Shown here one piece after another: positions 1 to 64,000 of a stretch of 64,000 bases of DNA. How positions within the stretch are numbered: position 1 is the first letter of the stretch; each line of letters starts with the position of its first letter. The DNA is from Magnetospirillum sulfuroxidans. GTDB taxonomy: Bacteria; Pseudomonadota; Alphaproteobacteria; Rhodospirillales; Magnetospirillaceae. The translations under genes were made by a program, and so were the position numbers. Below the pieces are notes generated by a model, which saw only the letters and a list, made by a program, of their open reading frames with translations, searched no databases and was not told the DNA's origin. The stretch covers positions 10,942 through 74,941 of the forward strand of contig NZ_JAGTUF010000007.1 in assembly GCF_018224925.1 (NCBI RefSeq), in the 5' to 3' direction.

Positions 1-77
1 CCCGGCACGGGCGGGCTTTCGGCCCTGAAAGCCCGAGCGGCACCTGAGCCGCCCGGCACGGGCGGGCTTTCGGCCCT
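1..77. repeat. REP-like repeat, two copies with stem-loops
   Basis: A 26-base unit occurs at 1-26 and again, identical, at 52-77, so the period is 51 bases. Positions 13-34 form a perfect 8-bp stem (GGGCTTTC / GAAAGCCC) with a 6-base loop. Positions 37-52 form a second small stem (GCGGC / GCCGC). The second copy runs into the stop codon of the stress-protein gene. The array probably continues beyond the left edge. It resembles REP or palindromic-unit repeats, and the hairpin could also act as a transcript end for the leftward gene, although no U-tract follows. Confidence 0.6.
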
Positions 78-903
78 AATGACTCATCAGTACCGGTACG
101 GTCATATGGCGCAACAGATGGCGGGTGGCGCCGCCCAAGACCAATTCGCGCAGACGCGACCGGCCATAGGCGCCCATGACGATCAGACCGACATCCTCAT
201 CGGCGGCCCGCGACAACAGCATCTGACCGACGTTCAAATCCTCGGCGCGCACGTGTTCACACACGGCGTTGACACCGTGGCGGGTCAGATGCAGGCAAAT
301 GTCGGCCCCCGGAATATCCCCGTGGCCGGCCATGCCGCCTTCGGGATTGACGGCCATCACATGCACTCGCTTGGCCTGCTTGAGCACCGGCAAGGCGTCG
401 TGCACCGCCCGCGTCGCCTCGCGTGAGCCGTTCCAGGCCACCAGCACCCGTTCGCCGATGCTGGGAAAATGGCCGGCATCGGGAACCAGCAGAACCGGGC
501 GACCGACGTTCAAGATCAGGTTGTCGGCCAGCGGCCGATCCCCTTCGTCCAGATTGGCGCCCTGACCGATAATGGTCAGATCGGCATAGCGGGCGTGCAA
601 GGCGACACTGTCCCCCAATTCACCATCGACGTCGCGCCATTCGGTGGTGACGCCCGCCGTCGCCGGAATGGCATCGAACAAGGCGCGAGCCTCTCGCGCC
701 GCCTCGGTATTGAACGCTTCGCGCACGCGGTCGATTTCCGGGCCATATTGCGCGGCGATGAATTGCGGCAATAACGGCCGGGTCCGCACGTTCAGCGCGA
801 TCAGGTGGCTCTGCTGGGCCCGAGCCAGCGCCCCCGCCAGTTCCAGGCGCGCCTTGCATTGCGGAGTATTGTCCACATGGACCAAGATATCCTTGAACGC
901 CAT
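76..903 (-). CDS. Universal stress protein, tandem UspA domains
   Basis: The 275-residue protein has two UspA-like halves. The first begins MAFKDILVHVDN and the second begins near RVLVAWNGSREA. The C-terminal ATP-binding signature of the family is visible as GAYGRSRLRELVLGGAT, which fits the G-x2-G-x9-G-S/T pattern. Tandem Usp proteins are cytoplasmic nucleotide-binding stress proteins. I chose the ATG at 903 because a GGAGA-type ribosome site lies just upstream; a longer in-frame start at 939 lacks one. It lies 56 bases downstream of a sensor kinase on the same strand, so the two may be co-transcribed. The exact stress is not predictable. Confidence 0.88.
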   Translation of the reverse strand: MAFKDILVHVDNTPQCKARLELAGALARAQQSHLIALNVRTRPLLPQFIAAQYGPEIDRVREAFNTEAAREARALFDAIPATAGVTTEWRDVDGELGDSVALHARYADLTIIGQGANLDEGDRPLADNLILNVGRPVLLVPDAGHFPSIGERVLVAWNGSREATRAVHDALPVLKQAKRVHVMAVNPEGGMAGHGDIPGADICLHLTRHGVNAVCEHVRAEDLNVGQMLLSRAADEDVGLIVMGAYGRSRLRELVLGGATRHLLRHMTVPVLMSH

Positions 904-959
904 CGCCTTTTTTCTCCAGACGTTTCCCATCTCGGCCAATCATAGACCGGGTTAAGTGG

Positions 960-3287
960 TCACACCAGTCCTGACGCGCTGCGGAGATCAATGACGAAAC
1001 AGGCCCCGCCGCCGGGCGCCTCTTCGGCATGAATGGTTCCCCCCAGGCGATCGACGATGCGTCGGCAGATGGCAAGCCCCATCCCCAAACCGTCGATCCC
1101 GTCATGGACGCCACCACGCTTGAACAGACCGAAAATCACCTCGCGCTGATCTTCGGGGATGCCGGGACCGTCATCGCTGACGGTGATGATGGTGCGATCC
1201 TTGCGCCGCACAGCCGCCACCCGCACATGGGCCGGGTGGGTGGTGGAACCGTATTTCAAGGCATTGCCGATCAGGTTTTGCAGCACGCTGGTCAGTTGGG
1301 GGGGATCGGCCATGACCATGGGCAGAGCCTCGGCGACGCTGACCTTGCCGCCGGTTTCGGCGATGACCGGGGCCAGATCGGTTAACACCACGTCCACCAC
1401 TTGCCCCACCGAAACCGGACGCGGCGCCGCGCCCCGCGTGCCGATACGGGCATAATCCAGCAGCGCCGCGATCATCGCGCTCATGCGCTGCGCCCCTTGC
1501 TCGGCGAATTCCATGAATTCACGCGTGTCGTTGTCCAGATGCGGGGCCAACGCCCGCCGGCTCAGGGTGACGAAGCCGGAAACCGAACGCAGCGGCGCCT
1601 GCAAATCGTGGGAAATGGCATAGGCGAAATTTTCAAGGTCGGCATTGGAACGCCGCAATTCATCCACCAGAATCTGATTTTTCGCCTCGACCCGCTTGCG
1701 AACCGCGATGTCGCGGAACACCACGACCGCGCCGCGCTGGTCGCCGTCATCCCAAGCGTTGACGCTTAATTCCACCGGAAAGCTGGTGCCGTCCTTGCGC
1801 CAGAACAGATCGTCCTCGACATAGCGGGGTTTGCCATCGACCAGGGTTTGGTGAACCGGGCAATCCGTCTTCGGTTTGGGGGTGCCATCGGCCAAGGAAT
1901 GGTGAATCAGATCGTGATGGGGACGACCTTCCATCTCGGCCAGGCTCCAGCCGGTCAAATGCTGGGCGGCGGGATTGGCGAAAACGGTCAGCCCGTCGCC
2001 ATCCAAGGCGATCAGGCCATCGGCGGCGTTCTCTAAGATCAGGCGGTTCTGGCGCGACAGATCCTTCACCTCGCGCTCCATGCGCCGCCGTTCCAGTAAA
2101 CTCAGGCGCAGCGTCCCGGCCACCTCCGCCGTCTCCATCAATTCACGGCCGACGATCCGCGCCGAAAGCGGTTGATCCAGACGATTGGCGGCCAAATCGA
2201 CCAGATGGCGGCGCAGCGCCAGGGCCGAAGCCATGGCCCGACTGACCAGCAGCACCGCCGCCATCGCCAAAAGACAGGAAACCAACAGCAAGCCGGCATA
2301 AGAGGCCATGACCAGCCGTGCATGCGTTTCCGCCTGATTGGCGGCCAGAACCCCTTCCTGCGTCGCCACCGCCATGATCGCCGCCGCCGCGTCCAAAGCC
2401 GGCACCGAAGCCGAGGTGTAATGACCGACCGGCTCTTGCGGGACGCGCCCGTCGGTAAAAGCGCGCAGCACCACGTCCTGAAGCGGCCGGAAATTGCGCA
2501 GCACCTCCGTATCGACGCGCAACAGAGCCTCACGCAAGGCGGTATTGTTGGTCAAGGCGACTTCGCGCCGAAGATTGTTCAAGGCCGTATCGCCCTGGCC
2601 GCGCAAGCGGGACAGTTCCTGCATGTCAGGCTGTGCGGGCACTTTTCCCGCGGCCAAGGCGGCGGCGATGCGCGATGATTCCACCCCCAAGGCGTTGCGC
2701 AGATCGAAAGCCTGCAAGGTGATGCGCGTCAACGGCGGCAACGAATCCGTCGCCGCCAGCAGGAAGACACTTTCCGGGACGCTGGCCAGGATGGCGGAAA
2801 CCGCATTAAACCACTGATCGGCAAACAACGGATCGCGCTGATCCTGCGGCACGGCGAGCAAAGCGTCGGCACGCAGGCGCAATTCGGCGATCACCTGCCC
2901 CTGGCGCGACAATTTCCGCGCCAGGGCGGCATGGCTTTCGTCAAGCCGCTGAAGAGTGGCGGCGAATTCGCCATCGGAAAGGGCACGACGCTGATCTAAA
3001 AATTTGCGGTCATCGGCACCGACCGGTTGTCCGGCATGCAGCACGACACTGGTCCGGCCCCGTTCGAAAGCCAAATGCTGGGCGGCCCGCACCAGATGCC
3101 CGATGGTCACTTCCGCCCGGCGCAGCGTCTGGGTCTGTCGGTACTCAGCCAGATGGCGAACGAAATCACTGATAATCCCGACCGAGACAATGATCAATAG
3201 ACCGGCGATCAGGACGGTCAGTACCCATTGTATCGAGACACGGTGCCGAAGGCCGCCATCGGGCGGCTGTGCATTGGGTTTGTGCAT
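960..3287 (-). CDS. Membrane sensor histidine kinase with NIT-like and PAS domains
   Basis: This 775-residue kinase has a transmembrane segment near residues 20-45, then a long helical periplasmic region containing ERGRTSVVL, which resembles the core of nitrate/nitrite-sensing (NIT) domains. A second membrane segment follows near residue 330. The cytoplasmic part has a linker, a PAS domain (DGLIALDGDGLTVFANPAA), a HisKA domain with the phospho-acceptor in SHDLQAPLRS (His560), and a HATPase domain with the N-box (NLIGNALKYG) and a DDGPGIP motif. No response regulator is adjacent; the next co-directional gene is the universal stress protein. Nitrate or nitrite as signal is inferred only from NIT-like similarity. 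Confidence 0.85.
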   Translation of the reverse strand: MHKPNAQPPDGGLRHRVSIQWVLTVLIAGLLIIVSVGIISDFVRHLAEYRQTQTLRRAEVTIGHLVRAAQHLAFERGRTSVVLHAGQPVGADDRKFLDQRRALSDGEFAATLQRLDESHAALARKLSRQGQVIAELRLRADALLAVPQDQRDPLFADQWFNAVSAILASVPESVFLLAATDSLPPLTRITLQAFDLRNALGVESSRIAAALAAGKVPAQPDMQELSRLRGQGDTALNNLRREVALTNNTALREALLRVDTEVLRNFRPLQDVVLRAFTDGRVPQEPVGHYTSASVPALDAAAAIMAVATQEGVLAANQAETHARLVMASYAGLLLVSCLLAMAAVLLVSRAMASALALRRHLVDLAANRLDQPLSARIVGRELMETAEVAGTLRLSLLERRRMEREVKDLSRQNRLILENAADGLIALDGDGLTVFANPAAQHLTGWSLAEMEGRPHHDLIHHSLADGTPKPKTDCPVHQTLVDGKPRYVEDDLFWRKDGTSFPVELSVNAWDDGDQRGAVVVFRDIAVRKRVEAKNQILVDELRRSNADLENFAYAISHDLQAPLRSVSGFVTLSRRALAPHLDNDTREFMEFAEQGAQRMSAMIAALLDYARIGTRGAAPRPVSVGQVVDVVLTDLAPVIAETGGKVSVAEALPMVMADPPQLTSVLQNLIGNALKYGSTTHPAHVRVAAVRRKDRTIITVSDDGPGIPEDQREVIFGLFKRGGVHDGIDGLGMGLAICRRIVDRLGGTIHAEEAPGGGACFVIDLRSASGLV

Positions 3288-3453
3288 AGGGGGCGCAATA
3301 CCAACGAAAGTTACAATGACGCAATCTAAAGTTTGACACAGTTTGTCCCCAGGGAAAACCGGCTCCCTCCCCCCTTATAAAATCTGCCAGCTATTCCCAC
3401 TTCAAAGAACAGGCATCCTGCCTGATTTTCTTTTGCATTTCAGGGAATTGCGC

Positions 3454-4887
3454 ATGTTTGGATTGACGCGAGCCCCGGACTTCGCCCTCCCCGATCTGAC
3501 ATGGTTCAATGTGGAAAAGCCACTGACCCTGGCCAATCTCAGGGGCAAGTTGGTGCTGCTGGATTTTTGGACATTTTGCTGTATCAATTGCTTTCACACC
3601 CAACCGATCCTCAAGGCCTTGGAAGACCGATTCCCGACCGAGCTGACGGTTATCGGCGTCCATAGTCCCAAATTCGACCATGAGCGTGATCCGCGCATGG
3701 TCGCCCAGGCCATTGCCCGTTATGACATCCGTCATCCGGTGGTGCACGACCCGGACTTGCGGCTGTGGGACGCTTATTGTATCCGCGCTTGGCCAACCTT
3801 GGTCTTGATCGCCCCCGATGGCCGGATCATCGGCCAGTTGTCGGGCGAGCCCCACCCCGATTTGCTGCCACAGGGCGTCACCGGCATGATCGACCGCTTT
3901 TTTGCCGCCGGGGCCTTGCGGCCGCACCCGCAAGAAACCTGCATCCCCGCGGAAACCGGCGGCCGCCTGCGCTTTCCCGGTAAAATCAAGCACGGTCCCG
4001 GCGGCATTTGGGCGGTGGCCGACAGCGGCCATCATCAAGTGCTGTTGTTGGACGATAGCGGTCGGGAGATCAGCCGTTACGGCAGCGGAACACCGGGCTG
4101 GAACGATGGCCCCGCCCCCAGTTTCAACGGCCCCGAAGGCATCGCCGTGGACGAAACCAGCATCTTCGTCGCCGACACCCGCAACCATGTGATCCGCCGC
4201 ATCGACCGCGCCAGCGGCGAAACCACCACCATCGCCGGTCAAGGCTGGCGCGGCGGCACCTTGGGCGCCCCCGCCCCGGCGACTGAAACCGCCCTGGCTT
4301 CGCCTTGGGATATGGAGATTTTGGACGACACCCTTTATTTCGCCAATGCCGGCAGCCATCAATTGGGCGCCATCGACCTGAAATCGGGTTTGGTGCGGGT
4401 GGCGGCGGGGTGCGGCGGCGAAAATCTGACCGACGGTCAAGGCAGCGAATGCCGGCTGGCCCAACCCTCGGGACTGGCCCTGTGCGCCGACAGTCACAGC
4501 CTGTATTTCACCGACGCCGAAACCTCGTCCTTGCGCCGGCTGTGCCTGATTTCAGGACGGGTGGAGACCTTGGTCGGCCATGGCCTGTTCGATTTCGGCT
4601 ATCGGAACGGCGCCATGGCCGAAGCCCGCCTGCAACACCCCCTGGGCGTCAGCATCGCCAACGGCCGCTTGTTCGTCGCCGACAGCTACAATCACGCCAT
4701 CCGCGTGGTCGATCCGGTTACCGGCATGGTCAGCGACCTCAACCACCTGACCGGGCCGCTGGATGTCTGCGAACCTGCCGGTATCGCCGCCGATGGCGAC
4801 GACCGCTTATTGCTGTCGGACACCAACAACCACCGCATTCTCGAGGTCAATCTGCGCACCAACACCATCCGCGCTTGGGCCGCCTGA
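3454..4887 (+). CDS. Thioredoxin-like protein fused to NHL repeats (NHLRC2-like)
   Basis: The 477-residue protein starts with a thioredoxin/TlpA-like fold of about 160 residues. Its redox motif is WTFCCINC, with the CxxC formed by Cys43 and Cys46. A beta-propeller made of NHL repeats fills the rest, seen as recurring GIAVDETSIFVADTRNH-type blades. This is the NHLRC2-like architecture. No signal peptide is visible, so a cytoplasmic location is likely. The ATG at 3454 is chosen because the thioredoxin domain begins there (MFGLTRAPDF) and AGGGAA precedes it; an upstream in-frame start only adds non-conserved sequence. It is divergent from the sensor kinase. The substrate is unknown. Confidence 0.85.
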   Translation: MFGLTRAPDFALPDLTWFNVEKPLTLANLRGKLVLLDFWTFCCINCFHTQPILKALEDRFPTELTVIGVHSPKFDHERDPRMVAQAIARYDIRHPVVHDPDLRLWDAYCIRAWPTLVLIAPDGRIIGQLSGEPHPDLLPQGVTGMIDRFFAAGALRPHPQETCIPAETGGRLRFPGKIKHGPGGIWAVADSGHHQVLLLDDSGREISRYGSGTPGWNDGPAPSFNGPEGIAVDETSIFVADTRNHVIRRIDRASGETTTIAGQGWRGGTLGAPAPATETALASPWDMEILDDTLYFANAGSHQLGAIDLKSGLVRVAAGCGGENLTDGQGSECRLAQPSGLALCADSHSLYFTDAETSSLRRLCLISGRVETLVGHGLFDFGYRNGAMAEARLQHPLGVSIANGRLFVADSYNHAIRVVDPVTGMVSDLNHLTGPLDVCEPAGIAADGDDRLLLSDTNNHRILEVNLRTNTIRAWAA

Positions 4888-4995
4888 GAGTCCGCCCCAG
4901 ACAGCGCACGCCTTCCAATCCCCCTGAGGTATCCGCCTGATTGCAAGACTAAAGTCTTGATTTTATCCTGACCTTGGTTCGGGAAAGGATTGCTC

Positions 4996-5301
4996 ATGGC
5001 AGCGAAATCGCGCTCGCAGATCATCGGCGAAATCGAAGATTACATCGACAAGAATGGCGGCAGTTTTGGCCAATGGTTCGTCGGCTGTACCGGCGCCCCC
5101 AAGGCCATGCTGTTTTCCCAACACGGGGTCAAGCAAACGGGCGACGCCTGGATCGCCCGTCAGGCCAAGGATGATCTGGATGCTCACGACGTGGTCGAAT
5201 ATTTCGTCGGCACCAAGCGCAGCAAAGGCCGCGCCAAAGAACGCCGCGACACCGACCTCTATGTCTATGCCTTCAAGATCAAGAGCCACACCCGCGTCTG
5301 A
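4996..5301 (+). CDS. Conserved hypothetical protein, 101 aa
   Basis: This small soluble protein starts at an ATG at 4996 with AAAGGA upstream; a TTG two codons earlier is less likely. It contains WFVGCTGAPKAMLF, then WIARQAKDD, then VVEYFVG, and ends TDLYVYAFKIK. The order of these elements (a G-x-x-x-P-x-x-L-F start, a central W-x-x-R-x-A, a V-E-x-x-F helix and a Y-V-Y-A end) recalls small hypothetical proteins with a GIY-YIG-like fold found in phages and bacteria. I do not recognise it with certainty and assign no function. It stands alone, 80 bases upstream of the SRP RNA. Confidence 0.7.
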   Translation: MAAKSRSQIIGEIEDYIDKNGGSFGQWFVGCTGAPKAMLFSQHGVKQTGDAWIARQAKDDLDAHDVVEYFVGTKRSKGRAKERRDTDLYVYAFKIKSHTRV

Positions 5302-5381
5302 GCCCGGCTGAAACCGGTCATTGCGAGAACGGCCAAGGTTTGTTCTTGCAATCGGCGGCGCAAGTCCCGATATTCCGCCGC

Positions 5382-5477
5382 GGGAGGCCGGCGATGGACG
5401 AGCCTGTCGCCAAACCGGTCAGGTCCGGAAGGAAGCAGCCGTAACGATTTCTGGTTCGGGTCGTTGTCCGGTCTCCC
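5382..5477 (+). ncRNA. ffs: Signal recognition particle RNA, small bacterial type (4.5S)
   Basis: The SRP RNA apical core is recognisable at 5418-5442: GGTCAGGTCCGGAAGGAAGC followed by AGCCG, which contains the Ffh-binding loop with the GGAA tetraloop region. The ends pair: GGGAG at 5382-5386 with CTCCC at 5473-5477, and CCGG-type pairs lie just inside. The length of about 96 bases fits the small SRP RNA of Gram-negative bacteria. A strong terminator follows at 5486. The RNA pairs with Ffh and FtsY to target nascent membrane proteins. The ends are set by pairing and may be off by a few bases. Confidence 0.93.
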
Positions 5478-5485
5478 ACCCTTTG

Positions 5486-5514
5486 AAAACGCCGCCCCCA
5501 TGGGGCGGCGTTTT
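5486..5514. terminator. Intrinsic terminator after SRP RNA, probably bidirectional
   Basis: A perfect 13-bp stem (AAAACGCCGCCCC / GGGGCGGCGTTTT) with a 3-base loop is followed by CATTTT. It ends the SRP RNA transcript. Its right edge touches the stop codon of the leftward peptidase gene, so it can serve that gene too. Confidence 0.88.
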
Positions 5515-6569
5515 CATTTTCTGGCGCAGGAATAAGGCCAGATGCGCTTGGCTCCGGCCGGCAGGACCGTGCCGTCATTCATGATCACCGGGACCAGGAC
5601 GGCCTTTTGATCGTCAGGCAAGGCCTTCAACCCGGCTGAAGCGAAAGGCGGCGCATCGCGGTAAAAAGCGACGGGATCAAGCCAGGTGCCGTTTTCGGCG
5701 ATGATGCCGGTTCCCGAATCGGCGTAGCGCGGGCCATCGGCTTGCCAGGCGGCGAAGTGAATGGCCGGTCGGCGATGGGCCGCTTGTCCGCCGCCCCCCT
5801 GCGAACCCGGACCGGTGCCGGAATTGCCGCTTGGCCCCAGGAATTGCCCCATGGCCACCCTGTCCCCCACATGCAAGTCCGGCATGGCGTTCAAATGGGA
5901 ATATTGGGTGTAGGTCCAAAACGGCAGACCGGTGTCTTCGGGGGAATGGCGCAGGTTGACTTCACGCCCCCGCATCGAGGTTTCGCCTCCGTAAACCCCT
6001 ACCACCGTTCCGGCGGCGGCGGCCAGGATCGGCGTATCCCAGGGCATGGGAATATCGATTCCGCCATGCAGCGCCCCGGCTTTTCGGTTTTTAAATCCGT
6101 AATCCATGGCGAAAAAATCGTCAATTCCCGGACACAGGGTGTTGTCAGGAAAGAGCGGCCCCATTCCGGTGGCCAGCAATCCACGGGCAACGGCGCCATT
6201 GATGCTACAGCCATGCGTCACTTCCAGGGCGCAGCTCAGCGATGACGGCAGGTCCGAACCGGAAATCTTGTCGGTCTGGATCGAGGGATCGCCGCCGCCG
6301 GGCGAGGGAGCGCCGGCATAACGGCCCCAAGGGCGTTTCATGTACATGCCGGCCAGTTCCTCGACATTAAGGAACCCATCGCCGTTTCCATCCAGCAACT
6401 CGAAATTGCCGCGTCCAGACCATTCCGTCCGGCTGATGCGGCCATCGCCGTCGCTGTCGATTTGCTCGAAATTGCGTTCGGCCAGCTTGAAATTCTGCGC
6501 CAAGGCGGGAACAGCGACCAGCGCCAGCAGGCTGGCCAAGGCGAACGAAAGACGTGGCATTTCACCCAT
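5514..6569 (-). CDS. Secreted M23-family peptidase with N-terminal EF-hands
   Basis: The 351-residue protein has a signal peptide (to about residue 24, PALAQ). Two EF-hand loops follow, DSDGDGRISRTE at 38-49 and DGNGDGFLNVEE at 60-71. The C-terminal half is an M23/LytM-like domain with HGGIDIP, the first zinc-ligand pair H-x3-D, and later HLN and HFAAW, matching the other conserved histidines. M23 enzymes are zinc metallo-endopeptidases that cleave peptidoglycan cross-links. Calcium-binding EF-hands on such an enzyme suggest calcium-dependent activity or folding in the periplasm. The start at 6569 has GGAGA upstream. It is divergent from groES. Confidence 0.82.
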   Translation of the reverse strand: MGEMPRLSFALASLLALVAVPALAQNFKLAERNFEQIDSDGDGRISRTEWSGRGNFELLDGNGDGFLNVEELAGMYMKRPWGRYAGAPSPGGGDPSIQTDKISGSDLPSSLSCALEVTHGCSINGAVARGLLATGMGPLFPDNTLCPGIDDFFAMDYGFKNRKAGALHGGIDIPMPWDTPILAAAAGTVVGVYGGETSMRGREVNLRHSPEDTGLPFWTYTQYSHLNAMPDLHVGDRVAMGQFLGPSGNSGTGPGSQGGGGQAAHRRPAIHFAAWQADGPRYADSGTGIIAENGTWLDPVAFYRDAPPFASAGLKALPDDQKAVLVPVIMNDGTVLPAGAKRIWPYSCARK

Positions 6570-6676
6570 GACAGGCGATCTCCTTGCGGCGCGGGGGCGT
6601 TGCCCGGATGATCATCGCAAACCCATTGTTTTTCAACTATTTGTGCTGTTGATGGCGAATTTTGCGGCTTTGTCCC

Positions 6677-6705
6677 TTGACTCACGCCTGACCTGACACT
6701 AGATG
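6677..6705 (+). promoter_or_regulatory. groESL promoter
   Basis: A -35 element TTGACT at 6677-6682 is followed 16-17 bases later by CTAGAT at 6699-6704, just upstream of the CIRCE operator. The CTTGAC start also fits alphaproteobacterial RpoH promoters, so housekeeping or heat-shock sigma use is possible. Confidence 0.55.
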
Positions 6706-6706
6706 G

Positions 6707-6733
6707 TTGGCACTCGTCGAGGGTGAGTGCTAA
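6707..6733 (+). promoter_or_regulatory. CIRCE operator (HrcA site)
   Basis: TTGGCACTC, nine bases, then GAGTGCTAA. This is the CIRCE inverted repeat (TTAGCACTC-N9-GAGTGCTAA) with one mismatch in the left arm. HrcA binding here represses groESL until heat shock. The hrcA gene is not in this window. Confidence 0.93.
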
Positions 6734-6793
6734 CACCTTCCTCCCTCGGCATTTCCATTCCTGGAACCAAACCGCATTGACGGAGGTTTTTTT

Positions 6794-7081
6794 ATGAAGT
6801 TCCGCCCACTCCATGATCGTGTGTTGGTGAAGCGCCTTGACGCGGAAGAAAAGACCGCTGGTGGCATCATCATCCCCGATACCGCCAAGGAAAAGCCCAT
6901 GCAGGGCGAAGTCATTTCCGTTGGCTCCGGCGTTCGCGGTGAAGACGGCAAGGTCGTTGCGCTCGACGTCAAGGCTGGTGACCGCATCCTGTTCGGCAAG
7001 TGGTCCGGCACCGAAGTCAAGATCGACGGCGAAGACCTGCTGATCATGAAGGAATCCGACATTCTGGGCATTCTGGCCTAA
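6794..7081 (+). CDS. groES: Co-chaperonin GroES
   Basis: The 95-residue protein begins [16 protein letters not shown] and contains the mobile-loop region [18 protein letters not shown] that contacts GroEL. It is full length for the family. GroES caps the GroEL ring to enclose folding clients in the cytoplasm. GGAGG lies upstream of the ATG, and the gene sits 60 bases after the CIRCE operator. GroEL follows 39 bases later in the same operon. Confidence 0.98.
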
Positions 7082-7108
7082 GAATTGTTCCCGCTATTAC
7101 GGACTTAA

Positions 7109-8764
<1,656 letters not shown>

Positions 8765-8794
8765 GTCCAGTCTTCCTGGCATTCGTGTCGGAAA

Positions 8795-8826
8795 GGCCCC
8801 CTTCCTTCGGGAGGGGGGCTTTTTCT
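8795..8826 (+). terminator. Intrinsic terminator of groESL
   Basis: GGCCCCCTTCC, a TTCG loop, and GGAGGGGGGC form a stem of about ten base pairs with one G-U pair, followed by TTTTTCTTT. It lies 30 bases after groEL. Confidence 0.9.
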
Positions 8827-8894
8827 TTGCCGCACGGGGTTGGAATACGGGCCGGCTTGGGTCTAATCTGACGCCCCGCACCGCCGGAGGCATC

Positions 8895-10265
8895 ATGACC
8901 AGCGTTTCCGAAGCCGATATCGCCCATTTGTTTCATCCCTACACCAACCTTGCCCGCCACCCCGAGACCGGCCCCATGGTCATCACCCACGGCGAGGGGG
9001 TGCGGGTGTTCGACGAAGCCGGCAAGGATTACATCGAAGGCTTGGCCGGCTTGTGGTGCACGGCCCTGGGCTGGGGCGAGGAACGGCTGGTCGCGGCGGC
9101 GGCCGAACAGATGCGCAAGCTGCCGTTCTATCACCTGTTCACCGCGAAGACGCATGAACCGGCAACCCGGCTGGCCGAGCAACTGGCTGGCCTGGCCCCC
9201 GTCGCCGACGCCAAGGTCTTGTTCGCCTGTTCGGGATCGGAATCCAACGACACCGCCATCAAGCTGATCTGGTACCGCAACAACGCCCTGGGCAAGCCCG
9301 ACAAGAAAAAGATCATCGCCCGCGAACGCGCCTATCACGGCGTCACCATCGCCACCGCGTCCCTGACCGGATTGCCGGTCAATCAACGCGGCTTCGATCT
9401 GCCCATCGACCGCATCTTGCACACCGGCAATCCCCATTACTGGCGCTGCGGCCAAGCCGGCGAGACCGAGGAACAATTCGCCAGCCGCCGGGCCGAGGAA
9501 TTGGAACAATTGATCCTGGCCGAAGGCCCCGACACGGTGGCCGCTTTCTTCGCCGAGCCGGTGATGGGAGCCGGCGGCGTCATCGTCCCCCCCGCCACCT
9601 ATTTCGCCAAGATCCAGGCGGTGCTGAAGAAATACGACGTGCTGCTGGTCGCCGACGAGGTGATCACCGGTTTCGGCCGCACCGGCCAGATGTTCGGATC
9701 GCAGACCTTCGGCCTGCAACCCGATTTGATGACCGTGGCCAAGGGGCTGTCATCGGGATATCTGCCGATTTCGGCGCTGATCGTCGCCGGCCATGTCTAT
9801 GAACCGATCAAGGCTCAGGCGGGCGAAATCGGCAGCTTCGGCCATGGCTTCACCTATGGCGGTCATCCGGTGTCGGCGGCGGTCGCGCTGGAAACCCTGA
9901 AAATCTACGCCGAGCGCGATATCTTGGGCCATGTCGGCCGAATCGGGCCGGTATTGCAGCGTGGGCTGCGCGCGCTGCAACAACATCCGCTGGTCGGCGA
10001 GGCCCGTGGCATCGGCCTGATCGGCGCCGTCGAACTGGTCGCCGACAAGGATCGCCGCACCGCCTTTGATCCCAAGCTGGCCATCGGCGCCCGCGTGGTG
10101 GCCAAGGCGCAGGCGCATGGGGTGATCTTGCGGGCCATGGGCGACGCCATCGCCTTCGCCCCGCCGCTGATCATCTCGGAAGCGGATATCGACGAGATGC
10201 TGGGCCGCTTCCGCCTTGCCCTTGACGAAGCTCATGGAGAGCTGGCGGCCGCCGGTGTTGTCTGA
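8895..10265 (+). CDS. Class III (omega) pyridoxal-phosphate aminotransferase
   Basis: The 456-residue protein shows the class III pattern: SGSESNDTAIKL, ERAYHGVTIA, the PLP-binding DEVITGFGRTG, and the Schiff-base lysine in TVAKGLSSGYLP (Lys283). Such enzymes move an amino group from an omega-amine or beta-amino acid to pyruvate or 2-oxoglutarate. The start at 8895 has GGAGG upstream. It follows groEL after a terminator and precedes hemA by 140 bases on the same strand. Putrescine, beta-alanine or taurine transaminase activities are all possible; the substrate cannot be read from the sequence. Confidence 0.9.
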   Translation: MTSVSEADIAHLFHPYTNLARHPETGPMVITHGEGVRVFDEAGKDYIEGLAGLWCTALGWGEERLVAAAAEQMRKLPFYHLFTAKTHEPATRLAEQLAGLAPVADAKVLFACSGSESNDTAIKLIWYRNNALGKPDKKKIIARERAYHGVTIATASLTGLPVNQRGFDLPIDRILHTGNPHYWRCGQAGETEEQFASRRAEELEQLILAEGPDTVAAFFAEPVMGAGGVIVPPATYFAKIQAVLKKYDVLLVADEVITGFGRTGQMFGSQTFGLQPDLMTVAKGLSSGYLPISALIVAGHVYEPIKAQAGEIGSFGHGFTYGGHPVSAAVALETLKIYAERDILGHVGRIGPVLQRGLRALQQHPLVGEARGIGLIGAVELVADKDRRTAFDPKLAIGARVVAKAQAHGVILRAMGDAIAFAPPLIISEADIDEMLGRFRLALDEAHGELAAAGVV

Positions 10266-10405
10266 CAACAAGCCCAATCCGGGTGGGGACATTACGGTGA
10301 TGTTAGTTGCGCCGTGTCTCTCCATTCTTTTAGGATCGGCTCAATTACAGTGAACCTGCGTCGCGCGGACAGGATTTGGTTCCGCGCCGAGGGAGATGGA
10401 CCCTG

Positions 10406-11641
10406 ATGGATTACGAACACTATTTCGCCAAGCGTATCGCCGACCTGAAGACCGAAGGCCGTTATCGCGTTTTCGCCGACCTGGAACGCCGTTGCGGCGA
10501 ATTCCCGGTGGCCCGGAATTATCGCGACGGCAAGGTTCACGACGTCGTGGTGTGGTGTTCCAACGACTATCTGGGCATGGGCCAACACCCGGAGGTGCTG
10601 GCGGCGGCCAAGGAAGCGGTGGATCGCTGCGGCGCCGGCGCCGGCGGCACCCGCAACATTTCCGGCACCAATCATTACCATGTGCTGCTGGAAGAGGAAC
10701 TGGCCGCCTGGAATGCCAAGGAATCGGCGCTTTTGTTCACGTCGGGCTATGTCGCCAACCAGACGGCGCTGTCGACCTTGGGCTCGACCATTCCCGGCAT
10801 CGTCGTGTTTTCCGACGAACTCAATCACAATTCCATGATCGAGGGCATCCGCCACGGCCGTTCGGCCAAGCATGTGTTCCGCCACAACGACCCCGAACAC
10901 CTGGAACAATTGCTGTCGGCCTATCCGCGTGAGACGCCCAAGCTGGTCGCCTTTGAATCGGTTTATTCCATGGATGGCGACATCGCCCCCATCGCCGCTA
11001 TCTGCGATGTCGCCGAAGCCCATAACGCCATGACCTTCTTGGACGAAGTCCATGCCGCCGGCATGTACGGGGCCGAAGGTTCGGGGGTGGCCGAACGCGA
11101 CGGCGTGCGCGACCGCATCACCATCATCCAGGCGACCTTGGCCAAGGCCATCGGCGTCGTCGGCGGCTATATCGCCGGTTCCACCGCCATGGTCGATTAC
11201 GTCCGCAGTTTCGGCCCCGGCTTTATCTTCTCGTCGTCGATGCCGCCCATGGTCGCCGCCGCCGCCTTGGCCTCGATCAAGGTTTTGCGCAACACCCCGG
11301 AAATCCGCGACCGTCACCAGGAACGCGCCGCCACCTTGAAGCGTCTGTTGGCCGAACAAGGTATTCCGGTGATGGACTCGGTCAGCCACATCGTCCCGGT
11401 GATGGTCGGCAACGCCGCCTTGTGCAAACAGGCGTCGGATTTGCTGCTGACCAAGCACAACATCTATGTGCAGCCGATCAACTATCCCACCGTGCCGGTC
11501 AATACCGAACGCCTGCGCATCACGCCGACGCCGCTGCACACCGACGAAATGATGGCGCATCTGGTCAAATCCTTCGTATCCGTTTGGGATGAGTTGGAAT
11601 TGCACAAGGATCATCCTAAAAAGGGGGTCGCCGCCGAATAG
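10406..11641 (+). CDS. hemA: 5-aminolevulinate synthase
   Basis: The 411-residue protein has the ALAS signatures CSNDYLGMGQHP, GAGAGGTRNISGT and SDELNHNSMIEGIR. The PLP-binding lysine is in LAKAIGVVGGY (Lys247). It condenses glycine and succinyl-CoA to 5-aminolevulinate, the first step of tetrapyrrole synthesis in Alphaproteobacteria (the Shemin route). The start (MDYEHYFAKRI) has GGGAGA ten bases upstream. The 140-base gap before it holds no gene; I see no clear regulator site there. Confidence 0.97.
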   Translation: MDYEHYFAKRIADLKTEGRYRVFADLERRCGEFPVARNYRDGKVHDVVVWCSNDYLGMGQHPEVLAAAKEAVDRCGAGAGGTRNISGTNHYHVLLEEELAAWNAKESALLFTSGYVANQTALSTLGSTIPGIVVFSDELNHNSMIEGIRHGRSAKHVFRHNDPEHLEQLLSAYPRETPKLVAFESVYSMDGDIAPIAAICDVAEAHNAMTFLDEVHAAGMYGAEGSGVAERDGVRDRITIIQATLAKAIGVVGGYIAGSTAMVDYVRSFGPGFIFSSSMPPMVAAAALASIKVLRNTPEIRDRHQERAATLKRLLAEQGIPVMDSVSHIVPVMVGNAALCKQASDLLLTKHNIYVQPINYPTVPVNTERLRITPTPLHTDEMMAHLVKSFVSVWDELELHKDHPKKGVAAE

Positions 11642-11667
11642 GCGGCCCCACCACTGAAAGTCCCCTG

Positions 11668-12042
11668 ATGAAAAAGTTTCTGGTTCTGGCCGCCCTGACC
11701 GTCCTTGCCGCCTGCGGCGATGGCGACATCCGCGAGATTTCCCGCCACCCTGCCCCCGATGGCAGCCGTGACGTGGTGGTCGGCTCGATGAAGGCCGGCG
11801 AATCCGAACCATACATGGTGGTGATGACCGCCAAGCCCGGTGACAATGCCGGCAAGGGCGCGCGGCTGTTCCTGGCTGATCGGGGCGACGCCCCCAAGGT
11901 CACCTGGGACGCCCCCGATCACGTCACCATTTCCTGTGACAACGCCCGGGTATGGTCCTATCGCAGCTTTTGGACCAACCCCAATGGCGGCAACACCATC
12001 GCTGTGGCGTTGAAATGCGGCACCGACGGCTGGAAGGGGTGA
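11668..12042 (+). CDS. Small predicted lipoprotein, unknown function
   Basis: A 124-residue protein begins with a lipoprotein signal, MKKFLVLAALTVLAAC, with lipobox Leu-Ala-Ala-Cys16. The mature part is short and polar, with two further cysteines, and ends in CGTDGWKG. It is probably anchored to the inner or outer membrane facing the periplasm. It starts 26 bases after hemA on the same strand and may share its transcript. I recognise no family. Confidence 0.75.
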   Translation: MKKFLVLAALTVLAACGDGDIREISRHPAPDGSRDVVVGSMKAGESEPYMVVMTAKPGDNAGKGARLFLADRGDAPKVTWDAPDHVTISCDNARVWSYRSFWTNPNGGNTIAVALKCGTDGWKG

Positions 12043-12060
12043 TCCCCGTTCCCGTTTCCC

Positions 12061-13113
12061 TTAGCCTTCGCGCCAATGCATCGGCGCCACGTCGAACCAG
12101 CGGCGAAAGGCCCGGCTGAACGCCGACAATTCCGAATAGCCCAGCAGATCGGCCACATCCGACAACGGGATGTGGCGCTGGCGCACATAAAGCGCGGCCA
12201 GATCGCGGCGAACGCTTTCCACCGCCTCGGAAAAGCTGGTGCCGGTTTCTCCCAGGCGGCGTTGCAGGGTCCAGCGCGGCAAATCCAAAGCCTCGGCCAC
12301 CTCTTCCACATGGGGATAGCCATCGGCGAGGCGCGAGCGGATTTCCGCCCGCACCCGCTCGATGAACGGCGCTGCCCCGGTGCTGCCGGCCAACGCCGTC
12401 AATTGATCGCGCAAGCGGGTCAGCCGGGCCAGATCGCCCTCGGGCATGCGGCGGTCAAGATCGGCGTCACCGAACACCACGCAATTGGTGCGCTGGCCAA
12501 AATGAACCGGCGCGTCGAAAGCCCGCTGGTGCTCGCGCCAATCCAGCGGCCGCAAATGCTCGAAATGCACTTCTTCCGGCGCCCAGCCATTGCCCAGACA
12601 GGCGCGAAAAACATTGGCGAACATGCCCATGGTCAACTCGGCGTCCTGGCGCCGGGCCATGATGCGGCCATCCAAAATCCGGTATTCCAGCCGCAACAGC
12701 CCGCCTTCCTTGGCCAGACGCGTTTGCGTCGCCTGTTGATGGAACGGAAACAAGGTGGCGACGTTTTCCACGGCCGCCCCCAAGGTGGGCGAGGCCAAGG
12801 CGATCTCACCGATCAGCCCCAGGGCGCGGGGTTGGAATTGCTGGCCGAACCACAGGCCGAAATTGTCGTGGCGGGTTTCGGCGGCGGCCAATTCCATCAT
12901 GGCGCAGTAATCGCCCAAATCCAGCGCCAACAGCGGATCACCAAGGGCGTGATCGGGCACCCCGGCTTGCCCCAGCACCCGAGCGGCGTCACCGCCATGG
13001 CTGTTGATGAAGCCGGACACCCCCGAGGCAGCGGCGGCCAAGACGTTGCGTTGCCCGTTTTCCCGGCATGCCGCCAAGCGGGATTGCCTATTTCGCACGC
13101 TTTTGCCCGTCAT
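12061..13113 (-). CDS. AraC-family regulator with arabinose-binding-like N-terminal domain
   Basis: The 350-residue protein has an N-terminal effector region like PF12625 (as in OruR/ArgR-type AraC regulators). A C-terminal double helix-turn-helix includes LDLPRWTLQRRL and YSELSAFSRAFRRWF, ending MHWRE. The start at 13113 has GGGGGAG upstream. It lies downstream of the ethanolamine permease on the same strand, but a strong terminator (13155-13182) stands between, so it probably has partly separate expression. By position it may control the ethanolamine genes. It is not the usual EutR domain type. Confidence 0.85.
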   Translation of the reverse strand: MTGKSVRNRQSRLAACRENGQRNVLAAAASGVSGFINSHGGDAARVLGQAGVPDHALGDPLLALDLGDYCAMMELAAAETRHDNFGLWFGQQFQPRALGLIGEIALASPTLGAAVENVATLFPFHQQATQTRLAKEGGLLRLEYRILDGRIMARRQDAELTMGMFANVFRACLGNGWAPEEVHFEHLRPLDWREHQRAFDAPVHFGQRTNCVVFGDADLDRRMPEGDLARLTRLRDQLTALAGSTGAAPFIERVRAEIRSRLADGYPHVEEVAEALDLPRWTLQRRLGETGTSFSEAVESVRRDLAALYVRQRHIPLSDVADLLGYSELSAFSRAFRRWFDVAPMHWREG

Positions 13114-13154
13114 CCTGGGTCTCCCCCGTGGGACTTTGCCGATAATACGCAAAA

Positions 13155-13182
13155 CCCCTGCCAGACTTGCGTCTGGCAGGGG
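13155..13182 (-). terminator. Intrinsic terminator of the ethanolamine operon
   Basis: A perfect 12-bp stem CCCCTGCCAGAC / GTCTGGCAGGGG with a TTGC loop. Read leftward it is followed by TTTTGCG. It lies between the permease stop and the AraC gene, only 41 bases before the AraC start. Confidence 0.85.
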
Positions 13183-13201
13183 GAAATCACGTCAACCGAC
13201 C

Positions 13202-14608
13202 TTAATCGGCCATGGAGCGGGCCTCGACCTGGGCCAATTCCAGCAGATCGTCGGCCTCGGCGTTTTCGCGCAAGCCGGCGGTGAAGCGATAGAACAAGAA
13301 GGCCACCGCGAACAAGACGACAAACAACCCGAACACCAACTGGTTGAAGTAAATCATCGTCACCAGGGCAACCACCGCCATGCCCAGGGCGATGGCCGGG
13401 AACACCGGAAAGAACGGCGCCTTGAACGGACGGTCCAAGGCCGGCTCGCTGGCCCGCAGCTTGAACAAGGCGGCCATGGACATGATGTACATGACGATGG
13501 CGCCGAACACCGACATGGTGACGATGTTCGCGGTCAACGACGCGCCGCCGATTTCGATCAAGCTATCGGAGAAGATGGCGGCGATGCCGACGACGCCACC
13601 GGCCAGGATGGCGGCCACCGGGGTCTTGGTCTTAGGATTGACCTTGGCGAAGGTCGGCGGCAGGAAGCCGGCCCGCGACAGGGCGAAAATCTGGCGCGAA
13701 TAGCCCATGATGATGCCATGGAACGAAGCGATCAGACCAAACAGACCGATCCACACCAACATGTGCAGCCAGCCCGAGGATTCGCCGACCACCGCCTTCA
13801 TCGCCTGGGGCAGCGGATCATTGATGTTGGAAAGCGCGTTCCAGTCGCCGACGCCGCCGGCGAAAATCATCGTGCCAAACGCCAGAACCACCAGGGTCAG
13901 GATGCCGGCAATATAGGCCTTGGGCACCGTCTTGGTCGGGTTCTTGGTTTCTTCGGCCGCCATGGCGGCGCCTTCGATGGCCAAAAAGAACCAGATGGCG
14001 AAGGGAATGGCGGCGAAAATGCCGGAGAACGAACCGATGGTGAAGCTTTCCTCGCCGCTCCAGCCCTTGGCGGCGAAATTGGCCCAGCTAAAGCCGGGCT
14101 CGACCACGCCCATGAAAATGACCAGCTCGATGATGGCCAAGACGGTGATGAACAATTCAAAGGTGGCGGCGATGGTCACGCCGGCGATATTCAACCCCAT
14201 GAACACCACATAGGCGCCGACGGCGGCCAGTTTCGGGTCAAGCCCAGGAAACTGCACGTTCAGATAGGCGCCGATGGCCAAGGCGATGGCCGGCGGAGCG
14301 AAGACGAATTCGATCAAGGTGGCGAAGCCGGCGACGAAGCCGCCCATGGGACCAAAGGCCCGATAGGAATAAGCGAACGGACCGCCGGCATGGGGAATGG
14401 CGGTGGTCAGTTCGGTGAAGCTGAAAATGAAGGTGGTGTACATGGCGGCGATCAACACCGTCGTCACCAAAAAGCCCAGAGTTCCGGCGGCGGCCCAGCC
14501 GAACGACCAGCCGAAATATTCGCCCGAGATCACCAAGCCGACGGCAATGCCCCACAGGTGCAGGCCGGACAGGCTACGTTTGAGTTCTGGTTTCGTGTTT
14601 TCGGACAT
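13202..14608 (-). CDS. Ethanolamine permease, APC superfamily
   Basis: The 468-residue protein has about 12 hydrophobic segments. The start region LSGLHLWGIAVGLVISGEYFGWSFGW is typical of the eat family of ethanolamine permeases in the amino acid-polyamine-organocation superfamily. It would import ethanolamine across the inner membrane. The ATG at 14608 has GGAGCGAC upstream; longer in-frame starts are unlikely. It follows eutC by 17 bases, which fits an operon eutB-eutC-permease. Confidence 0.9.
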   Translation of the reverse strand: MSENTKPELKRSLSGLHLWGIAVGLVISGEYFGWSFGWAAAGTLGFLVTTVLIAAMYTTFIFSFTELTTAIPHAGGPFAYSYRAFGPMGGFVAGFATLIEFVFAPPAIALAIGAYLNVQFPGLDPKLAAVGAYVVFMGLNIAGVTIAATFELFITVLAIIELVIFMGVVEPGFSWANFAAKGWSGEESFTIGSFSGIFAAIPFAIWFFLAIEGAAMAAEETKNPTKTVPKAYIAGILTLVVLAFGTMIFAGGVGDWNALSNINDPLPQAMKAVVGESSGWLHMLVWIGLFGLIASFHGIIMGYSRQIFALSRAGFLPPTFAKVNPKTKTPVAAILAGGVVGIAAIFSDSLIEIGGASLTANIVTMSVFGAIVMYIMSMAALFKLRASEPALDRPFKAPFFPVFPAIALGMAVVALVTMIYFNQLVFGLFVVLFAVAFLFYRFTAGLRENAEADDLLELAQVEARSMAD

Positions 14609-14625
14609 GGAATGTCGCTCCTGTC

Positions 14626-15405
14626 TCAATCCGAAGAAATGGAGATCTGGCCGGGCGTTGAACCCTGGCCGGGCTGAAGACTTGGGGTTTCCTCTTTCAG
14701 CCCAACGCCGGAAAGTCCCCGGCGCAGGGATTGAGTGATCAGCCACACCAGCTTGTCGGCGGCGGCAGCCGGCGACAGACCGTGGGCGTGAATGTTGGAC
14801 AGACAATTGCGGTCAGCGTCACGCCGGCCGCTCCTTGGCCCATAGGTCATGTAAATGCCCAGAGAATCGGCCACCGACAGGCCGGGGCGTTCACCGATCA
14901 GCATCACCGCCAGCTTGGCGCCCAAGGCCGCGCCGATGGGATCGGACAACGCGACACGGGCCTGTTCGGCCAGCACCAGCGGGGCGATGGACAGGCCGCT
15001 CAGCCGCATGTGCACCGCCCACACCACCTGAACCGCCCAATTTTGTACCGCCGCCGCCGACAGACCGTCACCGACGATCAGCACCACATCCCACGCGCCC
15101 TTGACCAGCCCCGACGCGCTGGCGGGGTCAAGCCGGCGGCCAAGATCGGGCCGGCGCAGATAGGTGGAACGATCGGGAACGGCGCTTTTGACCCGAATCG
15201 CCGGCCGCGGCATCTGTTGTTCCAGCGCGTCCCAATCGACGGCGCCGTGAACGGCATCGCGCGCCTTGGCGTGAGAGAGCTGGAAATCCAGCAATGCCGC
15301 CGTCGGCAGGGAATCGCCAGAACGGCCAAGGCCGATCCGGGCGCGGGTGGCGGCGCGGAAGCGGGCGAAAGGATCAAGCGAGACGATATCGTCGGCCATG
15401 TTCAC
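14626..15405 (-). CDS. eutC: Ethanolamine ammonia-lyase, small subunit
   Basis: The 259-residue protein matches EutC: DPFARFRAATRARIGLGRSG near the start, LIVGDGLSAAAVQ in the middle, and a C-terminal IGERPGLSVADSLGIYMTY and SNIHAHGLSPAAAADKL. With EutB it forms the adenosylcobalamin-dependent enzyme that splits ethanolamine to acetaldehyde and ammonia. Its start overlaps the end of eutB by 4 bases (ATGA), showing translational coupling. No eutA reactivase is in the window. Confidence 0.96.
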   Translation of the reverse strand: MNMADDIVSLDPFARFRAATRARIGLGRSGDSLPTAALLDFQLSHAKARDAVHGAVDWDALEQQMPRPAIRVKSAVPDRSTYLRRPDLGRRLDPASASGLVKGAWDVVLIVGDGLSAAAVQNWAVQVVWAVHMRLSGLSIAPLVLAEQARVALSDPIGAALGAKLAVMLIGERPGLSVADSLGIYMTYGPRSGRRDADRNCLSNIHAHGLSPAAAADKLVWLITQSLRRGLSGVGLKEETPSLQPGQGSTPGQISISSD

Positions 15406-16796
15406 GCCCCCCCCTTGGCCAGCAGCCGCCGCAAGGGGGCGGCATCGCCGCCCAACGGCGGCACCTTGCCACTGGCGTCGGCCAGCCCCATGCGCATCAG
15501 CCAGGCTTCGAATTCCGGCGCCGGCTTGCGCCCGAGCAGGTGCCGCAGGCCGACCACGTCGTGATAGGACAGGCTTTGGTAATTCAGCATGACGTCGTCA
15601 GCGCCGGGCACGCCGATGAGAAAGTTGACGCCGGCATTGCCCAACAGCAGCATCAGGACGTCCATGTCGTCCTGATCGGCCTCGGCGTGATTGGTGTAGC
15701 AAACGTCCACCCCCATGGGCAGACCCAACAGCTTGCCGCAAAAATGATCCTCCAAGCCGGCACGGATAATCTGTTTGGCGTCGAACAGATATTCGGGGCC
15801 GATAAAGCCGACCACGGTGTTGACCAAAAGCGGCCGGAAGGCGCGGGCCACGGCGTAAGCGCGCACCTCCACCGTCTGCTGGTCGATGCCGTGATGGGCG
15901 TCGGCCGACAGCGCCGCGCCTTGGCCGGTTTCGAAATACATGACGTTGTCGCCCACCGTGCCGCGCCGCAACGACAGCGCCGCCTGTTCGGCCTCGGCCA
16001 GGATGGCCAAATCAATGCCGAAACCTTTATTGGCGGCCTCGGTGCCGGCGACGCTTTGAAACACCAGATCGAGCGGCGCCCCTTTTTCCACGGCGGCGAT
16101 GGAATTGCTGACATGGGTCAGCACGCACGATTGGCTGGGAATGTCGAAGCGGCCGCGCACCTCGTCCAGCATGCGCAGCAGCGTGCAACAGGCCTCGACG
16201 TTGTCGGTGGCCGGATTGATGCCGATGACGGCGTCCCCGACGCCGAACAGCAATCCGTCCAAGGTCGAGGCGGCGATGCCCAATGGATCGTCGGTCGGAT
16301 GATTGGGCTGCAAGCGCGACGACAACCGCCCCGGCAAGCCGATGGTCGAGCGAAAGGCGGTGACCACCTGGATCTTGGCCGCCACCGCCACCAGATCGGC
16401 ATTGCGCATCAGCTTGGACACCGCCGCCACCATTTCCGGCATCAGGCCGGGGGCAAGCGCCGCCAGGGCGGCAGTATCGGCTTCGTAGGACAGCAGCCAA
16501 TCGCGCAATTGGCCCACGGTCATATGCGCGACCGGATCAAAGGCCGCCGCATCGTGACCGTCGATGATCAGACGGGTGATTTCGTCGTCTTCATAAGGAA
16601 CCAAGGCTTCGGTCAGAAAGGTTCGCAGCGGCAGATCGGCCAAGGCCATGCGGGCCGCCACCCGGCGCAATTCGCTGTCGGCCGCCAGACCGGCCAGTTC
16701 GTCACCGGAACGGCGCGGCGAGGCACAGGCCAACAGCGTCGCCAGATCGGCGAAAATGTGGCGTTCTCCGCCCAAAGTGACCGCATAACCCGCCAT
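15402..16796 (-). CDS. eutB: Ethanolamine ammonia-lyase, large subunit
   Basis: The 464-residue protein carries EutB signatures: AKIQVVTAFRSTIGLPGRLS, NHPTDDPLGIAAS, VGDAVIGINPATDN, and the C-terminal DDVMLNYQSLSYHD. It is the catalytic subunit that binds ethanolamine in a TIM barrel. I prefer the ATG at 16796 (MAGYAVTLGG), which has AGGGA upstream. A GTG at 16832 adds 12 residues without a ribosome site. It is the first gene of the eutB-eutC-permease operon. The 113 bases before it show no hairpin that I could call a cobalamin riboswitch. Confidence 0.96.
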   Translation of the reverse strand: MAGYAVTLGGERHIFADLATLLACASPRRSGDELAGLAADSELRRVAARMALADLPLRTFLTEALVPYEDDEITRLIIDGHDAAAFDPVAHMTVGQLRDWLLSYEADTAALAALAPGLMPEMVAAVSKLMRNADLVAVAAKIQVVTAFRSTIGLPGRLSSRLQPNHPTDDPLGIAASTLDGLLFGVGDAVIGINPATDNVEACCTLLRMLDEVRGRFDIPSQSCVLTHVSNSIAAVEKGAPLDLVFQSVAGTEAANKGFGIDLAILAEAEQAALSLRRGTVGDNVMYFETGQGAALSADAHHGIDQQTVEVRAYAVARAFRPLLVNTVVGFIGPEYLFDAKQIIRAGLEDHFCGKLLGLPMGVDVCYTNHAEADQDDMDVLMLLLGNAGVNFLIGVPGADDVMLNYQSLSYHDVVGLRHLLGRKPAPEFEAWLMRMGLADASGKVPPLGGDAAPLRRLLAKGGA

Positions 16797-16909
16797 CCGC
16801 CCAATCCCTGGCCGTGGTGATGAGGTCATCACTATGACAGCAGGCGGGGCAGAGCGTTTGACAGTTCAGCACAAAAAATAGGCTTCGTATTTTCGTGGTT
16901 ATTTTTTAA

Positions 16910-17932
16910 TCAAAACCCCAGCCCAACTTCGCCGAACACCGCTTCGCCTTGGGATCTGATAACGGTTTCGCAAGCCTGCACCACCTCGGGGTCATAGCGG
17001 GTGGCGCAATGATCGTGGATTTCGGCCAGGGCGGCATCCATGCCCAAAGCGGGGCGATAGGGGCGATGACTGCTGATCGCCTCGACCACATCGGCCACCG
17101 CCAGAATGCGGGCTTCGGGGATGATGGATTCGGCGGTCAGGCCCAAGGGATAACCCGAACCGTCCAACCGTTCATGATGCTGGCGGATCATGGTCGCCAC
17201 CGGCCAGGGAAAATCGATGCCGTCGACAATTTCCGCCCCCACCGCCGCGTGCGAGCGCACCACGCCAAAAGCGGCATCAGACAATTTGCCGGGGCGGCTC
17301 AGAAAATCCGACGGCACGCTGATCTTGCCCAGATCATGGATCAGGGCGCCGGTCTGCAAACCTTCCAGCGTATGCTCGGACCAGCCCATCTGCCGACCGA
17401 TGGCCACCGCCAGCTGCGCCACCCGGCGTTGATGGCCGGCGGTATAGGGGTCGCGGATTTCCAAGGTCAGCGACACGGCGCGAACCGTCTGCAACAGCAC
17501 CTTTTTCATGCGGTCGGCCGATTGCAGCCGTTCGATTTCCAGCGTTTTCCGCTCGATGGCGTACAACACCGTCCGCGAAATCAAATGGCCATCGCCGACA
17601 CCCTTGACCAGATAATCCTGGCAGCCACGCTTGACGGCGGCGACACCGACATCTTCATCGGCCAAACCGGTGAAGACGACGATCGGAAGCAAGGGCGCCA
17701 ATTTGCGCATGGCGTCGATGGTTTCCAAACCATGGCTGTCAGGCAAGGACAGGTCCAACAGCACGACGTCGGCGTCATTGTCGATCAACCATGTCTTGGC
17801 GTCCGCCATGGTCTCGGCATAGCTAAGTTCAAACCCCCCGGTTTCCGCCAACAAGGCCCGAACCAGACGAGCGTCACCGGGATTGTCTTCCACCAGCAAC
17901 AAACGGATCGGGGGGGCATTGGGGTCGCGCAT
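16910..17932 (-). CDS. Response regulator with HD-GYP phosphodiesterase domain
   Basis: The 340-residue protein has a receiver domain (LLLVEDNPGDARL, phospho-Asp in VVLLDLSLPDSHG). An HD-GYP domain follows with HQRRVAQLA, HDLGKISVP and the HHERLDGSGYP signature, all metal ligands present. HD-GYP domains hydrolyse cyclic di-GMP. It probably lowers c-di-GMP when its receiver is phosphorylated. No kinase gene is adjacent. It lies upstream of eutB on the same strand with a 113-base gap, so a functional link is not shown. Confidence 0.92.
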   Translation of the reverse strand: MRDPNAPPIRLLLVEDNPGDARLVRALLAETGGFELSYAETMADAKTWLIDNDADVVLLDLSLPDSHGLETIDAMRKLAPLLPIVVFTGLADEDVGVAAVKRGCQDYLVKGVGDGHLISRTVLYAIERKTLEIERLQSADRMKKVLLQTVRAVSLTLEIRDPYTAGHQRRVAQLAVAIGRQMGWSEHTLEGLQTGALIHDLGKISVPSDFLSRPGKLSDAAFGVVRSHAAVGAEIVDGIDFPWPVATMIRQHHERLDGSGYPLGLTAESIIPEARILAVADVVEAISSHRPYRPALGMDAALAEIHDHCATRYDPEVVQACETVIRSQGEAVFGEVGLGF

Positions 17933-18026
17933 GTTTTATGCCTTCGCTGATCCGATCATAGTACCCCTCTTACGCACAGGGACCAGACCCTATTGCCAGA
18001 AGGGAGATACGCAAAAAACAAGCGGC

Positions 18027-18890
18027 TCAGGCCGCCTGGGCGAGATCGGGCTTTAAAAAGGCGGTGAAATCGCCCATGGCCCGGCTGGGGACGCTGTCGC
18101 GATGACGAATAAGCCAAGTCTCGACCCGGCTGTCGGCGATGGCCAGGGCGGCGATTTGCCCGGCCAGATGCGGCCGTTCGACCACCGTGCGGGGCAGCAA
18201 GGTCACCCCCATGCCGGCGGCAACACAGCCGAGCAAGCCATCCAAGGTGCCGAATTCCATCACATGGCGCGGCGGCTCGCCCCGGCGGCGCAACCAGTTC
18301 TCGGTCCGCGCCCGATAGGCGCAGCCCGAACGAAAGACCAGCATGGAGTGGGTATTGGCCTGCTCGACCGAGGCGATCCCCACCGGCACCGCCAACACCA
18401 ATTCCTCGACGAAGACCGCTTCGCCGAGGATGCGATCATGACGCACCGGCCCGCCGACAAAGGCCAGATCGGCATGGCGATCAAGGATCGCCTGCACCAC
18501 GCTTTCGCTGGTCCCGGTCGATAGCGAAAGCCGCACCTTGGGGTGGGCGGCGGCAAAGCCAGCCAGGATCGGCGGCAAGCGCACCGCCGCCGTGCTTTCC
18601 ATCGAGCCAAGGCGCAAGATTCCGCCTTCTCCGACGATCTCGTCCACCGCCGCCTTGGCTTCGTCGGCCAAGGCCAAGATGCGTTCGGCGTAATCCAACA
18701 GCACCGCCCCGGCCGGGGTCAGGCGCATGCCGCGCGGCTCGCGCACGAACAATCCGGTGCCGATTTCATCTTCAAGCTTGCGGATGCGGGCGGAAATGTT
18801 GGAGGGCACCGAATGCACCAACTCGGCCGCGGCCACCACCGAGCCCGAGCGGGCAACGGCGCGGAAAATGCGAAGGGCGGCGCTATCCAT
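18027..18890 (-). CDS. LysR-family transcriptional regulator
   Basis: The 287-residue protein has the LysR winged helix at residues 1-60 (LRIFRAVARSGSVVAAAELV, then NISARIRKLEDEIG and LFVRE). An effector-binding domain makes up the rest. It is divergent from an MFS transporter gene 98 bases away, the usual arrangement for a LysR regulator and its target. The shared 98-base gap is the likely operator region. The inducer is unknown. Confidence 0.93.
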   Translation of the reverse strand: MDSAALRIFRAVARSGSVVAAAELVHSVPSNISARIRKLEDEIGTGLFVREPRGMRLTPAGAVLLDYAERILALADEAKAAVDEIVGEGGILRLGSMESTAAVRLPPILAGFAAAHPKVRLSLSTGTSESVVQAILDRHADLAFVGGPVRHDRILGEAVFVEELVLAVPVGIASVEQANTHSMLVFRSGCAYRARTENWLRRRGEPPRHVMEFGTLDGLLGCVAAGMGVTLLPRTVVERPHLAGQIAALAIADSRVETWLIRHRDSVPSRAMGDFTAFLKPDLAQAA

Positions 18891-18988
18891 GGCTGCATTC
18901 TCCTTATACGAATGGTTCGAGCATAATTATTCGCTGGTAATGAAGCAAGGCCGACGCCACGCTTGGGGAAAGCGGAGGGGAGACGGAA

Positions 18989-20167
18989 ATGTCCTTGGTG
19001 CGAATTCTGATCGGCGGCTTTTGCGCCTGTGCCGTCTCGCTGGGTTTGGGACGCTTTGCCTATACCCCGATCCTGCCGCTGATGGGCATCGACACCGAAA
19101 GCGCCGGCTGGCTGGCCGCTTCCAATAATCTGGGCTATCTGATCGGCGCCGTTTGGGCCAGTTGGGCCAGCAGTGAAAATCAACGTCACCGTCTGCTCAA
19201 TTTCGGTCTGGCGTTGGTGGCAGTGTCGCTGGCCGCCATGGCCCTGACCGGGGACCAAATGATCTGGAACCTGATCCGTCTGATCGCCGGCATCGGCTCG
19301 GCCCTGGTTTTTGTCCTTGGTTCAGCCTTGGTGGTGCCGCGTCTGGCCGAAATGGGACGGGCCAAGTTATCCGGCCTGCATTTCGGCGGCGTCGGCCTGG
19401 GAATTTTCGCCTCGGGCTCGGCCATCGCCTGGATCGGCGGCCGCACCACCGATTCCGGCGCATGGTGGGCGGCCGGAATCATTTGCGCCGTCTTGTCGGC
19501 CACCTCGTATTTGTGCCTGCGTTCGTTGCGCGCCCCCAAACCCGCCGATTTCACCCCACGTCCGCCAAGCACGGCGATCCCCTTTCCGCTTCCGCTGCTG
19601 GCGGCGGCTTATTTCTGCGCCGGCTTCGGCTATATCATCACCGGCACCTTCTTGGTGGTGGTGGTGAAATCAACCCCCGGCCTGGGGGAATGGGCCAATC
19701 TGTCCTGGGTGCTGGTCGGCGTCGCCGCCATTCCCTCGGCCGCCGCCTGGGGCTGGGTCGCCGAGCACAAGGGATACGCCCCGGCCTTGGCGGCGGCGCA
19801 TATCTTGATGGCGCTGGGCACCGCGCTGCTGGCCTTGTTCGGCCATCCCTTGGCCGTGTTCGCCGCCGCCGTGCTCTATGGCGGAACCTTTCTCGGCATC
19901 GCCGGCATGGCCGTGGCCTTCGGCCGCGCCATCACCCCCGCCCACCCGGCCCGCACCATGGGGGTGCTGACGGTGTTTTTCAGCATCGGCCAGATCATCG
20001 GTCCGGTGGTGGCGGCGAAACTGGCGGAAAGCGGCGGCTGGATGCCAGCCTTGCTGGTGGCGGCGGCGGTGACCATCGCCGGGGCGCCGCTGCTGACCTG
20101 GGGCGAGATCAAATCCGCGCGGTCACTCCGTCATCAGAAAGCGCCGGTCCGATCTTTTCCGGGTTGA
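18989..20167 (+). CDS. MFS transporter, YbfB/YjiJ type
   Basis: The 392-residue protein has about 12 membrane segments. It begins LVRILIGGFCACAVSLGLGRFAYTPILPLM, a pattern (GxGRFAYTPxLP) typical of YbfB/YjiJ-type major facilitator proteins. The substrate is not known. It is divergent from the LysR regulator. Its last 59 bases overlap the end of the opposite-strand methyltransferase gene. Confidence 0.88.
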   Translation: MSLVRILIGGFCACAVSLGLGRFAYTPILPLMGIDTESAGWLAASNNLGYLIGAVWASWASSENQRHRLLNFGLALVAVSLAAMALTGDQMIWNLIRLIAGIGSALVFVLGSALVVPRLAEMGRAKLSGLHFGGVGLGIFASGSAIAWIGGRTTDSGAWWAAGIICAVLSATSYLCLRSLRAPKPADFTPRPPSTAIPFPLPLLAAAYFCAGFGYIITGTFLVVVVKSTPGLGEWANLSWVLVGVAAIPSAAAWGWVAEHKGYAPALAAAHILMALGTALLALFGHPLAVFAAAVLYGGTFLGIAGMAVAFGRAITPAHPARTMGVLTVFFSIGQIIGPVVAAKLAESGGWMPALLVAAAVTIAGAPLLTWGEIKSARSLRHQKAPVRSFPG

Positions 20168-21245
20168 TGATCCGGCCAAACCAGGTTGCCCAGCCAAGGA
20201 CATCGATTTCTTCCACCAATCCGGCAGAAATAAGCCGATACATATGAGCTCGTGTCCTGGGGCTTTTTCGCCCCCGTGCCGGCCCCGTCATCAAGAAATC
20301 ATCAACAATTAAAATACAGTCAGGCGCCAAATAATCTTTTACTGCTTTCAGCTTCGCAAGAACATCTCCGTCGGCATCAATTACCAGCATCCGAACCGAG
20401 GCTTTAGGAAAAGAAAGAGTATCACTCCCCCCATCTTCCACTTTCATTGGAATAATGGACACACAATCCTGCAAACCATAGGCGGCGACATTGGCACGAA
20501 GATCTCCAAGGATATCTGTTGTCGGTATCTGTGAATGCGCCAGAAAGGATCCACCAATCTCGAATGATGTCAGCGATTGCCCCAAAGCCTTCGCCGCCGT
20601 CCCCAAGGGACATGTCAGCCCCCCGGCATAAGTCCCGATCTCGATTACAGGCCCAGGGTTGAGGTGCAGTAAGATCGCCGCAAAAACAGAAACGGACCAA
20701 TGCAGCATGCTGAAATCAGACGGCCCGAAACCAAGACAGCAGATTTCCAAAGATTTTGCCTGAGCCAAGGCGAAATCAACCGCCACGTCGACTAAATCCG
20801 GGGAAAAGCCCCGTTGTTCGACCAGCCAGAAACGGACATCATCGAGAAACTCATTTATCTCCGGAATCCGTTGATCCATCAATTTGCCGCGCGGAAAAAC
20901 CAAATCCTCGAAGAAAATAAAGTTTTGAACCCCCTGCTGCGCCATGGCGGTCTTGAGGAAAGGCCACGGCACCCCCATTGTCTCAGCGTCTTTTCCCAAA
21001 ATAACAGGCGTGGATTTGGCGATCCCCGAAGCCGCCAATTCCTCGAGCGAGCGCCCGGAGCCATCGGCGACAATGAAGTTCCAATCGCCGACCGAGGCGA
21101 TGTATGCCAATACCTGAATGCCGTGCGCCCCCAGCATCTGCGTCAGCTGCTGCTCGAACCCGCCGACCCCGATGATCAGGCATTGACTGAAATCAAAGGG
21201 AGGACGCAGCACATTTCCAGTATCGCATCTCGGCTCGATAGGCAT
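20109..21245 (-). CDS. Class I SAM-dependent methyltransferase with extra N-terminal domain
   Basis: The 378-residue protein has a C-terminal Rossmann methyltransferase domain. Motif I is VIEIGTYAGGLT, followed by a motif II-like acidic strand end (SLTSFEIG) and VRMLVIDADGDV, which resembles Methyltransf_24 proteins. The first 130 residues begin with QCLIIGVGGFEQQL, a nucleotide-binding-like loop. The ATG at 21245 has AAGGGA upstream; a GTG at 21275 is less likely. Base composition is clearly lower in GC than the neighbours, and its 3' end overlaps the MFS gene tail to tail. This suggests acquisition by transfer. The target molecule is unknown. Confidence 0.75.
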   Translation of the reverse strand: MPIEPRCDTGNVLRPPFDFSQCLIIGVGGFEQQLTQMLGAHGIQVLAYIASVGDWNFIVADGSGRSLEELAASGIAKSTPVILGKDAETMGVPWPFLKTAMAQQGVQNFIFFEDLVFPRGKLMDQRIPEINEFLDDVRFWLVEQRGFSPDLVDVAVDFALAQAKSLEICCLGFGPSDFSMLHWSVSVFAAILLHLNPGPVIEIGTYAGGLTCPLGTAAKALGQSLTSFEIGGSFLAHSQIPTTDILGDLRANVAAYGLQDCVSIIPMKVEDGGSDTLSFPKASVRMLVIDADGDVLAKLKAVKDYLAPDCILIVDDFLMTGPARGRKSPRTRAHMYRLISAGLVEEIDVLGWATWFGRIINPEKIGPALSDDGVTARI

Positions 21246-21322
21246 GTGAATCCCTTTATTGATGGAGACAATCACGCATCTTTCGCTGCCCTCCCCTTTC
21301 AGGGTGCCTCAGCCAAGAGACA

Positions 21323-21913
21323 TCAGCTTTTTTTGTTGCCGATCCGCGGCTCCTCGCCGCGAACCAAGCGAAGGATGTTGGCCTTGTGGCGAAAAATGCC
21401 CAACAGCGCCAAACCGGCGGCCATGGCCGCCGTTTCCGGACCGGCGAAGTACCAGGCGTAAAGCGGTGAGGCGGCCAGGGCGACCAAAGCGGCCAGCGAA
21501 GAAATGCGGAACAATCCAGCGATCGCCAGCCAGGTAACGCAGCAGGCCACGCCCGCCGGCCACGAGCACGCCATCAAGGTTCCCAACGTGGTGGCCACGC
21601 CCTTGCCGCCCTTGAAGCTCAACCAAACCGGGAAATTATGCCCCAGCACGGCGGCAAAGGCGGCGACCAGCATGGCCTGCGGCCCCAGCACAAACAGGGC
21701 CAGCAAGGCGGCGATGGCCCCTTTTCCGCCATCCAGCAGCAAGGTTGCCAGGGCCAGCCCCTTGCGCCCAGTGCGCAGCACATTGGTCGCGCCGATATTC
21801 CCCGAACCGATGGCGCGAATATCGCCCAGCCCGGCGGCCCGGGTCAGCACCAGCCCGAACGGGATCGAGCCAAGCAGATAACCGCCGATTGCCGCGCCGA
21901 TCAGGTCAAACAC
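21323..21913 (-). CDS. plsY: Glycerol-3-phosphate acyltransferase PlsY
   Basis: The 196-residue protein has five or so membrane segments and the PlsY motifs GSIPFGLVL, GSGNIGATNVLR, GHNFPVWLSFKGGKGVAT and FRHKANI. It transfers acyl from acyl-phosphate to glycerol-3-phosphate to make lysophosphatidate at the inner membrane. I propose a GTG start at 21913, which overlaps the pyrC stop by 8 bases; an upstream ATG would add 21 non-conserved residues overlapping pyrC. It is the last gene of pyrB-pyrC-plsY. Confidence 0.93.
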   Translation of the reverse strand: MFDLIGAAIGGYLLGSIPFGLVLTRAAGLGDIRAIGSGNIGATNVLRTGRKGLALATLLLDGGKGAIAALLALFVLGPQAMLVAAFAAVLGHNFPVWLSFKGGKGVATTLGTLMACSWPAGVACCVTWLAIAGLFRISSLAALVALAASPLYAWYFAGPETAAMAAGLALLGIFRHKANILRLVRGEEPRIGNKKS

Positions 21914-23210
21914 AATGCACCGTCCGGCCGTCAACCACGGTGCGCAGAACCACGCCTTGCATGGGTCGTCCGTCAAAGGGCGAGTTCTTCGACTTGCTCT
22001 TGAACTTGGTCGGATCGACCAGCCATCCCCGATCAGGGTCGAACACCACCAGATCGGCCGCCGCCCCCATCTTCAAGCGCCCCGCGCTCAGGCCCAACAC
22101 GTCGGCGGGACTACAGGTCAGCAAGCGCAAGGCGTCCAGCAGCTTAAGCGAATCGCCGTGAACCAGCGACAAGGTGGCGGCCAACAAGGTTTCCAGACCG
22201 ATACCGCCAAATTCGGCAGCGGCAAAGGTCTGACGCTTGGCGTCTTCATCCTGGGGAGCATGATCCGAGGCGATGGCGTCGATGGTGCCATCGTGCAATC
22301 CGGCGATCACCGCCAGCCGGTCGGATTCGGCCCGCAGCGGCGGCGACAGCTTGGCGAAGGTGCGGTAATTGTGCACTTCCAATTCGTTAAGGGCGAAATA
22401 GGGCGGCGCCGTATCACAGGTGACCGCCAGCCCCTTGGCCTTGGCCTTGCGAATAACCTCGATGCCCTCGGCGGTGGAGACATGGGCGGCGTGATAACGC
22501 CCGCCAGTCATCGCCACCAGCCGCATGTCGCGTTCCAGCATGATCACCTCGGCCTCGGGCGGGATGCCCGACAACCCCATGCGGGTGGCCCGCTCGCCGG
22601 CATTCATCACCCCCGACCCGGCCAGCGCCGGATCTTCGGCATGCTGGACGATCAGGGCGCCGAAGGTGGCGGCATAGGACAAGGCGCGGCGCATGATCTG
22701 GCTATCGGCGATGGCCTTGATGCCGTCGGTAAAGGCAAGAGCGCCGGCTTCTTGCAAGAAGCCCATTTCCGACAGCTCGCGCCCTTCCAATTTCTTGGTG
22801 GCGGCGGCATAGGGATAGACCTTGGCCAAGCCGTTCTTGCGGGCACGACGGGCGACGAATTCCACCGTCGCCACTTCATCCATGATCGGATCGGTGTTGG
22901 GCAGGCAGACCATGGAGGTGATGCCGCCGGCCACCGCCGCCTCGCCCGCTGATTTCAGCGTTTCCTTATGTTCCTCGCCCGGTTCGCGCACCTGCACCCG
23001 CATGTCGACCAGACCGGGGGCGAGACACAGGCCGGCGCAATCAACCACTTCGATGCCCGAGGGCACGCCGCCCTGGAACAGACCGGGGCCGACATCGGCG
23101 ATGCTTTCGCCGTTGACCAGCACCGCGCCCTTGGCATCCAAACCGGTGGCCGGATCAAGCAGACGCGCATTCACATAGGCGACCAGCCCGGATGGGATCG
23201 GCTTTGCCAT
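21906..23210 (-). CDS. pyrC: Dihydroorotase-like protein, missing first metal-binding histidines
   Basis: The 434-residue protein is a class I dihydroorotase homologue by its order of motifs: LAPGLVD, REPG, GGITSMVCLPNTDP, QHAED, HVSTAEG, ASDHAP. The normal D-x-H-x-H metal site reads D69-M-R71-V-Q73, so both histidines that hold the binuclear zinc are replaced. The later ligands (Asp and His in TDGIKA, QHAED, HVST and SDHAP) remain. Pseudomonas-type PyrC' proteins with such losses do not catalyse but stabilise PyrB. The gene starts directly after the pyrB stop, so the two are coupled. Active or structural role is therefore uncertain. Confidence 0.9.
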   Translation of the reverse strand: MAKPIPSGLVAYVNARLLDPATGLDAKGAVLVNGESIADVGPGLFQGGVPSGIEVVDCAGLCLAPGLVDMRVQVREPGEEHKETLKSAGEAAVAGGITSMVCLPNTDPIMDEVATVEFVARRARKNGLAKVYPYAAATKKLEGRELSEMGFLQEAGALAFTDGIKAIADSQIMRRALSYAATFGALIVQHAEDPALAGSGVMNAGERATRMGLSGIPPEAEVIMLERDMRLVAMTGGRYHAAHVSTAEGIEVIRKAKAKGLAVTCDTAPPYFALNELEVHNYRTFAKLSPPLRAESDRLAVIAGLHDGTIDAIASDHAPQDEDAKRQTFAAAEFGGIGLETLLAATLSLVHGDSLKLLDALRLLTCSPADVLGLSAGRLKMGAAADLVVFDPDRGWLVDPTKFKSKSKNSPFDGRPMQGVVLRTVVDGRTVHCV

Positions 23211-24161
23211 TTACAGTACCACCGCGTTGGGAAGATGACGGGTCAACAGGTCCAGGCAGGCCATGCGCACCGCCACCCCCATTTCCACCTGTTCGCGGAT
23301 CAACGACCGTTCGACGTCGTCGGCAACGTCCGAATCGATCTCGACGCCGCGATTCATCGGCCCCGGATGCATGATCACCGCGTCGGGCTTGGCCAGGGCC
23401 AGTTTTTCATAATCAAGGCCGAAAAAGCGGAAATATTCAGGAATCGAGGGAATGAAGCTGCCTTTCATCCGTTCGTTCTGGATACGCAGCATCATCACCA
23501 CATCGACGTCTTTAATGCCGGCGCGCATGTCGTGGAACACCTCGACCCCCATGCGATCGACCTGCGACGGGATCAGCGTGCGCGGACCGACCAGCCGCAC
23601 CCGCGCCCCCATGGTATTGAGCAGATGGATATTGGAACGCGCCACCCGCGAATGCAGGACATCGCCGCAAATGGCCACGGTCAGGCCGGCGATGGTGCCC
23701 TTGCGGCGGCGGATGGTCAGGGCGTCCAGCAACGCCTGGGTCGGATGTTCGTGCGCGCCGTCGCCGGCATTGATGACGGCGCAATTGACCTTTTCCGACA
23801 GCAGCTCGGCCGCCCCCGATTCGGCGTGACGGACCACCAGCACGTCCAGATGCATGGCGTTGAGCGTCATCGCCGTATCGATCAGGCTTTCGCCCTTGGC
23901 CACCGACGACGCCGAGGTCTGCATATTGATGACGTCGGCCCCCAGCCGCTTGCCAGCCAACTCGAAGCTGGTCAGCGTCCGGGTCGAGTTCTCGAAGAAC
24001 AAATTGACCAGCGTCCGCCCCCCCAACAGGTTGCGGCGTTTGTCGATCGACCGGTTCTGCGCCGCGTAACCGTCGGCCAGATCCAGGATGGTGGTGATCT
24101 CTTGCGGTCCCAGACCCTGGATACCCAAGAGATGACGATGCGGAAAGCGCGGTTGTGTCAT
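23211..24161 (-). CDS. pyrB: Aspartate carbamoyltransferase catalytic chain
   Basis: The 316-residue protein has the carbamoyl-phosphate loop [20 protein letters not shown], the HPTQALLD substrate motif and a C-terminal [11 protein letters not shown]. It joins carbamoyl phosphate and aspartate in pyrimidine synthesis. The start ([14 protein letters not shown]) is the family start; longer in-frame starts are not conserved. The stop codon directly abuts the pyrC start, giving a coupled pyrB-pyrC-plsY operon. No pyrI regulatory chain is present. Confidence 0.96.
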
Positions 24162-24345
24162 GGTGGCCGAACTATATGGCGAGCCGCACCGCCCCGCAAG
24201 CGGGTCTGGCATAGTGCATAGCCGGAATCGGTGGATGACCTGCTTACACTCTGCCCCTATCATACCCATATGGCGGTCGAGGGCTTAGATTGGGGTCATC
24301 CTCCCTTCCTCGGCACCGCATCTGGTTGATTGACATGGGTAGAGA

Positions 24346-25254
24346 ATGCAGGGCTCGTTGGAGAACATTCGGCTGGTCATCGCCGACCCTAATCCGTTAG
24401 TCCGCACCGGACTGAAGGGCGCCCTCTTCGCCATGGGTTTTCGGGCTGTTTCCGACACCGCCAGCTACATCAAGTTGCACGACCTGATCGAACGGGATTC
24501 CATTGACCTGCTGATCGCCTCGACCGAGCTGGAAGGCAACGATGTCGGTTTCCTGGTCAAGGAAATGCGCGATCAGCGCCTGGGAGCCAACCCGTTTCCG
24601 GTGGTGATTTCCCTGTTGTCACGCCCAGAGCCCGATTACGTCAAGCGCATCATCGACGCCGGCTGCGACGATTTGTTGCTGATGCCGCTGTCGCCCGACC
24701 AGTTAATCCTGCGCATCGAGAAACTCACTCGCACCAGAAAGCCGTTCGTGGTCACCCACGATTATACCGGCCCCGATCGCCGCGCCAAGCAACGCACATT
24801 CGACAACCATTCGGCCCCCATGCTGGAAGTGCCCAATCCGTTGCGGGTGCGGGCGGAAACCGGCGTTGACGGCACCCGGCTGCAACGCATGGTGTCCGAA
24901 TCCTCGGCGACCTTGAACCGCATGAAGATCGAACGCTACGCCGTGCAGATCGACTGGCTGTCCAATCACATCCACGGCTGCATCCGTGACGGCCGGACCG
25001 AGGATTCCAATGCCTTGATGCCACACACCAACCGACTGGTGCATGTGGCCGAGGACATGATCCGACGGATGAAGCGCAGCCCGTCCGAGGTCTTAACCGG
25101 CCCGGTGGCCGAATTGCTGGAAATTGCCCACCGGCTGGACGATGCCAAAACCGAAGTGCGTTTCAGCGAATTGGAAAAGCTGAACGGGCTGGCCAAAAAT
25201 CTGTTGCGCTCGCTTGGCGCCCCGCGCCCCTTCGTCGCGGCGAAGACAGCGTAA
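24346..25254 (+). CDS. Receiver-domain protein with uncharacterised C-terminal helical region
   Basis: The 302-residue protein begins with a response-regulator receiver-like domain (IRLVIADPNPLVRTGLKGAL). It reads LLIASTELEG where the phospho-Asp would normally sit, so phosphorylation may be lost. A short linker, YTGPDRRAKQR, precedes a helical C-terminal half. It has no known output domain. It lies between the pyrimidine operon and topA, on the opposite strand to both, with 184 bases of divergent promoter space upstream of it. Function is unknown; a scaffold or partner-switch role is possible. Confidence 0.75.
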   Translation: MQGSLENIRLVIADPNPLVRTGLKGALFAMGFRAVSDTASYIKLHDLIERDSIDLLIASTELEGNDVGFLVKEMRDQRLGANPFPVVISLLSRPEPDYVKRIIDAGCDDLLLMPLSPDQLILRIEKLTRTRKPFVVTHDYTGPDRRAKQRTFDNHSAPMLEVPNPLRVRAETGVDGTRLQRMVSESSATLNRMKIERYAVQIDWLSNHIHGCIRDGRTEDSNALMPHTNRLVHVAEDMIRRMKRSPSEVLTGPVAELLEIAHRLDDAKTEVRFSELEKLNGLAKNLLRSLGAPRPFVAAKTA

Positions 25255-25295
25255 CCGCCGCCCCGCACCGCAATCCCCCTCCCCCGCGGACATTG

Positions 25296-25331
25296 TTTCC
25301 TTCAGACGGTGGCTCAACCATCTGAAGGAAA
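25296..25331. terminator. Bidirectional terminator hairpin
   Basis: TTTCCTTCAGA and TCTGAAGGAAA form a perfect 11-bp stem. It is extended by TGG/CCA around a CTCAA loop, with a 3-base bulge. It lies between the convergent ends of the receiver-domain gene and topA. No long U-tract follows, though the outer A/T pairs may serve. Confidence 0.65.
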
Positions 25332-25339
25332 TCGAAACA

Positions 25340-27994
25340 TCAGGACTCGGTCTTTTTCTTCGCCGCCGGCTTCTTGGCGGCGGGTTTCTTGGCGGCGGGC
25401 TTTTTGGCGGCGGGCTTCTTCTTCACCACGCTTTCGCCATCTTCCGCCGCCGCTTTCTTCGGCGCCGCCTTGCGGGCCGGTTTCTTGGCCGCCTTGGCCG
25501 CCTTGGCGGCGATCAACGGCAACGCCTGTTCCAACGTCACCGTCAACGGATCGGTGCCCTTGGGCAAGGTGGCGTGCACGCCATCGCGTGATACGTAAGG
25601 CCCGTAGCGGCCTTCATGCACGGTCACCGCCTTGCCGTCATGGTCGCCCAAAGTCTTGAGCGGACCGGCGGCCTTGCCCTTGGCCTGGGACAACAGCTCC
25701 ACCGCCCGGTTCATGCCGATGGTCAGGACGTCGTCATCCTTGGCCAAGGATTTATAGACGCCGTCATGCAGCAGATAGGGGCCAAAGCGGCCGACGCCGG
25801 CCTTGATCATCTTGCGGGATTCCGGGTGTTCGCCGACATCGCGGGGCAGGGCCAGTAATTTCAGCCCCATCTCCAGGTCGATGGCGCCGGGCTCAAGCCC
25901 CTTATACAGCGACACCCGCTTGGGCTTGGCGCCTTCCCCCAGTTGCACATACCAGCCATAAGGGCCTTTGCGCAACGAGACCGGCTCACCCGAAACCGGA
26001 TCATTTCCCAGTTCCTTGGGACCGTCGGGCAAAGGCTCGCCGCCATTTTCGCCGCCTTCGCCAGCCATGGCCAGCGGCCGGGTATAGCGGCATTCCGGGT
26101 AATTGGCACAGCCGATGAAGGCCCCGAACTTGCCCAGCTTCAACGACAACCGGCCGGCGCTGCACACCGGGCACAGGCGCGGATCGTGCCCTTCGCCATC
26201 CGACGGGAAGAAGTGGGCGCCCAATTCGGCGTCCAACTTTTCGATCACTTCCGAAACCCGCAATTCCTTGGTGCCTTCGACGGCCCCCTTGAATTGACGC
26301 CAGAAATCTTCCAGCACCCGTTTCCAGTCAATCTTACCGTCAGACACCTCGTCGAGCTGGTTTTCCAGATCGGCGGTGAAATTGTATTCGACGTAACGGC
26401 CGAAATAGCTTTCCAAAAAGGCGGTGACCAGACGGCCGCGATCTTCGGGAATAAAGCGGCGGGCATCCAGACGGACGTAATTGCGGTCCTGCAACACCGT
26501 CAGGATCGAGGCATAGGTGGACGGCCGGCCGATCCCCAATTCTTCCATGCGCTTGACCAGCGAGGCTTCGGAAAAGCGCGGCGGCGGCTGGGTGAAATGC
26601 TGATCGGCGCGCACGTCCTGGCGGGCCATGGCCTCGCCTTGGCTGACGTCGGGCAGCAGACGCTCGGCTTCGTCATCTTCGCCGCCCGCCGCCGGGGCGT
26701 CGTCGCGATCCTCGCGGTAGACTTTCAAGAAGCCTTCGAACACCACCACCGAGCCGGTGGCCCGCAAGCCGATGGCCTTGTCGGCGCTGGCGATGTCAAC
26801 CGCCACCTGATCCAGTTCGGCCGCGGCCATCTGGCTGGCGACCGTGCGTTTCCAGATCAGTTCGTACAGCCGCAACTGGTCGCGATCAAGCGTGCGGGCC
26901 AGTTGGTCGGGACGGCGGAACAGATCGGTGGGACGGATACATTCGTGCGCCTCTTGGGCATTCTTGGCCTTGGTCTTGTACAGACGCGGGGCGCCGGGCA
27001 CGTAATCACGGCCGAAATCCTTGGCGATCAGATCACGGGTGGCGGCGATGGCCTCGGCCGCCATCTGCACGCCATCGGTACGCATATAGGTGATCAAACC
27101 CACCGTCTCGCCGCCGATATCGATACCTTCGTACAGACGCTGGGCCAATTGCATGGTCTTTTGCGCGCCGAAATGCAGCTTGCGGCTGGCTTCTTGCTGC
27201 AACGTCGAGGTGGTGAAGGGCGCATAGGGATTGCGCTTGGTCTTCTTGCGCTCGACCCCGGCCACGGTAAAGCTGGCCGCCTCGACCGCCGCCTTGGCCG
27301 CCAGGGCCGAACTTTCGTTGGCCAGGGCGAATTTGTCCAGCTTGGCCCCATTCAGATGGGTCAGGCCGGCGGTGATCATCGCCCCCTTGGCCGTCAGGAA
27401 ATCGGCGGCCAGCGTCCAGTATTCCTGGCTTTTGAAATTCTCGATTTCGGTTTCACGCTCGCAGATCAGGCGCAGCGCCACCGATTGGACGCGGCCAGCG
27501 GAGCGCGAACCGGGCAGCTTGCGCCACAGCACCGGCGACAAGGTGAAACCGACCAGATAATCCAGCGCCCGCCGGGCCAGATAGGCATCAACCAGATCCT
27601 GATGCACGTCGCGGGGATTGCGCATGGCTTCGGTGACGGCGGATTTGGTGATCTCGTTGAACACCACCCGCTTGACTTCCTTGCCCTTCAACACCCCCTT
27701 GGCTTCCAACACCGCCTGGACGTGCCACGAAATGGCTTCCCCTTCGCGATCCGGGTCAGTGGCCAGGAACAGTTTGTCGGCCTTTTTCACCGCTTGGGCG
27801 ATTTCCTTGATCTGGCGCTCCGACTTGGCGTCGGCCTCCCAGTCCATGGCAAAGCCCTCGTCCGGGCGGACCGAGCCGTCCTTGGCCGGAAGATCGCGGA
27901 TATGGCCATACGAGGCCAGCACCAAAAAGTCGGAACCAAGATACTTGTTGATGGTCTTGGCTTTGGCGGGAGATTCGACGACGACGACCTTCAT
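25340..27994 (-). CDS. topA: DNA topoisomerase I
   Basis: The 884-residue enzyme starts MKVVVVESPAKAKTINKYLG, the Toprim start. It has the catalytic tyrosine region GLITYMRTDG, the SAGRVQSVALRLI motif and a zinc ribbon (CPVCSAGRLSLKLGKFGAF). It relaxes negative supercoils. The C-terminus has several small topoisomerase repeat units and ends in a lysine-alanine-proline tail. dprA lies immediately upstream, 44 bases away, on the same strand. The size is usual for the family in Alphaproteobacteria. Confidence 0.98.
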   Translation of the reverse strand: MKVVVVESPAKAKTINKYLGSDFLVLASYGHIRDLPAKDGSVRPDEGFAMDWEADAKSERQIKEIAQAVKKADKLFLATDPDREGEAISWHVQAVLEAKGVLKGKEVKRVVFNEITKSAVTEAMRNPRDVHQDLVDAYLARRALDYLVGFTLSPVLWRKLPGSRSAGRVQSVALRLICERETEIENFKSQEYWTLAADFLTAKGAMITAGLTHLNGAKLDKFALANESSALAAKAAVEAASFTVAGVERKKTKRNPYAPFTTSTLQQEASRKLHFGAQKTMQLAQRLYEGIDIGGETVGLITYMRTDGVQMAAEAIAATRDLIAKDFGRDYVPGAPRLYKTKAKNAQEAHECIRPTDLFRRPDQLARTLDRDQLRLYELIWKRTVASQMAAAELDQVAVDIASADKAIGLRATGSVVVFEGFLKVYREDRDDAPAAGGEDDEAERLLPDVSQGEAMARQDVRADQHFTQPPPRFSEASLVKRMEELGIGRPSTYASILTVLQDRNYVRLDARRFIPEDRGRLVTAFLESYFGRYVEYNFTADLENQLDEVSDGKIDWKRVLEDFWRQFKGAVEGTKELRVSEVIEKLDAELGAHFFPSDGEGHDPRLCPVCSAGRLSLKLGKFGAFIGCANYPECRYTRPLAMAGEGGENGGEPLPDGPKELGNDPVSGEPVSLRKGPYGWYVQLGEGAKPKRVSLYKGLEPGAIDLEMGLKLLALPRDVGEHPESRKMIKAGVGRFGPYLLHDGVYKSLAKDDDVLTIGMNRAVELLSQAKGKAAGPLKTLGDHDGKAVTVHEGRYGPYVSRDGVHATLPKGTDPLTVTLEQALPLIAAKAAKAAKKPARKAAPKKAAAEDGESVVKKKPAAKKPAAKKPAAKKPAAKKKTES
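25361..25420 (-). repeat. 15-bp tandem repeats coding PAAKK in the TopA tail
   Basis: Four near-identical 15-base units encode PAAKK repeated at the C-terminus of TopA. Such Lys/Ala tails bind DNA non-specifically, and the DNA repeat is prone to copy-number change. It is coding, not a mobile repeat. Confidence 0.8.
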
Positions 27995-28038
27995 CCGGAC
28001 CCAGTGGTGCGAGGAATGGGACGCGGCGGCCTGATCCT

Positions 28039-29169
28039 TCAGCCCGCCACCAGCAACGCCACCTGTTGACCAGGATGACGTTCCAGACGGCCGGCCAGCT
28101 CTAATTCAAGCAGGACCATGGACACCACGGAAGCAGACAATTGGCATTCGCGGATCAGCAAGTCAACCGCAACCGGCATCGGCCCCAGGCTTTCCAGCAC
28201 CAAGGCGCGCGCGTATGCGAGGCTTTTTTCGTCGTTCACCGTCTCGGGTTGGGCGACAAAATCACCGTGCCGATCCTCGGCCAGCGGACGGCGCAGCAGA
28301 TCAAGAACGACACGGGTGACGTCATCGGCGCTTTCGGTCAGGGTGGCGCCGTGGCGGATCAGATCATTGGGCCCCTGTGCCCGTGGGTCCATGGGATGAC
28401 CGGGCACGGCGAACACTTCGCGGCCTTGTTCGGCGGCCATGCGGGCGGTAATCAGCGAACCCGATTTCAGCGACGCCTCGACCACCACCACCGCCAACGC
28501 CATGCCCGAGACGATGCGGTTGCGGCGGGGGAAGTGGCTGGCCTGGGGCTGGGTTCCCGGCGGCATTTCCGACACGACGCAGCCCATGGCGACGATGTCG
28601 TCGTAAAGCTTCTGGTTTTCCGGCGGATAGACCACCTCGACGCCGCCAGCCACCACCGCCACCGTCCCCGCGGACAAGGATCCTTCATGGGCGGCGGTGT
28701 CGATGCCACGGGCCAGCCCCGAGACCACCCCCAAGCCGGACCGGCCCAGATCAGCGGCCATGCGCCGGGTCAGATTGCGACCATTGATCGAGGCGTTGCG
28801 GGCGCCAACCATGGCGATCATGGATTTGCCCAACAGCGACGGATTGCCACGGGCATAAAGAATCGGCGGCGGGTCGTCGATGGCGGCCAACAGACGCGGA
28901 TAGCCCGGCTCGCACGCCGCCAGCACGGTGCAGCCCAGCTTTGCCGCGGCATCGAGTTCGCGCAAGCCGACATCCTTGGGGCAGACGACGATGGGCCGCG
29001 CCCGCCCGCCGCGTTTGGCCAGCTCTGGCAATTCCGCCAAAGCGCGGGCGGCGGAGCCATAGCGTTCCAGCAGACGAATAAAGGTGCGCGGGCCGACATT
29101 CTCGCTGCGGATCAACCGCAGCCAGTCCAGTCGCTCCGACGCCGAAAGGGTGCGGGTGTCGCCAAACAT
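28039..29169 (-). CDS. dprA: DNA processing protein DprA
   Basis: The 376-residue protein has an N-terminal helical region, the Rossmann-like core with VGARNASINGRNLTRRMA, SGLARGIDTAAHEG and FPRRNRIVSGMA, and a C-terminal winged helix. DprA loads RecA on single-stranded DNA taken up in transformation. I prefer the ATG at 29169; a GTG three codons earlier is too close to the AAGGGA site. topA follows 44 bases later. Confidence 0.95.
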   Translation of the reverse strand: MFGDTRTLSASERLDWLRLIRSENVGPRTFIRLLERYGSAARALAELPELAKRGGRARPIVVCPKDVGLRELDAAAKLGCTVLAACEPGYPRLLAAIDDPPPILYARGNPSLLGKSMIAMVGARNASINGRNLTRRMAADLGRSGLGVVSGLARGIDTAAHEGSLSAGTVAVVAGGVEVVYPPENQKLYDDIVAMGCVVSEMPPGTQPQASHFPRRNRIVSGMALAVVVVEASLKSGSLITARMAAEQGREVFAVPGHPMDPRAQGPNDLIRHGATLTESADDVTRVVLDLLRRPLAEDRHGDFVAQPETVNDEKSLAYARALVLESLGPMPVAVDLLIRECQLSASVVSMVLLELELAGRLERHPGQQVALLVAG

Positions 29170-29212
29170 GGGCGGCACCTTCCCTTATTGCCTGTATACA
29201 GTCAAGACAACT

Positions 29213-30316
29213 CTACCTCAACGCACCCCGTGCGACGATGTGATCGCAGATGGATTCGGTATCCCACGATGATTTTTTGCCCAAGGCGGCTTCGATCTCG
29301 GCCCAGGAATCATCAAAGGCGGAACGGCCCAGATCCCGCAAATGGACAAGAAAATCCCAGGCCGGCGCATCCTTGGAATAGATCCCCAGACGGGCCAATT
29401 CCACATCCGCATGGATGCGGTGGAAATTGATGCGGCGCGGGCCGCGGCCCTTGACCACCAACCCGGCGTCAACCATGCGGTTAACCGTCTCGATGGCGTT
29501 GACCTCGTGCACCATCGAGGCGGAAAAGGTGATTTCGTTCAAGCGGTCGGCAATCTGCCGCGGCGTGCGCGGAACCCCTTCGCGGTGCAACGGGTTGACG
29601 CTGATCAACACCAGATCGTCGCATTCCGCCCCGCGCACCCGCTGCAACAGCGGCGATAGCGGCGGATTGCCCATATAGCCGCCATCCCAGTAATGCCGGT
29701 GGTCGATCTCGACACTGTTCAGCGCCGTCGGCACACATGCCGATGCCTTCAACGCATTGGGCGAGACCGCGCCATCGACGAAGATTTGACGGCGGCATTC
29801 CTGCACATCGGTGGCCGCCACCAGCACGGTCGGAACTTGGGCGACCGGGGTGGCCAAGATGGCCGGCAAATGCGGGAAAACATCCCGCAAGACACTGTTC
29901 AGATAAGTCCCGATACTGGCGTCGGCGGGGGCCACCCCCACCGACGTCATGTCGGCCCAGCGCGCCGCCGGGCTGTCGTCGATGTTCCAGCCCAGCGACA
30001 GACCGATGGTGGCGACAAAGGGATTGCCGCCCCAAAAAGCAGCCCGGGCGATGGTCGCCCACAATTCCTCGATCTTGGTTTGCGCCGCCTTGGCCATGCG
30101 CTTGTTCCGCGCCGTCGCCGGCCCCGACAGCTCGGCCCCCTCGCGCAGGCCATAGGCCAAGGCGGTGGCGTTCAACGCCCCCGATGACGCCCCTGATACG
30201 CCGGAAATCTCGATCTTTCCCGCCGCCACCTGATCCAGCAGACGATCCAGCACTCCCCAGGTGAAGGCGGCATGCACCCCCCCGCCCTGCAACGCCAGCG
30301 CGATTTTCTTAGCCAT
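29213..30316 (-). CDS. Patatin-like phospholipase
   Basis: The 367-residue protein opens MAKKIALALQGGGVHAAF, the oxyanion glycine loop. It has the nucleophile elbow GASSG (Ser44) and the catalytic Asp in YWDGGYMGNPPL. Patatin enzymes hydrolyse acyl groups of lipids with a Ser-Asp dyad. The C-terminal part (RRINFHRIHADVEL) resembles the DUF3734 extension seen in patatin proteins of polyhydroxybutyrate-producing bacteria. The ATG at 30316 has GGGAGG upstream. It lies 43 bases from the dprA start on the same strand. A role in storage-lipid or membrane turnover is inferred. Confidence 0.88.
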   Translation of the reverse strand: MAKKIALALQGGGVHAAFTWGVLDRLLDQVAAGKIEISGVSGASSGALNATALAYGLREGAELSGPATARNKRMAKAAQTKIEELWATIARAAFWGGNPFVATIGLSLGWNIDDSPAARWADMTSVGVAPADASIGTYLNSVLRDVFPHLPAILATPVAQVPTVLVAATDVQECRRQIFVDGAVSPNALKASACVPTALNSVEIDHRHYWDGGYMGNPPLSPLLQRVRGAECDDLVLISVNPLHREGVPRTPRQIADRLNEITFSASMVHEVNAIETVNRMVDAGLVVKGRGPRRINFHRIHADVELARLGIYSKDAPAWDFLVHLRDLGRSAFDDSWAEIEAALGKKSSWDTESICDHIVARGALR

Positions 30317-30447
30317 GGTCGGCCTCCCGGTTTTCTTGTTTATAGCCAAAGCCTACGCCCATCGACCGAGCCGGGCAATCGAGGCCATGGACAAAACGCC
30401 ATGGCGGTTTATTCTTTGATTTACCGAGGATTGTCTGGGGAACAGCA

Positions 30448-30834
30448 ATGAGCGTGCCGGAGCGCAGAACCTTCGCCAAGGGCGCCGTCATCTTCAAGGA
30501 AGGTGAGAACGGCCGCGAAGCTTACATGCTGCAAAAAGGCAAGGTCCGCATCTTCAAGACGGTGGCCGGCCGCCGCATCACCATCGGCGTCGTCCAGCCC
30601 GGCCAAGTGTTCGGCGAACTGGCCTTGCTGGATAACGGCAGCCGCATGGGCGCCGCCGTGGCCGAAGAAGACATCACCTGCCTGACCATGTCCAAGGCCA
30701 GCATCGACCACATGATGAACGAAGCCCCCAACGGCTTGGCCACCTTGGTGCTGTCGCTGCTGGGCACCGTGCGGGCCATGGGCGACGACCTGGCCCAGGC
30801 GCGGGCCGAACTGGAAGAACACCGCCGGACCTAA
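30448..30834 (+). CDS. Stand-alone cyclic-nucleotide-binding domain protein
   Basis: The 128-residue protein is essentially one cNMP-binding beta-roll (GAVIFKEGENGREAYMLQKGKVRI, then VFGELALLDNGSRMG). It has no DNA-binding helix-turn-helix. The family phosphate-binding cassette is present as FGELALLDNGSR, which lacks the usual Arg-x-Ala at the end. Ligand binding is therefore uncertain. It may act as an adaptor or sensor. It is divergent from the patatin gene and followed closely by the HPP gene. Confidence 0.85.
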   Translation: MSVPERRTFAKGAVIFKEGENGREAYMLQKGKVRIFKTVAGRRITIGVVQPGQVFGELALLDNGSRMGAAVAEEDITCLTMSKASIDHMMNEAPNGLATLVLSLLGTVRAMGDDLAQARAELEEHRRT

Positions 30835-30870
30835 AGGATATAAACTTCGGCGTCGTTGCTTTGCCCGCCC

Positions 30871-30899
30871 AATATTGTGTATCTGAAATGCACAATATT
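30871..30899. promoter_or_regulatory. Perfect 9-bp palindrome before the HPP gene, possible operator
   Basis: AATATTGTG, eleven bases, CACAATATT. The repeat is perfect and its centre lies 30 bases before the proposed TTG start. It is AT-rich against a GC-rich background, as many operators are. In RNA the same repeat would form a hairpin that hides the upstream ATG at 30888. The binding factor is unknown. Confidence 0.5.
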
Positions 30900-30914
30900 T
30901 TCGGGGAGCCGCAT

Positions 30915-31421
30915 TTGCGCCGTTTCTTCCGCCGACACCAACCCGCCCCCTGCCGCCTCACTCCGTGGAAAGCGGCCTTGGGCGGGGTGGCGACCATCGC
31001 GCTTTGCGCCCTGCTGGCTCAGTGGGCGGGCAATGCCATGCTGATCGCGCCGCTGGCAGCCACCGCCGTGCTGGTCTTCGCCGCCCATGACAGCCCGATG
31101 GCGCAGCCGGCCAATGTCATCGGCGGCCATCTGCTTTCGACGGCGACGGCCCTGGTGGTGGCGGAATTCCTGCCGCCGACCTGGTGGGCCATGGCTTTGG
31201 CCGTCGGTCTGTCCATCGCCCTGATGTCGGCCACCCGCCTGACCCATCCGCCGGCCGGAGCCGATGCCCTGGCGGTCACCGCCTTGCATCCCGGCTGGTC
31301 CTATTTGCTGTTTCCCATCCTGACCGGGGCGGTCCTGGTGGTCGCCGCCGCCATCGTGCTGCACCGTCTGGTGCCGCCACGCCGAGCCTATCCGCTGCCG
31401 ATCGAAGAAAGCGGCGGCTGA
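30915..31421 (+). CDS. HPP-family membrane protein
   Basis: The protein (168 residues from the TTG at 30915) has four hydrophobic segments and the signature THPPAGADAL that names the HPP family. A plant HPP protein transports nitrite in chloroplasts; the role in bacteria is not settled. The start is unclear. A TTG at 30915 has a strong GGGGAG six bases upstream. The ATG at 30888 would give 177 residues but lacks a ribosome site and sits inside a perfect palindrome. The gene is 80 bases after the cNMP-binding gene. Confidence 0.85.
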   Translation: MRRFFRRHQPAPCRLTPWKAALGGVATIALCALLAQWAGNAMLIAPLAATAVLVFAAHDSPMAQPANVIGGHLLSTATALVVAEFLPPTWWAMALAVGLSIALMSATRLTHPPAGADALAVTALHPGWSYLLFPILTGAVLVVAAAIVLHRLVPPRRAYPLPIEESGG

Positions 31422-31472
31422 CGGTTTTTCCCAGCTTGCACCGGATTGGCCGTTCATGCCTTCATTTCGGCC

Positions 31473-32411
31473 ATGCTGACCATCCTGACCGCCATCATTC
31501 CCAATTTCTTGTTGATCATGCTCGGCTGGGGCATGCGCAGCCGTCACTGGCTCGACATTTCGTTTTGGGGACAAGCCGAGCGGCTGACCTATTACCTGCT
31601 GCTGCCGGCCTTGCTGATCACCAATCTGGCCGAAGCCCGGCTTGACGGCTTGCCGGTGGCGGCCATCGCCGCCGCCCAAGGCTTGGCCATCCTTGCCGTC
31701 CTTGGCCTGATCGCCCTGCCGTTGCGGCGGTTCTGGCCGCGCCTGGCCACCGACGGCCCGGCCTTTACCTCGCTCATCCAGGGCTCGGTGCGGCCCAACA
31801 CCTATATCGCCTTCGCCGTCGCCGCCGCCCTGTGGGGGCCGTCGGGGGTAACCGTCGCCGCCGTTTCCGCCGCCTTGGTGGTGCCGCTGGTCAATCTGCT
31901 CTGTGTCACCGCCCTGATCCAATGGGGCCAAGGCGACGGCCGGCGCGGATTCGGCCCGACGCTGGCCGCCATCGTCAAGAACCCGCTGATCCTGGCCTGT
32001 CTGCTGGGCGCGGCCTTGAACCTCAGCGGTATCGGCTTGCCGCCGATGATCGGACCGATGTTGAAGATCATGGCCCAAGCGTCACTGGCCCTGGGGCTGC
32101 TTTGCGTTGGCGCCGGGCTGGATCTGGGGGCAATTCGCGGGGCCGGCATGGTGGTCGCCACCACCTTGACCATCAAGCTGCTGGCTTTGCCGTCGGCGGT
32201 GGCCGGCTTGGGCTGGCTGTTTGGCCTGCGCGGGGTGCAATTGGCCGCCGCCATCGTCTATGCCGCCGTACCGGTGGCCACCAACGCCTATGTGCTGGCC
32301 CGCCAGTTGGGCGGCGATTACCGGCTGGCGGCGGCGATCATCACCGCCTCGACCCTGGCGGCAGCGGCAACCCTGCCGGTGGCGGCGATCGTGATCGCTC
32401 GCTTGCCCTGA
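31473..32411 (+). CDS. AEC-family carrier (auxin efflux carrier type)
   Basis: The 312-residue protein has about ten membrane segments in the two-repeat AEC layout, with IIPNFLLIMLGWGMR at the start and VPVATNAYVLARQLGGD near the end. Bacterial AEC members carry dicarboxylates, lactate or similar acids. The ATG at 31473 is the first good methionine; a TTG at 31446 would add nine residues. It follows the HPP gene by 51 bases and precedes rnr by 26 bases on the same strand. The substrate is unknown. Confidence 0.88.
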   Translation: MLTILTAIIPNFLLIMLGWGMRSRHWLDISFWGQAERLTYYLLLPALLITNLAEARLDGLPVAAIAAAQGLAILAVLGLIALPLRRFWPRLATDGPAFTSLIQGSVRPNTYIAFAVAAALWGPSGVTVAAVSAALVVPLVNLLCVTALIQWGQGDGRRGFGPTLAAIVKNPLILACLLGAALNLSGIGLPPMIGPMLKIMAQASLALGLLCVGAGLDLGAIRGAGMVVATTLTIKLLALPSAVAGLGWLFGLRGVQLAAAIVYAAVPVATNAYVLARQLGGDYRLAAAIITASTLAAAATLPVAAIVIARLP

Positions 32412-32437
32412 ACCGGCGGCGGGGGTACCGTCTGCTC

Positions 32438-34654
32438 ATGACTCAGCCCAAACGCCCCAAGATCAAACCCATCCCCTCGAAACAACAGGTGTTGGACTTC
32501 ATCCGCTCGCAGCCCGGCCATGTGGGCAAGCGCGAACTGGCCCGCGCCTTTAATCTGCACGGCGCCGACAAGATCATGCTCAAGGCCATCCTCAAGGAGC
32601 TGGAAAGCGAAGGCAACGTGCAGCGCGGCGCCAAAAAGCGCTTCGCGCAACCCGGCGCCCTGCCCGATGTCTCGGTGGTGGAAATCACCGGCGCCGACAC
32701 CGATGGCGAATTGCTGGCCCGATTGGTGGCCTGGGACCAAGACGGCCGGCCGCCCCGCGTTTATATGGCGCCGTGGCGCAAGGGCGAGCTGACGGTGGGC
32801 GTCGGCGACAAGGTGCTGGCCAAGCTGCGCCGCATCCGCAACGATGCCTACGAAGCCAAGCCCATCCGCATCGTCGGCGATGCCCGCGCCCGCGTCCTGG
32901 GGGTCTTGGAAATCATGCCCGACGGTTCGGGCCGCATTCACCCGACGTCGCGCAAGGAACGCTCTGATTACATCGTTCCCAAAGGCGAAACCGCCGAGGC
33001 CTTATCGGGCGAACTGGTGCTGGGCGATCTGCTGCCCGGCCGCCTGTACGGCCTGCGTCAGGTCACCATCAAGGAACGTCTGGGCCGCATGGGCGCGCCC
33101 AAATCGGTATCGTTGGTGGCCATTCACGCCAATGACATTCCGTTCGAATTCCCCGCCGACGCGCTGACCCAGGCCAAGCAGGCCGGCGCCGCCGCCTTGG
33201 ACCACCGCGTCGATTTGCGCGACGTGCCCCTGGTCACCATCGACGGCGAGGACGCCCGTGACTTCGACGACGCGGTGTGGGCCGAACCCGACAACGATCC
33301 CAACAATGCCGGCGGCTGGCATTGCATGGTCGCCATCGCCGACGTGTCGTGGTACGTCCGTCCCGGCGACGCCCTGGACAAGGAAGCGTTCAAGCGCGGC
33401 AATTCGGTCTATTTCCCCGACCGTGTCGTTCCCATGCTGCCCGAGGAATTGTCCAACGGCTGGTGTTCCTTGCGCCCGAACGAAGATCGCGGCTGTCTGG
33501 TCGCCCGTTTCTGGCTGGACAAGGACGGCAACAAGCTGCGTCACAAATTCCTGCGCGCCATGATGCGTTCGGCTGCCCGGCTGACCTATGCCCAGGTGCA
33601 AAAGGCCCGCGACGGCCAACCCGAGGCCTTGACCGCCCCCTTGACCGAAACGGTGATCGCCCCGCTTTACCAGGCATGGACCGCCCTGCAAGACGCGCGC
33701 AAGCGTCGGGGCGTGCTGGAACTGGACCTGCCCGAGCGTAAGGTCGATATCGCCGAGGACGGCCGCGTGCTGGGCATCAAGGTGCGGGAACGCTTCGACA
33801 GCCACCGGTTGATCGAGGATTTCATGATCCAGGCCAATGTCTGCGCCGCCGAGGAGCTGGAACACCTGCACAAGCCGTGCATGTACCGCATCCACGATCA
33901 ACCCAGCTTGGAAAAGCTGGACGGATTGCGGGAATTCCTGCGTTCCCTGGATCTGTCGTTGCCCAAGGGCCAGGCCTTGCGCCCGGCCCAGCTCAACCAG
34001 ATCCTGGAAAAAGTCAAAGGCAGCGCCCACGAGGTGCTGGTCAACGAAGTGATGCTGCGCTCGCAGGCGCAAGCCGTCTATTCACCGGAAAATATCGGCC
34101 ATTTCGGCCTGGGATTGGCCCGTTACGCTCATTTCACCTCGCCCATCCGCCGGTATGCCGATTTGCTGGTGCACCGCGCCCTGGTGTCGGGGCTCAAGCT
34201 CGGTGATGGCGGCCTGCCGCCTGATTGTCTGCCGCAATTCCCCGAATGGGGCGAACATATCTCGATCACCGAACGCCGGGCGGCGGTGGCCGAACGCGAG
34301 GCGGTGGATCGCTACGTCACCGCCTTCCTGGCCGACCGGGTCGGCGCCAGCTTCGCCGCCAAGGTTTCGGGCGTCACCCGCTTCGGCCTGTTCGTCACCC
34401 TCAGCGATACCGGCGCCGACGGCATCATCCCCATCGGCACCCTGCCCGAGGATTATTACGTCCATGACGAAGTCCACCATTGTCTGGTCGGCAAGCGCAC
34501 ACGCAAGACCTTCCAGCTTGGCCAGATGCTTCAGGTGGTGCTGCACGAAGCCAATGCGCTGACCGGGTCCATGGTCTTTCAACTGGAAGGCTCCGCCCCC
34601 AGGACCGGGGCGCCGCCGCGCCGACCGCCGCCGCGCCACAAGGGACGTCATTAG
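32438..34654 (+). CDS. rnr: Ribonuclease R
   Basis: The 738-residue exoribonuclease has an N-terminal winged helix, cold-shock domains, the RNB catalytic domain with DGEDARDFDDAVW (acidic metal ligands) and HFTSPIRRYADL, an S1 domain near the end (VTRFGLFVTLSDTGADG), and a basic proline-rich tail. It degrades structured RNA from the 3' end and supports trans-translation. The ATG at 32438 is the conserved start. In many relatives rnr follows topA on the same strand; here it faces away from it. Confidence 0.97.
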   Translation: MTQPKRPKIKPIPSKQQVLDFIRSQPGHVGKRELARAFNLHGADKIMLKAILKELESEGNVQRGAKKRFAQPGALPDVSVVEITGADTDGELLARLVAWDQDGRPPRVYMAPWRKGELTVGVGDKVLAKLRRIRNDAYEAKPIRIVGDARARVLGVLEIMPDGSGRIHPTSRKERSDYIVPKGETAEALSGELVLGDLLPGRLYGLRQVTIKERLGRMGAPKSVSLVAIHANDIPFEFPADALTQAKQAGAAALDHRVDLRDVPLVTIDGEDARDFDDAVWAEPDNDPNNAGGWHCMVAIADVSWYVRPGDALDKEAFKRGNSVYFPDRVVPMLPEELSNGWCSLRPNEDRGCLVARFWLDKDGNKLRHKFLRAMMRSAARLTYAQVQKARDGQPEALTAPLTETVIAPLYQAWTALQDARKRRGVLELDLPERKVDIAEDGRVLGIKVRERFDSHRLIEDFMIQANVCAAEELEHLHKPCMYRIHDQPSLEKLDGLREFLRSLDLSLPKGQALRPAQLNQILEKVKGSAHEVLVNEVMLRSQAQAVYSPENIGHFGLGLARYAHFTSPIRRYADLLVHRALVSGLKLGDGGLPPDCLPQFPEWGEHISITERRAAVAEREAVDRYVTAFLADRVGASFAAKVSGVTRFGLFVTLSDTGADGIIPIGTLPEDYYVHDEVHHCLVGKRTRKTFQLGQMLQVVLHEANALTGSMVFQLEGSAPRTGAPPRRPPPRHKGRH

Positions 34655-34730
34655 CGGGCCATTAGAAAATTGTGTACGGCAAGGGCATCCGGTCGCATAT
34701 TAGGGATGTTTTCTACGGGAGGCCCCCTGG

Positions 34731-36344
34731 GTGCGCGATAACCGAGTCGTCGGCTGGATCGTCACGGCATCGCTGCTGATGGTGGGGGCGACTGCGCCTG
34801 TCATCCCCGGAATCGGCGGCCATGGCGCCCCTTATGATACCGTCGAGGCGGAACGGACCTTCGAATTCGGCTATCGCGCCATATTGGACCGCACGCTCGA
34901 CGCCACCACCGCTGGAACCACCGCCTTAGAGGGGCTGCGGGGTCTGAGCAATATTGATCCCAATATCGCCCTGACCCAGTTGGACGGCAAATTGCTGCTT
35001 AATTCCGCCAGCAATCTGGTGGCGGAATACCCGCTGCCCGATGAAACCGATGTGCGCGGCTGGGCGCGGTTGACGGTCACCGTCGCCCTGGATGCCCGCG
35101 GCCTGTCGGAAAGCCTGCGCGATGCCGACCCCGAACGCATCTACGAAGCGGTTTTCGACGCCACCCTGGCCCGTCTGGATCTGTTTTCGCGTTATTCCGG
35201 CGCCCGCGAAGCGCGCGAATTACGGGCCAACCGTAACGGCTTCGGCGGCATCGGCATTCGCTTCGAACTGGCCGACGGCGATATTCGCATCACCGAGGTC
35301 ATGACCGATTCGCCGGCCGGCAAGGCTGAATTGCAGGTGGGCGACCTGTTGACCCATGTGGATGGCCAGCCCATTTCCGGCCTGTCGCGGGACGAATTGT
35401 CGCGCCGGCTGCGCGGACCGGTGGACAGCCGCATCAGCATCGGAATCCGCCGCGGCTATAAGCCGATGGATCTGGCGCTGCGGCGCGATCTGATCGTCCC
35501 GGAAACGGTGACCTCGTCCTTTCAAGACGGCATCGCCACCTTCCGCCTGAGCGGTTTCAACAAATCCACCGCCGACACCTTGCGCCGCGACCTTTTGAGC
35601 CTGCGCCAAACCCATGGCGAGGCGCTGAGCGGCATCATCTTGGACATGCGCGGCAATCCCGGCGGCTTTCTTGATCAAGCGGTCGACGTCGCCGATTTGT
35701 TCATCAGCGACGGCCCGATCATCGCCACCCGGGGCCGCCATCCCTTGTCCAATCAATCCTATGACGCCCGGCCCGGCGATATCGGCGAGGATCTGGCCGT
35801 TGCCGTGCTGATGGACGGCAAAGCCGCCTCGGCCGCTGAAATCGTCGCGGCGGCGTTGCAGGATTCCGGCCACGCGGTGGTCATCGGCACCACCTCTTAC
35901 GGCAAGGGCACGGTGCAAAGCCTGATCGAATTGCCCAATCAGGGCGAGTTGCACCTGACCTGGTCGCGGTTCCACGCCCCCACCGGCTATCCCCTGCATG
36001 GATTGGGGGTTCTGCCCAATATCTGTACCGCCGGCAACGCCACCGACGCCACGGGCTTGGTCCATGCCGCCGCCACCCCGGTCAGCGGGGCGACGGTGGC
36101 GGCGCAACTGGCGCAATGGCGCCACAGCCAAATCGAAGACACCGTCCTGCGCGGCCACCTGCGCAGCCTGTGCCAACCGGAAGCCCACGGCGAAAACGAC
36201 AAGGACATGACGGTGGCCCGTCTCTTGATTTCCGATCCGGTGCTGTTTGGCTCGGCTTTGGCCATCTCGGCCCCCACAGGCCCATCCGCAGCCCAAATCC
36301 CCCCCACCGAACGCCCAGCCGCCACAGGAGCACGAGGAAATTGA
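34731..36344 (+). CDS. S41 carboxyl-terminal processing peptidase with PDZ domain
   Basis: The 537-residue protein starts at a GTG (34731) with GGGAGG upstream. A signal sequence or anchor (VVGWIVTASLLMVGATAP) is followed by a helical region, a PDZ domain (GIGIRFELADGDIRI to VDGQPISG) and the S41 core. The catalytic Ser367 is in KAASAAEIV and Lys392 in SYGKGTVQ, the family spacing of 25. Such proteases trim C-termini of periplasmic proteins. Its stop overlaps the start of the diguanylate cyclase gene, linking the two. Confidence 0.92.
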   Translation: MRDNRVVGWIVTASLLMVGATAPVIPGIGGHGAPYDTVEAERTFEFGYRAILDRTLDATTAGTTALEGLRGLSNIDPNIALTQLDGKLLLNSASNLVAEYPLPDETDVRGWARLTVTVALDARGLSESLRDADPERIYEAVFDATLARLDLFSRYSGAREARELRANRNGFGGIGIRFELADGDIRITEVMTDSPAGKAELQVGDLLTHVDGQPISGLSRDELSRRLRGPVDSRISIGIRRGYKPMDLALRRDLIVPETVTSSFQDGIATFRLSGFNKSTADTLRRDLLSLRQTHGEALSGIILDMRGNPGGFLDQAVDVADLFISDGPIIATRGRHPLSNQSYDARPGDIGEDLAVAVLMDGKAASAAEIVAAALQDSGHAVVIGTTSYGKGTVQSLIELPNQGELHLTWSRFHAPTGYPLHGLGVLPNICTAGNATDATGLVHAAATPVSGATVAAQLAQWRHSQIEDTVLRGHLRSLCQPEAHGENDKDMTVARLLISDPVLFGSALAISAPTGPSAAQIPPTERPAATGARGN

Positions 36345-37402
36345 TCCGGCCATCATTGGCGACGCATTCGCACGCTTTGCGGATCGACCTGGAAAGCGTC
36401 ATGGAATCGGTGGTGCGCATCACCGAACAACGCACCCGCGAAAATCTCGAGCAATGTCTGGTCACCACCTTGCTGGAACTGACCAACCTTCACCGCGTCG
36501 CCATCTTGCACCCCTTGATGCGCGGCGACGGATTGCATGTGGAATTCCTTGCCGCCGCCGAACAGGGCAAGGGGCTGCTGCCCGAGCGTGAAAGCGCGCT
36601 TTTGGAACAAGACCATCTGGTCGCCGAATCCTGGGCCCTGGCCGAAGAAACCCGGCAAGCCGGCGCCGACGGGCTGGTCCGCATGTGCCTGCCCATCGCA
36701 AGCCAACGCGATGAAATATCGGCCTTCCTGTGTATCGACACCAGCACCGACCCCGCCCCGGTCCTGGGACTAGTGCGCGGCTTCGCCGCCATCTACCGCA
36801 ACTTCCTCGGCATCTTGCGCGAAGCCGAGCGCGACACCCTGACCGGCCTTAAGAACCGCAAGACCTTCGACGAGAAAATCGGCCGGATCATCGCCCATTC
36901 CCATACCTTGGCTCAATTGGTTCCCCAGGAACGCCGCCAGCACGAAGCCGGCGAGCAGCACTGGCTGGGCATGCTCGATATCGATCATTTCAAGCGGGTC
37001 AACGACACGTTCGGCCACGTCTTCGGTGACGAGGTGCTGTTGCTGTTCGCGGCAATGATGCGCAAAATCTTTCGTTCCGACGATCTGTTGTTTCGTTTCG
37101 GCGGCGAGGAATTCGTCGTCGTCCTGGCCCCGACCACCGCCGATCACGCCCGCCAAGCGTTCGAACGTTTCCGAGCCATGGTCGAAGCCTTCGCCTTTCC
37201 CCAGGTCGGCCAGGTCACCGTCAGCATCGGCTTTGTCGCCGTCAAGCCGGGCGATATCGCCTCGGCGGTGATCGGCCAAGCCGATGAGGCCCTGTATTGG
37301 GCCAAGCGCAATGGCCGCAACCAGATCCATATGTACGAGGATCTGTTGCGCGACGGCCATCTGACCGCCCATACCGAAGAAGGGGCGATCGAACTGTTTT
37401 AA
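36341..37402 (+). CDS. Diguanylate cyclase with N-terminal GAF-like region
   Basis: The protein (353 residues from the TTG at 36341) has a GAF-like first half and a GGDEF domain in the second half. The active-site motif is GGEEF (about residues 254-258), with the product-inhibition site RSDD five residues before it. It should make cyclic di-GMP. The TTG start overlaps the protease stop (TTGA) and has GGAG upstream. An ATG at 36401 with GGAAAG is the alternative and gives 333 residues. The coupling to a periplasmic protease gene is unusual. Confidence 0.9.
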
Positions 37403-37422
37403 GCCGATTCGACAAGAAGCCC

Positions 37423-37450
37423 TTGACACCCCGGCCAGGATCAGTATCTT
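37423..37450 (+). promoter_or_regulatory. rpmG promoter
   Basis: TTGACA at 37423-37428 and TATCTT at 37445-37450 with a 16-base spacer, a near-consensus sigma-70 promoter about 50 bases before rpmG. Confidence 0.72.
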
Positions 37451-37499
37451 TCGCCGCCTACAGTTTCGCATAAGCACTAACGATTTCGGGATTTTCGCC

Positions 37500-37667
37500 A
37501 TGGCCAAGCCTGCCACCATCCTCATCAAGCTGGTTAGCTCCGCCGGTACCGGCTTTTTCTACGTGGCGAAGAAAAACCCGCGTAAGACCACGGAAAAGCT
37601 CAAGTTCCGCAAGTACGATCCCGTCGTGCGCAAGCACGTCGAGTTCAACGAATCGAAGATCAAGTAA
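37500..37667 (+). CDS. rpmG: Ribosomal protein L33
   Basis: The 55-residue basic protein begins [20 protein letters not shown] and ends VEFNESKIK, full length for the L33 of the cysteine-free type (no zinc ligands). It is a component of the 50S subunit near the E site. It has its own strong promoter and terminator, so it is a single-gene transcript. Confidence 0.97.
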
Positions 37668-37697
37668 GATTCGTCTGACTGGACTTTCCTAAAAGGC

Positions 37698-37731
37698 AAA
37701 GCGCCCGCCTGACGCATCAGGCGGGCGCTTT
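37698..37731 (+). terminator. Intrinsic terminator of rpmG
   Basis: GCGCCCGCCTGA, a CGCA loop, TCAGGCGGGCGC: a perfect 12-bp stem extended by AAA/TTT, then TCCTGTTG. Confidence 0.9.
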
Positions 37732-37782
37732 CCTGTTGTGTCGTGCCCAGCGCTTTTGGCCGAACCAACACCGGCAAACAAA

Positions 37783-37811
37783 AATGGCCGGAACCTTGCG
37801 GCCCGGCCATT
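37783..37811 (-). terminator. Terminator of the DivK-like gene
   Basis: Read leftward, AATGGCCGG and CCGGCCATT form a 9-bp stem, followed by TTTG, 26 bases after the response-regulator stop. Confidence 0.75.
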
Positions 37812-37836
37812 GGCTTAACGCCATGCGAGTGGCGCC

Positions 37837-38202
37837 CTATTCCAGAAACTTGCCGATGGTCGCGAGAAAATTGACGACCGAAATGGGCTTGGCGATATAG
37901 CCTTCGCAGCCGCCCTCTCGGATTTTCTCTTCATCCCCCTTCATGGCGAAGGCCGTCACCGCGATGACCGGGATAGCCTTAAGCTCGTCATCGATTTTCA
38001 GCATGCGGGTGATTTCCAGTCCCGAGACTTCCGGCAACTGAATATCCATGAGAATCAGATCCGGCCGATGCCGCCGCGCAAGATCCATGGCCTCGCGGCC
38101 ATCCTTGGTCTGCAAGGTCGCATAGCCGTTGGCCTGCAACAGATCGTTGAAAAGCTTCATATTGAGATCGTTGTCTTCAACGATCAGGACGGTTTTCGCC
38201 AT
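37837..38202 (-). CDS. divK: DivK-like single-domain response regulator
   Basis: The 121-residue receiver protein starts [20 protein letters not shown]. It has the phospho-Asp at residue 53 ([13 protein letters not shown]), the Thr/Ala switch in [14 protein letters not shown] and the Lys in YIAKPISV. This is very close to DivK of Caulobacter, which controls cell polarity and division with PleC and DivJ kinases. The ATG at 38202 has GAGGG upstream. A pleD gene, usual downstream of divK, is not next to it; the next gene downstream is rpmG on the other strand. Confidence 0.88.
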
Positions 38203-38343
38203 TGCACCCTCAGCCAAGATGGCCCCACGTCACCCCTGGCGGTTACTTGCGCCATCGCGAGCACCCTCAGGAATATCCCCTGAATTCGGTGTTCATAATC
38301 CCTAATTAGCGGGGGGGAGTCAAACACAGGACGCCGCCCCGGA

Positions 38344-38715
38344 TCACTTCCGCACCCCCGACACCGTCAATACCAGCCATGCGGCCATCAGCGTCATGCC
38401 GCCGGCCGGCGTGACCATGGGAACGGCCAGCGGCGCGCCGGTCAACGCCTTCAAATACAGTGAACCGCAGAACAGCACGATGCCGAGCACGAACAACAGC
38501 GCCGCCATATGCGCCAGCATGTCGGTGCCACGACGCCCATCATTGGCCAGACGATCAGCCGCCAACAGAGCCAGGGCATGAAACAATTGGTACTGCGACG
38601 CCCGTTCCACCAGGGCCTGGGCCGCGTCGTCTCCGGCTAGGCCATGGGTGCCGTAAGCCCCCATCCCCACCGCCACCAAGCCGCTCAAACCGGCTATGAC
38701 AATCCACGGACGCAT
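38344..38715 (-). CDS. DUF423-family small membrane protein
   Basis: The 123-residue protein has four hydrophobic segments and the family start MRPWIVIAGLSGLVAVGMGAYGTHGL, with HALALLAADRL and GIVLFCGSLYLKAL, typical of DUF423 (YwdK/YgdD) proteins. They sit in the inner membrane and have no assigned function. It is divergent from the FecR-domain gene by 64 bases. Confidence 0.9.
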   Translation of the reverse strand: MRPWIVIAGLSGLVAVGMGAYGTHGLAGDDAAQALVERASQYQLFHALALLAADRLANDGRRGTDMLAHMAALLFVLGIVLFCGSLYLKALTGAPLAVPMVTPAGGMTLMAAWLVLTVSGVRK

Positions 38716-38779
38716 GCACACGCTCCTTGACAGGGAAGTGATCCTACGGGCCAATCTATACCCTTCACGGAGAAACACC

Positions 38780-39385
38780 ATGCGTCTTGCCGCCCTTTTT
38801 ACGACAGTGTTGTCGCTGCTGCTGGCACTCCCCGCCTGGGCCAGGGATGTCGCCATCATCACCCGCCTTCAAGGCGCGGCCTCGGCCGGGGGCGCGGCCC
38901 TGCACCAGGGCAGTCAGATCCGTTCGGGAACGCAAGTGATCACCGGCCCCGCCGCACGAGTCGAATTGCGTTTTATCGATGACACCCAGGTGGTGATCGG
39001 GGAAATGGCCCAATTCGCCGTCGCCAGCTTTGTTTATAACGCCGACAACCAACAGGGCGAGGCTTTGTTCCGCGTCGATAAAGGCGCCTTTTTGGTTACC
39101 ACCGGTGCGGTGGGCAAGCTTCCCGGTCACCCCTTAAGCGTGGCGACTCCGGTCGCCAGCATCGGCGTACGCGGCACCAAATTCTGGGGCGGCAGCCAAG
39201 ACCATCCGCTGGATGTTCTGTTGCTGGAGGGGGCGGTCAGCGTAACCTCGAAGGCGGGCAGCGTCGCCCTGACCCAGCCCCATGACGGTACCGACGTCAC
39301 CACCGCCGAGACAATGCCGTCGCCGGTTGGCCAATGGAAGCAGGAACGAATCGACAAAGCCCTGACCGCCGTCGCCTTCGACTAA
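38780..39385 (+). CDS. Secreted FecR-domain protein
   Basis: The 201-residue protein has a signal peptide (MRLAALFTTVLSLLLALPAWA). A FecR-type beta-sandwich follows (GSQIRSGTQVITGPAARVEL, then VATPVASIGVRGTKFWGG). FecR domains here are without the usual N-terminal membrane anchor and sigma-factor partner, so a structural or envelope role is more likely than iron signalling. The ATG at 38780 has GGAGAAA upstream. About 220 bases after it hold no gene. Confidence 0.85.
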   Translation: MRLAALFTTVLSLLLALPAWARDVAIITRLQGAASAGGAALHQGSQIRSGTQVITGPAARVELRFIDDTQVVIGEMAQFAVASFVYNADNQQGEALFRVDKGAFLVTTGAVGKLPGHPLSVATPVASIGVRGTKFWGGSQDHPLDVLLLEGAVSVTSKAGSVALTQPHDGTDVTTAETMPSPVGQWKQERIDKALTAVAFD

Positions 39386-39608
39386 ACCGTGACGCCCCAA
39401 ATGTGCATCACGGTCGAGCCTTCATCATTTTCCCTCGCCGGGCGCATGCCTCCGCATGCTTGGCCGCGCCCGCAAGGGGCGGTGGAGCGTCGGGCGTCGG
39501 AGGAAAGGCGCGCCGCTAAAATTGTCGCGCCATGACGCACGTCCGCGCCAAGATGGCGATGGCCGGGCTTTCGCGCTGTCCTTTCAGACCCTTTTGGCGG
39601 CCTAAACG

Positions 39609-40169
39609 CTAATCCACCATCAGCCGGCGACCATAGAGATCGGACGGCCCCCCCAGCTTGATCGCCTGATCCACCGTCGCCGTGGCGGCGATGGTGCTTT
39701 TCAGCGGTTCCGGCGGCGGCAGGCTGACCGCCGGCGGCAGGGCTTTGACACTTTCGCTTTGCGGCCGCGGCCGCGGCGGCGGCGGGATCACGTCAACCTT
39801 GGCCGGCGCCGCGATCGCCTTCGCCGGCTCGACCCTGGCGATCTTCACCGATGGTGGGATTTGCGGCAAAGCCTCTGCCGGCGCGACATCGGCCGCCGGT
39901 GCCACCGGCTGAACTTCGGTCACGGCCGGCGGCGGCGCCGCCGCTTTTTCCATCGCCTCCGCGGCGCGTTCCTTGGCACGGGCGGCGTCAGCGGCCTGAC
40001 GTTCCTCGCGCTGGATGTCTTCCATGGTCCGGGCCGGGCCCAGGCCATTGAGCACAAACGTCCCCAGCACTCCCAGCAGATCGGGCTCGGAATCGGAAGC
40101 GGCCGCCGGACCGGCCAGCAGGGCCAGCGGGGCAGCAATCAGCAAGGTGCGATGGATGCGATTCAACAT
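39609..40169 (-). CDS. Secreted Ala/Pro-rich protein, unknown function
   Basis: The 186-residue protein has a signal peptide (MLNRIHRTLLIAAPLALLAGPAAAS). A charged helical stretch follows (IQREERQAADAARAKERA), then a long Pro/Ala-rich low-complexity region. It ends with a short conserved-looking tail, DLYGRRLMVD. No family is recognised. It lies just downstream of purU on the same strand with 22 bases between. It is likely periplasmic or envelope-associated. Confidence 0.6.
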   Translation of the reverse strand: MLNRIHRTLLIAAPLALLAGPAAASDSEPDLLGVLGTFVLNGLGPARTMEDIQREERQAADAARAKERAAEAMEKAAAPPPAVTEVQPVAPAADVAPAEALPQIPPSVKIARVEPAKAIAAPAKVDVIPPPPRPRPQSESVKALPPAVSLPPPEPLKSTIAATATVDQAIKLGGPSDLYGRRLMVD

Positions 40170-40191
40170 GGGTTTAAATTACCAGAGACTA

Positions 40192-41052
40192 TTATTTAAA
40201 AACCACCGTTTTCGAACCGTTCAACAACACGCGATGCTCCACGTGCCAGCGCACGGCGCGGGCCAGCACCAAATTCTCGATATCCCGGCCCATGGCCACC
40301 AGATCCTCGGGGGTATGGGTGTGATCGACACGCTCGACCGATTGTTCGATGATCGGACCTTCGTCCAGATCGGGGGTGACGTAATGGGCGGTGGCGCCGA
40401 TGATCTTGACGCCACGCGAATGGGCCTGGTGATAGGGCTTGGCCCCCTTGAAGCTGGGCAGGAACGAGTGATGAATGTTGATGGCGCGGCCTTGCAGCGA
40501 CAGGCACAGATCGGTGGACAGGATCTGCATATAGCGGGCCAGCACCACCAGATCGGCGCCGCTGCGGTCGATGACGTCCAGCACCCGCCCCTCTTGGGCC
40601 GCCTTGTCGTGCTTGTCCACCGACAGATAATGATAGGGGATGCCGTGCCATTCGACGATGGACCGCATGTCCGGGTGGTTGGAGATCACCGCCGGAATGT
40701 CGATGTTCAACTGGCCGGTATGGAAACGGTGCAGCAGGTCGACCAGGCAATGGCCGAACTTGGACACCATGATGACCACGCGCGGCTTGCGGGCCAAGTC
40801 GTGCAAAGTCCAGATCATCTGGAAGCGATCGGCAATGGCGGAAAACAGCTTATCGAATTCCGGCGTCGGCGGGGTCAGCGCCCCGCCGGCAAAGACGATC
40901 CGCATGAAGAAGCGCCGCGACAAGGCGTCGCCATACTGGGCGGCCTCGGTGATGAAGCAATCATGCTGGGTCAAAAAACCCGACACGGCGGCGACGATGC
41001 CGACGGTATCGGGACAAGTGATGGTCAGCACATAGGCTTGGCGCTCGGACAT
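40192..41052 (-). CDS. purU: Formyltetrahydrofolate deformylase
   Basis: The 286-residue protein has an N-terminal ACT domain (YVLTITCPDTVGIVAAVSGFL). The formyltransferase-like C-terminal domain has the catalytic triad motifs HHSFLPSFKGAKPYHQA and ATAHYVTPDLDEGPII. It splits 10-formyl-THF to formate and THF. The ATG at 41052 is the conserved start. It is divergent from the small acidic gene at 41196. Confidence 0.96.
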   Translation of the reverse strand: MSERQAYVLTITCPDTVGIVAAVSGFLTQHDCFITEAAQYGDALSRRFFMRIVFAGGALTPPTPEFDKLFSAIADRFQMIWTLHDLARKPRVVIMVSKFGHCLVDLLHRFHTGQLNIDIPAVISNHPDMRSIVEWHGIPYHYLSVDKHDKAAQEGRVLDVIDRSGADLVVLARYMQILSTDLCLSLQGRAINIHHSFLPSFKGAKPYHQAHSRGVKIIGATAHYVTPDLDEGPIIEQSVERVDHTHTPEDLVAMGRDIENLVLARAVRWHVEHRVLLNGSKTVVFK

Positions 41053-41195
41053 ACCCAGGAAATCTCCATCGAAAACGTGCCGGCTGTGATAGCGCAAAGC
41101 TTCCCGCCGCGCCAAGGTAATGAAACACCGGCTTGCCTTTTTTTGCCGAATCGCCCATGGTCCGCCGAAACGCCCCAGCGCAAGGATCTTCCGCC

Positions 41196-41546
41196 ATGAT
41201 CACCGTCTATTACAAGTCCGGCAACGCTCAATGGAAGTATGAGCTGGAGCAAAGCGAATACGAATACATCATCAAGAACGTGCTGGAAGATCAGCCTGAT
41301 CTTCAGGAAATGTTCGATGATTCCCTGGAGATCCTGCGTGACGTCTCGGCCATGGACGAAGACGAAATGGAAGAGGACGACCAGATCGACCAGACCATCG
41401 CCATCGCCTATCTCTGGCATTACTTCAACGTCATTGCCGAAGGCGATGACCGCATCCAGGGTGATCTGGTCTTGGTCGAAGACGAAGACGGCACCGGCGT
41501 CACCATCCTGCCGGCCGCCGCCCTTGAAGAAGAAGACGAAGAATAA
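41196..41546 (+). CDS. Small acidic hypothetical protein
   Basis: The 116-residue protein is strongly acidic, with runs such as DEDEMEEDDQID and the end EEEDEE. It begins MITVYYKSGNAQWKYELEQ, and AAGGA lies upstream. No domain or signal is seen, so it is probably cytoplasmic. Acidic proteins of this kind sometimes mimic DNA or bind basic partners, but that is speculation. A strong hairpin follows. Confidence 0.75.
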   Translation: MITVYYKSGNAQWKYELEQSEYEYIIKNVLEDQPDLQEMFDDSLEILRDVSAMDEDEMEEDDQIDQTIAIAYLWHYFNVIAEGDDRIQGDLVLVEDEDGTGVTILPAAALEEEDEE

Positions 41547-41552
41547 TTCCAT

Positions 41553-41588
41553 CATCCCCCGCCGATCGCGACCGATCGGCGGGGGATG
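41553..41588. terminator. Strong hairpin between convergent genes
   Basis: A perfect 16-bp stem CATCCCCCGCCGATCG / CGATCGGCGGGGGATG with a CGAC loop lies between the acidic-protein gene and the hemerythrin gene. It has no U-tract on either side, so it may act as a bidirectional stop through stem strength or block 3' decay. Confidence 0.6.
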
Positions 41589-41607
41589 AGGAGATCAGGT
41601 CAAATTT

Positions 41608-42105
41608 CTATTTGACGGTTTGGCGATAGACCGCCGCCAAGGTGGCGTCCTCGCCTTCGTCCAGCAAAGCGGAAATGGCGGCCAACAGGCCCATTTCCTC
41701 TTTCTGGATATGAAAGATTTCCCGCTCGACCAATTCGCCGCCCGAATCGCGGAAATCGCGCCAGCTTTGTTCGTCAAAACCCGCTGTCGCCGCCTGAACC
41801 GCCAGTTCCGCCACTCGCAACGCCAGCGGCAGGATCGAGCGATGCTCGTGCGTCAACATCATGACGATGCCGGTTTCCCCCTTGGCGACGAAGGCCGGAA
41901 ACAAATGTCCCTCCTCGAAGGCGAAATGGCTTTCCACTTCCGCCTTCAAGGTGGTGGACAAACCGATCAGGCTGGCCCGCAAGCCATCATCAAGGGCCGG
42001 CGGCTGGCGGTGACGCCCCAACAATTCCTCCAGCCCTTGCAGGGTCTCGATGGTGGTCATGTGGTCCTGGTGCAGCAGGGAACCGGTCTGCGACTGCAAC
42101 AGCAT
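41608..42105 (-). CDS. Hemerythrin-like domain protein
   Basis: The 165-residue helical protein has the spaced ligands of a hemerythrin fold: LHQDH near residue 14, HFAFEEGHLFP, LTHEHRSILP and IFHIQKEEMGLL. These would hold a di-iron site that binds O2 or NO. It is the last gene of a leftward operon with the 12-TM protein (17 bases upstream) and the DUF2249 protein. In other bacteria hemerythrin and DUF2249 genes cluster near denitrification functions, which suggests an NO or O2 role here. Confidence 0.85.
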   Translation of the reverse strand: MLLQSQTGSLLHQDHMTTIETLQGLEELLGRHRQPPALDDGLRASLIGLSTTLKAEVESHFAFEEGHLFPAFVAKGETGIVMMLTHEHRSILPLALRVAELAVQAATAGFDEQSWRDFRDSGGELVEREIFHIQKEEMGLLAAISALLDEGEDATLAAVYRQTVK

Positions 42106-42122
42106 GTTTTTTTCCTTTGAGT

Positions 42123-43400
42123 CTAAGAGCTTCGGTCATGGGCGCGATAGCGGCCCACCATGAGGATGGCGAAAGCAAGAAACGACAACGCCCCCAGCAG
42201 CCCGGACAAGGCCCCCAGGCGGGCAAGCAGCGGCAGATCGAAGACAATGGCCACGGCCAGCAGCAGAACCGCCGCGCCATGGGCGACAGCATGGACGGTC
42301 AGCACCGGCTGCGCCGTCAAGCGCGACAGCAAGACCGGCTTGCCGCCATTGGCGCCTGAATGCATGGAGGCCAGAAACGGCATGATCCGCTGCAAGATGC
42401 CGGTGGCGAACGACAACAACCAGCCGAAGACCATCAACAGCCCCCATAACGGCGCCAGGGGGTCAATGGGGCCACCCAGGGCCAAGGCCAACGCCGCCAG
42501 CAGCGATAGCGGCAACATGACCCAGCCGGCCTTGAGCAAGCGAAAGAACGGCTCCAGCCTTTTGCGCATGCGCCCGGCCAGAACCCGGCGTTGCGCCAAT
42601 CCGTAAAGAGCCACCGCCGCCAGCCCCAGGACCACCCCCGCGGCGGCGCCCCAGCCCCCCCCGTTCCAGCAGCCCAGCCCGGCAATCAGCAGCGCCGCCG
42701 ATGAAACGGCGGCCAGACGCTTGCCCTCGGCGTCAGGCACCGCCTTGGACAGCACGAACATCGGCACCAGTACCGAGGAAAAGCCGAAGACCAACATGCC
42801 CATGAAACCATAGCCGGCGATCACCGCATGGGTGGCGATCACCGCCGGGCGATCGGACAAAAAACCCAACGAGACGTCCAGCACCAAGGCCAGGGCCAGC
42901 GCCATCAAGCCCAGCAAGGCGGCCAAGGCGATCCACAGCGCCCAGCTCACCGCCGGCAGGTCGGAAACCTGCAACAGGTTGCGCCCGACCAGGATGGCGA
43001 AAATCAGCAACCCGGCCATGGTCAAGGCGGCCCCGCCCTGTAGCGCCCATTCCTGCCCACCCGCCAATCCCAGGGACAGCACCGCCACTCCGGGGACAAA
43101 CAGCCACCAGCTCAGCACGCAGGCCCAAGCCGGCCCCAATTGTCGGCGCGTGGCCACCGGCAGCATCTGATAGGCGGCGCCCATGGCGGTCATCGCCAGG
43201 ACACCCAAGGTGATCAGATGCAACCCCGCCACCACCGGCCCCAACCCGCCCTGATGACCAGGAATGTCGGCCGCCGCCCACAGCAGCACGGCCCAGCCGG
43301 CAACGTGGTAAAGGATGGCGGCGGCAAAAAAGCGAAAGGGCACCGATGGCGGCAGCAACCGATCCTTGGCGCCCATCATGAATGCGCCGGCAAACATCAT
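42123..43400 (-). CDS. 12-TM membrane protein, heme-copper oxidase-like or NnrS-like
   Basis: The 425-residue protein has about 12 hydrophobic segments. Histidines stand at helix positions suited to heme ligation: YHVAGW, LHLITLGVLAM, THAVIAGYGFMGM and VHAVAHG. The HLxTLG pattern recalls subunit I of heme-copper oxidases and related proteins in denitrifiers. I could not match it to NnrS motifs, so the family is uncertain. It overlaps the upstream DUF2249 gene by 4 bases (ATGA). Confidence 0.75.
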   Translation of the reverse strand: MMFAGAFMMGAKDRLLPPSVPFRFFAAAILYHVAGWAVLLWAAADIPGHQGGLGPVVAGLHLITLGVLAMTAMGAAYQMLPVATRRQLGPAWACVLSWWLFVPGVAVLSLGLAGGQEWALQGGAALTMAGLLIFAILVGRNLLQVSDLPAVSWALWIALAALLGLMALALALVLDVSLGFLSDRPAVIATHAVIAGYGFMGMLVFGFSSVLVPMFVLSKAVPDAEGKRLAAVSSAALLIAGLGCWNGGGWGAAAGVVLGLAAVALYGLAQRRVLAGRMRKRLEPFFRLLKAGWVMLPLSLLAALALALGGPIDPLAPLWGLLMVFGWLLSFATGILQRIMPFLASMHSGANGGKPVLLSRLTAQPVLTVHAVAHGAAVLLLAVAIVFDLPLLARLGALSGLLGALSFLAFAILMVGRYRAHDRSS

Positions 43401-43978
43401 CGCCCCCGCTCAAGCCACAGCCGCACGTCCTGGAATTCCTCGCTCACGCGAACGACGCGCCAATCGCGTTCGGCCAGTTCGGGCAGCAGAAAATGGGGAT
43501 TGCGTTCGTGATGGACCACCAGACAGAGCAAGGCCGGATCGGAATCGATCAGCTGCAAGATGGCCCGCATGGGCTGGGGCTGCGGCAGCTTGCGCACGTC
43601 GATGTGCAGCCCGTCCTCTTCCCGCCAGACCATGGCGCCTTCGTCCATCACCGCCACGTCCGAATCGTGTTCCCATTCGGCCGCGCCGTTCAGATGGAAA
43701 TAAATCCGCCAATGACCGCCGTTCAAGCGACGGCCATACGAGGAAAACCCCCGCGCCGCCAGAATCCGCCGCAACGGCGAGGGATTGAACGGGGCGTCGA
43801 TCACCAAGAAACCGCCGAAGCCAATGCCATCGGCCGCCTCTAGGATCGCTCCCAATGGATCCTCGCCCCCCGCCAGAAGCGGGCGCACGTCCAGCGCCCC
43901 CTCATCCAGGGCGGCAGCCAGCCAGGCGGGCGGGCCTTGTTGCAACGGTCGGGTTGAAAATTCGATGGCACCAGCCAT
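43397..43978 (-). CDS. DUF2249-domain protein, probably tandem
   Basis: The 193-residue protein has two similar alpha/beta halves. The first includes DVRPLLAGGEDPLGAILEAA, with FLVIDAPFNPSPLRRILAARGFSS after it. The second includes HIDVRKLPQPQPMRAILQLI. This is the DUF2249 pattern (D-x-R, then P-x-x-I/L-x-x-L), related to the SirA/TusA fold. It is the first gene of the operon with the 12-TM protein and the hemerythrin. A possible FNR/NNR-type site lies about 60 bases upstream. Confidence 0.8.
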   Translation of the reverse strand: MAGAIEFSTRPLQQGPPAWLAAALDEGALDVRPLLAGGEDPLGAILEAADGIGFGGFLVIDAPFNPSPLRRILAARGFSSYGRRLNGGHWRIYFHLNGAAEWEHDSDVAVMDEGAMVWREEDGLHIDVRKLPQPQPMRAILQLIDSDPALLCLVVHHERNPHFLLPELAERDWRVVRVSEEFQDVRLWLERGR

Positions 43979-44031
43979 GACATGCTCCGGCGATGATCAC
44001 CGAAGCGTGCGGGATTGACGGCCAAGCAACC

Positions 44032-44045
44032 TTGACCTTCGTTAA
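44032..44045. promoter_or_regulatory. Candidate FNR/NNR-type box upstream of the DUF2249 operon
   Basis: TTGAC-CTTC-GTTAA matches the TTGAC-N4-GTCAA half-site pair of FNR/Dnr/NnrR-type regulators with one mismatch. It overlaps the stop codon of the upstream Crp-like gene and is centred about 60 bases before the DUF2249 start. Activation by one of the two adjacent Crp-type proteins is possible but not shown. Confidence 0.4.
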
Positions 44046-44737
44046 GAGACATCCCCGTCACGGACCAGCCGGCGCAAGGTGGCCAGATCGGTCAGCACCA
44101 CCTCGCGGCCATGGCTTTCCACCCCCACGGCCTTAAGCCGGGCCAAGGCGCGGGACAGCGATTCCGGGGCGATGCCGATGCGGCTGGCCAAAGCCGCCTT
44201 GGTGATCGGCAACCGCACCTGCACCCCATCCTCGGCGTCGCGGGCCAAGGCCAACAGGAACGAAGCCAGGCGCTGCCCCGGCGACTTGCTTTTCAGTTCG
44301 GTGATTTCGTGGATCATGTGCATCTGCCAGCGCGACAGCCCCGACAGCAGATGAAAGCCCAGGCGCAAATTATCGGACAACCGTTTCATGAACGGCCCCG
44401 CCGGCACGTGGACCAGACGCGAGCCGGCCACCACCTCGCAATTAAGCGGATACTTGCCCGACGAGAACATCGCCGCCTCGGCGAAGGTGGAAACGCCGTC
44501 AAACACCTCGATAATCGACTGGTCCCCGGTTTCGGTCAGGGCGAAGATGTTGACGCGCCCTTCCAACACAACGAAGAAATGATCGGCGTCATCGCCTTGG
44601 CTGAACAGCAGGCTGGTCTCGGGATGCGAGACGCTTTGGGCCTGATCCAGCAATTGGGACAATTCCTCGGCCCTGAGGGCGGCGAATAGCGGCGCCAGGG
44701 CGCAAAGCTGCAAATCGGGTGCGGACAATCCGGCCAT
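44042..44737 (-). CDS. Crp/Fnr-family transcriptional regulator
   Basis: The 231-residue protein has the cyclic-nucleotide-type beta-roll (FVVLEGRVNIFAL), a long dimer helix and a C-terminal winged helix with TKAALASRIGIAPESLSRALARL. It lacks the four-cysteine Fe-S pattern of Fnr. The sensor ligand could be heme (Dnr/NnrR type) but no clear heme ligand can be named. It follows a second Crp-like gene by 5 bases, so they are one unit, and precedes the DUF2249-hemerythrin operon by 63 bases. Confidence 0.9.
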   Translation of the reverse strand: MAGLSAPDLQLCALAPLFAALRAEELSQLLDQAQSVSHPETSLLFSQGDDADHFFVVLEGRVNIFALTETGDQSIIEVFDGVSTFAEAAMFSSGKYPLNCEVVAGSRLVHVPAGPFMKRLSDNLRLGFHLLSGLSRWQMHMIHEITELKSKSPGQRLASFLLALARDAEDGVQVRLPITKAALASRIGIAPESLSRALARLKAVGVESHGREVVLTDLATLRRLVRDGDVS

Positions 44738-44742
44738 GGTGA

Positions 44743-45453
44743 TTACCCCAAATCGTCTTCGACGCAAAATGCGCGCAAGGTGTCCAAATCGGCGATGATC
44801 ACCACGTTGTCGGCCTTGGATTCGACCCCCAGCTTGGTCAGCTTGGCCAAGGCGCGCGACAGGCTTTCCGGCTTCATCCCCAGTTCGTCGGCCACCAATT
44901 TCTTATCGTAGGGAAACCGCAGTTCAACCCGTCCCGCCTCGGCGGCGGCCAAGGACAACAGGAACGATCCCAAACGTTGGGCGGTGGTCTTCAGCTTCAA
45001 CTCGGCAATCTGGCGCACCAGCATGCGCAGGCGAAACGACATGGTCGACAGCATGTGAAAGACGATGTCCTTGCGCAGGGACAGCTTGGCCAGAAAGGAT
45101 TGCGCCGGAATGGCCAGCACCGTCGCCGCCGTCAACACCCGCGCACTCATCAAAAAGGTCCCGTCGCCGAACATGGCGGCATCGCCCAAGACGGCGCCGC
45201 GCCGCGCCACCTCGACGACGCTGCGTTTGCCGTCATTGTCCACCGACAGCTCCACATGGCCATCCATGACCACATAGAAATCCACCGCGCTGTCGCCGGC
45301 CTGATAGATCTGCTGTTCATGCCCGAACGATACCTGCCGCGCCCCTTCGGTCAGGCTGCGGATGTCGGCCTCGGCCAAACCGGCGAACAACGGCGTGAAC
45401 TGCAATTGCAGCAACACATCTTTGGCACCCGGGCCGCTCGCGTCCTTGCTCAT
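44743..45453 (-). CDS. Crp/Fnr-family transcriptional regulator
   Basis: The 236-residue protein has a Crp-type beta-roll (FYVVMDGHVELSVD), the dimer helix and a winged helix with DKKLVADELGMKPESLSRALAKL. It is a paralogue of the next gene, which has the same recognition-helix core (PESLSRALA), so both may read similar sites. No Fnr-type cysteine cluster is seen. The ATG at 45453 has GGGGATA upstream. It is divergent from murI. Confidence 0.9.
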   Translation of the reverse strand: MSKDASGPGAKDVLLQLQFTPLFAGLAEADIRSLTEGARQVSFGHEQQIYQAGDSAVDFYVVMDGHVELSVDNDGKRSVVEVARRGAVLGDAAMFGDGTFLMSARVLTAATVLAIPAQSFLAKLSLRKDIVFHMLSTMSFRLRMLVRQIAELKLKTTAQRLGSFLLSLAAAEAGRVELRFPYDKKLVADELGMKPESLSRALAKLTKLGVESKADNVVIIADLDTLRAFCVEDDLG

Positions 45454-45559
45454 GGGTATCCCCGTCCTGTACAAGGCCCCGAAGCTAGACCAATCATCGG
45501 ATCAGGCCAACCCGCTATATGTATGCGAGATGCCTTTTCCGGCTTCAAGGACCGCGCCC

Positions 45560-46396
45560 ATGACCGTCGACCGCGAGCTTCCCATCGGCGTCTTCGATTC
45601 CGGCGTCGGCGGGCTGACCGTGCTTAAGGCCTTGCGCGAACGCCTGCCGGCGGAATCGCTGATTTATCTGGGCGACACCGCCCGCTTGCCCTATGGCACC
45701 AAAAGCGCCGCCGCCGTCAGCCATTACGCCCTTCAGGCCGCCCATGCCCTGGTGCGCATGGGCATCAAGGCGCTGGTGGTTGCCGACAACACCTCGTCCG
45801 CCCATGCGATCGAGGCGCTGCGGGCGGAATTCCCCGGCCTGCCGGTCACCGGCGTGGTCGAACCCGGCGCCGCCGCCGCCGCCTTGGCCAGCGCCCAGGG
45901 GCGTATCGTCGTCATCGCCACCGACAGCACGGTGCAGGCCGGCACCTATCCGCGCGCCATCCATAATTCGCGGCCCAGCGCTCGGGTGATTTCCAAGGCT
46001 TGCCCGCTCTTCGTCTCCATGGTCGAAGAAGGCATGACCGACGGCCCCATCGCCGAGCAATTGGCCCGTCACTACCTTGATCCGCTTTTTGAAAACGCCG
46101 ACGTCGATCAGCGCGGCGACTGCCTGTTGCTGGGCTGCACCCATTTCCCCGCCCTGACCGAATTGCTGCGCCGGGTCACCGGCCCACGGGTGGCCATCGT
46201 CGATTCGGCCACCACCACGGCGCGGGCGGTGGAAGACCTGCTGGAACATCGCGGGCTGACGGCAACGCGAGAGCCGGCGCGGGCGCGGGTGCGCTATCTG
46301 GCCACCGACGCCCCCGACCGCTTCGCCCGCGTCGCTCGCATTTTCGTGCCCTGGACCATCGCCACCGACGAGGTCGAGGTGGTCGACCTGGCCTGA
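45560..46396 (+). CDS. murI: Glutamate racemase homologue with changed first catalytic Cys
   Basis: The 278-residue protein has the family motifs IGVFDSGVGGLTVL, DTARLPYGTKS, GVVEPGA and LLGCTHFPALTELL. The second catalytic Cys193 is in place. The first, normally in A-C-N-T-A/S, reads A75-D76-N-T-S, so the Cys is replaced by Asp. Racemases of this family use two cysteines as acid and base. This copy may therefore be inactive as a racemase or have a different activity. It is divergent from the Crp gene pair. Confidence 0.88.
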   Translation: MTVDRELPIGVFDSGVGGLTVLKALRERLPAESLIYLGDTARLPYGTKSAAAVSHYALQAAHALVRMGIKALVVADNTSSAHAIEALRAEFPGLPVTGVVEPGAAAAALASAQGRIVVIATDSTVQAGTYPRAIHNSRPSARVISKACPLFVSMVEEGMTDGPIAEQLARHYLDPLFENADVDQRGDCLLLGCTHFPALTELLRRVTGPRVAIVDSATTTARAVEDLLEHRGLTATREPARARVRYLATDAPDRFARVARIFVPWTIATDEVEVVDLA

Positions 46397-46421
46397 TCCC
46401 CCAAGCACGATCCGAATATGG

Positions 46422-46619
46422 TCAGCCGCCGGCGGCCTTAAGGTCGTTGCGCGCCTGGGTCAGCTTGGCATACAGGTCGTGACAGCGCGCCGCCACCTCG
46501 GGAATGCTTTCCCAGTTCACCGGCAATTCCTCGGACAGATCGTGCAGATCCATCTTGGCCTGGGTGGCTTGGGTGGACAATTTCTTGACGGCGGCTTTCA
46601 GGGTTTCGATATCGCTCAT
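46422..46619 (-). CDS. Small helical protein of the CCE_0567 type
   Basis: The 65-residue protein is two amphipathic helices: MSDIETLKAAVKKLSTQA with TQAKMDLHDLSEELP, then a second helix ending QARNDLKAAG. The KMDLHDLxExLP motif is that of CCE_0567-type proteins, a family usually near nitrogen-fixation genes and reported to bind metal. No nif gene is nearby here. It is convergent with murI. About 360 bases upstream of it (to 46978) contain no gene that I could support. Confidence 0.75.
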   Translation of the reverse strand: MSDIETLKAAVKKLSTQATQAKMDLHDLSEELPVNWESIPEVAARCHDLYAKLTQARNDLKAAGG

Positions 46620-46978
46620 GGGGATACTCGCTGGTGGCTTCGGCGGAAGCGCTGCCAGCATACCCAATGCCCAAGCCATGGGCAATTTTGAATGATGCGC
46701 ATCTTTTGAACAAGGCGCCGCCGCCCGCCGTGGGGGGGAGGGGTATGCGGGCGGCGGCCTTGGGTGGATCGTCGCCGGGGGGTTGACGAACCACCAGTCC
46801 TTTCAGCAGGAGGAAATCGGGGATCGAGGAGATCACCTCCAAGCTTTCGGCGTAACCAGATACTAACCGCGACCGGGCGGCGAACATATTGCGCGGAGGT
46901 CTAAGAGGCATCCTCTTTTCGCCGGCCACCACCGACCTTGGTCGCAGACCATCCCCCGCCACAGGGCGGAGATTGGTA
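46620..46978. other. Intergenic stretch without a supported gene
   Basis: These 359 bases hold no convincing gene. A leftward open frame crosses it and continues into the CCE_0567-type gene in another frame. Its peptide (for example VISSIPDFLLLKGLVV) looks partly protein-like, and a G-rich run stands at 46730-46745. It could be a decayed gene. Confidence 0.5.
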
Positions 46979-47917
46979 TTACCGACCGGCGTAAAGCACC
47001 AAGATCACCGATAAAACCGGGACCGAGGCAATGGTCGAGAGCAAGATCGCCTGCGACGTGCGTTCCACATAAACCTTGTACTGGGTGGCCATGACGAAGG
47101 TCAGCGCCCCGGTGGGCAGCGCCGCCAGCAGCAAGGTCGCCCCAGTCCAGAACCGATCAAGCGGGAACACGGTTTCGATCAAGATCCAAGCCAGCAAGGG
47201 ATGGGCCAGCAATTTCAACGGCACCAGCCAGCCCACCTGCCGCCACGCCAATTCCAGCGGCCGGCCGGCCAGGAAAACACCGATGGCGAACAAGGCGCAC
47301 GGCCCCGCCGCCGCCCCCAGCAATTGGCAGAAATTGACCACCGGCGGCGGCACCGGCAAGCCCAGCAAATTCCACCCCAACCCGGCGAATGACGACACGA
47401 TCAGCGGATTGCGCAGCAAGGCCCGACCGACGTCGCGCAAGGCATGGCCCAAGCCATGACCATGGGATCGGGCCATTTCCATGGCGATGACGGCCAAGCC
47501 GATCATCACCACGCTCATGATCACCGTGGCGATGATCGCCGGCAGCAATTTATCGGGGCCATAGGCGGCCAGGAACAGCGGAATCCCCATATAACCGGTA
47601 TTGGAGAAGCTGGCGTTCAAGGCCTGCAAGGAATTGACCTCGGGTCCGTCACCCCGCCCCCGCAGCCAACCGATCAGCCACCCCAGCCCATAGACCAGCA
47701 GCATCGAACCAAGAAAGGCGCCGATGAAGGACAGATTGAAAATGTCGGCCAGCGGTTGGCGGGCCATGGACAAGAACAGCACCGCCGGCAGCGCGAACCA
47801 ATAGACGAAGGCGGACAACGCGCTTGAGGCTTCCTGCCCCAGCACCGTGCGCCCCCCCCAATAGCCGGCGATGACGATGGCGAAGACCGGCAGGGCAACG
47901 TCGAAAACCACCTGCAT
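46979..47917 (-). CDS. AEC-family carrier, probable lactate permease
   Basis: The 312-residue protein has about ten membrane segments in the AEC layout (VALPVFAIVIAGYWGGR at the start, NASFSNTGYMGIPLF, LPTGALTFVMATQY near the end). It is the last gene of the lutA-lutB-lutC-dehydrogenase operon, 4 bases after the dehydrogenase stop. This placement suggests that it imports lactate or a related hydroxy acid. The role is inferred from context; no lldP or lctP is present. Confidence 0.88.
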   Translation of the reverse strand: MQVVFDVALPVFAIVIAGYWGGRTVLGQEASSALSAFVYWFALPAVLFLSMARQPLADIFNLSFIGAFLGSMLLVYGLGWLIGWLRGRGDGPEVNSLQALNASFSNTGYMGIPLFLAAYGPDKLLPAIIATVIMSVVMIGLAVIAMEMARSHGHGLGHALRDVGRALLRNPLIVSSFAGLGWNLLGLPVPPPVVNFCQLLGAAAGPCALFAIGVFLAGRPLELAWRQVGWLVPLKLLAHPLLAWILIETVFPLDRFWTGATLLLAALPTGALTFVMATQYKVYVERTSQAILLSTIASVPVLSVILVLYAGR

Positions 47918-47921
47918 CAGC

Positions 47922-50659
<2,738 letters not shown>

Positions 50660-50663
<4 letters not shown>

Positions 50664-51271
50664 GATTGCAGCACCAGCACGATCAGTTGCTTGGGGCCAT
50701 GGACGCCATAAGCCAGGGTCTGTTCGATATCAGCGGTCTTGGACGGCCCCGAGATCAGCAAGACATTGGTCGGCATGGTTGCCGCCCAGTTCTGCGCCGT
50801 CATCATTTCGGCCAGGGTATCGGCGATATCGGCTTGGTTCAGCAACGCCACATGAATGGGCGGCAGCAGCGACAACAGGCGCGGTTCATCCACATCCGGC
50901 CACAACACCAGCGTGCCGGTCTCGGCGATGGCGCCGCGCGTTGTCGTCACCGCCGCGTCGATGCCATCGACCAACAGCTCTTTCAAATCCTCGACCGGAC
51001 GGTCATAGGCGAGTATTTCGGGCCAATCCACCCCCAGATGCGGGGCCGCCATCACCTTATTGACCCCCTTGGCCGACAAGATCGCCCGCAAACGCTCGCG
51101 CCATTGATCGGCGGCGACTTCGTACACTTCGCCGTGCACCGCTTCCAACATGATGCGAAAGCGTTCCAGCCGGTTGCCGAAACGCGGCGGCTGCCAATCG
51201 GGGTATTCGGGCGGGGCCAGCTGGGGGGCGGCGCGCAGGCGCGACAAGATGGCGGCGCGGGCGTCACTCAT
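50660..51271 (-). CDS. lutC: Lactate utilization protein C (LUD domain)
   Basis: The 203-residue protein is a single LUD domain: DARAAILSRLRAA at the start, ATTTRGAIAETGTLVLWPD in the middle and LISGPSKTADIEQTLAYGVHGP at the end. It works with LutA and LutB to oxidise L-lactate. I chose the ATG at 51271, which overlaps the lutB stop by 8 bases and has AAGGGG upstream. The stop overlaps the next gene by 4 bases. Confidence 0.93.
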
Positions 51272-52685
51272 GATCGAACCCCTTGTCACGGGCCAGCTGA
51301 TGCAGGCTTTTGCCGGCGAATTTCGGCTTGGACCGCATTGTTGTCCATTGCTTCAACAGCGGCGCGGCGGCAGGAATGAAATTCCCCAGCAGCGCCAGCG
51401 CGCGGGTCGCCAAGGCATAGGCGGCCGGGTTGGCATGCATGGCCGTCCAGCCGCGCCACACGGTGTTTTCCACCACGGAGCCGCCGCCACCGCCGCCCTT
51501 GACGGCGGGAGAGGCCGAAGGCTCGGCCGCTTCGGTGCGCAGCCGCACCAAAATGTCGGCAATGGGGATTTGCACCGGACACACCTCGACGCAGGCATTG
51601 CACAAGGTCGAGGCATGGGGCAGATCGCCGGCGCAATCCAACCCGGCCAGTTGCGGCGTCAAAATCTTGCCGATGGGACCGGGATAGACCGAGCCATAGG
51701 TGTGACCGCCGACGCGGGCATAAACCGGGCAATGGTTCATGCAGGCGCCGCAGCGGATACAGCGCAAGGTGTCGCGCAATTGCGCGTCGGCGTAAACGCG
51801 GGAACGGCCGTTATCCAGCAGCACCAGATGCACCTGACGCGGGCCGTCCAGTTCCTCTGTCTTGCGCGAGCCGGTGATCATGTTGACATAGGTGGTGATC
51901 GGCTGACCGGTGGCCGAACGCGGCAACAACGCCAGCAACGGCGCCACGTCATCAAGCTTTTCCACCAGCTTTTCAATGCCGGTCACGGCGATATGCAAGG
52001 GCGGCAAAGTGGTGGACAGCCGGCCGTTGCCCTCGTTTTCGATCAGCACCAAGGAACCGGTTTCCGCCACCAGGAAATTAGCCCCCGACAGCCCGGCATC
52101 GGCGGCGGCGAATTGCTGTCGCAGCACCGTCCGGGCGGCGGCGGTCAGGGCGTCGACATCCTCGGTGTAAGGTTGGTCCTTGATGTTGTCGGTGAACAAT
52201 TGGGCGATCTCGCCCTTGTCCTTATGGATGCACGGCATGACGATATGGCTGGGGGCCTCGCCCGCCAATTGGATGATGTATTCGCCCAGATCGGATTCCA
52301 CCGCGGCGATGCCGTGGGCGTGCAGATGGGCGTTGAGGTGCATTTCCTCGGACACCATGGACTTGCCCTTGATCACCCGCTTGGCGTCATGGGCGGTCAG
52401 GATTTCCAAGACGATGCGGTTGGCGTCCGCGGTGGTTTCCGCCCAATGGACATGAATGCCATTGGCGGTGGCCTTGCGTTCGAATTCCTCCAACAGATCG
52501 GGGAGACGGGCCAGGGCGCGGGCCTTGATGGCGGCGCCGCGGGCCCGCAATTTGGTCCAATCGCCCTGATCGGCGAATTGCACGGCGCGCTTGGCCATCA
52601 ATCCATCCATGGCGCGGCGGAAATTACGGCGCAGTTGCGGATTGTTCAGCGCGTCATGGGCGCGATGGGCGAAATCAGCGGCCAT
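51264..52685 (-). CDS. lutB: Lactate utilization protein B (Fe-S, LUD domain)
   Basis: The 473-residue protein has an N-terminal LUD domain (AETTADANRIVLEI, then GVxE-type region) and a ferredoxin-like part with CIRCGACMNHCPVY and CNACVEVCPVQIP. It ends in a C-terminal LutB extension. It is the central electron-carrying subunit of the LutABC L-lactate oxidation complex. It overlaps the lutA end by 11 bases and the lutC start by 8 bases, so the operon is tightly coupled. Confidence 0.95.
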   Translation of the reverse strand: MAADFAHRAHDALNNPQLRRNFRRAMDGLMAKRAVQFADQGDWTKLRARGAAIKARALARLPDLLEEFERKATANGIHVHWAETTADANRIVLEILTAHDAKRVIKGKSMVSEEMHLNAHLHAHGIAAVESDLGEYIIQLAGEAPSHIVMPCIHKDKGEIAQLFTDNIKDQPYTEDVDALTAAARTVLRQQFAAADAGLSGANFLVAETGSLVLIENEGNGRLSTTLPPLHIAVTGIEKLVEKLDDVAPLLALLPRSATGQPITTYVNMITGSRKTEELDGPRQVHLVLLDNGRSRVYADAQLRDTLRCIRCGACMNHCPVYARVGGHTYGSVYPGPIGKILTPQLAGLDCAGDLPHASTLCNACVEVCPVQIPIADILVRLRTEAAEPSASPAVKGGGGGGSVVENTVWRGWTAMHANPAAYALATRALALLGNFIPAAAPLLKQWTTMRSKPKFAGKSLHQLARDKGFDHE

Positions 52686-53445
52686 GGCAACGCTCCAGCA
52701 GGAATTCGGCCAGATGCTGGGCCTGCGTGGTCTTGCCGGCCTTGTCCAGCGCCCCGCCGATATTCATCAGGCAGCCGCAATCGCCCGAGACCACGCGGCT
52801 GGCCCCGGTTTCGCCGATGGCGGCGATCTTGTCGGCGACCATGGCGGCCGAGATCTCGGGTTGGCGCACCGCGAAAGTGCCGCCGAAGCCGCAGCATTCT
52901 TTTTCCCGTGGGTTTTCCACCACGGTGACGTTGGCCAGCCCGGCCAGCAGCCGCTTGGGCTCGTCCACCACCCCCATCTCGCGCATGGAATGGCACGAAC
53001 CATGCCAGGTCACCGTCACCTTCTCGCCCTTGTCCACCAGCTTTTGTTCGAAGCCAAGGACATGGACCAGGAACCACGACAATTCATAGACCCGGTTGGC
53101 GAAAGCGACGGCGCGGTCATGGTCGCGATCGCCCTTGAACAGATCGGGGTAATGCACCCGCATCATGCCGGCGCACGATCCCGACGGCACGACGATCGGC
53201 CAATCCTGGGGAAAGGCGTCGAGCTGGGCGCGGGCAACCTCACGCGCCTGATTTCGGTGACCGGAATTATAGGCAGGCTGACCACAACAGCTTTGTCCCT
53301 GCGGGAACACCACCCGCAGGCCTTCGCGCTTTAACAATTCCATCCCGGCCAGACCGGCCTGGGGAAAGAACAAATCGATCAGGCAGGTGCCAAAATAATA
53401 GACGATGTTCGGCATCGCGGCGGGCGGCGTGACGGTGGCAGGCAT
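52675..53445 (-). CDS. lutA: Lactate utilization protein A (CCG Fe-S domain)
   Basis: The 256-residue protein has two CCG repeats: SCCGQPAYNSGH near residue 50 and ECCGFGGTFAVRQPE near residue 190. It resembles the electron-transfer subunit of glycolate oxidase and heterodisulfide reductase. The ATG at 53445 (MPATVTPP) has GGGAA upstream; an earlier start would add 43 non-conserved residues. It heads the five-gene operon lutA-lutB-lutC-dehydrogenase-AEC carrier. The 210 bases upstream hold the promoter; no regulator gene is attached. Confidence 0.94.
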   Translation of the reverse strand: MPATVTPPAAMPNIVYYFGTCLIDLFFPQAGLAGMELLKREGLRVVFPQGQSCCGQPAYNSGHRNQAREVARAQLDAFPQDWPIVVPSGSCAGMMRVHYPDLFKGDRDHDRAVAFANRVYELSWFLVHVLGFEQKLVDKGEKVTVTWHGSCHSMREMGVVDEPKRLLAGLANVTVVENPREKECCGFGGTFAVRQPEISAAMVADKIAAIGETGASRVVSGDCGCLMNIGGALDKAGKTTQAQHLAEFLLERCHGR

Positions 53446-53655
53446 GCGGACGTTCCCAAGACGGTGGCGAGCCGTCTGCGCGGCCCCGATTTGGTAATAC
53501 CACTTGGCCGAGTTCATGCCTATGGAAAATAACAGATACAACCAATACACGCCATCCGTATGGATTGCGTACATGCGCGTTCAATCATAGAAACAACAAC
53601 CATTGATTTTACCGCAGACGCGAAATCAGCTAATCGGCCACATCGGGGATAAACC

Positions 53656-54375
53656 ATGCGCATCCTTCACTCTACCGCCGCCGCCCTGGCCCTGACCATC
53701 GCCGCGCCCGGCGCCAGCCACGCCCAATGGTATGTCGGGGTGGATGGCGGCGCCAATGTCTTGGAAGATTCCAATGTCTCCGATCAAACCGGCAGCACCA
53801 CCTCGGTCGGCAGCAAGACCGGTTATGTCATTCAGATGCAGGGGGGCTATGATTTTGGCGGCCCGAAGGCGGAATTCGAGATCGGCTATCGCAATAGCGG
53901 CCTGGCCAACATCGCCGAAATCAACAACGTTGGCGGCCACAGTTCGTCCCTGTCGTTCATGACCAACGGCATTTACGAATTCATGCCCAAGGCCTCGTGG
54001 CATCCGTTCATCGGCGCCGGCATCGGCATGGCCCGAATCTCCGCCCGCTGGGAGGAAAACAACAGCACCGCGGTCAAGGATTCCGACTGGCAATTCGCCT
54101 ATCAGGCCATGGCCGGCATCAGCTATGACCTGACCAAGAATTGGGCGGCGAAAGCGCAATACCGCTATTTCGCCACCCTGGACCCGGAATTCACTACGGC
54201 GAACGGCGATTACAACCTCACCGCCGAGAACCACAACCACGCGTTTCTGCTTGGGCTTACCTATACCTTCGGCTCGACGACGCCCAAAGCGGTTCAGGCC
54301 ACCCCGGCGGCCAGAACCGCCATGGCCAACGCCCCCTCGCGGGTTTTCGCGCCGCAAACGAAGCGGGCGGAATGA
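53656..54375 (+). CDS. Outer-membrane beta-barrel protein
   Basis: The 239-residue protein has a signal peptide to about residue 23 (PGASHAQ). Alternating aromatic-ended strands follow (WYVGVDGGANVLED, GYVIQMQGGYDFGG, PKAEFEIGYRNSG), with a glycine-rich turn in FIGAGIGMARI. This is the OmpA/Opa-like eight-strand porin pattern. A positively charged tail of about 30 residues comes after the last strand (LGLTYTFGS). It is divergent from lutA. Its 3' end overlaps the opposite-strand MYG1 gene by 82 bases, and that tail may be an extension. Confidence 0.85.
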   Translation: MRILHSTAAALALTIAAPGASHAQWYVGVDGGANVLEDSNVSDQTGSTTSVGSKTGYVIQMQGGYDFGGPKAEFEIGYRNSGLANIAEINNVGGHSSSLSFMTNGIYEFMPKASWHPFIGAGIGMARISARWEENNSTAVKDSDWQFAYQAMAGISYDLTKNWAAKAQYRYFATLDPEFTTANGDYNLTAENHNHAFLLGLTYTFGSTTPKAVQATPAARTAMANAPSRVFAPQTKRAE

Positions 54376-55184
54376 CAGAAGGTGGCGTCGGCGACACCAC
54401 AGACCGACGCCAATTCCTGCTCGCGCAGACCGCCCCAAGCATCGGGCAGCGGCTTTTTCTGGGCGAACGAGCCACGCTCGGGCGGGACGGCCGACACCGT
54501 CCAATCCTTGCCGGCCGGACGGATGACGTAGAGCGCCTGGGTCAGGTTGAGATCAAACACCGCTTCTTCCCACGGCAAGCGGCTTTCCAGCACGATGATG
54601 CGCGGATCATCGGCCTGGGCGGCGGCTTCGGCGACGCCGTCTTGGGCCACGGCGGCGGCGAAGGCGTGGGCGATGGAACGGGCCAACACCGCCTCGGCGA
54701 CCGTCACCGCCTGATAATAGGCGGCATTCTCGTCACTGTCGGTTTCGACAAAGCTCGGATTCCAGGTTTCCAGCAAGGCCGAGAAATGGCCCGGATGACG
54801 GTCCATGACACCATTGTCCATCAGGTCGATATCGCGCAATAAGCCCTGATCCAGCTTGGCCCAGACCGTATCAATCTGCCCCGGCGTCGCCTGCGGCTGC
54901 ACATGAACGATGGCGGCGCGGCCATAATCGCGCCAGATCAGCCCGGCCGAGGAAAACGGTTCGCCCGAATCGCGCAACGGCTTGTCGCGCATGTGGTGGT
55001 CATAGCGGCCCGCCGCCGGATTGAAAATGCCGCCGACATCGAACACCACCTGGGCCGCGTCCCACACCGCCGCCTCACGCGAACGGGTCAGGCTGACCGC
55101 GCCGTCCGTCGCCGCCTTGAGAATGGCAAAGGCGAAGACGTCGTCGGCGTGAAAACTGCCGCTATGGGTAGCCGCGAGAAGCAT
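54294..55184 (-). CDS. MYG1 family protein
   Basis: The 296-residue protein starts MLLAATHSGSFHADDVFA with the metal-binding H-x-D-D pattern and has FDVGGIFNPAAGRYDHH next, typical of the MYG1/UPF0160 family in the DHH phosphoesterase superfamily. Eukaryotic MYG1 is a 3'-5' RNA exonuclease, and bacterial members are little studied. It ends inside the opposite-strand barrel gene. It is downstream of actP, after that gene's terminator, on the same strand. Confidence 0.9.
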   Translation of the reverse strand: MLLAATHSGSFHADDVFAFAILKAATDGAVSLTRSREAAVWDAAQVVFDVGGIFNPAAGRYDHHMRDKPLRDSGEPFSSAGLIWRDYGRAAIVHVQPQATPGQIDTVWAKLDQGLLRDIDLMDNGVMDRHPGHFSALLETWNPSFVETDSDENAAYYQAVTVAEAVLARSIAHAFAAAVAQDGVAEAAAQADDPRIIVLESRLPWEEAVFDLNLTQALYVIRPAGKDWTVSAVPPERGSFAQKKPLPDAWGGLREQELASVCGVADATFCHSARFVCGAKTREGALAMAVLAAGVA

Positions 55185-55200
55185 GGAAGCGTCCTTTCAA

Positions 55201-55250
55201 AACAAATCCGCCGGGCAAAACAAATCCGCCGGGCTTTAAGGCCCGGCGGA
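55201..55250 (-). terminator. Terminator of actP with duplicated 3' arm
   Basis: TCCGCCGGGC at 55225-55234 and GCCCGGCGGA at 55241-55250 form a perfect 10-bp stem. Read leftward, TTTGTTTT follows. The 3' arm and U-rich tail are repeated once more: the 16-base unit AACAAATCCGCCGGGC occurs at 55201-55216 and 55219-55234. Confidence 0.82.
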
Positions 55251-55273
55251 CAGGATAAACGCAAGCAAAAAGA

Positions 55274-56953
55274 TCAGTGATTGGACGCGGCAGCCGCCCC
55301 GATGCCGGTCTGCGACCGCACATATTGATCGTCAAAGGCGGCGATTTCAGCCTTGGCCTGTTCCGAACGGTCCAGTTTGGAAACGACGAAGGTGACCAGG
55401 AAAGCCAATGTCATCGAGAACAAGGCCGGATGTTCATAGGGGAAAATCGGCGCCGGCTTTTCCAGCACCACCACCCACACCGCCTTGGACAAGATGACCA
55501 TGGTCACCGCCGAGATCAGCCCGGTCAGGCCACCCCACAGGGCGCCCTTGGTGGTCAACCCCTTCCAGTACATGGACAGAATCAGGATGGGGAAATTGGC
55601 CGACGCGGCGATGCCGAAGGTCAGACCAACCAGGAAGGCGACGTTTTGCTTTTCGAACATGATGCCCAGCACCACGCCCAACGCCCCCAGAACCAGCGAG
55701 GCCCACTTGGAAACCCGGAGCTCTTCTTGTTCCGAACACTGGCCCTTCTTGATGACACGGGCATAAATGTCGTGGGAAATGGCCGAGGCCCCGGCCAAGG
55801 CCAAGCCCGACACCACCGCCAAGATGGTGGCGAAGGCCACCGCCGACAAGAAGCCGAGGAACAGGTTGCCGCCCAAGGCCTTGGACAGATGCATGATCGG
55901 CATGTTGCCGCCGCCCAGCAGCTTGCCGCCGACCTGACCGCCTTCGAAGAATTGCGGATCGGTGCCGACGATGGTGATGGCGGCCATCCCCAAGACGCAG
56001 ACCAAGAGGAAGAAAAAGCCGATGATCCCCGAAGCGACGAACACGCTTTTACGGGCTTCGCGGGCATTGGGAACGGTGAAGAAGCGCATCATGATGTGCG
56101 GCAACGCGGCGGTGCCGAACACCAGGCCCAGCGACATGGACACCGCCGACACCGGATCGGCCATCATGGTGCCGGGGCCCATGATCTTGACCCCTTCCTT
56201 GTGCGAGGCCATGGCGCTTTGCGCCATCGCTTCCAGGCTGAAGCCAAAATGGCTGAGCGCCAGCAGGGTCAGCACGATGCCGCCGCCCAGCATCAGACAG
56301 GCCTTGATGATCTGCACCCAGGTGGTGGCGATCATGCCGCCAAAGGTGACATAGACCACCATCAGCACGCCGACCATGACCACCGCCACGGCGTAATCCA
56401 GGCCGAACAGCAGCTTGATCAACTGACCGGCGCCGACCATTTGCACGATCAGATAGAAACACACCACCGCCAACGACCCCAGCGCGGCGAAAGTGCGGAT
56501 CTTGGACTGGTCCAAACGATAAGAGGCGATGTCGGCGAAGGTGAAGCGGCCCAAATTGCGCAGCCGCTCGGCCATCAGGAACAAGATGATCGGCCAGCCG
56601 ACGAAAAAGCTGATGGTGTAGATGAAGCCGTCGAAGCCCTTGGCGAAAACCAGCGACGACAGCCCCAGCAAGGTCGCCGCCGACATGTAATCGCCGGCAA
56701 TGGCCAGACCGTTCTGAAAGCCGGTGATGCCGCCGCCGGCAGTATAGAAATCGCTGGCCGAACGGGTGCGGGTGGCCGCCCAATAGGTGATGCCCAGGGT
56801 CAGCAGGACAAAGACCAGGAACATGCCGATGGCCGACAGGTTGATGGGCTGCTTTTCCACCACGCCCAAATCACCGCCAGCGGCCAAGGCCGGAGCGGCG
56901 ATCAACACGGCGGCGGCCATCACGGCCGAAATCCTTGCCACGGGACGGATCAT
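55274..56953 (-). CDS. actP: Acetate permease, sodium:solute symporter family
   Basis: The 559-residue protein has a cleaved or anchoring signal ([15 protein letters not shown]) and about 13 membrane segments. SSS-family motifs are [30 protein letters not shown] (in two parts) and [21 protein letters not shown]. It takes up acetate and other small monocarboxylates with sodium or protons. The ATG at 56953 overlaps the DUF485 gene stop by 4 bases, the classic yjcH-actP pair. acs is not in this window. Confidence 0.95.
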
Positions 56954-57261
56954 TTCAGCGTCTCCCGCACGATGTCGTTGTTCAACTGCTCGAACGGGCC
57001 ATTGGCGAAATGGGAATACACCCCGGTCAGCAGCCACGAGATGATGATGATCGCGGCGCCGATGGGGGCGCCAATGGTCAGCGCGCCGCCTTCGGTCAGC
57101 GGAACCGCCAGAATCTGCGGGGCGAACGCCACCACCATCATGAAGCAATAATATGCGCCCAAGACGAGAGCGGACAGCAGCGCCGCCAAACGGCCACGCC
57201 GCCTCACCAATTCGGCGAATTTCGGGTTTCCCCGTACCTTTTCGTAGATGGGATCGGACAT
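56950..57261 (-). CDS. yjcH: DUF485-family membrane protein (YjcH)
   Basis: The 103-residue protein has two membrane segments and the family start [26 protein letters not shown]. It ends with [17 protein letters not shown]485 proteins accompany ActP-type symporters and may assist them. The ATG at 57261 has GGAGGGG directly upstream. It overlaps actP by 4 bases, so it heads a two-gene operon. Confidence 0.93.
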
Positions 57262-57372
57262 GGCCCCTCCGGTTCGATGTGCTTGGCGGCAAGACAGCCC
57301 GCCGCGTTGATCGCGCCTGGGTAGCAAAGGAGCATTGCGAAACTTTGCCCGAATCGTGACGGATTATTGCAA

Positions 57373-57456
57373 ATGCATTTATTGCATACGCCGACAAATC
57401 ACCCCGCCTCAACCAAAAGTATGAGACTGATAAGCCATAAATATAGTTTTATATTT
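57373..57456. promoter_or_regulatory. AT-rich promoter region with two palindromes
   Basis: The gap between the actP operon and the sensory operon (57262-57553) is far more AT-rich than the surroundings. ATGCA-N5-TGCAT lies at 57373-57387. A perfect AAATATA / TATATTT repeat with a 4-base loop lies at 57439-57456. They are candidate operators or a promoter bend for one or both divergent operons. The factors are unknown. Confidence 0.4.
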
Positions 57457-57553
57457 CGAAGATCGTATCACTATGGAATAGCGTGAAAGCACAGACCAAA
57501 AAGAAAGACAGACCGGCCACATGTGTTAACTTATTAAACAAGCGATAGATGGA

Positions 57554-58381
57554 ATGAAAACGAAGTTCATCACATTGCTGTGCCTATTTTTTTTGGCATT
57601 CACCCCAACATCTTGGGGGATCGCAGCCGAAGCGCTGCGTGTCGGCGTCGTGCCGCAATTCGATTCCCGCCATCTCAGCGCCATCTGGACGCCGGTGCTG
57701 GAACGACTGGGCCGAGATACCGGATTAGCCTTCCAGTTGGACATCCCCCCCAGCATTCCGGCCTTCGAGAAAAATCTGGATGCCGGTCAATACGATCTTG
57801 CTTATATGAATCCCTATCACTTCGCCATCGCCCATAAGCGCCAAGGCTATGAAGCGCTGGTTCGCGATCTGGCCGGCGATTTCTCCGCCATCATCGTCGT
57901 TGCGCGGGATTCACCGATTACCTCCGTCGCCATGCTGGCCGGCAAGACCGTGGCCTTTCCGTCGCCCAACGCCCTGGCGGCGCTGTTGCCGCGGGCGGAT
58001 TTCGCCCGCACCTTCCACATCGCCGTCACCGAGAAATACACAAAAACCCATTCCTCGGCTTACCTGAGCGTGGCCTTGGGCGAAGCCGATGCCGGCGGCG
58101 GCGCGCGATCCACTTTTGAAGTGCTCGACCCGCAGATCAAAAGCCGCTTGCGGATCGTGTACGAGAGCCGCCATTTCCCGCCCCATCCTTTGGCCGCGCA
58201 TCCGCGCGTGCCCCCCACGCTTCGCCAACAGATCACCCTGGCCTTTTTAGCCTTGGCGACGGAGCCGTCAGGGGCGGAATTGCTGGCGGAAATCCCCATG
58301 AAACACGCAGGTCCAGCTCAATCCGGCGATTATGCCGCATTGACCGGTCTGGATCTGCAAGCCTTCCGCATCGACCAATGA
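57554..58381 (+). CDS. PhnD-like periplasmic substrate-binding protein, likely sensor subunit
   Basis: The 275-residue protein has a signal peptide to about residue 25. It then has the phosphate/phosphonate-type binding-protein core (LRVGVVPQFDSRHL, YDLAYMNPYHFAIAH, GKTVAFPSPNALAA, ALGEADAGGGARSTFE). No ABC permease or ATPase is near. Its stop overlaps the kinase start (ATGA). Together these suggest that it feeds a ligand signal to the kinase rather than transport. The ligand is not known; phosphonates are only a family guess. Confidence 0.88.
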   Translation: MKTKFITLLCLFFLAFTPTSWGIAAEALRVGVVPQFDSRHLSAIWTPVLERLGRDTGLAFQLDIPPSIPAFEKNLDAGQYDLAYMNPYHFAIAHKRQGYEALVRDLAGDFSAIIVVARDSPITSVAMLAGKTVAFPSPNALAALLPRADFARTFHIAVTEKYTKTHSSAYLSVALGEADAGGGARSTFEVLDPQIKSRLRIVYESRHFPPHPLAAHPRVPPTLRQQITLAFLALATEPSGAELLAEIPMKHAGPAQSGDYAALTGLDLQAFRIDQ

Positions 58382-61300
58382 ACGCGCGCATCAGACTTCT
58401 GCTCCCCTTCATGGTGCTGCTGACGGCGGTGCTGGGGATCATGCATTTCGTCATCTTCGATATGCTCAAGCAACGGCTGATCGCCGACAAGCTGCACTCG
58501 GAACAACAGGCCTTGGCCATGGTCTCCCTGGCCATCGCCCCCGATCTGCTGAGCGGCGACATGGCCAAAATCTACGATACCTTGAACGATGTTTGGGCCG
58601 AGCGCTTATGGTGGCGGTCCATGACCCTTGAGCGCGCCGATGGCCGCTTGCTGTTCCCGTTGCATCGCCCGGTTCTGATGGGCGGCCTCACCAAGCTAAG
58701 CAGCCCGGTCCGGGTTGATCGCCGTGACCTGGCGGTCCTGACCATACACAGCGACATCCCGGCCACCATCGCCGACAGCCTTGGCATCATGGCGCAGATG
58801 GAAATTATCGTCATCCTACTGCTGTTGGCCGGCGCCGCCCTGGTGGTCCATTTGCAGGGCCGTTGGCTGCTGACCCCATTGGCCGGCCTGGCCCGTGCCG
58901 CCTTTGCCCTGTCGCAAGGCAGCACCACCATCACCCTGCCCCGCGCCTCGGGCGAGGTTGGCGTGGTGGTCACCGCCTTCACCGACATGATGCGCGCGGT
59001 ATCTTCCCGCGAAGCGGCGTTACGGCACAGCGAATCGCGACTTGCCGCGGTCATCGACAGTTCAGGTGAAGCGGTCATCACCTTGAATGCCAACACCGTC
59101 ATCATCTCGTGCAACAAGGCGGCGGAAAATATCTTCGGCTATGAACAACGCGAAGTGGCCGGTTTGCCGTTGTCTCAATTGCTGCCGCATCACCCTTGCA
59201 CCCCGACCAGCGCCGAGGGCTGCGAGACCATCGGCCACAAAGTCGATGGGTCGGATGTGGCGCTGTGGCTGATCCTGACCGAGATCACCGTGGCCGATGG
59301 TCGCCTGTTCGTCGCCACCATCAGCGACATCACCTCGCGCAAACAGGCCGAGGCGGAATTGCGTGAAAGCGAAAGCCGCTTTCGCGATCTGGCCGGCTCG
59401 GCCTCGGATTGGTTTTGGGAAACCGATGACGAACATCGTCTGACCTTCGTCTCGGAACGCCTGGGGGCGGTTTTGGGGGTCAAGCCCTCGGCCATCATCG
59501 GTTTCTCCTATATGGATTTGGGACTGGCCGACGCCGAACCCGGGCTGGTGCAGTCCCATCTTGACGATCTGGCGTCATGCCGGCCGTTCCGCGACGTCGT
59601 CTTTCCGGTCGGCCCGCTGGGCGGCAAGGATGGTCGCTTCATCCGGATCAGCGGCCTGCCTTTGTTCGATAACGACGGCTGCTTTCTCGGCTATCGCGGT
59701 GTCGGCGCCGACATCACCCGCGAAGTCATCGCCGAACGCCAGGCCAAGGAAGCCCGCCAGCGTCTGGCCGACGCCATCGAAAGCATCAATGACAGCATCG
59801 CCGTCTATGACGCCGAGGATCGGCTGGTGCTTTTTAACCAGGAATGTCGGCGGGTTTTTTCCGGCATGCTTGATTCCTTGAAACTGGGAATGACCTTCGA
59901 ACAGATCATCTCGGCCTCGGCGACCATCAAGCAATTCGACCAAGACGGCGTTCCCACCGAGGAATGGCGACAGAACCGTCTGGCTGTTCACCGTGCCGCC
60001 ACCGGCGAACCCACCATGCAGCATCTGTCCGATGGCCGTTGGCTCTTGTCGCGGGAATACCGTACCGCCGATGGCGGCGTCGTCGCCGTGCGCACCGACA
60101 TCACCTTGTTGAAACAGCGCGAAGAAGCGCTCGACACATTGCAACGGCGCTATCAGCTGATCCTGGATGCCGCCGGCGACGGCATCATCGGTCTTGATGC
60201 CCAGGGCCTGATCAGTTTCGCCAACCGCGCCGCCTGCGATCTGTTGGGAATCGGCGATGAAACCATTGTCGGCCACAACTATCACACCCTGATCGACCCG
60301 GAATCGGCCAACGATTCCGGCAATGCCGTCCGTCGCGCCTATACCCTCGGGCTGGCGGAAAAGGTCGAGGATGCATTATTCCGCCATGGCGACGGCCGCG
60401 CCCTCCAGGTGGAATATCTGGTCGCGCCGATCTTGGAACAACACAACGTCGTCGGCGCCGTGGTGGTGTTTCGCGATGTCAGCCTGCGCCGTCTATACGA
60501 ACAGACCTTGGCCGACCAGCAGCAATTGCTTGAACAGCAAGTGGCCGAACGCACCGCCGCGCTGAGTGCGTCACAGCAGCGCCTGAGGGGGATCTCGGAC
60601 AATCTGTTCGAAGGGGTGCTGGTGGTCGATGAGGCGGGTCAGATTTCCTTTGCCAACAATTCCGCCCGCGGCCTGCTGCAATGCCCCCACGCCCAAGGGC
60701 TCGCCCTTGACCAGGTGATGCGCCTGGGCGTCGGCACCGACCTTATCGGCTTCACCCGCGCTTGCTGGCCCAAGGTCATCGCCGACGGCAAGCCCAACCA
60801 CGACGACGACGCCCGTTTCGTCACCGCCGCCGGCACGACGCTGAACGTGGCGTTTGGCTGTTCGCCGCTGATCGAACAAGGCCGTTGCGTCGGCGCCATC
60901 ATCTCGTTCCGCGACATCGGTCAGTTAAAGAATGCCCAGCAAGAAGCGCTGCAATCGTCGCGCCTGGCCAGCGTCGGTCAATTGGCCGCCGGCATCGCCC
61001 ATGAAATCAACACGCCGATCCAATATGTCGGCGACAACCTTCGCTTTGTCCGCGACGCCATCGGCGATATGGCCAACGTGTTGGCCATGGCCCGCACCCT
61101 GGCGCACAGCAGCGACAGCGGCAATTGCCAGGATTTCGAAACCGCGTATGCCGCCGCCGATATCGATTATCTCAAGGATGAACTGCCGACCGCCATCGAC
61201 CAATCCCTCGACGGTGTCGCCCAGGTATCGCGCATCGTCTTGTCCATGAAGGAATTTTCCCATCCGGGCAGTTCCCACAAAAGCATGACCGATATCAACC

Positions 61301-61767
61301 GGGCGCTGGACAGCACCCTCACCGTCAGCCGCAACACCTGGAAACAGGTGGCCACCATCGAAACCGATTTCGCCGCCGATCTGCCGCCGGTTCAGTGCCA
61401 TGCCGGCGAAATCAATCAGGTTTTCCTCAACCTGATCACCAACGCCGCCCATGCCATCGAAGCGTCGGGCAAGCCTCTGCCGGGACGCATCGCCATCACC
61501 ACGCGAAAAGATCGAGACAACGTCCGCATCAGCATCCAAGATAGCGGCACAGGCATCTCAAGCGCCATCAAAGAGAAGATTTTTGACCCATTCTTTACAA
61601 CCAAATCGGTCGGCAAAGGTACCGGCCAAGGCTTGGCCATCTGCCTGGATGTGATCAAGATCAAACATGGCGGCCGTCTGGACGTGAACGGCAACGAAGG
61701 CAATGGCGCTGAATTCGTCATCACCCTTCCCATCGATGGCTCCGCCGAGGCAAGCGCCAATGACTGA
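58378..61767 (+). CDS. Membrane-bound multi-PAS hybrid-free sensor histidine kinase
   Basis: The 1129-residue kinase has a first membrane segment (LLLPFMVLLTAVLGIMHFV), a short periplasmic loop and a second segment (IIVILLLLAGAALVV), followed by a HAMP-like linker. About five PAS-type domains come next (for example LAAVIDSSGEAVITL, LILDAAGDGIIGLD and FEGVLVVDEAGQISF). The phospho-acceptor His875 is in GIAHEINTPIQYV, and the ATPase has the N-box NLITNAAHAI and DSGTGIS. It overlaps the PhnD-like gene by 4 bases and the next regulator by 8 bases. It probably senses the binding protein's state and passes phosphate to the two receivers that follow. Confidence 0.9.
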   Translation: MNARIRLLLPFMVLLTAVLGIMHFVIFDMLKQRLIADKLHSEQQALAMVSLAIAPDLLSGDMAKIYDTLNDVWAERLWWRSMTLERADGRLLFPLHRPVLMGGLTKLSSPVRVDRRDLAVLTIHSDIPATIADSLGIMAQMEIIVILLLLAGAALVVHLQGRWLLTPLAGLARAAFALSQGSTTITLPRASGEVGVVVTAFTDMMRAVSSREAALRHSESRLAAVIDSSGEAVITLNANTVIISCNKAAENIFGYEQREVAGLPLSQLLPHHPCTPTSAEGCETIGHKVDGSDVALWLILTEITVADGRLFVATISDITSRKQAEAELRESESRFRDLAGSASDWFWETDDEHRLTFVSERLGAVLGVKPSAIIGFSYMDLGLADAEPGLVQSHLDDLASCRPFRDVVFPVGPLGGKDGRFIRISGLPLFDNDGCFLGYRGVGADITREVIAERQAKEARQRLADAIESINDSIAVYDAEDRLVLFNQECRRVFSGMLDSLKLGMTFEQIISASATIKQFDQDGVPTEEWRQNRLAVHRAATGEPTMQHLSDGRWLLSREYRTADGGVVAVRTDITLLKQREEALDTLQRRYQLILDAAGDGIIGLDAQGLISFANRAACDLLGIGDETIVGHNYHTLIDPESANDSGNAVRRAYTLGLAEKVEDALFRHGDGRALQVEYLVAPILEQHNVVGAVVVFRDVSLRRLYEQTLADQQQLLEQQVAERTAALSASQQRLRGISDNLFEGVLVVDEAGQISFANNSARGLLQCPHAQGLALDQVMRLGVGTDLIGFTRACWPKVIADGKPNHDDDARFVTAAGTTLNVAFGCSPLIEQGRCVGAIISFRDIGQLKNAQQEALQSSRLASVGQLAAGIAHEINTPIQYVGDNLRFVRDAIGDMANVLAMARTLAHSSDSGNCQDFETAYAAADIDYLKDELPTAIDQSLDGVAQVSRIVLSMKEFSHPGSSHKSMTDINRALDSTLTVSRNTWKQVATIETDFAADLPPVQCHAGEINQVFLNLITNAAHAIEASGKPLPGRIAITTRKDRDNVRISIQDSGTGISSAIKEKIFDPFFTTKSVGKGTGQGLAICLDVIKIKHGGRLDVNGNEGNGAEFVITLPIDGSAEASAND

Positions 61768-62980
61768 CAAGACCCGCATCTGTTTCGTCGATGACGAGCC
61801 CAATATCCTGCAAGGCCTGAAACGCTTCATGCGGCCCATGGCCGACGAGTGGGAGATGGAGTTTCATCTCAGCGGCGATGCCGCCCTGTTTTCCATGATT
61901 CAAAATGGTCCCTTCGATGTCGTGGTCAGCGACATGCGCATGCCCGGAATGGATGGCGCCGCCTTGCTGACCCGCATCCGACAAGACTACCCCCAGACCG
62001 TCCGGGTCATCTTGTCGGGCTATGCCGACAATGAATCGATTTTGCGCACCATTGGCCCCGCCCATTCCTATCTGGCCAAGCCCTGCAACGGCGAAACCCT
62101 GCGCGCCGCCATCCGCCAGCCCTTGGCCCTGCGCCGTCTCTTGTCGTCCGATGTCATGCGCCGCGCCTTGGGCGGACTTGAATCCCTTCCCAGCCTGCCC
62201 GATCTGTTCATTCGCCTGGACCGGGAACTGCACGCCGCCAATTCCTCCACCGCCTCTGTCGCCCGCATCATCGGTTCAGACACCGCCATGAGCGCGGAAA
62301 TCCTGAAACTGACCAATTCCGCCTATTTCGGCATCGGCCAACCGGTCAACTCGGTGTTGCAGGCGGTGCGCACCTTGGGATTGGAAACCATCCAGACGGT
62401 GATCCTTAAGACCGCCATCTTCCGGCGTTTTTCCGGCAGCGCCCAGGTCGCGCCGTTTCTCGACGGCCTTAATCGGCATGGACTGGCCTTGACGCGGCTG
62501 GCAAAGGCCATCGCCCTTTCCATCGGCAGCTCCACCACCATTGCCGAAGCCGCCGGTTGCGCCGCCCTGTTATCCAATATCGGCGCCCTGGTGCTGCTGG
62601 ATTGTCACGGCGCCGATTATCCGCGGATGCTGGGGCAGGTGAACGCCGATGTCCCGGTCCATCAGGCCGAAATCAATGCTTATGGCGTCCATCACGGTCA
62701 CGTTGGCGCCTATTTGCTGGGATTGTGGGGCTTCGCCGACCGGGTGGTCGAAGCGGTGGCCCATGCCCCCGCCCCAAGTCAGGCCGGGCGTTACGACAAC
62801 GACCTGCTGACCATCGTCCATCTGGCCCGCAGCCTGGGGCCGGCCTTCCCCCCCTTGCCGCAAAACGTCCACGACGTCCGCCACCTGGACAGCGAATATC
62901 TCAGCCGAACCGGGCTGGTGGCGCACTTGCCCAAACTGACCGAACTGGCCCAAAACATTGCCGCCGAGGTGTCCCCATGA
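61760..62980 (+). CDS. Response regulator with HDOD output domain
   Basis: The 406-residue protein has a receiver domain (ICFVDDEPNILQGL, phospho-Asp in VVVSDMRMPGMDG, Lys in SYLAKPCNGE). An HDOD domain follows (SLPSLPDLFIRLDREL, then AEILKLTNSAYFG and AVRTLGLETIQTVIL). HDOD domains are metal-free HD relatives that act in signalling by protein contact. The ATG at 61760 overlaps the kinase stop. It is followed by another receiver protein with an ATGA overlap. Confidence 0.9.
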   Translation: MTDKTRICFVDDEPNILQGLKRFMRPMADEWEMEFHLSGDAALFSMIQNGPFDVVVSDMRMPGMDGAALLTRIRQDYPQTVRVILSGYADNESILRTIGPAHSYLAKPCNGETLRAAIRQPLALRRLLSSDVMRRALGGLESLPSLPDLFIRLDRELHAANSSTASVARIIGSDTAMSAEILKLTNSAYFGIGQPVNSVLQAVRTLGLETIQTVILKTAIFRRFSGSAQVAPFLDGLNRHGLALTRLAKAIALSIGSSTTIAEAAGCAALLSNIGALVLLDCHGADYPRMLGQVNADVPVHQAEINAYGVHHGHVGAYLLGLWGFADRVVEAVAHAPAPSQAGRYDNDLLTIVHLARSLGPAFPPLPQNVHDVRHLDSEYLSRTGLVAHLPKLTELAQNIAAEVSP

Positions 62981-64000
62981 GCGAACGCGTCCTCTTGATC
63001 GACGATGACGCCAACTTGCTGTCGGCCTTGCAGCGGCAGTTGCGCAAGCAATTCAACCTGACCACCGCCGAAGGGGGGGCGGCGGCGCTGGATGAAATCA
63101 AACGGGCCGCGGCCGACAATGCCCCGTTTGCCGTCGCTCTTTCCGACATGCGCATGCCCGGCATGGACGGGATCGAAACTCTGAGCCGAATCCGCCAGTC
63201 CTCGCCCGATACCGTCCGCATGATGCTGACCGGCAACGCCGATCAGCAAACCGCCATCGACGCCATCAACCTTGGCAACATCTTTCGTTTTTTCACCAAG
63301 CCGTGTCCGGCCGAAACCTTGGCGTTGGGCCTGCAAGCCGGCATTGATCAGTACCGCCTGATCACCGCCGAACGGGAATTGCTGGAAAAGACCCTGGCCG
63401 GCAGCGTCAAATTGCTGGTCGACGTGGTGTCCATGAACGACCCGGTGGCCTCGGCACAAAGCAATCGCCTGCGCCAATGGGTGCGGAAGCTGACGCAGGA
63501 ATTGAACCTGCCGGCGCGCTGGCAATTGGACATCGCCGCCGCCCTGGTGCCCATCGGGCTGGTTTCAATTCCGCCTGAATTGATTACCAAGCAGCGCGAC
63601 GGCGCCCCTCTGAGCCCCGACGAAGCCGCCTTGTTCGAACGTGCGCCGGAAGCGGCGCGCAACCTGATCGCCAATATTCCGCGTCTTAGCGCCGTCGCCG
63701 AAATCGTCTATCTGCAAGACCGCAATTATGACGGCACCGGCTTTCCGTCGGGCGGCCCCAGCGGCGGCATGATCCCGTTGGACGCCCGTATCTTGAAAAT
63801 TCTCAAGGACCTGTCCGAATTCAGTGGCGGCAACATTCCCAGCCCGGCCGCCTTTGCCGCCTTGGAAAAGAATGAAAAACGCTATGACCCGCTGCTGCTC
63901 AAGAAGGTCAAGCAATCGCTCTGCGTCCGCGAAGACCCGCTGGCGGTCACCGTGGTCGAAGTCCCGGTTGCCGCCTTGCGCGCCGGCACGGTGGTCTTGT
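62977..64000 (+). CDS. Response regulator with degenerate HD-GYP domain, cut by window edge
   Basis: The 341 visible residues begin with a receiver (VLLIDDDANLLSAL, phospho-Asp in VALSDMRMPGMDG, Lys in FFTKPCP). The second part has the HD-GYP fold order but not its metal ligands: ALVPIGLVSIP stands where HDIGKIxVP is expected, and YLQDRNYDGTGFP replaces HHExxDGxGYP. It is therefore unlikely to cleave cyclic di-GMP. The gene starts with an ATGA overlap after the HDOD regulator and runs beyond the right edge, so the end is unknown. Confidence 0.85.
   Translation, partial: MSERVLLIDDDANLLSALQRQLRKQFNLTTAEGGAAALDEIKRAAADNAPFAVALSDMRMPGMDGIETLSRIRQSSPDTVRMMLTGNADQQTAIDAINLGNIFRFFTKPCPAETLALGLQAGIDQYRLITAERELLEKTLAGSVKLLVDVVSMNDPVASAQSNRLRQWVRKLTQELNLPARWQLDIAAALVPIGLVSIPPELITKQRDGAPLSPDEAALFERAPEAARNLIANIPRLSAVAEIVYLQDRNYDGTGFPSGGPSGGMIPLDARILKILKDLSEFSGGNIPSPAAFAALEKNEKRYDPLLLKKVKQSLCVREDPLAVTVVEVPVAALRAGTVVL

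Follow-up and report, generated by a model that had tools for sequence, protein, structure and literature searches.

The four overlapping genes at the right-hand end of the window, the 64,000-nucleotide stretch of Magnetospirillum sulfuroxidans DNA analysed here, probably encode a sensory system of the three-component type, the output of which consists of two non-catalytic parts. Judged by gene order, the two receiver genes of this locus appear to be a near-fixed pair with a kinase usually alongside, since a REC-HDOD gene lies directly upstream of the gene for a degenerate HD-GYP regulator in 74 of 78 loci free of contig-end masking. The conserved unit is these two regulators and the kinase, not all four genes. 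Most likely, an anion signal from the periplasm is relayed to the two regulators, which are non-catalytic and would influence c-di-GMP machinery through direct contact.

Organization of the locus

The genes and their coordinates in the window are as follows.

57554-58381, + strand: gene 1, PhnD-like periplasmic binding protein, 275 aa (PF12974)
58378-61767, + strand: gene 2, sensor histidine kinase, 1129 aa (HATPase_c, five PAS, H-box)
61760-62980, + strand: gene 3, REC-HDOD response regulator, 406 aa (Response_reg + HDOD)
62977-64131, + strand: gene 4, response regulator with REC and degenerate HD-GYP domains, 384 aa (Response_reg + HD_5)

Successive overlaps of 4, 8 and 4 bases bear out the original prediction of a single overlapping unit. 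Gene 4 ends 131 bases beyond the window edge, and its complete copy is found at L009:7919-9073. Downstream lies a convergent DUF3095 gene, which overlaps gene 4 by 17 bases, and then genes for a peroxiredoxin and a TonB-type receptor; the left flank carries, on the opposite strand, DUF485 and sodium:solute symporter genes. A phosphonate transporter past the right edge, raised in the prediction as a finding that would tell against it, is ruled out by these downstream genes, and no ABC transporter gene adjoins the four-gene run on either side, so the binding protein is indeed without transporter partners beside it. No arsenic enzyme was present among the scanned neighbour genes. The arrangement is more than chance, because the order of kinase, REC-HDOD and REC-degenerate HD-GYP recurs in related genomes.

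A degenerate HD-GYP regulator

Gene 4 matches Response_reg and HD_5 in Pfam (HD_5, 145 bits). We mapped its catalytic positions on PmGH (PDB 4mcw) and followed them through a family sample of 81 members and their loci, 80 of which are the best 80 of 411; members more distant than these might keep catalytic residues. The HD dyad occurs in none of the 81 (H alone stands at the first place in 6), the first His of the HH pair in none, the second in 2, and the equivalent of H250 in a single member. P0004, a REC-HD-GYP protein of the window genome taken as a control, keeps HD, HH and RPYK. Gene 4 does not have the residues by which a catalytic HD-GYP phosphodiesterase is recognized (HD, HH and the other metal ligands), and the sampled family as a whole has lost its catalytic residues. 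The expected loss of metal residues thus holds for the window gene, and homologs that keep all HD-GYP ligands, the other finding that would have spoken against the prediction, were absent from the 81 sampled.

The best NCBIfam match of gene 4 is the NosR model NF053512, at 238 bits against 51 for the next, and six other family members score 226-258 bits. The value for gene 4 is under the curated cut-off of 400 bits, and catalytic P0004 also matches the model, at 138 bits. Gene 4 has the combination of REC and degenerate HD-GYP that characterizes HnoD-type proteins; in its AlphaFold model (pLDDT 88, pTM 0.63) the domain arrangement is unsure.

An inactive HD-GYP domain could still serve as a c-di-GMP receptor, in which case the module would integrate an outside signal with the c-di-GMP level and would not work by contact alone. 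The precedent is DvhD, which carries SQ in place of HD and Met-Asn in place of HH and still binds c-di-GMP (PMC13090378). Its structure (9rbz) turned up in the PDB as a relative of the HD part of gene 4, which resembles DvhD in having lost HD and HH. By our mapping, two DvhD contact places are partly conserved: that of L577 holds Leu in 78 of 81 family members, and that of K582 holds Lys or Arg in 44 of 81, though Ala in the window protein. All 81 retain the Gly and Pro of GYP. Against this, Phe replaces the GYP tyrosine in 74 of 81, and the R-x-Y-R of DvhD (R650, Y652 and R653 by our count) has no counterpart in gene 4: the pattern R-x(0-2)-Y-[KR] is found within residues 250-330 of none of the 81 trimmed sequences, whereas catalytic P0004 has RPYK. 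DvhD is also a membrane protein with PAS and not a response regulator (PMC13090378). The residue differences weaken the receptor reading of gene 4, and we consider it unlikely.

Pairing with a REC-HDOD regulator

Gene 3 matches Response_reg and HDOD in Pfam (HDOD, 151 bits) and is the sole HDOD match in the window genome. The pairing was counted by script in 73 of 81 loci, or 74 with L127, and three of the misses (L147, L163 and L194) lie at contig ends. Four uncut loci are exceptions: in L160, L195 and L202, the last two being H-NOX loci, the kinase directly precedes the degenerate HD-GYP gene and the intervening HDOD gene is missing, and in L152 another receiver gene intervenes. An HDOD partner is therefore not obligatory. 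A hand tally, with a threshold set after viewing the list, places an HDOD match of at least 130 bits in 25 of the 26 genomes that have gene 4 versus 4 of the 35 that lack it. Both regulators of the pair look enzymatically inactive.

Little is understood of what HDOD domains do in signaling, and a near-fixed partner of the HnoD/NosR type gives their role a concrete and testable setting. In the open-access literature we found no report of HDOD together with H-NOX, although such a search speaks only weakly for the combination being undescribed.

Phosphate sinks are well known from two-component systems. One regulator, most likely the REC-HDOD protein, might be such a sink or buffer that shapes timing, leaving a single real output and a pathway that is not functionally branched. 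One kinase does stand beside two receivers, which are 36% identical over gene 4 residues 4-142. Yet it is the HDOD part that is kept, and not the receiver alone: the gene 3 homologs listed share 35-77% identity, most over nearly the full length, and the HDOD profile adjoins gene 4 with the regularity given above. We regard a mere sink as improbable, more so than the receptor reading. Branched phosphotransfer is the direction in which we lean, given the receiver phospho-Asp in all 81 sampled gene 4 members and an H-box in 85 of the 87 kinases that, within the 81 loci, score above 200 bits to a kinase profile made here.

The binding protein and its kinase

Gene 1 matches Phosphonate-bd (PF12974) at 189.9 bits and begins with a hydrophobic, signal-like N terminus. 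Its sequence matches in the PDB include PtxB, ArrX and PhnD, and its structure model (pLDDT 90.3) finds, among the 50 Foldseek matches listed, PtxB with the best E-value and ArrX with the highest TM (0.78/0.83), at 22% identity to ArrX in the structural alignment. The predicted contact with a kinase gene recurs widely, as, in the stretches examined, 25 of 26 genes for related binding proteins lie directly before a kinase gene and the remaining one is at a contig end. That the protein is a transport component serving, in trans, an ABC transporter for phosphonate or phosphite whose genes lie at another site, its place beside a kinase being incidental, is very improbable: the PF12974 fold, the PtxB and PhnD matches and eight further PF12974 places over cut-off in the window genome would fit, but kinases follow its relatives as just described, its score is below the PhnD equivalog cut-off (TIGR03431, 76 versus 261.1 bits), and a related kinase membrane end accompanies the binding protein in nine other loci.

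Gene 2 has a HATPase_c match in Pfam and carries five PAS domains, in line with the approximate number foreseen: when residues 211-868 were divided into five successive pieces, every piece matched a PAS model above cut-off. HisKA (PF00512), named in the original prediction, gave no match at E<=0.01, but the phospho-acceptor H-box AHEINTP is present from residue 874. The NahK/ErcS' model NF041831, one of many kinase matches, scores 100.5 bits against a cut-off of 1500.

The membrane end, at about residues 1-215, has hydrophobic segments at 1-32 and 129-165 and matches neither HAMP nor any other Pfam model; HAMP was matched only in one relative of this end, L098. Residues 1-215 match 10 kinases (gene 2 itself included), all beside a related binding protein, and residues 216-1129 match FIST-linked kinases at 49-62%. 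From these matches the window kinase looks chimeric, a membrane end of binding-protein type joined to a FIST-linked PAS-kinase body. Six other PhnD-adjoining kinases (L139, L140, L142, L184, L192 and L196) do not match this membrane end. Among these, L142 belongs to M. fulvum DSM 13234, in which a PhnD-like protein is likewise encoded ahead of the kinase and the two regulators.

Apparently exchangeable sensors before a common output

The four-gene order envisaged in the original prediction did not hold as a conserved set, and we reject it as the unit. Across the 81 loci the front end is H-NOX in 10, PhnD-like in 6, FIST in 3, PBP_like_2 in 3 and none recognized in 59. The PhnD-like fronts fall in two clades, between which the binding proteins share only about 28% identity; the count of such fronts would become 7 if the two L123/G012 contigs were taken to be neighbors. 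H-NOX precedes the kinase in its loci, and all four of those scanned were confirmed as HNOB. On the tree, sensor labels change twice for PhnD, twice for H-NOX and once for FIST over 68 rows, after dropping 13 (12 at contig ends and L129, in which the HDOD frame is broken and the kinase absent); a first count that included contig-end loci gave four, two and two changes for PhnD, FIST and H-NOX, and the tree tool flagged long branches.

The pair looks like a general signaling output with exchangeable sensors, because relatives place it behind predicted nitric-oxide sensors. We tentatively hypothesize, at a confidence short of even, that the REC-HDOD and REC-degenerate HD-GYP proteins form one non-catalytic, phospho-controlled output complex, a Rhodospirillales "output cassette" driven by H-NOX, FIST, unrelated periplasmic binding proteins or CHASE/MASE1 kinases. 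Under this hypothesis, PhnD-like inputs were acquired at least twice, and in the window lineage a FIST-linked (nitric-oxide-type) kinase body was re-fronted with a binding protein, so that a branch once used for gas sensing came to sense an anion in the periplasm. Should the two regulators be one complex, a single assay with kinase, two receivers and a c-di-GMP enzyme would serve H-NOX, FIST and binding-protein sensors alike, and the natural swaps offer chimeras for studying how unrelated inputs drive one kinase body.

In the proposed working of the window system, the PhnD-like protein would bind a small anion in the periplasm and dock on the kinase membrane end, while the PAS domains would feed in cytosolic inputs. 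The kinase would autophosphorylate at the HEINTP histidine and pass phosphate to both receivers, whose outputs would act through protein contact. The degenerate HD-GYP protein may be a phospho-switched, HnoD-like modulator, probably inhibitory, of a c-di-GMP enzyme whose gene lies outside the locus, and the HDOD protein would usually accompany it as a partner or scaffold. Gene order and overlaps, catalytic-residue loss, the near-fixed pairing and the mixed kinship of the kinase ends are the sequence-based part of this scheme. A local REC-EAL target in the style of HnoB was considered and set aside: REC-EAL genes were found in only 5 of 81 loci, in two of which a regex search detected no EAL motif, and no orthologue was found in the window genome.

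Comparison with known systems

Among known outputs, HnoD and NosR come closest, both being degenerate HD-GYP regulators of nitric-oxide/c-di-GMP signaling; among known inputs, ArrX/AioX does. The arrangement had been thought little described, which needs qualifying, as REC with degenerate HD-GYP (HnoD, NosR) and sensors made of binding protein and kinase (AioX, ArrX) are already published. Kinship to the nitric-oxide network is suggested by NF053512 as the best family match of gene 4 and by the H-NOX fronts.

In the HnoK-HnoB-HnoD system of Shewanella oneidensis, a kinase phosphorylates several regulators, one of them REC with degenerate HD-GYP, and HnoD blocks HnoB by contact (PMC6335343). 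Gene 4 is likened to HnoD by its domain composition; its relatives do sit in H-NOX-kinase operons. Here, however, a periplasmic binding protein takes the place of H-NOX, and a REC-HDOD protein, not a REC-EAL protein, joins the degenerate one. The window genome has no HNOB match, and thus no H-NOX-kinase link of the HnoD type.

NosP-NosK-NosR of Burkholderia pseudomallei likewise combines a REC-degenerate HD-GYP regulator with a kinase and an auxiliary sensor that is a protein of its own, and NosK phosphorylates NosR (PMC12570481). NF053512 tops the gene 4 family matches, although below its cut-off. The window system differs in having a PhnD-like protein in the place of FIST, an extra REC-HDOD protein, and a long kinase with five PAS domains and a membrane end of its own.

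For input, AioX-AioS-AioR and ArrX-ArrS-ArrR also use a PhnD-like binding protein beside a kinase, where AioX and ArrX sense anions on behalf of that kinase (PMC5908839). Gene 1 shares with them a position adjoining a kinase without a transporter, and ArrX is the solved structure that it resembles with the highest TM among those listed, despite the low identity. By eye, however, the Cys position of the arsenic-binding pocket is Asn in gene 1 (MNPYHF versus ICTYSF in ArrX), and the window outputs carry no recognized DNA-binding domain, nor are arsenic enzymes among the scanned neighbors. TtrS-type kinases also take a PhnD-like fold as kinase input, there as a fused domain (PMC5408782), whereas the window system encodes it as a separate gene and couples it to a different output.

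The signalling unit and its setting

The four genes belong to a real, recurring signalling unit, and gene calls and Pfam matches bear out the parts foreseen in the original prediction (binding protein, PAS kinase, REC-HDOD and REC-dead HD-GYP). Its boundary differs from the four genes proposed: the part that recurs is the regulator pair with a kinase, while the front end varies. The genes, identified by gene call and Pfam, are:

57554-58381, + strand: gene 1, PhnD-like binding protein
58378-61767, + strand: gene 2, histidine kinase with five PAS domains
61760-62980, + strand: gene 3, REC-HDOD
62977 to 131 bases past the window (window-equivalent 64131), + strand: gene 4, REC-HD_5

Consecutive genes overlap by 4, 8 and 4 bases, and the unit fills the last 6.4 kb of the window (G000:C58:10942-74941, in a Magnetospirillum-like genome of 4.13 Mb, its closest relatives with a name being Magnetospirillum). 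To the right, a convergent DUF3095 gene meets the end of gene 4; beyond it come a peroxiredoxin gene and then one for a TonB-type receptor. The left flank carries DUF485 and sodium:solute symporter genes on the opposite strand. No ABC transporter gene adjoins the unit on either inspected flank. L124 and L125, both close relatives, agree in the sizes of the flanking genes (left, 103 and about 550 aa; right, DUF3095 and 166 aa).

Loss of the catalytic site and pairing of the regulators

When gene 4 is aligned to PmGH (4mcw), the HD dyad, the later histidine and the HH pair are all substituted. We compared 81 members, namely the window's own and 80 named loci, the best 80 of 411 relatives by similarity; because the scan patterns were built from the receiver domain, these were not picked by their HD residues. 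The dyad is kept in 0/81 (H occupies the first place in six, none with D next), the first and second His of HH in 0/81 and 2/81, and the H250 equivalent in 1/81, while the phospho-accepting Asp is present in 81/81. HD, HH and RPYK are intact in P0004, a control REC-HD-GYP of the same genome whose neighbours include a FIST protein and a hybrid kinase:

L203:158-7973 (G000:C11, about 680157-687972): FIST (Pfam), hybrid kinase with receiver, P0004, another kinase

This is a second auxiliary-sensor cluster of the genome, with P0004 as the live counterpart of dead gene 4. Gene 4 also ends in a conserved stretch of about 60 residues (about 325-384; window 63949-64000, on to 64131; consensus ALRxGxxxLSDIRLxNGHLILAAxTxLS) that has no Pfam match at E<=1. 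The record titled Stygiobacter sp. (Ignavibacteriota; L130), whose gene 4 is 64% identical to the window's, is probably a mislabelled bin.

The REC-HDOD and dead HD-GYP regulators form a near-fixed pair of outputs. A REC-HDOD gene ends -60 to 400 bases from the gene 4 receiver in 73/81 loci (own and best 80 of 411). It is also upstream in L127, with a longer overlap, and one gene farther away in L152; contig ends cut the upstream region in L147, L163 and L194, and a kinase lies directly upstream of gene 4 in L160, L195 and L202. In L197 and in 20 further loci, 19 of them Thalassospira and the other L167, the kinase follows the pair rather than preceding it. Gene 4 matches over at least 313 residues occur in 25/61 related genomes, with one more split over two contigs (G014, 32% over 273 residues, was left out). 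HDOD matches of at least 130 bits occur in 25/26 genomes with gene 4 vs 4/35 others, a hand tally of kin and thus non-independent genomes; in the window's genome only gene 3 matches.

Some loci elaborate on the pair. Seven Thalassospira loci (L170, L171, L172, L176, L177, L180 and L190) carry two tandem REC-HDOD genes before the dead HD-GYP gene. In Thalassospira L181:7469-8620 and L187:7468-8619 a REC-EAL gene heads the HDOD/dead-HD-GYP/kinase operon; a regex search found neither EAL nor ELTE motifs in these two genes, so they may be degenerate too. Two kinases flank the pair in L098:2372-10676 and L163:2187-9951, one before it (with CHASE in L098, dCache and a hemerythrin domain in L163) and one after it with a PhnD-like protein, as if two inputs converged on one regulator pair.

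Exchangeable front ends and a mixed kinase

Front ends in the 81 loci (own and best 80 of 411) comprise H-NOX (10, including L195 and L202, which lack the HDOD gene), PhnD-like (6), FIST (3) and PBP_like_2 (3); our profiles recognised none in the other 59, and the 13 of these that were excluded afterwards are L129 and 12 loci truncated by contig ends. A Pfam check recovered HNOB in 4/4 and FIST in 4/4 scanned (three being copies of the counted loci), Phosphonate-bd in L139 and L142, and one each of Peripla_BP_6, PBP_like_2 and SBP_bac_3; among kinases, it found MASE1 and CHASE in one, CHASE in another, and dCache and hemerythrin in a third. With the 13 loci dropped, PhnD-like input requires two changes on the gene 4 tree, and the binding proteins of the two groups share about 28% identity. 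The M. fulvum kinase N terminus has no BLAST match to that of the window kinase and weakly matches L097, a relative of the latter (E 2e-4). PhnD-like input was likely taken up twice separately, perhaps from one old input type.

A kinase directly follows 25/26 distinct related binding-protein genes in the stretches inspected, the remaining one standing at a contig end (the 29 ORFs include two from duplicated contigs, and one gene is split into two ORFs). The predicted structure of gene 1 (pLDDT 90.3) matches PtxB, ArrX, PhnD and AioX; among the 50 matches listed, the E-value is best for PtxB, whereas ArrX leads in TM-score (0.78/0.83). Aligned with the AioX pocket residues that PMC5908839 names, gene 1 apparently keeps the His and Asp but not the Cys. 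Its ligand may be a small anion.

Gene 2 appears to be a mixed kinase, its membrane end and PAS-kinase body related to different kinases. Five consecutive pieces of residues 211-868 each exceed a PAS model cut-off, the second and fifth weakly. Residues 1-215, with hydrophobic segments at 1-32 and 129-165, have no Pfam match, though their relative in L098 matches HAMP. They match 10 kinases including gene 2 itself, each beside a related binding protein. Of seven kinases added to the database by hand, the six that stand beside a binding protein are all among these 10; what carries information is the lack of any match to kinases that do not adjoin a binding protein. Counting against this link, kinases of L139, L140, L142, L184, L192 and L196 have PhnD-like neighbours and are unmatched. 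Residues 216-1129 resemble FIST-linked kinases, at 49-50% across the PAS part and 60-62% across the core, and also match a MASE1/CHASE kinase and others.

Mechanism and comparison with known systems

Anatomy, catalytic-residue loss, recurrent pairing and input exchange are demonstrated at the level of sequence. In the mechanism that we propose, gene 1 would bind an anion and dock at the membrane end of the gene 2 kinase, which would pass phosphate to both receivers (genes 3 and 4), and the outputs may control a c-di-GMP enzyme by contact. It is less likely that gene 4 is instead a DvhD-like c-di-GMP receptor, since 81/81 members lack DvhD's R-x-Y-R stretch, which the catalytic control has; the places of two other DvhD contacts fit a receptor better, L577 being Leu in 78/81 and K582 basic in 44/81, though Ala in the window protein (own and best 80 of 411; contacts as given in PMC13090378, mapped by hand count along the PDB alignment).

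The nearest described counterparts of the output belong to nitric-oxide signalling. The best NCBIfam match of gene 4 is NosR (238 bits vs a cut-off of 400; next match, 51), as is that of gene 3 (121 bits, receiver only); six other family members score 226-258 bits, and the HD-GYP part of catalytic P0004 reaches 138. No H-NOX match occurs in the window's genome; its two FIST matches lie away from the four-gene unit. The original prediction took the full set, as a branched pathway, to be seemingly little described; the kind of output has published precedents. In B. pseudomallei, NosK phosphorylates NosR, whose HD-GYP motif is altered (PMC12570481), and S. oneidensis HnoD, to which a review (PMC8738867) assigns an inactive DGC domain, at odds with its HD-GYP description, is inactive and, through direct contact, suppresses HnoB, a phosphodiesterase (PMC6335343).
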